DNA of 32,271 nt, taken from the NCBI GenBank assembly GCA_016872195.1, contig VHAT01000022.1, forward strand, positions 1-32,271, read 5' to 3'. Positions 1-32,271 of this stretch are shown here, piece after piece (position 1 is the stretch's first letter; each line of letters begins with the position of its first letter). The notes under the pieces are model-generated. The model was not told where the DNA came from and ran no database searches. It saw only the letters and a program-made list of their open reading frames with translations. The position numbers were made by a program, and so were the translations under genes. Source of the stretch: Sphingomonadales bacterium. GTDB lineage: Bacteria > Bacteroidota > Bacteroidia > Chitinophagales > Chitinophagaceae.

Positions 1-1061
1 TAGATAACACCTCCCATCTGCATTTCGCCTTTTCCACTCTTGACGATCTTACGCTGGTTGGCCACGATACCCACGGCCCATCCCTCTATACGGGCATATC
101 CGCAGACAATGGTTTTTCCATATCCGGTCTTGAAGGGAGAGAAACTGCCTGCGTCTACAATACAGTCAATGATCTCTTGTACGTCGTAAGGCTTTCCGTC
201 TTTTGGAAAAAGTCCATAGATATCGGTGGAGGGTCTGGCAGGGGCAATCGGTTTAATCCGGTCGAAGCCTGCGCTGGACGATTTACCGAGCAAGGACATG
301 GTTTTTTTTATGTGATCGAGACAGGCCTCTTCTGTGGCAAACGTGTAATCGGCCGTACCACTGATGGTGGCATGCATGGCTGCCCCGCCCAAACTTTCGT
401 TATCGATGTCTTCGCCAATGGCCGCTTTTACTAAATAGGATCCGGCTAGAAATACCGAACCGTTTTCCTCTACCATCAGGGTCTCATCACTCATGATGGG
501 TAAGTAGGCCCCTCCGGCAACGCAAGCTCCCATTACGGCGGCAATCTGAGTAATCCCCATACTGCTCATCTTGGCATTGTTGCGGAACACTCTTCCGAAA
601 TGCTCTTTATCGGCGAAGATCTGATCTTGCATGGGCAAATACACCCCCGCGCTATCCACCAAGTAAATAATCGGTAATCGATTCTCGATGGCTATTTCTT
701 GTAGGCGCAGATTTTTTTTTCCGGTTATGGGGAACCAAGCACCCGCCTTAACCGTTTGATCGTTGGCGACGATGATCGCTTGTCGTCCACTGATATATCC
801 TATCCCGGCAACCGTACCGCCAGCAGGACATCCTCCTTGGTCTTGGTAAAGTTCATATCCGGCAAATAAACCCAACTCAATAAAGGAACTATCCTTGTCT
901 ACGAGGTATTCAATTCTTTCTCTGGCTGTTTTTTTACCTTTCGCCTTTTGTTTTTCGATGGCCTTTTTGCCTCCTCCCAACCGAATCTGCGCCGCTCGCT
1001 GCTCACACAAGCTCAATAAGCTGCGCAGATGGTCTTCGTTTTGGTTAAAGGTCAAATCCAT
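1..1061 (-). CDS. acyl-CoA carboxylase carboxyltransferase (beta) subunit, 3' end outside window
   Basis: The reverse-strand frame from the ATG at 1061 stays open to the left edge (353 codons), so the gene is truncated by the window. It reads as the biotin-dependent carboxyltransferase beta subunit of the propionyl/methylcrotonyl-CoA carboxylase type, which moves a carboxyl group from carboxybiotin to an acyl-CoA. Visible family landmarks are GGGKKAIEKQKAKGK followed by TARERIEYL near residues 28-55, CPAGGTVAGIGYISGR, KAGAWFPITGKKNLRLQEIA, IYLVDSAGVYLPMQ and GACVAGGAYLPIMSDE, i.e. the crotonase-fold oxyanion loops. The version with a long GAWFPITGKKNLRLQE stretch is common in Bacteroidota and closer to methylcrotonyl-CoA carboxylase beta than to AccD; the exact substrate cannot be read here. 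The start is one base past the TAA of the upstream DUF2723 gene, so the two are probably co-transcribed and perhaps translationally coupled. Confidence 0.9.
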   Translation of the reverse strand, partial: MDLTFNQNEDHLRSLLSLCEQRAAQIRLGGGKKAIEKQKAKGKKTARERIEYLVDKDSSFIELGLFAGYELYQDQGGCPAGGTVAGIGYISGRQAIIVANDQTVKAGAWFPITGKKNLRLQEIAIENRLPIIYLVDSAGVYLPMQDQIFADKEHFGRVFRNNAKMSSMGITQIAAVMGACVAGGAYLPIMSDETLMVEENGSVFLAGSYLVKAAIGEDIDNESLGGAAMHATISGTADYTFATEEACLDHIKKTMSLLGKSSSAGFDRIKPIAPARPSTDIYGLFPKDGKPYDVQEIIDCIVDAGSFSPFKTGYGKTIVCGYARIEGWAVGIVANQRKIVKSGKGEMQMGGVI

Positions 1062-1062
1062 A

Positions 1063-4000
1063 TTATTTGTATTTGGTCTCTATTTCATTTAGTACCAGCA
1101 GTAGTCGTTCGTTGATGGGCTCCTCAGCACCTTGAAACTGTGGGTAGGCTTTTGGTTTTTTTGCGCTGATGTACTTATAGTATTTTTCTTGTTGCTCCAG
1201 ATCAGTTTTGATAGCCGTTCCAACCTTAGCGGCAAGTTCTTTTATTCCGGCCTTATAGCAGGCCTCCAGATAGATCAGTGCGGTCTGGTTATGGCTATTG
1301 TAACGGCTTACCATCGCGTAGGGTAGAGCAGTAGCTGGGATCTCTTTTTCTATCTTTTCGATCAGGGCCTTGGCCTCCGTCATTTTACCGGCATCGGCTA
1401 AATTACCTGCAGCCTCGGCATAGATCTCTCTGATGTTGAGCATGTGTCGACGATTTTCCTCATCAAAGTACATTCCGTTTATGGAGGCTCCGCCAAAACG
1501 ATACTTCTCCATCAGGTTCGTGTAGATCACCGCCAAATTATTATCCCGAATAGGCGTGCCTCCCAGTCCGTTCGAGCGCATGGCCTGATCGGTTACCCAG
1601 TTCATTTGCGAATAGGCGGGTTTTACGGGAACCAATCGGTAGGCCAGTCCCTCTTTGCGCAAGAAAGGTCCAAACCCAAGTTCACCGTACGGAGAGGTAA
1701 AGTAGATGGGACGTTTCCATTTGTTGGAAGCGATGATATTTAAAATGATCAATTCGTTCTTCATTAGCCCTCTTTCCGGTAGCGCAAATCCAAAATCGGT
1801 AAAGATGCTGTCTTCGGGGTTGGCTGTTCCATTTTGCAATACCGTAGCGCGGTCCACAGGCACTACTACCTTGTTGATCGGTAGCATATTGAGAGCCTCT
1901 CCTCTGCTATTGTCCATCCGCGAGGGATCATCGCTACCGACATAGTTTTTCATAACATCATAGAGGTCATAATAGGCCTCTTGATCGATGCCTTCAATGG
2001 GAGTATAGGAGACAAAGTTCCTGGTGTTACCTTGAATTTTCTCAGGACCCCATAGTACATCGAGTGAATCAGCATCGTTGATCTTGTATCGCAATTGGTT
2101 TATGTACCAATCGATGCCGAGTAAACTATTGTTTATAACCCGCACATCGGTACGAACGCCCTCTACCTCTTGTGCATACCAGAGCGGATAGGTATCGTTA
2201 TCTCCAAATGAGAATATGATGGCATTGGGCGCACAGCTTTCTAGGTAATTGCGCGCCAGGTCAGGTGCGGTCGTTTTTTGACTGCGGTCATGATCGTCCC
2301 AGTTTTGGTTGGCCATTAGGGCGGGTACGGCCAAGCAACAAACCGTCGCCAGGCTAACCAGCAGGTTGTACTTCTTTCCTCCATCTGATATAAGACCAAG
2401 TAATAAACTAAGGGCTCCGCCTATGAAAGCCGTCATACCGGCTGCCGCTAAGGCATTAATGACCGGACCCCAGCCATCGCTGGGAAATGAGCTCATAAAA
2501 GTTATCCAAAATGCTAAGAAGGCAGATAGTCCGATGACAGCCGTTTGGCGTACTACGTCAATTCGCTGCGCAGCGGCCTGCACAAAAGCGATCAGGGCAA
2601 GACCGATCCAAATAGCAAATGCATAGAAAGACCCTACATAGGCATAATCTCGCTCACGAGGCTGATTACCGGGTTGATTTAGATAAAGCACGATAGCAAT
2701 CCCGGTAAAGAAGAACAAAAGGAAACTAACGATCCAGTCTTTTGGTCGTTGAACCGCTTGAAAAACGCAGCCAATCACACCCAATAAGAAGGGAAGTAAA
2801 AAGTAGTAATTAGTCCCGGCATTGGGGCGCATACTGCTGGGTAACTTCGACTGATCGCCCAGCCTTGCATTATCCAGAAAACTGATCCCGGTAACCCAGT
2901 TGCCGTCTCGTACATTACCCATTCCCTGGATATCATTTTGTTTGCCGGCAAAATTCCACATAAAGTAGCGCCAATACATCCAGCTCATTTGATAAGAGAA
3001 GAACCAGTTAATATTGTCTGACAAACGAGGGGCATTGTAGCTTCCATCCTCTGGATTCCGAAGGCCCAACCACTCGGCGTAGAATTGGGCATGATATTGG
3101 TCGTCGCTTGAATCCCAGACGCGCGGAAAGAGTTGTTTGACCCGTGAGCTATAATTATATTCTTTTGATCTTCCTATGGGAATATATCGCTTATCGCCCT
3201 TTACATACTTCATTTCGCTTTTGATAAAGTATGCATCATCTATTAATGCGGCATAGACGCTATCCTTAATTTGTTCAAAGGTTCTTCCGGCGCGTAGCTC
3301 TTCAGATTGATGAATGTTAGAGGCCTCTGTTTGGCTCTTTGCTTTTATTTTATCTATGACGCCTTCTTCTTGAATAGCCAGGTCTTTAGAGGGGTCTGCT
3401 GCAAAATGAGGACCGTATACTAACGGGGCGCTGCCATATTGCTCGCGACTCAAATAATAGACCAGGTTAATAGGATTATCGACATTGTTCATGTCGATGC
3501 CAGGATTGGCATTCGATCTGATCAGTGTCGTAAAGTACAAGCAATAACCCAGCATGATAAAGGCGTAGGACCATAGTGAAAGTTTGAGAATGCGTAGTCC
3601 ACTGGGTTTGAAAAAAGCAATCAACAGCCCTGCAAAGATCAACAGTAAGAGGATGCCTCCAATTTTGAGTCCATCGCCTGGCACCACGATCGAGGGAGTA
3701 AGCAGCAAAAACAAAAAGACCAAGGACCATGCGGCAAACAGGGGCCTGTTAAATTGGGACTCTTTGAACTGTAATCCTACTAAGATTAGCGCAGCCAGGG
3801 CTACAAAGTAAAAAGCAAAGCCATAGAAAAAAGGTTGGCCTAGTTGATTGACGAAAAAGATGTCAAATTCTCCGGCTGCTTTCATGGAGTATTGAATGAC
3901 TCCCACTTGCACAAGGCCGGTTATGGCACAGCCGATCAGAAAGGCCAGGATGGCTCCTGCTACGCTGAACTTGTAACGACGGAAATAGTAGATCATTACG

Positions 4001-4626
4001 ATGGCCGGAATGGTCAGTAGGTTCAGCAAATGCACTCCAATGGACAATCCCATCATGAAAAACAAGAATACGATCCAGCGGTCGGCACGTAACTGCAGTG
4101 AGCGATCGCCACCGGCCCGTTCATCGGCCTGCTCCCACTTGAGCATAGCCCAAAATACCAGGGCGGTAAAAAAAGAGGATAGGGCATATACCTCGCCTTC
4201 CACCGCACTAAACCAAAAAGAATCTGAGAATGTATACGCTAAGGCTCCCACGGCCCCTGCGGCCATGGTGGCGGCAATTTGACCCCCGCTAAGCTCTTCT
4301 CCGGCACCTGCAAATAATTTTCTTCCAAAATGGGTGATGCTCCAAAACAACAGCAAGATCGTTGCTGCACTGGCCAGGGCGCTCATAAAATTTACTGCGC
4401 TGGCCGTGGTCATCGGATTGTCCCCGAACAAAACAATAAAGAATCGTCCCAGCAATACGAATAGCGGCGCTCCCGGGGGGTGAGGTAATTGCAGTCCTTT
4501 GGCACTGGCAATAAACTCGCCGGTATCCCATAAACTGCCACGCGCTTCTCTGGTGAGCACATAGGTAGCCAGGGCTATCAAAAAGATGAGCCAACCGCTG
4601 AGGTTGTTCGCTTTACGAAATGTCAT
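1063..4626 (-). CDS. TMEM260-like (DUF2723, PF11028) membrane glycosyltransferase, 1187 aa
   Basis: Large polytopic membrane protein of the DUF2723 family, now named after human TMEM260, a protein O-mannosyltransferase of the GT-C fold. The N-terminal half (about residues 10-400) has many hydrophobic segments. The first loop holds the acidic pair WDTGEF (D34, E37) and HPPGAPLF (49-56), the usual catalytic-loop signature. A second membrane block lies around 620-800, followed by a long soluble C-terminal region (about 800-1187) whose last 120 residues look helical and TPR-like. Family knowledge suggests O-glycosylation of exported proteins from a lipid-linked sugar; donor and target are unknown here. 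A TATTTTTG -7 box lies 24-31 bases upstream of the ATG, so this is the first gene of its operon. Bacterial members have no settled function, so the activity is inferred. Confidence 0.88.
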   Translation of the reverse strand: MTFRKANNLSGWLIFLIALATYVLTREARGSLWDTGEFIASAKGLQLPHPPGAPLFVLLGRFFIVLFGDNPMTTASAVNFMSALASAATILLLFWSITHFGRKLFAGAGEELSGGQIAATMAAGAVGALAYTFSDSFWFSAVEGEVYALSSFFTALVFWAMLKWEQADERAGGDRSLQLRADRWIVFLFFMMGLSIGVHLLNLLTIPAIVMIYYFRRYKFSVAGAILAFLIGCAITGLVQVGVIQYSMKAAGEFDIFFVNQLGQPFFYGFAFYFVALAALILVGLQFKESQFNRPLFAAWSLVFLFLLLTPSIVVPGDGLKIGGILLLLIFAGLLIAFFKPSGLRILKLSLWSYAFIMLGYCLYFTTLIRSNANPGIDMNNVDNPINLVYYLSREQYGSAPLVYGPHFAADPSKDLAIQEEGVIDKIKAKSQTEASNIHQSEELRAGRTFEQIKDSVYAALIDDAYFIKSEMKYVKGDKRYIPIGRSKEYNYSSRVKQLFPRVWDSSDDQYHAQFYAEWLGLRNPEDGSYNAPRLSDNINWFFSYQMSWMYWRYFMWNFAGKQNDIQGMGNVRDGNWVTGISFLDNARLGDQSKLPSSMRPNAGTNYYFLLPFLLGVIGCVFQAVQRPKDWIVSFLLFFFTGIAIVLYLNQPGNQPRERDYAYVGSFYAFAIWIGLALIAFVQAAAQRIDVVRQTAVIGLSAFLAFWITFMSSFPSDGWGPVINALAAAGMTAFIGGALSLLLGLISDGGKKYNLLVSLATVCCLAVPALMANQNWDDHDRSQKTTAPDLARNYLESCAPNAIIFSFGDNDTYPLWYAQEVEGVRTDVRVINNSLLGIDWYINQLRYKINDADSLDVLWGPEKIQGNTRNFVSYTPIEGIDQEAYYDLYDVMKNYVGSDDPSRMDNSRGEALNMLPINKVVVPVDRATVLQNGTANPEDSIFTDFGFALPERGLMKNELIILNIIASNKWKRPIYFTSPYGELGFGPFLRKEGLAYRLVPVKPAYSQMNWVTDQAMRSNGLGGTPIRDNNLAVIYTNLMEKYRFGGASINGMYFDEENRRHMLNIREIYAEAAGNLADAGKMTEAKALIEKIEKEIPATALPYAMVSRYNSHNQTALIYLEACYKAGIKELAAKVGTAIKTDLEQQEKYYKYISAKKPKAYPQFQGAEEPINERLLLVLNEIETKYK

Positions 4627-4649
4627 GTTTCAGGTGATTTTGCTATAGG

Positions 4650-4657
4650 CAAAAATA
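4650..4657 (-). promoter_or_regulatory. Bacteroidota -7 promoter box for the DUF2723 gene
   Basis: Reverse-strand TATTTTTG matches TAnnTTTG exactly and sits 24 bases upstream of the ATG at 4626. No clear TTTG -33 box is seen. Confidence 0.6.
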
Positions 4658-4711
4658 GGGGATAGCCGGGTAAGTTTTCGTTAAATCGGCCGGGCGTGCC
4701 CTTCGAGATGA

Positions 4712-5521
4712 TTATTGGAAATAAACCCGAACGGTCTGGTAGGCCAGCTGTCCTTGCCGACTCTTTTCTGAGTAGCCCTTCAGTCCAAATAAGCCAGCCG
4801 CATTGCCTTTGTTTATGGCGATCTCCAGATAGCCTGCGCTGTTAAAAAGAGCCAGTTTATCTCCTTCGGCCACATCGGCATAGCTTTCGCTCAATTGATC
4901 GATGGTTTCGTTGCCCCTGAAGACGATCTTGAATCCTCGGCCTTTTCTGTTCTCTTCGAATTGATTGCGGGTAATATTGACGATCACATTTTCGAAACCG
5001 TCAATAAAAATAATTTGTCCCTCTATGTATTGTTGTTCGATCGTAGGGCGTAAATGTTTTTTCTCCGTAATAACGATATCTGGTTTCCCAATGGAGAGAA
5101 TAGGCTCTCCTTTACTCAAGCGGTCTACCACCTGCCCCATAATGCCCGTGACATGCAAAGTGGTTCGAGGGCTGGTGTTTTCGAGGGGGATTCCCATAAC
5201 GATGTCAGGAGTTTCCTCCAGTATCATACTAAGTAGACCGTTATCGGCGCAGATAAAATACTGTTCGTGATGAAAGGCCAGCAATAAATGATCCGGTCGG
5301 GTGCCAAACAAGTCGACCATGATCAAGTGAAATGTGTGGGGTGGAAAGTGACGGATGGCACTTCTGCACACATAGGCTGCTTGGGTATAGTTGAAAGGGG
5401 GAATGTGATGCGAGATGTCGATCAACTGAAAATCGCTGTTCAATTGTAAGAGCTGTGCCTTGATGGCCCCTACCAAGTAGTCGGGACTCCCAATATCTGA
5501 TGTTAGGGTAATCAGGGCCAT
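4712..5521 (-). CDS. SAM hydrolase / SAM hydroxide adenosyltransferase family protein (DUF62)
   Basis: The 269-residue protein starts MALITLTSDIGSPDYLVGA, the N-terminal signature of the DUF62 family (TDFG..D.YVG..KG in relatives), with ISHHIPPFN, VDLFGTRP and CADNGLLS following in family order. The C-terminal half carries the DGFENVIVNITR stretch of the second beta-barrel domain. Characterised family members hydrolyse S-adenosylmethionine to adenosine and methionine; a minority are fluorinases or chlorinases that use a halide. The organism and its length (about 260-280 aa is usual) fit the hydrolase group, but halogenase use is not excluded by eye. The start is two bases past the stop of the SDR gene at 5524, so the two form one transcript. 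No signal peptide is seen; it is cytoplasmic. Confidence 0.88.
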   Translation of the reverse strand: MALITLTSDIGSPDYLVGAIKAQLLQLNSDFQLIDISHHIPPFNYTQAAYVCRSAIRHFPPHTFHLIMVDLFGTRPDHLLLAFHHEQYFICADNGLLSMILEETPDIVMGIPLENTSPRTTLHVTGIMGQVVDRLSKGEPILSIGKPDIVITEKKHLRPTIEQQYIEGQIIFIDGFENVIVNITRNQFEENRKGRGFKIVFRGNETIDQLSESYADVAEGDKLALFNSAGYLEIAINKGNAAGLFGLKGYSEKSRQGQLAYQTVRVYFQ

Positions 5522-5523
5522 GC

Positions 5524-6333
5524 TTATTGGATCAACTTTCCTTTTTTAAAGAAAAAACGATGGACCAGTTTATCGGTCAGTTTTGGAAAAAGTTTATTCA
5601 ACCAAACGGTCCTGATGCCATTGAATGTTAGTATCAGGGTACGCTTGCGTTCCTCAATGGCCTTGACGATGTGGTCGGCACAAGTAGCGGCTGACATCAT
5701 CTTTTCTTCGTCCATGGAGGTTTCTCCGTGGGCCTCTGCTTTTTCATTAAGGGCAGCTTGGCGAATATTCGAGGTAGTAAAGCCCGGGCAGACCCACATA
5801 ACATTAACTCCTTTGTCGAGCATTTCGGTTCGAAGTGATTCCAGCCAGCCTTGTAGTGCGAATTTACTAGCCGAATAGCCCGTACGTCCTGGCAACCCAC
5901 GGTAACCTGCTATTGAAGAAACGCCCACAATGACCCCTTTTTGTTTGATGATCGAATCAAGGGCGTATTTGGTACAGCAGAGGGCTCCATAGAAATTCAC
6001 ATCCATCAGTTTGCGGATCACGTCTATTTCGGCGTCGGCAAACAGGGCGCGCATGGATATACCGGCGTTATTGATCAGGATATCGATCTTTCCGAAAGCG
6101 TGCAAGGTGCTTTCGATAAAATGGCGGCAATCGTTTTCTTTGCTTACATCGGCTACCACAGTTAGCAGGGGAGCACCGGCATTTTGAGTTTGAAGTTGGT
6201 AGAGTTTATCCTGATTGCGGGCACAAGTCGCCACGGTGGCTCCTTTTGCCAACATCGCCTGCACCAGTGCCTTGCCGATCCCATCCGTGCCTCCGGTAAT
6301 GGCTACCACTTTATTGTTGAAGGACTGCTCCAT
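5524..6333 (-). CDS. short-chain dehydrogenase/reductase (SDR) family protein
   Basis: Classical SDR of 269 residues. It shows the Rossmann cofactor motif TGGTDGIG at 13-20, NNAG at 88-91, and the catalytic Ser/Tyr/Lys set at about S140, Y153 and K157 (YSASK). R39 after the second strand (CARNQDKL) suggests NADP(H) preference. The C-terminal part (ILTFNGIRTVWLNKLFPKLTDKLV) is the amphipathic tail seen in membrane-associated DHRS7-like SDRs, so a lipid or sterol-like substrate is possible but not shown. It heads a two-gene operon with the SAM hydrolase-like gene. A -7 box (TAGGTTTG) lies 14-21 bases upstream, leaving a very short leader. Confidence 0.9.
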   Translation of the reverse strand: MEQSFNNKVVAITGGTDGIGKALVQAMLAKGATVATCARNQDKLYQLQTQNAGAPLLTVVADVSKENDCRHFIESTLHAFGKIDILINNAGISMRALFADAEIDVIRKLMDVNFYGALCCTKYALDSIIKQKGVIVGVSSIAGYRGLPGRTGYSASKFALQGWLESLRTEMLDKGVNVMWVCPGFTTSNIRQAALNEKAEAHGETSMDEEKMMSAATCADHIVKAIEERKRTLILTFNGIRTVWLNKLFPKLTDKLVHRFFFKKGKLIQ

Positions 6334-6346
6334 ATCCCAGTTTATA

Positions 6347-6354
6347 CAAACCTA
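6347..6354 (-). promoter_or_regulatory. Bacteroidota -7 promoter box for the SDR operon
   Basis: Reverse-strand TAGGTTTG, an exact TAnnTTTG match, begins 14 bases upstream of the SDR start. The expected leader is only a few bases long. Confidence 0.6.
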
Positions 6355-6399
6355 CTTTAAAAAATGAAGAAAATGGGTTGATAAGTGTATCTAAAAAGT

Positions 6400-6431
6400 T
6401 TTGGTACAAACGAATACGAGACTTATTTTTG
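6400..6431 (+). promoter_or_regulatory. promoter of tRNA-Lys
   Basis: TTTG at 6400-6403 and TATTTTTG at 6424-6431 are separated by 20 bases, a good match to the Bacteroidota -33/-7 arrangement. The tRNA 5' end lies 20 bases further on. Confidence 0.7.
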
Positions 6432-6450
6432 CACTCCCAAAAACGAGGTT

Positions 6451-6523
6451 GATCTCGTAGCTCAGTTGGTAGAGCACAACACTTTTAATGTTGGGGCCCT
6501 GGGTTCGAGTCCCAGCGGGATCA
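6451..6523 (+). tRNA. tRNA-Lys (anticodon TTT)
   Basis: Full cloverleaf: acceptor GATCTCG pairs with CGGGATC at 6516-6522 (one T-G pair), the D arm is GCTC/GAGC, the anticodon stem CAACA/TGTTG encloses loop CTTTTAA with TTT at 6484-6486, and the T arm is CTGGG/CCCAG with TTCGAGT. The discriminator is A6523. CCA is not encoded (next bases CAAA). Confidence 0.97.
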
Positions 6524-6530
6524 CAAAGAA

Positions 6531-6559
6531 GCCGTCTGAAAAGACGGCTTTTCTTTTTT
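6531..6559 (+). terminator. Rho-independent terminator of tRNA-Lys
   Basis: A 7-bp perfect stem GCCGTCT/AGACGGC with loop GAAA is followed directly by TTTTCTTTTTT. Confidence 0.9.
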
Positions 6560-6621
6560 AACCGTTCTTGTAAGAGGAGGAAAAAGAGAGCCCGGTTTGT
6601 AACAAATTGGAATATGGGGCG

Positions 6622-7566
6622 CTATGCCTGCGGGCGCAAGGCGATGCTCATTTTTTGCATTACCTGTTTTTCTGCCATGTCTTTTGCCAGGCAAAGCATG
6701 TTCATAAAGGCCTTTTCGCCAGAAATGCCATGACCGATAATCACAGGTTTAGAAACACCCAGTACGGGGGTACCGCCGTAGTTTTCAAAGTTAAAGCGAC
6801 CAAAGTACGGGGTATCAATTTGCTGATGAGTTGCGATATCAAAGAGGGATTCAGCCATTTTCAGCACTATATTTCCGGTATATCCATCGCAGACCATCAC
6901 ATTGGCCTTGCCAGTCAAGATATCTCTCCCTTCTACATTACCAATAAAGTGGATCAGCTTATTTTCTTTGAGAAGAGGATAGGTGGCCTGCGTTAGGGCA
7001 TTGCCCTTGGTCTCTTCTTCTCCTACGTTTATGAGTCCTACCGTTGGATTTTCGATGCCTAGCATTACGTTGGCATAGACAGATCCCATAATGGCAAACT
7101 GGTTCAGGTGTTCCGGCTTACAGTCGGCATTGAGTCCTACGTCGAGTAGTAAGGCCGTGCCACCATCGATCTTGGGGATAATGGTAGAGATGGTGGGGCG
7201 AATAACCCCTTCGAGCGGTTTGATACTAAAATGTGTTCCCACCAACATGGCGCCCGTGTTACCGGCACTCATAAAGGCAGCTATCTTGCCTTGTGATAAC
7301 CAGCCAAAACCTATGGCAATCGATGATTGTGGTTTTTCTTTAAGCGCGCGGGTAGGATGTTCGTGCATGCCGATTTGATCGGGGGCATGGACTATCGTAA
7401 TATGTTCTAAGGAGACTTGGTCTTGTTGCAGCAGGGGCAATAAGACCGATTCAGCACCAAATAAACAAAGAGGGATCAGCGGGAACCGTTCTTGAAATGC
7501 TTTTACGCCTTTGACGGCCTGAGCGGGGGCATAGTCCCCGCCCATCATATCAATTCCGATCAACAT
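6622..7566 (-). CDS. plsX: phosphate acyltransferase PlsX
   Basis: The 314-residue protein opens MLIGIDMMGGDYAPAQAVKG, the hallmark PlsX N-terminus, and continues with AFMSAGNTGAMLVG, RPTISTIIPKIDGG, LLLDVGLNADCKPEHLNQFA, GLINVGEEETKGN and VMVCDGYTGNIVLKM, all in family order. PlsX converts acyl-ACP to acyl-phosphate, the donor for PlsY in phosphatidic acid synthesis; it is a soluble or peripheral membrane enzyme. It starts three bases after the rpmF stop and is the third gene of the DUF177-rpmF-plsX operon, a widely conserved order. fabH, often next in other phyla, is absent: a convergent tRNA-Lys follows. The length is normal. Confidence 0.97.
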   Translation of the reverse strand: MLIGIDMMGGDYAPAQAVKGVKAFQERFPLIPLCLFGAESVLLPLLQQDQVSLEHITIVHAPDQIGMHEHPTRALKEKPQSSIAIGFGWLSQGKIAAFMSAGNTGAMLVGTHFSIKPLEGVIRPTISTIIPKIDGGTALLLDVGLNADCKPEHLNQFAIMGSVYANVMLGIENPTVGLINVGEEETKGNALTQATYPLLKENKLIHFIGNVEGRDILTGKANVMVCDGYTGNIVLKMAESLFDIATHQQIDTPYFGRFNFENYGGTPVLGVSKPVIIGHGISGEKAFMNMLCLAKDMAEKQVMQKMSIALRPQA

Positions 7567-7569
7567 GAA

Positions 7570-7767
7570 TTACTTGACCTTCAGCGGAGCTTTTTCAGCC
7601 ACCAGCTTTCCCTTGTAATACAGTTTACCTTCACTTACGTGCGCCCGGTGACGCAGATGGGTATCTCCAGTAGTGCCATCGTTGCTAAGGGTAGCGGAAG
7701 TTGCTTTATAGTGCGTGCGGCGTTTGGCACTTCTTTGCTGGCTGTGTCGGCGTTTAGGATTTGGCAT
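7570..7767 (-). CDS. rpmF: 50S ribosomal protein L32
   Basis: A 65-residue basic protein beginning MPNPKRRHSQQRSAKRRTHY, which is diagnostic for L32, with the later segment HLRHRAHVSEGKLYYKGK. It contains no cysteine, so it is the zinc-independent form rather than the four-cysteine zinc-ribbon form. It lies between the DUF177 gene (26-base gap) and plsX (3-base gap). Context and sequence agree fully. Confidence 0.97.
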   Translation of the reverse strand: MPNPKRRHSQQRSAKRRTHYKATSATLSNDGTTGDTHLRHRAHVSEGKLYYKGKLVAEKAPLKVK

Positions 7768-7793
7768 AGTTCAACTTTTGCTTGTCTAAAATA

Positions 7794-8342
7794 TTATGAA
7801 AGGTCTTTGAATTTATCGAGTCCTTTCCAGATCGGATTGTCTTTCTTCTCAGGAGAGGGATCTTCTTCTAATTTTTTAAGCAGCTCGCGCGCGGTTTTAT
7901 TGCAGTGGGGCCCATCCATCTTTTCGAATCGACAAGTCTTTTGCATCGGTAAACTTAGGTTGATGAATTCATAGACCCAGTCTTCGATATTCAAGTGACT
8001 TTCGCCTCGTCCGATATAATAAACGTCGGGATCCTCTTCTTGGTCGTTCATCAATTCGGGTTCCTCTACCATTTTGACCGTAATGGTGAATTCATCCCAA
8101 AGTTCCAGTGGTAGATCGCTGTTACAACGATCACAGGTGACTTCGAGCTTACCACCGATCTCAAAGGTGAGCCGCATAAAACCGCTTTGCTTTTCTAACT
8201 GCAGGTTAACTTTGGCCAGGCAATGGCGAAAATCCTGCTGTTGAAAGGCTGCAAAGAACTTATCGCTGATCTCGTAATGAAACTCGTGCAATCCGGGCTT
8301 TAACCCCACGAACGCTATGTCGTACTCCCGTCGACGGCCCAT
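7794..8342 (-). CDS. YceD/DUF177 family protein (large-subunit rRNA accumulation protein)
   Basis: A 182-residue protein starting MGRRREYDIAFVGLKPGLHE, typical of Bacteroidota DUF177 proteins. A CDRC pair near residue 70 and a later C-x(11)-C pair (CRFEKMDGPHC) could form a metal site. In E. coli and plants DUF177 proteins are linked to 23S rRNA accumulation and are coded next to rpmF, as here. The frame extends 8 codons upstream to a TTG at 8366, but that region overlaps the -7 box at 8364-8371, so transcription must start after it; the ATG at 8342 is therefore chosen. First gene of the DUF177-rpmF-plsX operon, and divergent from the DUF3810 gene. Confidence 0.9.
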   Translation of the reverse strand: MGRRREYDIAFVGLKPGLHEFHYEISDKFFAAFQQQDFRHCLAKVNLQLEKQSGFMRLTFEIGGKLEVTCDRCNSDLPLELWDEFTITVKMVEEPELMNDQEEDPDVYYIGRGESHLNIEDWVYEFINLSLPMQKTCRFEKMDGPHCNKTARELLKKLEEDPSPEKKDNPIWKGLDKFKDLS

Positions 8343-8363
8343 AGAGCAAGTTTTCAGCGTGCG

Positions 8364-8371
8364 CAAAGGTA
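8364..8371 (-). promoter_or_regulatory. -7 promoter box of the DUF177-rpmF-plsX operon
   Basis: Reverse-strand TACCTTTG matches TAnnTTTG and lies 22 bases upstream of the ATG at 8342. It excludes the upstream TTG at 8366 as translation start. Confidence 0.65.
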
Positions 8372-8504
8372 AGGGATTTATCTGAAAATGACCTGATAGA
8401 TATTTCGTTAATTTGCCAAGGCCATCCTCCTTAAATGATTGATTTTGAATAAACTAAACTATCTAGCCCTTCAAGAACGCCTGGCTCGATTCTACAGCAG
8501 ACTT

Positions 8505-9581
8505 ATGAAAAACCGGGCCTGGGTCATATTGGTGATATTGGCCGTAGGGATCAAGTGGGTCGCATTTTATCCGGAGTGGATCGAGCGAAACTATAGTCGG
8601 GGTCTCTTTCCGGTGTTAGCGGCCTTGCAACGTTTTTTGTTGGGATGGATCCCTTTTAGTGTGGGTGATCTTTTCTATGGCTTGTTGCTTTTATTGATCA
8701 TTTTCAAAACCACTGGTTTGTTCCGCGATCTCTATCGCAAAAGAGTAAACAGAAGCTACCTTGTACAGGGGGCGCAGCAAATTGTCTTTTCTTTTTTGTT
8801 CATCTACGTTTTTTTTAATCTTTTTTGGGGGCTTAACTATAGCCGAGCCGGGATCGGCTATCAATTGCAATTAAAGGCCGATAGTTCCAGCGTCGAAGAG
8901 ATCAACACACTCACAATAGCCTTATTGGCTAAGGCCGATTCCAATCGATCTTTATTGCCCCAGCAGGATAAGTGGTCTGCACTTCGTAAACGCAGTTTAT
9001 TTGCACAGGCCATGCTGCCTTACAGAGTAACTGGTCTTCCCTATTCTTTTTTATCCCATTCCTCATCTTCTGTCAAGCCCTCTTTATACAGCTATGTAGG
9101 CAATTATTTAGGCTTTCAAGGATATTATAATCCCTTCAGTGGAGAAGCACAGGTTAACACCACCATTCCTCCCATGTTGCAGCCATTTGTGGCCTTGCAC
9201 GAATTAGCCCACCAGGTGGGTTATGCCAAGGAGAGCGAAGCCAATTTTGTAGGATACCTGGCGGGCAAAAATCATCCGGATCCATTATTTCGGTATTCCG
9301 TTTATCTGGAGTTGTTCCGATATGCGCAGTCAGAATTATATCGACTCGATACAACGCGCGCTATGGCAGTTTACAAGTCTATTCCGGTGCCGATAAAAAA
9401 TGATCTTCGTATTATTAGAGATTTCTACAATTCTTATCAAACACCTGTAGAACGGATCATCATGACAGGGTATGAGTATTTTTTACAGGCCAACGATCAG
9501 CCGAAGGGCATGCGAAGTTATCACGAAGTAGTAGGGTGGGTAATTGCTCTTACCCGAAAAGAAGGAATGCAAGGCTTGTAA
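8505..9581 (+). CDS. DUF3810 family membrane protein with HELAHQ zinc-protease motif
   Basis: About 358 residues from the ATG at 8505 (MKNRAWVILVILAVG). The frame is open upstream to a TTG at 8439, which adds 22 residues but is a poorer start. Three hydrophobic segments fill roughly the first 120 residues, and the rest is soluble. The signature FVALHELAHQVGYAKESEAN contains HExxH with a downstream glutamate (KESEAN), the arrangement of zinc metallopeptidases, so the DUF3810 family is probably an integral-membrane protease. Family members are uncharacterised and the substrate is unknown. The gene stands alone on the plus strand, divergent from the DUF177 operon and convergent with dcd. Confidence 0.88.
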   Translation: MKNRAWVILVILAVGIKWVAFYPEWIERNYSRGLFPVLAALQRFLLGWIPFSVGDLFYGLLLLLIIFKTTGLFRDLYRKRVNRSYLVQGAQQIVFSFLFIYVFFNLFWGLNYSRAGIGYQLQLKADSSSVEEINTLTIALLAKADSNRSLLPQQDKWSALRKRSLFAQAMLPYRVTGLPYSFLSHSSSSVKPSLYSYVGNYLGFQGYYNPFSGEAQVNTTIPPMLQPFVALHELAHQVGYAKESEANFVGYLAGKNHPDPLFRYSVYLELFRYAQSELYRLDTTRAMAVYKSIPVPIKNDLRIIRDFYNSYQTPVERIIMTGYEYFLQANDQPKGMRSYHEVVGWVIALTRKEGMQGL

Positions 9582-9587
9582 AAAAGC

Positions 9588-10124
9588 TCAGAATGTGTTT
9601 TTCCACATCATACTCTCAACCGGCCGATCGGGCTGGTTGCTATACTTGGGATTTTTCTTTTGCTGATAAGAAACTTGAATAGGTCCCTCTACCGGAAAGT
9701 AGATCAATTGACCGATCGGCATTCCCTTATACACTTTGACCGGTTGCTTTACGGAGATCTCCAGTGTCCAGTTTCCGCAAAACCCTACATCCCCTTTGCC
9801 GGCGGTAGCATGAATATCGATACCCAAACGACCCGTGGAAGATTTTCCTTCCAGAAAAGGAACGTGTGCATGGGTTTCGGTGTACTCCTCGGTAACACCT
9901 AAATAAAATATATGTGGATAGAGTACGATTCCATCGTCAGGAATATCGAAATAATCAATTTGGTTGTGCTTTTTGGCATCGATCATGTGTTCTTTGTACG
10001 TGGCCAGTGTTTTTCCCAGGTGCACATCGTAGGAATTGCTGCCCAGACACTCCGGGCGGTAGGGATTGATCTTGATGGTGCCTTTTTCTATTTCTTCCAA
10101 AATTCTGCTATCAGAGAGTATCAT
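9588..10124 (-). CDS. dcd: dCTP deaminase
   Basis: 178 residues beginning MILSDSRILEEIEKGTIKI, with LGSNSYDVHLG, FLEGKSSTGRLGIDIH and TAGKGDVGFCGNWTLEIS: the trimeric dUTPase-fold signatures, including the S-S-x-x-R phosphate-binding loop and the glycine-rich deaminase motif. It deaminates dCTP to dUTP for thymidylate synthesis; bifunctional DCD-DUT versions exist, and this cannot be distinguished by eye. It is cytoplasmic and of normal length. It faces the DUF3810 gene with a 6-base gap and diverges from the phosphopantetheinyl transferase; TTATTTTG at 10150-10157 is a degenerate -7 candidate for it. Confidence 0.95.
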   Translation of the reverse strand: MILSDSRILEEIEKGTIKINPYRPECLGSNSYDVHLGKTLATYKEHMIDAKKHNQIDYFDIPDDGIVLYPHIFYLGVTEEYTETHAHVPFLEGKSSTGRLGIDIHATAGKGDVGFCGNWTLEISVKQPVKVYKGMPIGQLIYFPVEGPIQVSYQQKKNPKYSNQPDRPVESMMWKNTF

Positions 10125-10174
10125 AGTAGTATCTTCGATTAGGTACCGGCAAAATAACTAGGATTCTCTCTACT

Positions 10175-10810
10175 ATGCCGATTATTTTTCAACAAAGGCC
10201 CCAACCCCATCTGCAGGTCGCCGTTTGGCAGATCAGCGAACCCCTCTCTTTTTTTGAGCAACAGGTTTACGCAGCCCGTACCATCGATCACCCTCAGGTA
10301 AAATTGCGGCATTTGGCAGCGCGCTACGTATTGCAGCAACTGCGTCCTGGTTTTTCGCTTAGCGACCTGGTAGTATCCGATTCGGGTAAACCCGGTGTGG
10401 CCGATGGATCCTTTTATTTTTCGCTTACGCACTGCGCCGATCATGCCGCTGCCATCGTTTCTACGGCCGGTCCGGTAGGGGTAGACCTTGAACAATCAGG
10501 CGATCGGATCTTTAGGATCCGGCATAAATTTTTAAGTGATAAAGAACAAGACCTTTTACTGGCCAGTGCCGGGCTAACGCAGTTACAAGAAGGAATTGAC
10601 GCTGCTCAGTGGCTAACGCGTTGTTGGTCGGCAAAAGAGTCCGTATATAAATGGCAAGGGCAGTCCGGTATTGATTTTAGAGAGCAAATTCGTATTGAGC
10701 AAATTGATCCGCATCGTAATACGTTCAGTATTTTATTTACGCCCTTGTCTCAAGAAGTACAAGTAGGGTATTGCACGATAGGAAAGCTTGAACTGACGTG
10801 GACTAGCTAA
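10175..10810 (+). CDS. 4'-phosphopantetheinyl transferase superfamily protein
   Basis: 211 residues with the Sfp-type motifs in order: FSLTHC (83-88), the Mg-binding GVDLE (102-106) and WSAKESVYK (151-159). It transfers the 4'-phosphopantetheine arm from CoA to a serine of an acyl or peptidyl carrier protein. Its length is close to the two-subdomain Sfp type rather than the ~120-residue AcpS type, so it may serve fatty acid synthesis, secondary metabolism or both. No carrier-protein gene is nearby. A minus-strand tRNA terminator begins 11 bases after its stop. Confidence 0.92.
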   Translation: MPIIFQQRPQPHLQVAVWQISEPLSFFEQQVYAARTIDHPQVKLRHLAARYVLQQLRPGFSLSDLVVSDSGKPGVADGSFYFSLTHCADHAAAIVSTAGPVGVDLEQSGDRIFRIRHKFLSDKEQDLLLASAGLTQLQEGIDAAQWLTRCWSAKESVYKWQGQSGIDFREQIRIEQIDPHRNTFSILFTPLSQEVQVGYCTIGKLELTWTS

Positions 10811-10821
10811 AGTATGCGCAT

Positions 10822-10849
10822 AAAAAAACCTCCCATGTTTGGGAGGTTT
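10822..10849 (-). terminator. Rho-independent terminator of tRNA-Leu(TAA)
   Basis: On the reverse strand AAACCTCCC pairs with GGGAGGTTT around a 6-base loop, followed by a T run (the A run 10822-10828 on the plus strand). The stem touches the encoded CCA of the tRNA. Confidence 0.88.
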
Positions 10850-10937
10850 GGTGCCCCGGATCGGAGTTGAACCGATACGGCCATTGCTGGCCACAGGATT
10901 TTAAGTCCTGCGTGTCTACCAATTTCACCACCAGGGC
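10849..10937 (-). tRNA. tRNA-Leu (anticodon TAA), CCA encoded
   Basis: Class II tRNA with long variable arm. Acceptor GCCCTGG pairs with CCGGGGC; the anticodon stem CAGGA/TCCTG encloses CTTAAAA (anticodon TAA); the variable arm is GGCCAGCAATGGCC-like; the T arm is ATCGG/CCGAT with TTCAACT. The discriminator A is followed by CCA in the DNA (10849-10851). Without CCA it ends at 10852. Confidence 0.95.
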
Positions 10938-10948
10938 CATTGGGCGAC

Positions 10949-10978
10949 AAAAAAAATCCCCTCTTTGTCAAGAGAGGA
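10949..10978 (-). terminator. terminator between tRNA-Gly and tRNA-Leu
   Basis: The reverse strand shows TCCTCTCTT, loop GACA, AAGAGGGGA (one mismatch) and then eight Ts. It follows tRNA-Gly and precedes tRNA-Leu, so the two tRNAs are probably separate units or partly read through. Confidence 0.75.
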
Positions 10979-10982
10979 CTTT

Positions 10983-11058
<76 letters not shown>

Positions 11059-11100
11059 GGATAAAGAACTAAACTCTTTAATGGTTTAAAGAGCGGGGAG

Positions 11101-11108
11101 CAAAAATA
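11101..11108 (-). promoter_or_regulatory. -7 promoter box of tRNA-Gly
   Basis: Reverse-strand TATTTTTG lies 43 bases upstream of the tRNA 5' end. A TTTG is present at 11124-11127, but the 15-base spacing is short for a -33 box. Confidence 0.5.
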
Positions 11109-11142
11109 AGGTCTATAGGGGTTCAAAAAAAATTTTAGCCCC

Positions 11143-11373
11143 TTATTTATACTTTGGGGTATAGAGGCTGCTCTCTTGGACGGGCGCCGTAATTTTTTGG
11201 TAGCGTTTCGTATAGAGCATACTACAGGCCCCGAATAAAAAAGCGACCAGGCATCCCACTTGCAGGTAAAATAAAAAGCCAGAAGAGGAGATCCAGCTAT
11301 GAGTAAAGTCAGATTGCTGTATTTTTTCTAATTCCTGCTGGTATTCTTGTTGAACATCCTGTTGGGCGCTCAT
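11143..11373 (-). CDS. small single-pass membrane protein, unknown
   Basis: 76 residues from ATG at 11373. I do not recognise it. The first ~25 residues are glutamine-rich and probably helical (QQDVQQEYQQELEKIQQ); one hydrophobic span follows at about 31-53 (GFLFYLQVGCLVAFLFGACS), then a basic YTKRYQK and a polar tail, giving a single-pass topology with a short cytoplasmic or periplasmic helix. It lies 36 bases after the GT2 stop with its own TAATTTTG box in the gap, which supports a real gene. It ends before the tRNA-Gly promoter. Confidence 0.6.
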   Translation of the reverse strand: MSAQQDVQQEYQQELEKIQQSDFTHSWISSSGFLFYLQVGCLVAFLFGACSMLYTKRYQKITAPVQESSLYTPKYK

Positions 11374-11390
11374 AGGGCTTATTTTGAGGG

Positions 11391-11398
11391 CAAAATTA
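11391..11398 (-). promoter_or_regulatory. -7 promoter box for the 76-aa membrane protein
   Basis: Reverse-strand TAATTTTG, an exact TAnnTTTG match, lies 17 bases upstream of the ATG at 11373 and downstream of the GT2 stop. Confidence 0.5.
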
Positions 11399-11409
11399 AG
11401 GGATCGAAT

Positions 11410-12444
11410 CTAATTTTTTGCAGGGGTCTTTACAATTTGGTCGAAGGTTTTCTTTTGGCCCACAAAATACTTCCAAAGGACAGCGCCTCGATACAGACCC
11501 GGCAAACGATCGGTCCTATGCCGGGGAAACAAACTATTCGATTTCTCAGCCAATAGCCAGGCATAGGCGGCAAAATGGGCCTTGGCGACCGCCCACCAAT
11601 AGCCGGCATCTCCAGTAAATAAAGCCCGCCAGGCCGCAAGGGCATCCAGGGCCAGGCGTAGTGGCCAAATCCATAATAGGGATAGGATGGGCAGGTTCTT
11701 TAATAACATAATGTGGTTATTGCGGTAATTGAGAAAGGTCTTCTTGGCATTGCCGGTGGGTAAGGTTCCTCCTCCTTTGTGCCAAACTATCGCCTGCGGG
11801 CAGCTGAAGATCTTATAGCCGGCCGATTGTATTCTCCAACAAAGGTCAATCTCTTCTTGATGGGCAAAGAAGGAGGGGTCAAATCCTCCCAACTCTCTAT
11901 AAATGTTCGCTCGTATAAACATAGCCGCGCCACTAGCCCAAAAAATGGGTTCAGGGTGTTCGTATTGTCCCCGATCTTTTTCAAGATGATCGAATACGCG
12001 GCCCTTGGCAAAAGGATAGCCCAACCGATCGATCCAACCTCCGGCGGCCCCGGCATACTCAAAACAATCTTTCTGATCGAGTCGCAAGATCTTTGGCTGG
12101 CAGGCTGCGATCGATTGATCTTGTTGGAGTAGCGATACCATCGGGTTCAGAAAGGAGGGATGTGCTTCTACGTCAGAATTGAGGAGTAAGAAAAAGTCGG
12201 CTTCTACTTGTTGAAGCCCCAAATTATAGCCTCTTGCAAATCCCTCGTTGTTAGAAAGGCAAATAAGTTGAATGGCAGGGTAGGTGTTTCTAAGAAAGGC
12301 AATGGAGTCGTCGCTAGATCCATTGTCGATGACTACTATCTTGAATGCCTCGTATTGCGTGGCCTGTACGGAGGGTAAAAATTGTTGTAGCAGTGCAGAT
12401 CCATTCCAATTTAAGATAACGATGGCGACAGTGGGTAAAGGCAT
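11410..12444 (-). CDS. glycosyltransferase family 2 protein (rhamnosyltransferase-like)
   Basis: A GT-A fold inverting glycosyltransferase of 344 residues. The start MPLPTVAIVILNWNG is followed by VVIDNGSSDDS (nucleotide binding), FLLLNSDVE (DxD-type metal site in the NSD form), GGFDPSFFAHQEEIDLCWR (acceptor/catalytic ED region), and a hydrophobic C-terminal stretch (LLWIWPLRLALDALAAW) that suggests membrane association. The family adds sugars to cell-surface polysaccharide; donor and acceptor are unknown. A TTG at 12468 extends the frame by 8 codons, but it is inside the -7 box at 12466-12473, so the ATG at 12444 is used. It diverges from the histidine kinase. Confidence 0.9.
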   Translation of the reverse strand: MPLPTVAIVILNWNGSALLQQFLPSVQATQYEAFKIVVIDNGSSDDSIAFLRNTYPAIQLICLSNNEGFARGYNLGLQQVEADFFLLLNSDVEAHPSFLNPMVSLLQQDQSIAACQPKILRLDQKDCFEYAGAAGGWIDRLGYPFAKGRVFDHLEKDRGQYEHPEPIFWASGAAMFIRANIYRELGGFDPSFFAHQEEIDLCWRIQSAGYKIFSCPQAIVWHKGGGTLPTGNAKKTFLNYRNNHIMLLKNLPILSLLWIWPLRLALDALAAWRALFTGDAGYWWAVAKAHFAAYAWLLAEKSNSLFPRHRTDRLPGLYRGAVLWKYFVGQKKTFDQIVKTPAKN

Positions 12445-12465
12445 TGAACGGATAAAATAGTTATT

Positions 12466-12473
12466 CAAAAATA
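12466..12473 (-). promoter_or_regulatory. -7 promoter box of the GT2 gene
   Basis: Reverse-strand TATTTTTG begins 22 bases upstream of the ATG at 12444 and overlaps the alternative TTG, ruling that start out. Confidence 0.6.
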
Positions 12474-12506
12474 AGGCATGCCCATGATTCTCCCTTAAAT
12501 TCGGTT

Positions 12507-13658
12507 ATGCTACGCAGTCTTTTTAATTGGAAAACCCTACTCTCGCTGCTAGCCATTGGTATTGTGATCGGCACCCTGTTCTATTCACAATACCTGGCGC
12601 AGAAGATCGCTTTGCGCGAACGAAGACTGGTAGTGCAATGGGCTGAGGCCTCTCAATATCTTAGTAATGTGTCGAAGGAAGATGAGGTTTTTTTAGCCAG
12701 TTTGATTACGACTCGCAACGATTTTATTCCGATCATCGAGATCGATGAAAATGACAATATCATCAACTTTGTTAATCTGGATAGCGCACAAGCGGCCTCT
12801 TCTCCTTCTTTCTTATCTGATAAACTCGAGCAATTCAGAAAGCGAAACGATTCTTTGGTCTGGAGGGATTCCGCCGATCCCACCAAGTTTAATCGATATT
12901 TTTATGGCGAATCGGTCTTGTTGAATCAGGTTCGATATTTTCCACTGGTGCAACTGGGTATTGTTGCACTTTTTATTTTATTGACCATCGCCTCTCTCCA
13001 TACGAGCTATCGTTCCTCTCAAAATCAGATCTGGGTAGGGATGGCCAAGGAAACTGCGCATCAGTTGGGTACCCCCGTATCTTCTCTTCGGGGATGGGTA
13101 GAGATGCTAAGAGAATCGCCCGGTGCCGAAAAGGTGGTGCCCGAGCTAGAAAAAGATGTGGATCGATTGCAGCTGATCACGGATCGGTTTGGAAAGATCG
13201 GCAGCCCCCCTCAATTAGAAAGAACTGAGTTGGTCGCACAGGTTGGCAGCATGGTAGAGTATATGAAAAAGCGAGCCGGCGCCAAGATCGTCTTTACTAT
13301 TACGACAGACTCACCCCAACCCGTTTATGCCCAGCTTTCGCCCCCGCTTTTTGACTGGGTGATGGAGAATTTGCTTAAAAATGCACTCGATTCCATGAAC
13401 GGAGACGGAAAGGTAGCGGTTGCCATAGCTGAAACAGAAAGCTCCATAACGATCGATGTAAGTGATACGGGAAAGGGAATACCCAAGTCGCAGTGGAATA
13501 TAGTTTTTACCCCTGGATTTACCACTAAGAAAAGAGGGTGGGGGCTGGGGTTGAGCTTATCGCGGCGCATTATCGTGGAGTATCATCGGGGTGCCTTGTT
13601 TGTCAAGCAATCAGAACTTGGAAAGGGCACCACCTTTACGATCTCGCTCAAAAAATAG
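12507..13658 (+). CDS. membrane sensor histidine kinase
   Basis: 383 residues. TM1 at about 10-28, a ~110-residue extracytoplasmic sensor region, TM2 at about 148-165, then the kinase core: phospho-acceptor H185 in ETAHQLGTP, N box ENLLKNALD (287-295) with N288 and N292, G1 DTGKGI (320-325), F box FTPGFTT and G2 GWGLGL (344-349). It autophosphorylates in response to an unknown envelope signal and passes the phosphate to a response regulator. No regulator gene is adjacent (a tRNA follows), so it is an orphan here. The HQLGTP variant of the H box is common in Bacteroidota. Length and motif set are intact. Confidence 0.93.
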   Translation: MLRSLFNWKTLLSLLAIGIVIGTLFYSQYLAQKIALRERRLVVQWAEASQYLSNVSKEDEVFLASLITTRNDFIPIIEIDENDNIINFVNLDSAQAASSPSFLSDKLEQFRKRNDSLVWRDSADPTKFNRYFYGESVLLNQVRYFPLVQLGIVALFILLTIASLHTSYRSSQNQIWVGMAKETAHQLGTPVSSLRGWVEMLRESPGAEKVVPELEKDVDRLQLITDRFGKIGSPPQLERTELVAQVGSMVEYMKKRAGAKIVFTITTDSPQPVYAQLSPPLFDWVMENLLKNALDSMNGDGKVAVAIAETESSITIDVSDTGKGIPKSQWNIVFTPGFTTKKRGWGLGLSLSRRIIVEYHRGALFVKQSELGKGTTFTISLKK

Positions 13659-13662
13659 TCGT

Positions 13663-13670
13663 TATATTTG
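13663..13670 (+). promoter_or_regulatory. -7 promoter box of tRNA-Leu(GAG)
   Basis: TATATTTG matches TAnnTTTG and ends 28 bases before the tRNA 5' end. It lies just after the kinase stop codon. Confidence 0.65.
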
Positions 13671-13698
13671 CACCCCGCCGATTTTTAATCGGACTGTG

Positions 13699-13782
13699 GC
13701 CCAGGTGGCGAAATTGGTAGACGCGCTACTTTGAGGTGGTAGTGGCCGAAAGGCTGTGCTGGTTCGAATCCAGTCTTGGGCA
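13699..13782 (+). tRNA. tRNA-Leu (anticodon GAG)
   Basis: Class II tRNA: acceptor GCCCAGG/CTTGGGC, anticodon stem CTACT/GGTAG with loop TTGAGGT (anticodon GAG), long variable arm (GGCCGAAAGGCT-like), T arm CTGG/CCAG with TTCGAAT, discriminator A13782. CCA is not encoded. Confidence 0.94.
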
Positions 13783-13783
13783 C

Positions 13784-13817
13784 AAAAAAACCCGAATGGA
13801 TATGATTCGGGTTTTTT
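13784..13817 (+). terminator. bidirectional terminator between tRNA-Leu and the lipoprotein gene
   Basis: Stem CCCGAAT/ATTCGGG with a 7-base loop is flanked by an A run on the left and TTTTTT on the right. It serves tRNA-Leu on the plus strand and the convergent lipoprotein gene on the minus strand. Confidence 0.88.
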
Positions 13818-13842
13818 ATTTTGGTACTATTATTTGTGTTAT

Positions 13843-14268
13843 TTATTCATACTTACCCTGCAAGCCATTTAGCATAACCTTATAGGTAAACCTACAGCCA
13901 CTATTTTCTTTAAGTTTATCCATGAGTTTATTGAGTACTTCCATTTCAGAGTCATTGGTGTATAAATCTTTGTATTTTGCCTCTAATTTTTTTGTGCAGT
14001 TTTCAATACTCGTTTGCATATCTCCGACGCTGGCAAGACTTTCAAGGGCTTCTGTCGGATTTTCCTCTGCCCACTTGGTGATTGCTTCTTGGTCAGTTGG
14101 GTTTTCCATTAACCGTTTGAATTCGGGAGAGAGGTTTTGGGTTGCCTTATTCACGCAATCGCAGATGTCTGATGCAGCGTTGGAATAATCATCATCTCCC
14201 GCCATATTATTGCAGGATGATACTAGGATGGAGGCGGAGAGGGCAAGGATCCCGATGGTGAGTTTCAT
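13843..14268 (-). CDS. small lipoprotein, unknown function
   Basis: 141 residues from ATG at 14268 (MKLTIGILALSASILVSSC). The lipobox LVSSC is near residue 19 and the mature N-terminus is acidic (NNMAGDDD), favouring export to the outer membrane or surface in this phylum. The mature part is mostly helical and carries ICDCVNKA, a cysteine pair seen in small uncharacterised Bacteroidota lipoproteins, plus cysteines further on (ENCTKK and SGCRF). A TTG at 14298 gives ten more residues ahead of the signal peptide and is less likely. No function can be assigned. It converges on tRNA-Leu(GAG) across a shared terminator. Confidence 0.8.
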   Translation of the reverse strand: MKLTIGILALSASILVSSCNNMAGDDDYSNAASDICDCVNKATQNLSPEFKRLMENPTDQEAITKWAEENPTEALESLASVGDMQTSIENCTKKLEAKYKDLYTNDSEMEVLNKLMDKLKENSGCRFTYKVMLNGLQGKYE

Positions 14269-14431
14269 GGTATTTTTTTTTTGTACCGAATATATCAAAA
14301 TAATTTATTGCTCCTTTAATTTCTTGGTATTTTTACGAGTAATAAGTATTTTAATGGGGTAATCTAAGTAAAAGTGCTTAAATTTATTCTGCGAAAAGTA
14401 TACTTGCGTTAGAAGAGCAATTAGACTTTTG

Positions 14432-16957
14432 CTAAAGTGTTACACTAGTAACACCATATGTGTTATAATTAATTCTAACAGCAGGGATTCCTTGATTAAT
14501 TGAAGTAGTGCCATAGGAGATAGCAAAATTGGCTTCAGTCGCATTACTTACTACTTCAATATTTCCAGAACCGCATGCGGAAGAAAAGGTTAGATAATAA
14601 TCAGTATTGGCGGTCACAGATATGGGGGTACCAAACGTGAATGTTACATAGCCTGAACCGGAGGTAGGTGAAGAAGAGCGCATTAAAGTCGCTGCATCAA
14701 CGGCTACGACGGGATTGTTCCAAATATGGCATGCAGGATCATTGGCTCCTAGTGCAGAATACATAGATAAAACTCCATTAGTGATCCCATTTACTTTCAG
14801 TGTTATTGAGGCAATACTATTGCTTCGATCTGGCCTCATTCTTATTACCACACGTCCGAAGTCAAAAATGGCAAAGCTTGAAGTTGGATTGCTATAGGAA
14901 GAAGATGACTGCGGGAGTTGTGATTTAAAGAAGTAATAAGTGGCACTACTTTGATCATATACTACATCGCCAGCCGAATAGGATGAGGTATTGATAGGCC
15001 CAGCAATTTGCGTTATCAATTTTTGATTCGTTAGTCCATTTAATTGTGTAATATCATTGTTTATCCCTGTGGCGGCTCCCACTACTGGTGTACTCCAGCT
15101 CAGTGTACCGCTACCATTAGTTTTTAGTACTTGATTTGCAGTACCATCCGTATTAGGGTAGGTGACCACCCCTGCGGTCAGAGTACCGCTTGTTTTAACA
15201 TTGCTTATGTTGCTATTCCCTAATTGTATTGTGTTGCTTGTGGCTACGGTTGCTCCATATCCAAGGGCAGTGGCATTTGATAAATTATTGGAACCGGCAT
15301 TCGAATTAGTTCCAATGAATGTGTTCTGACTTCCAGTCGTATTTGTTTCACCTGATCTTTTTCCTACTCCAACGTTATCGTTTCCGGTGGTACTGATAAG
15401 AGACTGGTTGCCAATCGACGTATTCTGAGTGCCTGTGGTTATACTTAACATAGACTCCGCACCTACCGATGTATTTCCATTTCCACTAGTCAAGGCCGAC
15501 ATATTCCAATATCCGATACTAGTATTATTATCGAAACTTGTCCCGTTGTACTGTCGCATTGCGCCATACCCAACAGCAGTGTTTCTGGTGCCTGTACCAG
15601 AGGCTAAAGCATCGGCACCTATGGCAATATTTTGACCATTGTTTCCTGCCCCCCTTCCTACTTTAACTCCGTTTACTGTGATATCAGAAGAGAAGGTTTT
15701 TGACCCGGAGAAGGTCTGCGCTGAGGTTGTAACGATGCCGCCATTTGTTAAACTGGCTGGCGCCAGGGCGATTGTATTTCCGCTAATGGTGGCTCCATTC
15801 ACGTTGGAGGAGCCCGCTATGCTCCCCACGGTAGTGACGCCAGTACTAGTTCCATACGTCACTTCTTTTGAACTTGGGTCATAATACAACACGTTGCTGA
15901 TGGCGCTTGCAGTTCTGATGGGGCTGATATACAGGCCTGCATTCGTTGGATTCAGCGGAGAGGAGGGCCCACTTGCATTGATGGCAATACTGTTGGCTAC
16001 TTGCCCGTTATTTCCTGCAAAAGCCCCAATGGCTACCGCATTTGTACCTTGATTATATTGCCCAGCTGCATAGCCTATGGCTACTGTTTGATCGGCTTGA
16101 TTTGCTTGAGCTGTATTACCTCCTATCGCAATAGCATTGACCCCTTGCGATACATCTCCTGAGACATATCCAATACTAATAGCGGCTAGACCTTGATTGG
16201 TTCTTCCGGCACCAGCCCCGATGGCTATTGCGTTTACATTCTGGTTGTTCTTTCCTGCTTCAGCTCCTATGGCAATTCCGTTATTGCCTTGGTTAGTAAG
16301 ACCCGCTTCACTGGCAATAGCTACCGTGGTACCATTCAGACCTAATATTGTTTTGACACCATTAATTGTAGTTTGTCCGGTTCCTCCGTTTGCAACGGCA
16401 ACGGTACCAGTTACATTTGCCGCATTGCCCGTAATGTTTCCTGATACTTTGGATCCACTTACGCTAGCAATTTTAGCATCGGTCACTGCTGCATCAGCAA
16501 TTTTCGAGGTAGTAATGGCCCCCGCGGCTACCGAAGGAGAAGAAGCCGTCCCAGTAAGATCTCCGGCTAGCTGTAATTTACCTTTAATAGAGGCTGTAGC
16601 ATCGGGAGTTGATCCAGAGGCTAATTGTGCATCTACATAGGTTTTAACGGCATTTTGAGTAGGGTAGAGGACATCACTGGTGCCCAGCGATGTGGCGGTA
16701 GATTTATTACTGGCATTTTCTTTTAGGTCCAGTGCTGTTTGCGTTGCGGTGCTGATGGGTTTGGCCAGATCACTAGTGTTATCGACATTGCCTAGCCCAA
16801 GATTGGTTCTAGCTGCAGTAGCGGTGGTGGCTCCGGTTCCTCCGTTTGCAACGGCAACCGTACCGGTTACATTTGCTGCATTGCCCGTAATGTTGCCAGT
16901 TACCTTTGACCCACTTACCGTAACAATTTTTGCGTCGGTGACACTCGCATCGGCCAT
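14432..16957 (-). CDS. fibre-like / YadA-head-like surface protein, downstream fragment of a frameshifted gene
   Basis: The 841-residue frame from the first in-frame ATG is a continuation of the 17146-17538 gene: it is open upstream to about 17176, where it would read TQLVSVPYALSAGASPP, the expected sequel to that gene's FIDMGT. The modules are fibre-like repeats VTDAKI..VSGSKVTGNITGN (twice) and LGLGNVDNTSDLAKP (as in phage tail fibres), a run of ~15-residue units of type AIAIGAxAGxxNQ (residues 211-328, trimeric-adhesin head-like), a second head-like block (about 425-590: NTAVGYGAM, NTSIGNQSL, NTFIGTNS), and a beta-rich C-terminal domain (about 690-841). It has no T9SS sorting tail and no S74 chaperone domain. 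Probably an extracellular trimeric fibre. On its own this fragment lacks a signal peptide. Confidence 0.75.
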   Translation of the reverse strand: MADASVTDAKIVTVSGSKVTGNITGNAANVTGTVAVANGGTGATTATAARTNLGLGNVDNTSDLAKPISTATQTALDLKENASNKSTATSLGTSDVLYPTQNAVKTYVDAQLASGSTPDATASIKGKLQLAGDLTGTASSPSVAAGAITTSKIADAAVTDAKIASVSGSKVSGNITGNAANVTGTVAVANGGTGQTTINGVKTILGLNGTTVAIASEAGLTNQGNNGIAIGAEAGKNNQNVNAIAIGAGAGRTNQGLAAISIGYVSGDVSQGVNAIAIGGNTAQANQADQTVAIGYAAGQYNQGTNAVAIGAFAGNNGQVANSIAINASGPSSPLNPTNAGLYISPIRTASAISNVLYYDPSSKEVTYGTSTGVTTVGSIAGSSNVNGATISGNTIALAPASLTNGGIVTTSAQTFSGSKTFSSDITVNGVKVGRGAGNNGQNIAIGADALASGTGTRNTAVGYGAMRQYNGTSFDNNTSIGYWNMSALTSGNGNTSVGAESMLSITTGTQNTSIGNQSLISTTGNDNVGVGKRSGETNTTGSQNTFIGTNSNAGSNNLSNATALGYGATVATSNTIQLGNSNISNVKTSGTLTAGVVTYPNTDGTANQVLKTNGSGTLSWSTPVVGAATGINNDITQLNGLTNQKLITQIAGPINTSSYSAGDVVYDQSSATYYFFKSQLPQSSSSYSNPTSSFAIFDFGRVVIRMRPDRSNSIASITLKVNGITNGVLSMYSALGANDPACHIWNNPVVAVDAATLMRSSSPTSGSGYVTFTFGTPISVTANTDYYLTFSSACGSGNIEVVSNATEANFAISYGTTSINQGIPAVRINYNTYGVTSVTL
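15974..16327 (-). repeat. tandem YadA-head-like repeats (about 15 residues each)
   Basis: Residues 211-328 of the fibre-like frame repeat a unit of type AIAIGAxAGxxNQ seven or so times (IAIGAEAGKNNQ, IAIGAGAGRTNQ, VAIGYAAGQYNQ, VAIGAFAGNNGQ and variants). This is the left-handed beta-roll pattern of trimeric autotransporter heads. The DNA copies are diverged. Confidence 0.7.
16376..16462 (-). repeat. imperfect direct repeat, copy B, in the fibre-like gene
   Basis: An 87-bp segment closely matches 16832-16918 (offset 456 bp = 152 codons, in frame). It encodes the module SGNITGNAANVTGTVAVANGG. It is a possible site of in-frame expansion or contraction. Confidence 0.7.
16832..16918 (-). repeat. 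imperfect direct repeat, copy A, in the fibre-like gene
   Basis: Partner of 16376-16462, with only a few substitutions. The first stretch of about 26 bases is identical in the two copies. Confidence 0.7.
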
Positions 16958-17145
16958 TTTTGCAGTAATAACATTTCCATCGGCCAGCTTATTGCTGGTA
17001 ACGGACTGATCGGCAATTTTAATGGTCGTTACAGAACCATCGGCTAGCTTAGCGGTATTGACTGCACCAATAGCTATGGAGGGATTTGGAAAAGTTCCTG
17101 ATAAGTCGCCACTTGCTGCACCTACGGGAGGAGACGCCCCCGCAC

Positions 17146-17538
17146 TTAGCGCATAGGGAACGCTGACCAGTTGCGTGGGGTCCCCATATCAATAAAATTA
17201 CTTCCTGCCTCTGGATCGAGTTCTACTTGTAAAAACTTTGTACCCACTTGCCAGTTGATAGCAGCTATCGTTCCAGTAGTGGCCGTGGCCCCTGCGCTAC
17301 CGATTTGAACCGAGTAGAGGCCGCCATTATTAGTAGTTACTGATCTGGTCTCGGAGTAGACAACAGACCCATTGCTACCGCCGTTACGAATACTCAGACG
17401 AAGCGTCATGGAACGATTCTGTATGGGGTTACCAAAGCTATTACGGGCTACCCCTTGGTAGTTTAGTAGCTGAGGCGATTGAGCTATTGCGGAAACAATT
17501 AAAAAGCTGGCAATAACGGAGAGGATGGATTTTAGCAT
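17146..17538 (-). CDS. N-terminal part of the frameshifted fibre-like surface protein
   Basis: 130 residues: signal peptide (MLKSILSVIASFLIVSAIAQ, cut near 20), then the N-terminal domain common to Bacteroidota fibre-like exported proteins: PQLLNYQGVARN, MTLRLSIRNG, GLYSVQIGS and FLQVELDPEAGSNFIDMGT. In relatives this domain continues with a T-x-L-x-SVPYALxA segment. Here the frame instead reads PRNWSAFPMR and stops, while the -1 frame carries TQLVSVPYALSAGAS and runs into the 841-residue frame. The shift lies between 17187 and 17176, in a G4-A-C4 run. So the gene is either disrupted, miscalled by one base, or recoded. It lies 23 bases downstream of the T9SS-sorted protein gene. Confidence 0.78.
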   Translation of the reverse strand: MLKSILSVIASFLIVSAIAQSPQLLNYQGVARNSFGNPIQNRSMTLRLSIRNGGSNGSVVYSETRSVTTNNGGLYSVQIGSAGATATTGTIAAINWQVGTKFLQVELDPEAGSNFIDMGTPRNWSAFPMR

Positions 17539-17561
17539 AACGGCGGTTTTAAGAGAAAATT

Positions 17562-18158
17562 CTATTGTACTTTAATGATTTTAAATGTGCCTTGTTTTGT
17601 GATATAGCCTCCACTTTCGGGTAAGCCTTTTGCACTTATACGCAAGAAATAGGTCCCGGCGGGTAAATGACGAACCATAAAGTGCTGCGTACTGCCCAGA
17701 CCTTGGTAGCGAACTGATCGTTGGTGTAGTGGGGTTCCTTGGTTATTGTACAGGGTAAAAACAATGTCTCCTTGTATACCGGTTAATAATTCTACGGTAA
17801 AATCATCAACGGCCGGATTTGGAAAGATGACGATTTCGTCAGGAAACCAACTTCTTGCTGTAGGCACTACCGGTTCGTTCAAAAGAAATCCTTGTAATAG
17901 CCCATGGGTCACCATCAAATTACCGTTACTATTGGTAGTAACGATGGCCGATTCGCCTACATTCCATTCAAAAGAATAACTTGGAAAGCGAGGATCGTTT
18001 GCAAGTAGCTGTTTAGCGGAACCAGTTGTGTTGAGTGTAGAAGTGAAAATAGACTGCGCAATACTTTGATATGTAAAAAGCACCGACAGTAGCATTAATA
18101 TAGAAAAATAAAATGCAGATCGGTTACTAAGACGGCGGGTGAATGTCTGGTAAGGCAT
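17562..18158 (-). CDS. secreted protein with T9SS type A C-terminal sorting domain
   Basis: About 198 residues from ATG at 18158 (MPYQTFTRRLSNRSAF). The frame extends to a TTG at 18215, but the added residues are not signal-like. The signal peptide is at about 16-34 (FYFSILMLLSVLFTYQSIAQ). The mature part is short and ends in a type A sorting domain: VIFPNPAVDDFTVEL, then HLPAGTYFLRI and a last strand TFKIIKV. This tail directs outer-membrane translocation by the type IX system and surface attachment or release. The ~70-residue middle (SFEWNVGESAIVTT, NLMVTHGLLQGF) matches the short 'VGE..' domain often seen just before such tails. It probably forms an operon with the fibre-like gene 23 bases downstream. 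Confidence 0.85.
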   Translation of the reverse strand: MPYQTFTRRLSNRSAFYFSILMLLSVLFTYQSIAQSIFTSTLNTTGSAKQLLANDPRFPSYSFEWNVGESAIVTTNSNGNLMVTHGLLQGFLLNEPVVPTARSWFPDEIVIFPNPAVDDFTVELLTGIQGDIVFTLYNNQGTPLHQRSVRYQGLGSTQHFMVRHLPAGTYFLRISAKGLPESGGYITKQGTFKIIKVQ

Positions 18159-18426
18159 GCAGTTACTGGTTTTGGTACTGCATATGCAACCCGCCGTTGA
18201 TAAAAGTAGAGGCAAGAAGCGTTAGGTCTTTGCGGTTCTACCGATTTAACGAGAGTGGCATTTCAGTGGGGTAAAAGTAAAGTAAAAATACTAAGTAGAA
18301 ATACTCTTTTTACAGTAATAGAGTAATATTAATCAATATATAAATAGCTGATTAATAAAAAGTATTTGATAATAACTATAATGGCTACTTTTATTGGGAT
18401 TACTATGCAACTTACTTTACGGCCGA
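18159..18426. other. AT-rich intergenic region
   Basis: About 270 bases with no gene I can support, strongly AT-rich at 18275-18420. It must hold the promoter of the T9SS-protein/fibre operon and the 3' end region of the aspartyl protease gene. No clear TAnnTTTG box or hairpin terminator was found; TACTTTTA at about 18200-18208 (reverse strand) is a weak -7 candidate. Confidence 0.4.
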
Positions 18427-19617
18427 TTACCGAATCCTTATTGTTTTTACCAGGGTCGATTCGATCTTTCCATTCCGTTTGTAGATAACCGTTACTTTTT
18501 TTGAAGCATGGGCTAGTTCGGTCTTGTAGGCATCGAGTTTTCCGGAGACGATTTTGTTGATGGCTACGATCTCATCTCCCACTTGTAGTCCGGCCTCTTG
18601 GGCAGGCGAATTGCTGGCAACAAATCCAATACTGATGGTGCCGTCGATCAGATAAAGTTCCATGCCGATATAGGCATAGTCAAAATCGTCAAGATAAAAT
18701 CGATTTGGACGTAGGTGGATCTCTCCGGCTGGATAATTGAGAATCATATTGAATCTTCTCAGCAGATCATTGCCGATCAATCCGGCCCAATGTGGGTAGT
18801 TGGTCACATTATAGCGATCATCAAAAATAGTGATCGGTATTTTTTTAAAACGATAGGGGCCAATTTTGATACTGCGCAATACGGTAAGTCTAAGTTCAAT
18901 TTGACCTCCAATGCCTTCTCCCGATGTGATCCAGCTTTTTCGGTTCTTATCGAGCACACCGGTCTCTTGGGCAAATCGCTCCGAGAAAAGGAGGTTAAGC
19001 CCCGCACCAATATCAATTAATAAGGGGTAGCTTTTAGTTTGCAACTCCCGGATGGTAAAAGGGTAGGCGGGTAAACGATTAATCTGGGGTTGAAGTAACC
19101 ATCCTTTGCGAGGATAATTAAAAGTGCCGGGGGCAAACCATTCCATGGACTGTTTTTCGTAATCGATGCTAACAATGTATCGACTCAGCATGGCATAGCC
19201 GATCACGCCGTCTATACGTACGCCATAGATCGAGGTGAGAACGCTATAATCATTTATATAAAAATCTAGCGAATCTGTCCTAAGCCCTCCAATCGTAAGA
19301 GTTTGATGTCGCAATTGAGGAACTTCCCGTACACCGGCAATTCCGCGGATGAGCAAACCATCGCGGGTTGGTTTACATCCTAAGTAACCTGCGGTGGCGG
19401 AGTCTAGCGAGATCCCGCTGCTACCGGTATCGAAGATAAATTGAAGCGTATCCTCGTATGGAGCCAGTTGCGCTTGAATGATGATGACCCCTCCGGTCAC
19501 CTGTAAAAAGGGAATTCGGGTAAGAGGGGCCGTTTGCCCTTGCGCACAGTTGATCACACAAAAAGACAGAATGCACCAAAGCCATATAGCACACCATCGT
19601 CTTTTAGTCCAGATCAT
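18427..19617 (-). CDS. exported aspartyl protease-like protein with PDZ domain
   Basis: 396 residues. A hydrophobic N-terminus (about 8-25) is a signal peptide, possibly with a lipobox at VINC. Retropepsin-like half 1 has FIFDTGSSGISLD (D63-T-G), and GVIGYAMLSRY follows in family order. Half 2 has LLIDIGAGLNLLFS at D202, where the Thr of the D-T-G triad is Ile, then GLIGNDLLRRFNMILNY. A PDZ domain covers about 325-390 (GFVASNSPAQEAGLQVGDEIVAINKI). The two-lobed aspartyl protease plus PDZ layout is common in Bacteroidota periplasmic proteins of unknown substrate. The altered second motif may reduce activity. The small 19646-19843 gene ends 28 bases upstream. Confidence 0.85.
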   Translation of the reverse strand: MIWTKRRWCAIWLWCILSFCVINCAQGQTAPLTRIPFLQVTGGVIIIQAQLAPYEDTLQFIFDTGSSGISLDSATAGYLGCKPTRDGLLIRGIAGVREVPQLRHQTLTIGGLRTDSLDFYINDYSVLTSIYGVRIDGVIGYAMLSRYIVSIDYEKQSMEWFAPGTFNYPRKGWLLQPQINRLPAYPFTIRELQTKSYPLLIDIGAGLNLLFSERFAQETGVLDKNRKSWITSGEGIGGQIELRLTVLRSIKIGPYRFKKIPITIFDDRYNVTNYPHWAGLIGNDLLRRFNMILNYPAGEIHLRPNRFYLDDFDYAYIGMELYLIDGTISIGFVASNSPAQEAGLQVGDEIVAINKIVSGKLDAYKTELAHASKKVTVIYKRNGKIESTLVKTIRIR

Positions 19618-19645
19618 AGACTAAAATTACAACTTCGGGCCCTTT

Positions 19646-19843
19646 TTAGGGGGTTCCTGGCAGACTATCGATGCTCATTATTAGCTGCATATCCTTTTGT
19701 AGTGAATCTATGGCGGCAACGGCTTGTTTAACCTGTATATGTGGTAAAGTGCTTTGATCCATCAATACCTTGATCGCCTTCAGATTTTGCCAGTGATAGT
19801 TGATCTGTGCTTCTTTGAATCGAAATACATAAATTTTATGCAT
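19646..19843 (-). CDS. hypothetical protein, 65 aa
   Basis: Short frame from ATG at 19843 (a GTG at 19861 would add six residues). I do not recognise it. The sequence (MHKIYVFRFKEAQINYHWQ, then VKQAVAAIDSLQKDMQLI) looks helical and soluble with no signal peptide. It sits on the minus strand between the lipoprotein gene at 19896 and the aspartyl protease gene at 19617, with short gaps, so it may be part of one transcript. No convincing promoter box is seen. It could also be a chance frame. Confidence 0.4.
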   Translation of the reverse strand: MHKIYVFRFKEAQINYHWQNLKAIKVLMDQSTLPHIQVKQAVAAIDSLQKDMQLIMSIDSLPGTP

Positions 19844-19895
19844 AGCACTGGTAAAATGCACCCTGTTAAATAAATAATATGGCGTAATGTCTTTT

Positions 19896-20288
19896 TCAAC
19901 GTCTGGTAGAAAAGTAAAAGGTGTACAAAAGATTATTTTTTGTGTAGGTCAAAATGAGTTGGTCTTTTTCGAGCAAACTCACCTGATACGCATCAATCAG
20001 TCGTCTACTCGATTCGATATTTAGTTCGGTCGTAGGGAGTTGTTCCGCGATGGTATAGGTTCCCTCAATGCCATCCGAGTCTCGATAGGCCTTCGTGGAT
20101 CTTGTTAGCAGAAACGAGAAGGTGCTAGATCCGTTGTAGCTATACGATTGTTGTCCAACGGTTTTCTTATCGAGATACCAGAACTTTCCTGTAATAGTCT
20201 CTTCGGGAGTCGTATTTGTATTCTCCTTTTGGCAGCTTTGTGTCAGCAAGAACGTTAGTAGTACTGTGTAATAATAGAGTTTACTCAT
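19896..20288 (-). CDS. small lipoprotein, unknown function
   Basis: 130 residues from ATG at 20288 (MSKLYYYTVLLTFLLTQSC). The upstream TTG at 20297 adds only three residues. The lipobox LTQSC is near residue 19, followed by QKENTN. The mature part looks all-beta (GKFWYLDKKTVGQQSYSY, EGTYTIAEQ, LILTYTKNNLLYTFYFSTRR), like the small lipocalin-like or 'heat-shock HslJ-size' lipoproteins common in the phylum; this resemblance is by pattern only. It diverges from mazG, with about 110 bases between them. Confidence 0.75.
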   Translation of the reverse strand: MSKLYYYTVLLTFLLTQSCQKENTNTTPEETITGKFWYLDKKTVGQQSYSYNGSSTFSFLLTRSTKAYRDSDGIEGTYTIAEQLPTTELNIESSRRLIDAYQVSLLEKDQLILTYTKNNLLYTFYFSTRR

Positions 20289-20401
20289 CGGATGCAATTG
20301 GTTATGACGATCTTGATATTGTTAAGCAAGCTACCATCTCGCAGTAAGGGTTTCAATGGCTAACATCAAGCGAAAAATGATTTTTGTATATATCTTTAAG
20401 T

Positions 20402-21193
20402 ATGTCAATCAAGAATTATCAGCAGTCCATCGAGCGGTTAGTCACCATTATGGATGAGCTCCGTATAAAATGCCCCTGGGATCGCAAGCAAACGATCGAA
20501 TCACTTCGTTCCCTTACAATAGAAGAGACTTTTGAATTGGCCGACGCCATTACGGATGGGAATTATGCGCTGATCAAAGAAGAGCTTGGAGATCTGTTAC
20601 TTCATATTGTCTTTTTTGCCAAGTTGGGAGCAGAGCAAGGTCAGTTCGAACTGCATGATGTGATCGAAGGGATCTGCGATAAGCTGGTTCACCGTCATCC
20701 GCATATTTATGGTGATGTAGTGGTCAACAGCGAAGAAGAGGTAAAGCGTAATTGGGAACAGCTTAAATTAAAGGAGGGTAAAACCTCCGTATTACAAGGG
20801 GTGCCTCGCTCTTTGCCAGCCACCATTAAGGCCTTACGCTTACAAGAAAAAGCCAAGCAAGTTGGTTTTGAATGGGATCATCGCGAACAGGTATGGGATA
20901 AGGTGCAAGAGGAGATGGCCGAATTAAAAGAAGCGGAGTCCCTGAAAGAGGGAGAGAGTCGTCAGCAGCGAGTAGAGGAGGAATTCGGTGACCTGATCTT
21001 TTCGTTGATCAACCATGCGCGATTTTTAGGTATCGATCCCGAAAATGCCTTGGAGCGGACCAATAAGAAATTCAGCAGACGGTTTATCTTGCTCGAGGCG
21101 GAGGCCGCACGAATGGGTCGCTCACTCTCTGATATGACTTTGGCCGAGATGGATGCCATTTGGAACCAAATCAAGCACAAGACGGACAATTGA
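20402..21193 (+). CDS. mazG: nucleoside triphosphate pyrophosphohydrolase MazG
   Basis: 263 residues from ATG at 20402 (MSIKNYQQSIERLVTIMDEL); an in-frame TTG at 20384 lies too close to the likely promoter and is not used. The two MazG repeats are both intact: ECPWD-like KCPWDRKQTIESLR, EETFELADAI and EELGDLLLHIVF in the first; EEMAELKEAE and EEFGDLIFSLINHAR in the second (EExxE...ExxD metal-binding sets). The enzyme hydrolyses NTPs to NMPs plus pyrophosphate, clearing damaged or excess nucleotides and tuning (p)ppGpp. It is cytoplasmic and of standard length. lepA follows 51 bases downstream but has its own -7 box. Confidence 0.95.
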   Translation: MSIKNYQQSIERLVTIMDELRIKCPWDRKQTIESLRSLTIEETFELADAITDGNYALIKEELGDLLLHIVFFAKLGAEQGQFELHDVIEGICDKLVHRHPHIYGDVVVNSEEEVKRNWEQLKLKEGKTSVLQGVPRSLPATIKALRLQEKAKQVGFEWDHREQVWDKVQEEMAELKEAESLKEGESRQQRVEEEFGDLIFSLINHARFLGIDPENALERTNKKFSRRFILLEAEAARMGRSLSDMTLAEMDAIWNQIKHKTDN

Positions 21194-21208
21194 TCGGGGT
21201 AAAAGGCC

Positions 21209-21216
21209 TACCTTTG
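21209..21216 (+). promoter_or_regulatory. -7 promoter box of lepA
   Basis: TACCTTTG matches TAnnTTTG and ends 28 bases before the lepA ATG. A TTG at 21190-21192 could be part of a -33 box, but the spacing (16) is short. Confidence 0.6.
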
Positions 21217-21244
21217 CGGTGCCGAAAAATGAAGGGGTCGCTCC

Positions 21245-23038
21245 ATGAAGAATATTAGGAATTTCTGCATCATTGCACATATTGACCACGGAAAATCAAC
21301 ATTGGCTGATCGCCTGTTGCAAGTCACCAATACCATTAGTGAACGTGACATGATGGACCAGGTGCTGGACGACATGGACCTGGAGCGTGAAAAGGGCATC
21401 ACTATTAAAAGTCATGCCATTCAGATCAATTACCGACACACAAATGGGCAGGAATATATCCTTAACCTGATCGATACCCCCGGTCACGTGGACTTTAGTT
21501 ATGAGGTGAGTCGGGCCTTGGCAGCCTGCGAGGGTTGTTTGCTTTTGGTGGATGCCACACAAGGGATTCAAGCACAGACAATCAGTAACTTATATCTCGC
21601 AATTGAAAATAATCTTGAGATAATTCCCGTCATCAATAAGATCGATATGGATGGCGCGATGATCGAAGAAGTCGAGGACCAGATCGTTGATTTGATCGGG
21701 TGTAAAAGAGAAGATATCCTTAATGCCAGCGGGCGCACCGGCCTGGGGGTAGAGAAGGTTCTTGCGGCCATCGTGGAGCGTATCCCCGGGCCAAAGGGTA
21801 ATCCTGAGGCCCCCTTGCAAGCTCTGATCTTTGACTCCGTATTCAATTCGTTTCGTGGCATTATAGTTTACTATCGTATTATAAATGGAACGATCAAAAA
21901 GGGCGATATCGTCAAATTTGTGTCTACCGGGCAAGAGTATGGAGCCGATGAAGTGGGTATACTCAAGCTCAAGATGACCGAGAAAAATCAGGTCAGTACC
22001 GGTGATGTAGGGTATATTATTACCGGGATCAAAAATGCCAAAGAAGTAAAGGTAGGCGATACCATTACCCTGGCCAGTAACCCGCATCCCGAACAGATCA
22101 AAGGATTTGAAGAAGTAAAGCCCATGGTCTTTGCCGGCATCTTTCCGGTGGTTACCGATGAGTTCGAAGAGCTCCGCGATTGCATGGACAAACTTCAGCT
22201 CAATGATGCCTCGCTAACTTTTGAACTTGAAACTTCTCAGGCCCTTGGTTTTGGATTTCGCTGCGGATTCTTAGGAATGCTCCATATGGAGATCATACAG
22301 GAGCGTTTAGAGCGAGAGTTCAATCAAACGGTTATTACCACGGTTCCCAACGTAAGCTTTATTGCCACCACTACTAAGGGGGAGACCATTATCGTCAATA
22401 ACCCCACCGAGTTTCCAGACCCGGTTAAGACCGACCATATCGATGAGCCCTATATCAAGGCACAGATCATCACCAAGCCTGAATACATTGGCAATATCAT
22501 GACGCTCTGCCTTGGCAAGCGGGGTATCTTGATAAATCAAAGTTATCTCACGCCAACACGCGTAGAATTGATCTTTGAGATGCCACTGACCGAGATCGTA
22601 TTTGATTTTTACGATAAGCTAAAATCTCAAACCCGCGGATACGCCTCTTTCGATTATCATCCTATCGGCTACCGACAAAGTGATATCGTTAAGATGGATA
22701 TCTTGCTCAATGGGGATAAGGTCGATGCCCTTTCTGCTCTGATACACCGTGGGCGCGCCCAGGAATTTGGCCGAAAGCTTTGTGAGAAATTAAAGGAGTT
22801 GCTACCCCGTCAGCAGTTTCAGATCGCTATACAGGCCGCTATTGGTGCTAAAGTGGTAGCTCGAGAAAATATATCGGCCATGCGAAAAGATGTTACCGCC
22901 AAATGTTATGGGGGTGATATTAGTCGTAAGCGTAAGCTCCTCGAAAAACAAAAAGAGGGTAAAAAAAGAATGCGGCAGATCGGTAACGTAGAGGTGCCAC
23001 AAGAGGCCTTCTTAGCCGTATTGAAATTAGACGAATAA
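21245..23038 (+). CDS. lepA: elongation factor 4 (LepA), ribosome back-translocase GTPase
   Basis: 597 residues, the normal LepA length. The G domain has AHIDHGKST (G1, about 11-19), switch region [10 protein letters not shown] (G2), DTPGH (G3) and NKID (G4). EF-G-like domains follow, then LepA-specific C-terminal features: [20 protein letters not shown] and the terminus [14 protein letters not shown]. It binds stalled or mistranslocated ribosomes and acts in initiation/elongation quality control. It is transcribed with or just after mazG and converges on the unknown secreted-protein gene with an 11-base gap; no hairpin terminator is visible there. Confidence 0.98.
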
Positions 23039-23049
23039 ACAACAAGTCG

Positions 23050-24030
23050 TTATCCCTTTCCTTTGCCCGGTGCTGTTGCGGGTAGTTTGCCAGGCTGCGG
23101 CTGGTCAAATAAAGGCTTTTCTCTGGGGGCTTGTCCGTCTTGTAGCTTTTGAGTAAAGACTTTGTTGATGTGTATCCATTTTCCATTTTGCCACTTGAAG
23201 CCCTCTTGATCTCCGTCCGGTATATAGGTAAATTTATTCTCTGGGTCGTTATTTTCGGAGATCAGATGGTCGACTAAGATCATGTCCAGGTCCACGATAT
23301 AATCCATCAGTACGCGTGCTCCTTTTTTGAATTCCAGTCCTACCCGATGACGGGGCGGAGTGGGGACGCTGTCTTTTTCATAGCTGAAAAGGGGGCCACC
23401 AAAGAGCGGTTCTCCCTTGCTGTTGAACTGTAATACCTCTAGCCATTTGATATTGCTTCTGATATTGTTAGGGTCAAATCCAAAAAGGGTATAATAATTT
23501 TTATTCTGATATTTTGTTTGAATGATATTGTAATAGATGGCTCCGATCCATTGGTTGGCTGGTCGCAGTGAATCAGCCGGGTCATCCGTAAATTCAGAGA
23601 CGTCCCGTAGCGGGTAAAGCGCTAGAGAACCATCTGCGGTTTGACGTTGAATAGCGCCTCGTTGTCTGCTGTAGTATTCATCGTATTGTAGATTCCAAGT
23701 AAAGATCCGAAAACTGGAATCAGGAGCGTAACGACAAGAGATCCCAATGACAGAATCAAATTCAAACCAAAAGGAATGCGGAATCCGTAGTGCTCTTACC
23801 AGGGTTCTGGTAAAGATGCTGTCCGAAACCATTCTATCTTCTTGTAAACTATCGGTCACCAAGTATTCGGCATACTGCTTTAGGGTGTCCTCTCGCTGTA
23901 AAAGTATTTTCAGATCCTGTGGTTGGATCTTTTTAGAGAAAGTCCTTTCTTGCGAAAACGCTTGCTTTTTTTCTCCGGCCAAAAGCAAGAGTAGGATCAA
24001 GGATAATGCTATTGCGCTATGTAGTTTCAT
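23050..24030 (-). CDS. secreted protein of unknown function, 326 aa
   Basis: I do not recognise a named domain. A signal peptide covers the first ~27 residues (MKLHSAIALSLILLLLLAG, then AFSQ), so it is exported. The mature region (QPQDLKILLQREDTLKQYAEYLV) leads into mixed alpha/beta sequence with aromatic clusters (FTWNLQYDEYYSRQRGAIQR, WIGAIYYNIIQT, YYTLFGFDPNN, MDYIVDLDMILVDHLI) and a proline/lysine-rich tail. The combination resembles hypothetical proteins widespread in Bacteroidota. Its start overlaps the GT4 gene by 14 bases, so it is the last gene of the five-gene operon that begins with the dihydroorotase-like gene. It converges with lepA. Confidence 0.75.
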   Translation of the reverse strand: MKLHSAIALSLILLLLLAGEKKQAFSQERTFSKKIQPQDLKILLQREDTLKQYAEYLVTDSLQEDRMVSDSIFTRTLVRALRIPHSFWFEFDSVIGISCRYAPDSSFRIFTWNLQYDEYYSRQRGAIQRQTADGSLALYPLRDVSEFTDDPADSLRPANQWIGAIYYNIIQTKYQNKNYYTLFGFDPNNIRSNIKWLEVLQFNSKGEPLFGGPLFSYEKDSVPTPPRHRVGLEFKKGARVLMDYIVDLDMILVDHLISENNDPENKFTYIPDGDQEGFKWQNGKWIHINKVFTQKLQDGQAPREKPLFDQPQPGKLPATAPGKGKG

Positions 24031-25165
24031 CTTTAATAAGGCCGGCCAGCGACAAGGTGGTCTGTACCAATCGCTCCCAGCTTAGTTTCTTTTTTTGAAT
24101 ATGGATCCCTTCAGCAAAATAAACCTCACCCATTTCATAAAAACGCAAAATGGCATCGGCTATTGCGTGACTCTCGGGTTCGCAGACTAGTCCGGCCTTT
24201 TCGTTGGGAACCCCATCGGCCAGTCCACCTACATTCGTAACGATCATGGGTCGTTCAAAGTGATAGGCCAGAGGGCTTACACCACTTTGAGTGGCATGCC
24301 GGTAGGGCTGTACCACGGCATCGGCGGCGCATAGATAATAGCGAACGTCCGGGTCAGCAATAAAATGAGTGTGGCAAATTACCCGGTCAGTTAATGCCAA
24401 CCGATCTATTAGCTCTTGATAGGGCTTCGCATTTTCGTAGAACTCTCCGGCAATCAGTAATTTGATCTTTTGTTGAGCCAGTCGCGGATCGGCCATGGCC
24501 TCTAGTAGCAGGTCAAGTCCTTTGTACTTTCTTATGAATCCAAAGAATAAGATCATTTTTTCATTGGCATCTAGACCCAGTTTTTCTCTGGCGATCGACT
24601 TCGGTACGATGTCCCCGAAGTGATCGTAGAGCGGGTGGGGTACTTGGCGGTAAGGTTTTGCATTCGAAAAAAGCTGCAGGTCGCGGCTTACCTGATCGCT
24701 CATGGTTACTACGGCATCGCAGGAGCGTAAAAAATAACGGGTAAAAAGGCGGTCACCCGGTCTCTTTTCATGAGGAACAATGTTATCCGCTATACAAACG
24801 ATACGTGTATGTTTATTTCTTTTGATTATCGATAAGATAGTGCCCAACGCAGGGCCCATTAGGGGTAGCCAAAAACGAACGACGACCAGATCAGGTCTTG
24901 TTCTTTTTATTTTTTTTCCTACCGCAATCCAATTTAGCGGGTTGATGGAGTTGATCGCACGATGAATGGTAAGATCTGCGGGAGGGGGTTGGTCTGAGTA
25001 TTGCGTTTTTCCCGGAAAGAGAAAGGAGGGATACTGTAGCGAAAAGGACCATATTTCGCAAGCGTGCCCATTTTCTTTAAAGGCAAGAGCGAGTCGGTGA
25101 TTAAAACTTACGATTCCTCCTTCCCGCAGAGGGTGTGCAGGACCGATGATGGCAACACTAGCCAT
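24017..25165 (-). CDS. glycosyltransferase family 4 protein
   Basis: 382 residues, GT-B fold. The N-terminal part has ASVAIIGPAHPLREGGIVSFN (glycine-rich acceptor loop), and the C-terminal half has the GT4 donor-site motifs ILFFGFIRKYKGLDLLLEAM and CHTHFIADPDVRYYLCAADA, plus VQPYRHATQSGVSPLAYHF with the E-x7-E type region. It transfers a sugar from a nucleotide donor, probably in envelope polysaccharide or glycolipid synthesis; substrates are unknown. The start is coupled to the upstream GT2 stop through a one-base overlap (TAATG), and its end overlaps the secreted-protein gene by 14 bases. Confidence 0.92.
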   Translation of the reverse strand: MASVAIIGPAHPLREGGIVSFNHRLALAFKENGHACEIWSFSLQYPSFLFPGKTQYSDQPPPADLTIHRAINSINPLNWIAVGKKIKRTRPDLVVVRFWLPLMGPALGTILSIIKRNKHTRIVCIADNIVPHEKRPGDRLFTRYFLRSCDAVVTMSDQVSRDLQLFSNAKPYRQVPHPLYDHFGDIVPKSIAREKLGLDANEKMILFFGFIRKYKGLDLLLEAMADPRLAQQKIKLLIAGEFYENAKPYQELIDRLALTDRVICHTHFIADPDVRYYLCAADAVVQPYRHATQSGVSPLAYHFERPMIVTNVGGLADGVPNEKAGLVCEPESHAIADAILRFYEMGEVYFAEGIHIQKKKLSWERLVQTTLSLAGLIKDETT

Positions 25166-26106
25166 TACAAGCCTATTTTTGATTCAATCAGATAGTGGTT
25201 GCGCCCAGGTGCATTCCTTGCCACTAGTTCGGCGATATATCCTGCCAAGAACAATTGCATACCAAGTATCAAAAAGGTAAGGGCAAAAAAGAAAGCAGGA
25301 CGATTGGTTAGAGCAAATTCACTTGATACTAATTTGGCAACCACCAGGTAGATGGCCATAATAAGACCTCCTAAAAAGCAAAGGGAGCCCCAAAGTCCAA
25401 AAAAGTGCATAGGGCGTTTTGAAAATCGACCTACAAATGTAATCGATAGTAAATCCAAAAACCCATTCACAAAGCGATCCCAACCGAATTTAGAATGGCC
25501 ATGTTTTCTGGGACGATGCTCCACTACTTTCTCTCCGATCCTTTTAAAACCCGCCCATTTGGCCAGTACCGGTATGTAGCGGTGCATCTCGCCATATACC
25601 TCAATGCTTTTGATAACTTGTTTACGGTAGGCCTTTAATCCACAATTAAAATCGTGTAAGGGAATACCCGATACTTTTCTGGTAACGGCATTAAAAAACT
25701 TAGAAGGGATATTTTTGGTCAGGGTATTATCATAACGCACTTTTTTCCAACCGCTGACCAGATCGAGTTTTTCCTCTAGTAATTGTTGGCGTAGGGCCGG
25801 TATTTCTTCCGGAGAGTCTTGCAGATCGGCATCCATGGTAATGATCACTTCGCCACGGGCATGGGTAAAGCCCACTTGTAAGGCGGCCGATTTGCCGTAG
25901 TTACGCTGAAATTTGATACCGCTGATACATGTATTTTCAAGTTGTAATTTCTCTATTACCTGCCACGAGTCATCGGTGCTGCCATCATCAATAAAAAGGA
26001 TCTCGTAACTCAGTTGATGGCGTTGCATTACCTCCGCTATCCATCGACTTAGCTCGGGTAAAGACTCCGCTTCATTCAACAGGGGTATGACGATCGAAAG
26101 GTGCAT
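25165..26106 (-). CDS. polyprenol-phosphate glycosyltransferase-like GT2 protein (dolichol-phosphate mannosyltransferase family)
   Basis: 313 residues. The GT-A domain has SIVIPLLNEAESLPEL, ILFIDDGSTDDSW, QRNYGKSAALQVGF and the metal motif MDADLQDSPEEI; a catalytic-region segment FNCGLKAYR follows. Two hydrophobic spans near 230-260 and 275-300 anchor it in the inner membrane, matching the GtrB/DPMS-like layout. The family loads a sugar onto undecaprenyl phosphate as donor for GT-C or flippase-dependent glycosylation. It overlaps the DUF4199-like stop by one base and the GT4 start by one base. Whether it feeds the TMEM260-like enzyme at 1063-4626 is only a hypothesis. Confidence 0.92.
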   Translation of the reverse strand: MHLSIVIPLLNEAESLPELSRWIAEVMQRHQLSYEILFIDDGSTDDSWQVIEKLQLENTCISGIKFQRNYGKSAALQVGFTHARGEVIITMDADLQDSPEEIPALRQQLLEEKLDLVSGWKKVRYDNTLTKNIPSKFFNAVTRKVSGIPLHDFNCGLKAYRKQVIKSIEVYGEMHRYIPVLAKWAGFKRIGEKVVEHRPRKHGHSKFGWDRFVNGFLDLLSITFVGRFSKRPMHFFGLWGSLCFLGGLIMAIYLVVAKLVSSEFALTNRPAFFFALTFLILGMQLFLAGYIAELVARNAPGRNHYLIESKIGL

Positions 26107-26591
26107 CAGGATTTTCTTAGCATTTGTAAAACCGAACCCACTGCGGTTACAACCGCTCCGAATACCAAATATCCGAAAATTGAACGGGAAACGACCATCG
26201 TGGCAAATCCATCTCGAAACAATTTAACTTCTTTTTCTATTTCATCGGGCGTCCTGTTCTTTGCATTTTGTAGTGACACGCTGTACAGTTCGGCTGCCTG
26301 CTGGGCCGTTTCGGGATGCAGGGCATTGAACACATAGGTGAAAACGACCATGATCAGCGTAATGACAATAAAACAGCGAAAGCCCGCGGAAAAGTTAGTT
26401 CCAAATCCGTTGGATGGACCACCATGCAAAAGCAATGTAGCGCCTACACCCAGCGTGTACAGCCCATAGGCTAGTAGTTGAGCCGTCTCTGCCGATAATA
26501 AAGATTGATTATAGCCAGCCAGCAGGGTAGCGACCATCAATACAGCAATGATCGATCCTATTAAGGCAGGGTGAATTTTTTTAACAGCCAA
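26106..26591 (-). CDS. DUF4199-like small membrane protein
   Basis: 161 residues. Hydrophobic segments are at about 10-28, 40-60, 72-92 and 135-158; the stretch between the last two (ELYSVSLQNAKNRTPDEIEKEVKLFRDGF) is hydrophilic and helical, the pattern of Bacteroidota DUF4199 proteins. The function of the family is unknown. It lies between the dihydroorotase-like gene (11-base overlap) and the GT2 gene (1-base overlap), a neighbourhood typical of DUF4199 in the phylum. I rate the family name as probable, not certain. Confidence 0.72.
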   Translation of the reverse strand: MAVKKIHPALIGSIIAVLMVATLLAGYNQSLLSAETAQLLAYGLYTLGVGATLLLHGGPSNGFGTNFSAGFRCFIVITLIMVVFTYVFNALHPETAQQAAELYSVSLQNAKNRTPDEIEKEVKLFRDGFATMVVSRSIFGYLVFGAVVTAVGSVLQMLRKS

Positions 26592-27846
26592 GCGTTAGAA
26601 TATTTTTATTGAATATGCCGATCACTTTTCCTTGCAGTGTCTTTCCTAAAAAAGGTGAATTCGAAGCACGCGAGCGAAGACTTTCTTCGGTAACCGTCCA
26701 GTGGGCGGCAGGATCAAAAAAGGTCAGACAAGCACATTGTCCCTCTTGAATGGTGGCAACAGGCAGCCCAAAGATCTTACGTGGATTTAGGGAGAGCAAT
26801 TGGACCGTTCTATCTACGGAAATTGCTTGCACACTGGTACGCAGTGCTCCATAAGCGGTCTCTAGTCCGATCATACCGTGTTGGGCATATTCAAATTCGA
26901 TCACCTTGCTGTCTTTTTCGTGGGGCAGGTGATGGGTAGCCAAACAATCGATTACGCCATTGAGCACGGCCTGCTGCAAAGCTTGTTGATCCGCTTTTGT
27001 TCTTAGTGGGGGATTCACCTTTAGGTTTGTATTGTACGTAGACAGGTCTTCTTCGCAAAAGAAAAGATGATAGGGTGTAGCAGAGCAGCTGATATGCTGG
27101 CTTGTTTTTTTGGCCTCGTTAATTTTTTGGACCGAGCCACTGGTGGAGATGGCTGTCAGGTGAAGTTTTGATTCGGCATAGCTGTTGAGTGCAATATCAC
27201 GACTTACCATCAGCTCTTCGCCAATAGCAGGCTTTCCCGGAAGGCCCAGTTGGGTCGATAAGATCCCCTCATTGATCAATCCTTGCGGGTTGATGCTTTT
27301 GTCATCGGGCAACTGTATGAGCACCCCTTCAAAGGCCTTGATGTATTGCAGGGCCTTGATGAGCAGTCCGGACGATTGAATACAATGGATCCCATCTGTG
27401 AAAGCTACCGCCCCATTACTTTTCATATCGTACATCTCTGCCAGCTCTTTTCCCTCGGTGTTTCTGGTAACCGCTCCCATAGGATGGATCGTAACGGGTA
27501 AACTGCGTGATTTATGTAAGATGTACTCGACAGAGGCTTTATTGTGAAGGGTAGGAGCTGTGTTTGGAATGATCATCACATCGGTAAAGCCACCGATACT
27601 GGCCGCAGCGGCGCCTGTCTCGAGGGTTTCTTTTTGTTCAAAACCCGGATCGGCAAAATGGGCAAAACAATCTACCCAGCCCGGTGAGACATGCAGTCCA
27701 GGTTGGTCAATAACTTGGTCGGCTTTTACGTTGATGTTGGGGGAGATGGTCGTTATAATTCCGTTTTCGATCAACAGGTCAGCCATTTGACCGTTGAAAG
27801 AGGAGGCCGGATCGACGATCCTGGCTTGCTTAATGAGGAGCTTCAT
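26581..27846 (-). CDS. dihydroorotase homologue, probably catalytically inactive
   Basis: 421 residues from ATG at 27846 (MKLLIKQARIVDP, the family start; an ATG at 27867 would add seven). The amidohydrolase fold is intact: VSPGWVDCFAHFADPGFE, PNTAPTLHNKASVEYI, NLKVNPPLR, MIGLETAYGALR. Key residues of active enzymes are changed. In the D-x-H-x-H-x-R-x-P-G motif, the first His is Phe (F61) and the Arg is Ala (A65), with only H63 kept. The usual H of the H-x-S-T motif is Ala (A232 in TAISTSG), the T-P-H-H motif is T-P-Y-H, and the catalytic Asp of T-D-H-x-P-H is His (H305). Such 'PyrC-prime' forms elsewhere are structural partners of aspartate transcarbamoylase. First gene of the five-gene operon; a true pyrC must be elsewhere. 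Confidence 0.9.
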   Translation of the reverse strand: MKLLIKQARIVDPASSFNGQMADLLIENGIITTISPNINVKADQVIDQPGLHVSPGWVDCFAHFADPGFEQKETLETGAAAASIGGFTDVMIIPNTAPTLHNKASVEYILHKSRSLPVTIHPMGAVTRNTEGKELAEMYDMKSNGAVAFTDGIHCIQSSGLLIKALQYIKAFEGVLIQLPDDKSINPQGLINEGILSTQLGLPGKPAIGEELMVSRDIALNSYAESKLHLTAISTSGSVQKINEAKKTSQHISCSATPYHLFFCEEDLSTYNTNLKVNPPLRTKADQQALQQAVLNGVIDCLATHHLPHEKDSKVIEFEYAQHGMIGLETAYGALRTSVQAISVDRTVQLLSLNPRKIFGLPVATIQEGQCACLTFFDPAAHWTVTEESLRSRASNSPFLGKTLQGKVIGIFNKNILTLGC

Positions 27847-27900
27847 TAAGGGACGAAGATAAGGCATGCCGACCGTACCAAGAAATTGTCAAATTTGCCC

Positions 27901-27908
27901 TACCTTTA
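27901..27908 (+). promoter_or_regulatory. possible -7 promoter box of tRNA-Pro
   Basis: TACCTTTA (one base off TAnnTTTG) ends 28 bases before the tRNA 5' end. Confidence 0.4.
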
Positions 27909-27936
27909 CCTCCCCGCGAAGAATTCTTCGCTTGTT

Positions 27937-28010
27937 CGGGACGTAGCGCAGCCCGGTAGCGCACTTGCATGGGGTGCAAGGGGTCGCTAGTTCGAATCTA
28001 GTCGTCCCGA
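27937..28010 (+). tRNA. tRNA-Pro (anticodon GGG)
   Basis: Acceptor CGGGACG/CGTCCCG is fully paired; the D arm is GCGC/GCGC-like; anticodon stem CTTGC/GCAAG holds loop ATGGGGT (GGG); the T arm is CTAG/CTAG with TTCGAAT. The discriminator is A28010 and the next bases are CTA, so CCA is not encoded. Its 3' 46 bases plus one more are duplicated at 28521-28567. Confidence 0.96.
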
Positions 28011-28011
28011 C
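27965..28011 (+). repeat. 47-bp direct repeat, copy 1 (tRNA-Pro 3' half; attL-like)
   Basis: Identical over 47 bases to 28521-28567. It covers the anticodon stem-loop through the discriminator of tRNA-Pro, the classic target region of tyrosine integrases. Confidence 0.85.
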
Positions 28012-28019
28012 TAACAAAG

Positions 28020-28045
28020 AGCATCGAGAAATCGGTGCTTTTTTT
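28020..28045 (+). terminator. terminator after tRNA-Pro
   Basis: Stem AGCATCGA/TCGGTGCT (8 bp with a T-G pair), loop GAAA, then a run of Ts. Confidence 0.88.
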
Positions 28046-28257
28046 GTGTCTAAAAATCTATCTATTTAAGGTTTTCTGATGAAAGAAAGACGATTTAATT
28101 ATCGGGTACAGTTTTGTCAGAGAAGTTAATAAATTCATCAATTATACCCTTCCTTTTAGCATACTAGTAACGGTCTGTAAATTGTTTGGTTATAATATAT
28201 TAATTATCTAAATTCGTATGCTTTAATTCAATTTGACGAACAATTTAAACCAACACA
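28046..28257. other. AT-rich gene-free stretch inside the tRNA-Pro element
   Basis: About 210 bases with no supportable gene. It presumably holds the promoter of the 69-residue gene, but no clean TAnnTTTG box was found. No hairpin or repeat stands out. Confidence 0.4.
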
Positions 28258-28467
28258 ATGACTAAAGAAGAAATTAAAGCTCAGGTTGATCGACGTAAAG
28301 ATCAAATTTTGCAAAATAAAACGCGCATTAGCGAGCTAAAGGAATCAATGAAAAGACTTGAGCCAAAACATAGGGAGGGGACAAAAAACAACATTAAGAA
28401 CTACACAGATAAAAACGTGCAGCTTAAAAAGGAAATCGAATACTATAAATCGCAGGCAAAAAAGTAA
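28258..28467 (+). CDS. small coiled-coil protein inside the tRNA-Pro element
   Basis: 69 residues, very charged (about half K/E/D/R): MTKEEIKAQVDRRKDQILQ, then KTRISELKESMKRLEP and NVQLKKEIEYYKSQAKK. The heptad-like spacing of I/L/V suggests one or two long helices in a coiled coil. There is no signal peptide or membrane span. I do not recognise a family; charge-rich small helical proteins are frequent in mobile elements. The surrounding DNA is AT-rich and lies between the two tRNA-Pro repeats, so it is probably acquired cargo or a remnant of a larger island. A good ATG and full-length helix argue for a real gene. Confidence 0.6.
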   Translation: MTKEEIKAQVDRRKDQILQNKTRISELKESMKRLEPKHREGTKNNIKNYTDKNVQLKKEIEYYKSQAKK

Positions 28468-28520
28468 AAGATTGTATTTGTGCTTTTATCAGGCAGCTAA
28501 ATTTTAGAGAAATTCAATTG

Positions 28521-28567
28521 TTGCATGGGGTGCAAGGGGTCGCTAGTTCGAATCTAGTCGTCCCGAC
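28521..28567 (+). repeat. 47-bp direct repeat, copy 2 (displaced tRNA-Pro 3' fragment; attR-like)
   Basis: Perfect copy of 27965-28011 without any 5' half of a tRNA, so not a functional tRNA. It continues with CCA (28567-28569) directly after the discriminator, unlike copy 1. Confidence 0.85.
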
Positions 28568-28578
28568 CAACTGATCAG

Positions 28579-28605
28579 GCCCTGACAAAAGTCAGGGCTT
28601 TTTTT
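28579..28605 (+). terminator. terminator after the tRNA-Pro fragment
   Basis: A perfect 8-bp stem GCCCTGAC/GTCAGGGC with loop AAAA is followed by seven Ts. Probably the original terminator of tRNA-Pro before the insertion. Confidence 0.9.
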
Positions 28606-28617
28606 AATTTGCTACTA

Positions 28618-29133
28618 ATGAGATACTTTTTGATGTACCAGTTTTTGTTTTTAGTGTTGGTGGCTCCAATGTCGTTACTGGGGCAAGGCGATAGCGTAAA
28701 CACCCGACTTTTAAAAGAAGTAGGGGCTCAATGGCCGCGTGATCGAAAAGGAAAAATGACTCGTGCCGTTATGATCAGCATGTTCAATTATCACGCGGCA
28801 CTTGTTAGAAAAGATAGGCGAGCACTTTCGTTGACCACCTCCAAAGAACTACAGTATCAGCATAGTAATGGCTGGATCGAAACCCAGGAAGAGCAGTTTC
28901 GAAATATGGAAACGGGCTACCTGGTGTATCACCGTTTTCAGGAGGATAGTGTAGTGGTGGATATTAAGCATAATAAATTGGCCACTGTTCGTTTTAAGGC
29001 CACAATCGATGTAAGCTTACAAGGAAAGAGAAATACCTATCATCTTTATGTGGAAGAAGACTGGAGAAGGCAGTCGGGGAACTCTAATCATTGGTTAATT
29101 TTTGCTCGAAGAGCTACTAAACTAACTCCTTAA
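28618..29133 (+). CDS. secreted SnoaL/NTF2-like protein
   Basis: 171 residues from ATG at 28618 (MRYFLMYQFLFLVLVAPMSL); a TTG three codons upstream is not needed. The signal peptide ends near SLLGQG. The mature ~145 residues follow the NTF2/DUF4440 cone-fold pattern: helix with MTRAVMISMFNYHAALVRKDRRAL, then SKELQYQHSNGWIETQEEQF and three or four long strands (VVVDIKHNKLATVRFKATID, YHLYVEEDWRR, HWLIFARRATKL). The 'YQHSNGWIETQEEF' segment is characteristic of this group of secreted nuclear transport factor 2 family proteins, which have no assigned reaction. It starts 13 bases after the tRNA-fragment terminator. Confidence 0.8.
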   Translation: MRYFLMYQFLFLVLVAPMSLLGQGDSVNTRLLKEVGAQWPRDRKGKMTRAVMISMFNYHAALVRKDRRALSLTTSKELQYQHSNGWIETQEEQFRNMETGYLVYHRFQEDSVVVDIKHNKLATVRFKATIDVSLQGKRNTYHLYVEEDWRRQSGNSNHWLIFARRATKLTP

Positions 29134-29209
29134 GGTCAAGTCCCTTTTCAGCTTCCATTAAACCTTTTTAGCTTTTCCCGGTCTATATCAATTAACGTTT
29201 GTCTTCCAA

Positions 29210-29782
29210 ATGAAGCTTAGTAATACGACCAAGACCCTTCTATGGGGCGCCAATATCTGGTATTTTGGAGAAGGTATGCTAGGCCCTCTTTATGCTATTT
29301 TTTCTGAAAGAGTGGGTGGTGATATTTTAGATCTTACCTGGGCCTGGTCGGCCTATTTGGTCTGCACAGGATTTTGTTACATTGTGGTGGGTAAGGTTTT
29401 CAATAAAAGGGGATTCAAGGTGCAAATGATGGTAGCCGGATACACCCTTAATGCCCTACTGACATTTGGTTATTTGTTTGTATCTAACCCGCTACAACTA
29501 TTTTTTATACAAGTTGGATTGGGTATTGCAGAGGCTATTGGTACGCCGCTGTGGGATTCACTATATGCAGCCAGTTTGCACCGCGAACACGAAACCTATG
29601 CCTGGGGGTTATCTTCAGGGCAATCTCAAATTGTCTCCGGTCTGGCCTTTGCGTTGGGAGGTGTACTGGTGTATTATTTCTCTTTCGAATTACTTTTTAT
29701 AATAATGGGCAGTGTGCAGTTGGTGGCAGCATTGGTAACTGCGCAGTTGTTACGAAACAAGCCCACTACTGGCTCGTTTTAA
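29210..29782 (+). CDS. half-size MFS-like membrane protein, six predicted TM segments
   Basis: 190 residues. Hydrophobic segments lie at about 9-32, 40-62, 70-92, 95-120, 130-155 and 158-182. The pattern matches one six-helix half of an MFS transporter: the loop after TM2 (GKVFNKRGFKVQMM) is in the place of the G-x-x-x-D-R-x-G-R-R/K motif, and TM4 has GLGIAEAIGTPLWDSLYAA. Standard MFS carriers have 12 helices (about 400 residues), so this is either a real half-size family, which would need to dimerise, or a gene truncated at its 3' end. It overlaps the convergent Sua5 gene by 33 bases. The substrate is unknown. Confidence 0.78.
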   Translation: MKLSNTTKTLLWGANIWYFGEGMLGPLYAIFSERVGGDILDLTWAWSAYLVCTGFCYIVVGKVFNKRGFKVQMMVAGYTLNALLTFGYLFVSNPLQLFFIQVGLGIAEAIGTPLWDSLYAASLHREHETYAWGLSSGQSQIVSGLAFALGGVLVYYFSFELLFIIMGSVQLVAALVTAQLLRNKPTTGSF

Positions 29783-30706
29783 GCGGTCGTTAATGGCACG
29801 TCCAATACCCTCATCGGGTAATTTTTTACATACGATCTGCGCATACGATTTCTTATCCAGCGCATGCAATAGATCATACAAGCGGGCAGCAGCCTCGTTA
29901 AGGTCGCCCTTTTCACTAAGTAAATATTGATGTGCTTGCGGCAGGGCGGGCTCTTTTGTAGAAAATAAGATAAAGGCTTTGTTGAGGGAATCATGCTGGA
30001 ATGAGTCGAGGGTATCGCAAAGTAGGGTGGGCGTCTTGGGAGCATAGTGCTTAATAGACATGCCTGGCGCTACTTGTATTGATCCGCTTTCCTCTTTGAT
30101 CGTCACCTTACCTACCAATGTTTCGATCTGTTCTGCGGTGATCATCCCCAGTCGATAAATGACTACCGTATCATCCTCCATGCCCACTACTGTCGATTCC
30201 AAACCTTGTTGGCAGGGACCTCCGTCTAATATCAAGGGAATTGACGTACCAAAATAGTCCTTGACATGCTTTGCGGTGGTGGGGCTAATCGCATTGTAGG
30301 GATTCGCGCTGGGGGCGACGAGTGGAAAATCGAGCTGTTGTAAGAGTGAAAGGGTTAGGGGATGATTAGGCATACGCACGCCCACGCGGTCTCCACCAGC
30401 TGTAATTGAAAGAGGAATTCGATCAGCTTTTTCCACTAAAACGGTAAGGGGGCCTGGCCAGAACCTATCGATCAGCTTTTGTAGCGGGAGCGGAATATTT
30501 TTACAAATGTCCTTCAGGTCCTCTTTACGGCCAATATGGACGATCAATGGATTGGTGCGGGGTCTTCCTTTGAGGGTATAGATCTTTTCGATCGCTTTTT
30601 CGCTATATAGATTAGCGGCCATTCCATAAACGGTCTCTGTGGGTATACAAACTACCTCATCTTGACTCAGTAACTGTATCGCTTTGTTCAGCTCCTCTAA
30701 TGACAT
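29750..30706 (-). CDS. threonylcarbamoyl-AMP synthase, Sua5 type
   Basis: 318 residues. The YrdC/TsaC core (about 1-190) has IPTETVYGMAANLY, YTLKGRPRTNPLIVHI (KxR...S/TNPL motif), FWPGPLTVLVEK, VGVRMPNHPL, VAPSANPYNAISPTTA and STVVGMEDD. A C-terminal Sua5 domain follows the linker APGMSIKHYAPKTP (about 215-318), so this is the two-domain form. It makes threonylcarbamoyl-AMP from Thr, bicarbonate and ATP for t6A at position 37 of ANN-decoding tRNAs, and is essential in most bacteria. Cytoplasmic. Tail-to-tail 33-base overlap with the MFS-like gene. Confidence 0.95.
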   Translation of the reverse strand: MSLEELNKAIQLLSQDEVVCIPTETVYGMAANLYSEKAIEKIYTLKGRPRTNPLIVHIGRKEDLKDICKNIPLPLQKLIDRFWPGPLTVLVEKADRIPLSITAGGDRVGVRMPNHPLTLSLLQQLDFPLVAPSANPYNAISPTTAKHVKDYFGTSIPLILDGGPCQQGLESTVVGMEDDTVVIYRLGMITAEQIETLVGKVTIKEESGSIQVAPGMSIKHYAPKTPTLLCDTLDSFQHDSLNKAFILFSTKEPALPQAHQYLLSEKGDLNEAAARLYDLLHALDKKSYAQIVCKKLPDEGIGRAINDRLKRASSGLVS

Positions 30707-30823
30707 AGCGCAAATCTCCGAATATTTTAGATACTACAGAATTGTTAATATTTTCCTTTGGGCGCTACGGTCATGCGTTTTAGGAATATCCCTTCTTACT
30801 TTTACAATACAAAACCATACAAT

Positions 30824-31276
30824 ATGAAAAAGATCCTACTTGTTTTTATGAGTGTAATGCTGCTGGGGACCATTGTTCATGCTCAGTACGAGTACAAGAT
30901 TGTGACCTCGGTCGAATCGATCGTGCCCATGGGGATTGGCCGCTCTCGGGTAATTGAGAATACGGGGCAAGTAAATGCCGAGGATTTGACTACCGAGCGC
31001 GACAGCGGTAACGATTCGCAGCAGGGCAGTGTAAAGCGCCGCGATGTCAAGGTCGATGAGCTGAACGAGACCAAATTGCTCAATTTCTATAGTTTGACGG
31101 GGATTAATTTTCAAAATATTGCCTCTAACGATGCGGTGCTAACCTCAAAGATCAACAATCTGGTAAAGCAGGGTTGGGAGCTGGCCTATGTGACCTCGGC
31201 GGTAGAGAGCGATGCCGGTAAATCGGATGGTGTGGGAATTTTTATTACCCGCTTTATTTTTAAAAGAAAGATGTAG
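30824..31276 (+). CDS. secreted DUF4177-like protein
   Basis: 150 residues from ATG at 30824 (MKKILLVFMSVMLLGTIVHA, a clear signal peptide cut near AQYEYK); longer in-frame starts at 30758 and 30773 add no signal-like sequence. The mature protein has YEYKIVTSVESIVP at the front and LTSKINNLVKQGWELAYVTS with ITRFIFKR at the end, the two halves of a DUF4177-type fold (EYK..., ...GWEL...), separated by a polar insert (about 45-85). Function unknown. TACTTTTA at 30798-30805 is a possible -7 box. It has its own strong terminator at 31298-31330. Confidence 0.75.
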   Translation: MKKILLVFMSVMLLGTIVHAQYEYKIVTSVESIVPMGIGRSRVIENTGQVNAEDLTTERDSGNDSQQGSVKRRDVKVDELNETKLLNFYSLTGINFQNIASNDAVLTSKINNLVKQGWELAYVTSAVESDAGKSDGVGIFITRFIFKRKM

Positions 31277-31297
31277 TGTTTTGTGAAGTTTGATCCG

Positions 31298-31330
31298 AAA
31301 GTCGGTTCCACTAAGGGGCCGACTTTTTTT
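31298..31330 (+). terminator. Rho-independent terminator after the DUF4177-like gene
   Basis: AAAGTCGG/CCGACTTT with inner pairs, followed by seven Ts. Its T tract reaches the stop region of the convergent Brp/Blh gene at 31329; the flanking A-rich side gives weak reverse function. Confidence 0.88.
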
Positions 31331-32234
31331 ATGAGAATCGCCTGCTGAGTAATTCATGCATCAATTGCATGTGGGGGATGGCCAAGATCGATAAGCCGAT
31401 AAAGAAAATGAGTAGTTGGTTGTCGTAATTGAAAAAAGAGCTGATTCCCCAATAGAGGAGTCCCATCAGTGCCAAGGCCAGCAACGCGAACAAAATGGTT
31501 TGCGGATTAATTAGTTTTCTGATATTGGCCCATCCTGTCGTATTCGTATTATTTTGAATCGTTACAATTGACAATAGAGAGTGCCAAATGCCGAAGTAGT
31601 ATGTAAATCCGGCCAAGAAAGGCATGTAAAATATAAGTAGTTGCGGTATGCAAAGCAGCAGCAGGGACGCCAATTTGATTCTATCGATATTTTTTTCTGA
31701 TGCTAGTAGCAGCAAAGCGCCTCCCATTAACCCAGCATAGATAGGCAGATAGTATTCTTGTAGCCACTGCAAGATCTTGAATTGCTGTACGAATTGGGCG
31801 ATCTCCGGAATAAGAGCGGTAAGTTCTGTAAAGTGAGAAAAAAGCAGGGCTAGTAACGTGGCCATACCATAGCAGATTATGGCAATATGTTTACGCAGCG
31901 GGGCGGGGTTAAATAATTGAAGGTCGGTTTCGCCAAAATGGTAAGCCGACAAAACTATAAAAACGCTTACTGCGGCAAGTGGCCAAAACCATAGTAATAG
32001 AAAGGCTACTGATTGTGAGAGGTAGAATAAAAGAAAGCGACCCAACTTGGCATTGTTTCTTCCCTTACCTGCCACTAAAAAGTCGAGGGCACCATGTGGT
32101 AAGCCCACGCTAATGATAACAAGTAAGAAAAAGATCCATTGCCAGGACTGTGGAATGGGACTAAGCCAAAAAATTAGCCCCATGATCAATCCGGTCAGGG
32201 TAAGCCAGCTCTGTTGTTTAAGGATGGGGAGCAT
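31329..32234 (-). CDS. blh: Brp/Blh-family beta-carotene 15,15'-dioxygenase-like membrane protein
   Basis: 301 residues, about eight hydrophobic segments. All four His-bearing motifs of the family are present: GLPHGALD (H47), SAYHFGETD (H99), FGIWHSLLS (H218) and IPHMQLMHEL (H288, H293), which bind the iron of the active site. Blh cleaves beta-carotene into two retinals, and in Bacteroidota it is usually coded near a proton- or sodium-pumping rhodopsin. The ATG at 32234 is three bases downstream of a strong hairpin terminator (32237-32271), so the gene must rely on read-through or on a promoter beyond the window, or start further in (the next ATG is at 32183, within TM1). Carotenoid and rhodopsin genes are not in the window. 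Confidence 0.85.
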   Translation of the reverse strand: MLPILKQQSWLTLTGLIMGLIFWLSPIPQSWQWIFFLLVIISVGLPHGALDFLVAGKGRNNAKLGRFLLFYLSQSVAFLLLWFWPLAAVSVFIVLSAYHFGETDLQLFNPAPLRKHIAIICYGMATLLALLFSHFTELTALIPEIAQFVQQFKILQWLQEYYLPIYAGLMGGALLLLASEKNIDRIKLASLLLLCIPQLLIFYMPFLAGFTYYFGIWHSLLSIVTIQNNTNTTGWANIRKLINPQTILFALLALALMGLLYWGISSFFNYDNQLLIFFIGLSILAIPHMQLMHELLSRRFS

Positions 32235-32236
32235 AG

Positions 32237-32271
32237 AAAAAAAGGGGGCTGTCCTTGGATAAAACAGCCCC
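32237..32271 (-). terminator. Rho-independent terminator immediately upstream of the Brp/Blh-like gene
   Basis: Reverse strand: GGGGCTGT pairs with ACAGCCCC around an 11-base loop, then CTTTTTTT. It ends two bases before the ATG at 32234. It should terminate a same-strand gene beyond the right edge. The stem ends exactly at the window boundary. Confidence 0.85.

Follow-up and report, generated by a model that had tools for sequence, protein, structure and literature searches.

The window, i.e., the whole stretch of 32,271 nucleotides analysed here, is contig C22 of a draft genome of 1.9 Mb in 51 contigs. An intact tRNA-Pro(GGG) gene was located with ARAGORN at positions 27937–28011 of the forward strand. 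Bases 29–75 of this gene, from base pair 2 in the anticodon stem through to the 3' end of the tRNA (27965–28011, copy 1), recur in the same orientation at 28521–28567 (copy 2). The two copies are identical at 47 of 47 bp, and at 50 of 51 bp once the ACTAAC/ACCAAC tail is counted in; about 5e-20 pairs of such 47-mers are expected by chance in 32 kb of random sequence. Copy 1 is followed by TAAC, without an encoded CCA, and copy 2 is followed by CCA.

The body between the repeats (28012–28520) is 509 bp long and has a GC content of 30.8%, compared with 45.5% for the contig; all 1,271 overlapping 509-bp windows of the contig have a higher GC content. Terminator-like hairpins stand on the forward strand after both copies of the repeat, namely t1 at 28016–28043 (-14.7 kcal/mol) and t2 at 28577–28600 (-17.5 kcal/mol). 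None of 200 shuffled sequences was equally stable for either hairpin. The body contains one predicted ORF of 69 aa on the forward strand (p69; 28258–28467), which is open throughout and whose product, judged by eye, is charged and coiled-coil-like. No integrase ORF was found within the 556 bp, and a comparison of the insert with four recombinases gave nothing better than E 0.67. These results bear out the sequence-only reading of the locus, which had described a perfect 47-bp direct repeat of the 3' half of tRNA-Pro, terminators after both copies, AT-rich DNA between them with a single 69-residue gene and no integrase, and a CCA present after copy 2 but absent from the end of the intact tRNA.

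In a draft of 51 contigs such an arrangement might come from a chimeric join made by the assembler. We consider this extremely unlikely, because the repeat is only 47 bp long and lies well inside a 32-kb contig whose flanks follow the gene order of relatives, which is kept 3.7 kb beyond; in addition, the insert is present once in its own genome.

The tRNA gene is flanked by two genes that we take to be dihydroorotase-like and MFS-like, names assigned from the sequence alone. Seventeen loci were chosen for comparison. The order dihydroorotase-like gene, tRNA-Pro, MFS-like gene is kept in 11 of them, i.e., in the own genome (G000) and in ten relatives; the other six (G023, G014, G030, G598, G396, and G261) have no MFS match and are uninformative on spacing. 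An empty site in relatives is a mark of site-specific integration. Such a site was found in eight of the ten relatives with comparable order (G029, G034, G013, G016, G006, G022, G025, and G033): a t2-like hairpin lies directly 3' of the tRNA in all eight, preceded by an encoded CCA in G029, G034, G013, and G016. The flank of copy 2, not that of copy 1, matches these relatives. The spacing points the same way. In the window, 1,199 bp separate the end of the tRNA from the MFS match, which leaves 643 bp once 556 bp are subtracted; the same interval measures 641 bp in G022, 643 bp in G033, 646 bp in G025, 653 bp in G013, and 656 bp in G029. The distance is 720 bp in G034 and 102–105 bp in G006 and G016, both of which have no match to the intervening gene.

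From the match of copy 2 in flank and spacing it follows that copy 2, the CCA, and t2 belong to the host, and that the half-tRNA of copy 1, t1, and the ORF are incoming. Thus the intact tRNA-Pro(GGG) has a 3' half that was supplied by the insert from position 27965 onward, and copy 2 is the 3' half that the host tRNA originally had, now displaced and followed by a host tail that completes the CCA and includes the original terminator (28568–28600). The earlier proposal that integration brought a replacement 3' half and displaced the original end is upheld here, as is its expectation of relatives in which the tRNA runs straight into the second hairpin; the opposite outcome, the same 556-bp arrangement in all relatives, was not observed.

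The two remaining relatives, the sisters G003 and G011, carry t1 after tRNA-Pro(GGG), with a 22-mer identical to that of the window, and have their MFS match at 2,052 and 1,721 bp, respectively. Their inserts differ from that of the window. The content of the site therefore varies in the manner of an additive flexible genomic island (fGI), with nothing in eight genomes, the p69 unit in the own genome, and other content in the two sisters. The window itself has one extra copy of the tRNA half and one insert at tRNA-Pro(GGG), and not the repeated additions of an additive fGI.

Copy 2 shows no differences over 47 bp, which bounds its divergence at <6.4% (95% bound) if the sequence is unconstrained. 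The 236 bp of upstream flank differ by 25–27% from G034, G013, and G029, the nearest relatives. Since copy 2 is unchanged against this upstream divergence, the sequence comparison suggests that the insertion is probably younger than the splits from these three genomes.

In search of further carriers of the tRNA half, two overlapping draws of genomes were used. Among 396 genomes of the order, 54 contain the 46-mer (≤3 mismatches) and four contain two copies; among 394 genomes of the family, 95 contain the 45-mer and five contain two copies. Six genomes from the combined draws have two copies: G000, G261, G323, G396, G591, and G598. In G591 the copies lie on separate contigs, and one of the tRNAs ends at a contig end. 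G323 was set aside as a different event: its 80-bp repeat covers the whole tRNA, the copies are 10.0 kb apart, and the genes between them look by eye SusC/SusD-like.

G396, a member of the same family, has a 10,868-bp element (locus L228) in tRNA-Pro(GGG) beside the same neighbour gene as in the window. Its repeat is 55 bp long and begins at the same tRNA base (29) as that of the window, so that copy 1 shares its left boundary, on the attL side, with this element. A 406-aa tyrosine integrase (Phage_integrase and Arm-DNA-bind_2 domains) is encoded 114 bp from the tRNA. In both genomes a T-rich hairpin-like sequence was seen by eye after each tRNA half. In contrast to the window, the G396 element encodes the integrase along with nine further ORFs of ≥100 aa; the two bodies were compared only via the G396 integrase.

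The layout of the repeat is that of anticodon-centred att sites and, by analogy, has the geometry of anticodon-loop tyrosine integrases. Anticodon-centred att sites account for 2,083 of 3,919 islands in the Islander report and form its larger class (PMC4383910). We therefore interpret the 556-bp unit as an att-bounded, one-gene insert without an integrase that very probably originated by site-specific integration at tRNA-Pro(GGG). The donor would have been a circle made of a tRNA-Pro 3' half, terminator t1, and the 69-aa gene. Conservative site-specific recombination between this circle and the host tRNA-Pro(GGG) would take place in the anticodon stem-loop. The likely catalyst is a tRNA-Pro-specific tyrosine integrase, which may have come from another element (in trans) or may have been lost later. 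The incoming 3' half would rebuild the tRNA and bring its own terminator, and the original 3' half, CCA, and terminator would be pushed 556 bp downstream. The foreign DNA would have entered as viruses and genomic islands do, though it carries no insertion enzyme of its own.

The same product could arise if imported circular DNA happened to recombine with the tRNA-Pro 3' end by homology, with no site-specific recombinase involved. The 47-mer is exact in 16 of 29 related loci (L005–L033), so donor DNA from relatives would match, and the own assembly has no suitable integrase. Chance recombination would have had to pick a left boundary that coincides both with that of the integrase-bearing element in G396 and with anticodon-centred att sites, and we regard it as improbable.

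Within the preferred reading, site-specific integration, it is close to even whether the unit arrived small, with an integrase acting in trans, or was reduced from a larger element. Under the latter version, to which we assign somewhat less than an even chance, the original insertion in tRNA-Pro was a normal element with its own integrase, and almost all of the DNA between its two ends was deleted afterwards; the present arrangement would look the same. The full-size element at the same site in G396 is in its favour, and deletion is plausible in a genome of only 1.9 Mb. It would nevertheless have spared both ends and an open ORF while leaving no recognised integrase fragment in 509 bp. In G396 the integrase sits 114 bp from the tRNA, yet no such fragment was recognised in the insert of the window. 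When the inserts of G000, G003, G598, and G261 were compared with three tyrosine integrases and the serine recombinase of the own genome, no match was better than E 0.07. The control for this test was weak: the intact G396 integrase was found by two phage integrases at E 0.005 and 0.04 only, so a short diverged integrase fragment would be missed. The unchanged copy 2 points to limited time for large deletions, and the short units in G261 and G598 likewise have one main ORF and no integrase. Because one-gene units without a recognisable integrase recur, arrival as a small unit is slightly favoured over deletion.

An integrase acting in trans would today have no visible agent, because the own assembly has no suitable integrase and the genus only a broken one like that of G396. 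Two proteins of the own assembly match PF00589, a XerD above its cut-off and a XerC-like protein below it; both match XerD/XerC models best and are far below the cut-offs for integron integrases. A search for relatives of the G396 integrase (E 1e-10) in 42 genomes of the genus revealed only one, in G024, which is split and contains stops.

The sole serine recombinase of the own genome is encoded on contig C42 (L087, 928–2457, forward strand). It is a large one of 509 aa (Resolvase, Recombinase, and Zn_ribbon_recom domains), and its ORF overlaps the 3' end of a tRNA-Asn gene (2419–2497, reverse strand) in antisense orientation, near the contig start. The arrangement resembles a tRNA gene occupied by a serine-integrase element. 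According to Islander 2014, only tyrosine recombinases were known to target tRNA and tmRNA genes (PMC4383910); serine recombinases are described at ssrA in Dehalococcoides (PMC3146451).

Other short units were found at tRNA-Pro. In G598, which has the dihydroorotase-like neighbour, 1,181 bp separate two tRNA halves, and the 255-aa ORF between them has no NCBIfam match. In G261, two tRNA-Pro 3' halves are 356 bp apart with an 82-aa GIY-YIG ORF between them. The tandem in G261 (L229, 5900–7021) consists of tRNA-Pro(GGG), the GIY-YIG ORF, a tRNA-like copy, a second GIY-YIG ORF, a partial tRNA match, and tRNA-Pro(CGG). The displaced halves of G261 (L229, ~6589–6667) and G598 (L237, 316–392) have in front of them a tRNA-like 5' part in which a GC hairpin takes the place of the D arm, and this part is similar in the two genera; ARAGORN calls both halves tRNAs because of it. 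G486, from the same genus as G261, has a single tRNA-Pro(GGG) and no GIY-YIG match in 7 kb, with flanks unlike those of G261.

The G261 arrangement, with its two GIY-YIG ORFs and additional tRNA-like copies, raises the possibility of homing-type copying, in which a GIY-YIG nuclease cuts the tRNA gene and repair copies the unit in; the unit of the window would then be a derivative without the nuclease. We find this very improbable for the window. A family search showed that p69 is not a GIY-YIG protein, the two GIY-YIG domains of the own genome occur within open frames that are 463 and 601 aa long, and cutting by such ORFs is only putative.

In G003, a decayed tRNA half (24 of 29 bases; shuffles gave at most 18, n=30) is found 1.9 kb downstream, where a t2-like hairpin and then the MFS gene follow it closely. 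No displaced tRNA half was recognisable in G011; the evidence for an occupied site there consists of t1, the additional DNA, the t2-like hairpin that precedes the MFS gene, and kinship to G003. Both sisters have a 268-aa ORF, without an NCBIfam match for the G003 copy, and G011 also has a CBS-domain-like ORF.

With ≤2 mismatches allowed, three of the 42 genomes of the genus contain t1, at four sites in all; every one of these sites immediately follows a tRNA-Pro 3' end, either intact or displaced. An exact 23-mer of t1 was found in seven GTDB stretches. Two of them are G003 and G011, and one follows a tRNA-Val in Dyadobacter; the other four were placed by eye, two downstream of a coding gene in Firmicutes and two inside a coding region in Sphingopyxis. 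The occurrences in these three groups weaken t1 as a private mark of the element. Because it also serves as a terminator elsewhere in bacteria, t1 is no proof of one element family.

Downstream copies of tRNA 3' ends were sought for 33 tRNAs of the own genome (14 bp exact or 17 of 20, in downstream stretches from 39 bp to 25.7 kb), and only the tRNA-Pro(GGG) of the window passed. This criterion missed a 20-bp copy at tRNA-Pro(TGG), so more weak copies may exist. The missed copy is on contig C21 (L002, 1501–1777; L045, 11906–14550), where tRNA-Pro(TGG) and a native-type terminator are followed by the displaced 20-bp 3'-end copy (95%) and then by t1. Beyond t1 there are about 2.4 kb with three ORFs and then, by eye, the gene that directly follows tRNA-Pro(TGG) in G013. 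A recurring hairpin-like motif of the type AGGATCACTGAAAGTAATCCT was also seen by eye about 100–200 bp downstream of tRNA-Pro(TGG) in several members of the genus (e.g., L045, L052, L057, and L060). In G026 (L041, 1–1912), tRNA ends have likewise accumulated: three fragments resembling the 3' end of tRNA-Pro(CGG) follow one another, and about 1.6 kb of other DNA precedes the third. A degraded 3' half is present in G018 on contig C8 (L040, 1–70); its terminator looks by eye identical to that of the intact tRNA-Pro(GGG) on C37 (L046). It may be a further insert that was broken by the assembly.

The tRNA-Pro half is also carried by phages. It was matched in nine phage records, and in phages CF418P1 (89% identical) and phiPSA1 (83%) it lies ≤90 bp from an annotated integrase. 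Viral contigs contained no exact 32-mer of the half, while an exact 21-mer was found in at least 120 viral stretches. Among the matches listed, 24 of 120 stretches lie within 2.5 kb of a match to one of three integrases, and 16 of these 24 lack a recognisable tRNA 5' half; the other 96 listed have no integrase match by this test, in which stretches at contig edges may be misassigned.

The cargo has no recognisable relatives. Among the 394 genomes of the family, p69 occurs in its own genome only. Searches of phage and plasmid collections, of viral contigs, and of NCBIfam gave no match, and the best Pfam and PHROG matches are weak, with all Pfam matches below the cut-offs. A donor, a circle, or a second copy of the insert was not found in the own genome, the family genomes, or the phage and plasmid collections.

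In its structure the unit resembles Islander islands, which have a regenerated tRNA and a displaced 3' fragment, correctly ordered and oriented (PMC4383910); here too an intact tRNA is followed by its 3' fragment in the same orientation. Islander, however, requires an integrase gene in the interval. Because the 556-bp unit has none, it is no island by that definition, and it is far below the reported size peaks of 13.6 and 39.9 kbp. The tRNA fragments left by integrated elements (PMC9897764) similarly place a partial tRNA copy (attR) beside an intact one, as at copy 2 of the window, with described examples of about 9–23 kb compared with 556 bp here. In Dehalococcoides, islands at ssrA stand in tandem with 20-bp repeats of the 3' end of the RNA gene, and an integration module is reported in 16 islands, fewer than the 28 repeats (PMC3146451); they differ from the window in the target, a tmRNA gene, and in the use of serine recombinases.

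The unit also resembles the cassettes of additive fGIs at tRNA genes. In 'Ca. Actinomarinales', insertions are described as marked by a direct repeat of part of the tRNA (PMC7771536), and the islands reported for 'Ca. Methylopumilus' are 330 bp–42 kb long, have 1–63 CDS, and come after repeats of the final 20 nt of tRNA-Lys (PMC10872708). Compared with these published cassettes, the window represents another phylum, tRNA-Pro, and a 47-bp repeat; in addition, its empty site has been mapped, and a relative that carries an integrase sits at the same site. Word searches of the open-access literature for integrase-less tRNA islets, GIY-YIG/tRNA units, and a Bacteroidota element at tRNA-Pro gave nothing beyond the cited works, an absence that weighs little. 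The event is thus of a kind already described, since islands with tRNA-end repeats starting from 330 bp and one gene have been published for another streamlined freshwater bacterium; the present case is clear and unusually small (556 bp, one gene).

Its value lies in being a base-exact, near-minimal case of a tRNA gene as a landing site for DNA without an integrase of its own, for which relatives complete an unusually full series of states (empty, small, full-size, and decayed). Such units would by design escape any island finder that requires an integrase. One may go further and suggest that, in this Bacteroidota family, a standing pool of integrase-less cassettes with one gene each (tRNA 3' half, terminator, gene) uses tRNA-Pro(GGG) as its acceptor, and that co-resident full-size elements provide the integrases that spread them, in an integron-like form of gene capture with a tRNA gene as recombination site; we consider this a possible but doubtful extension. 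The series makes it a testable question whether small genes travel on the integrases of other elements. If small units prove to be mobilised in this way, the class would be more interesting than the single case.
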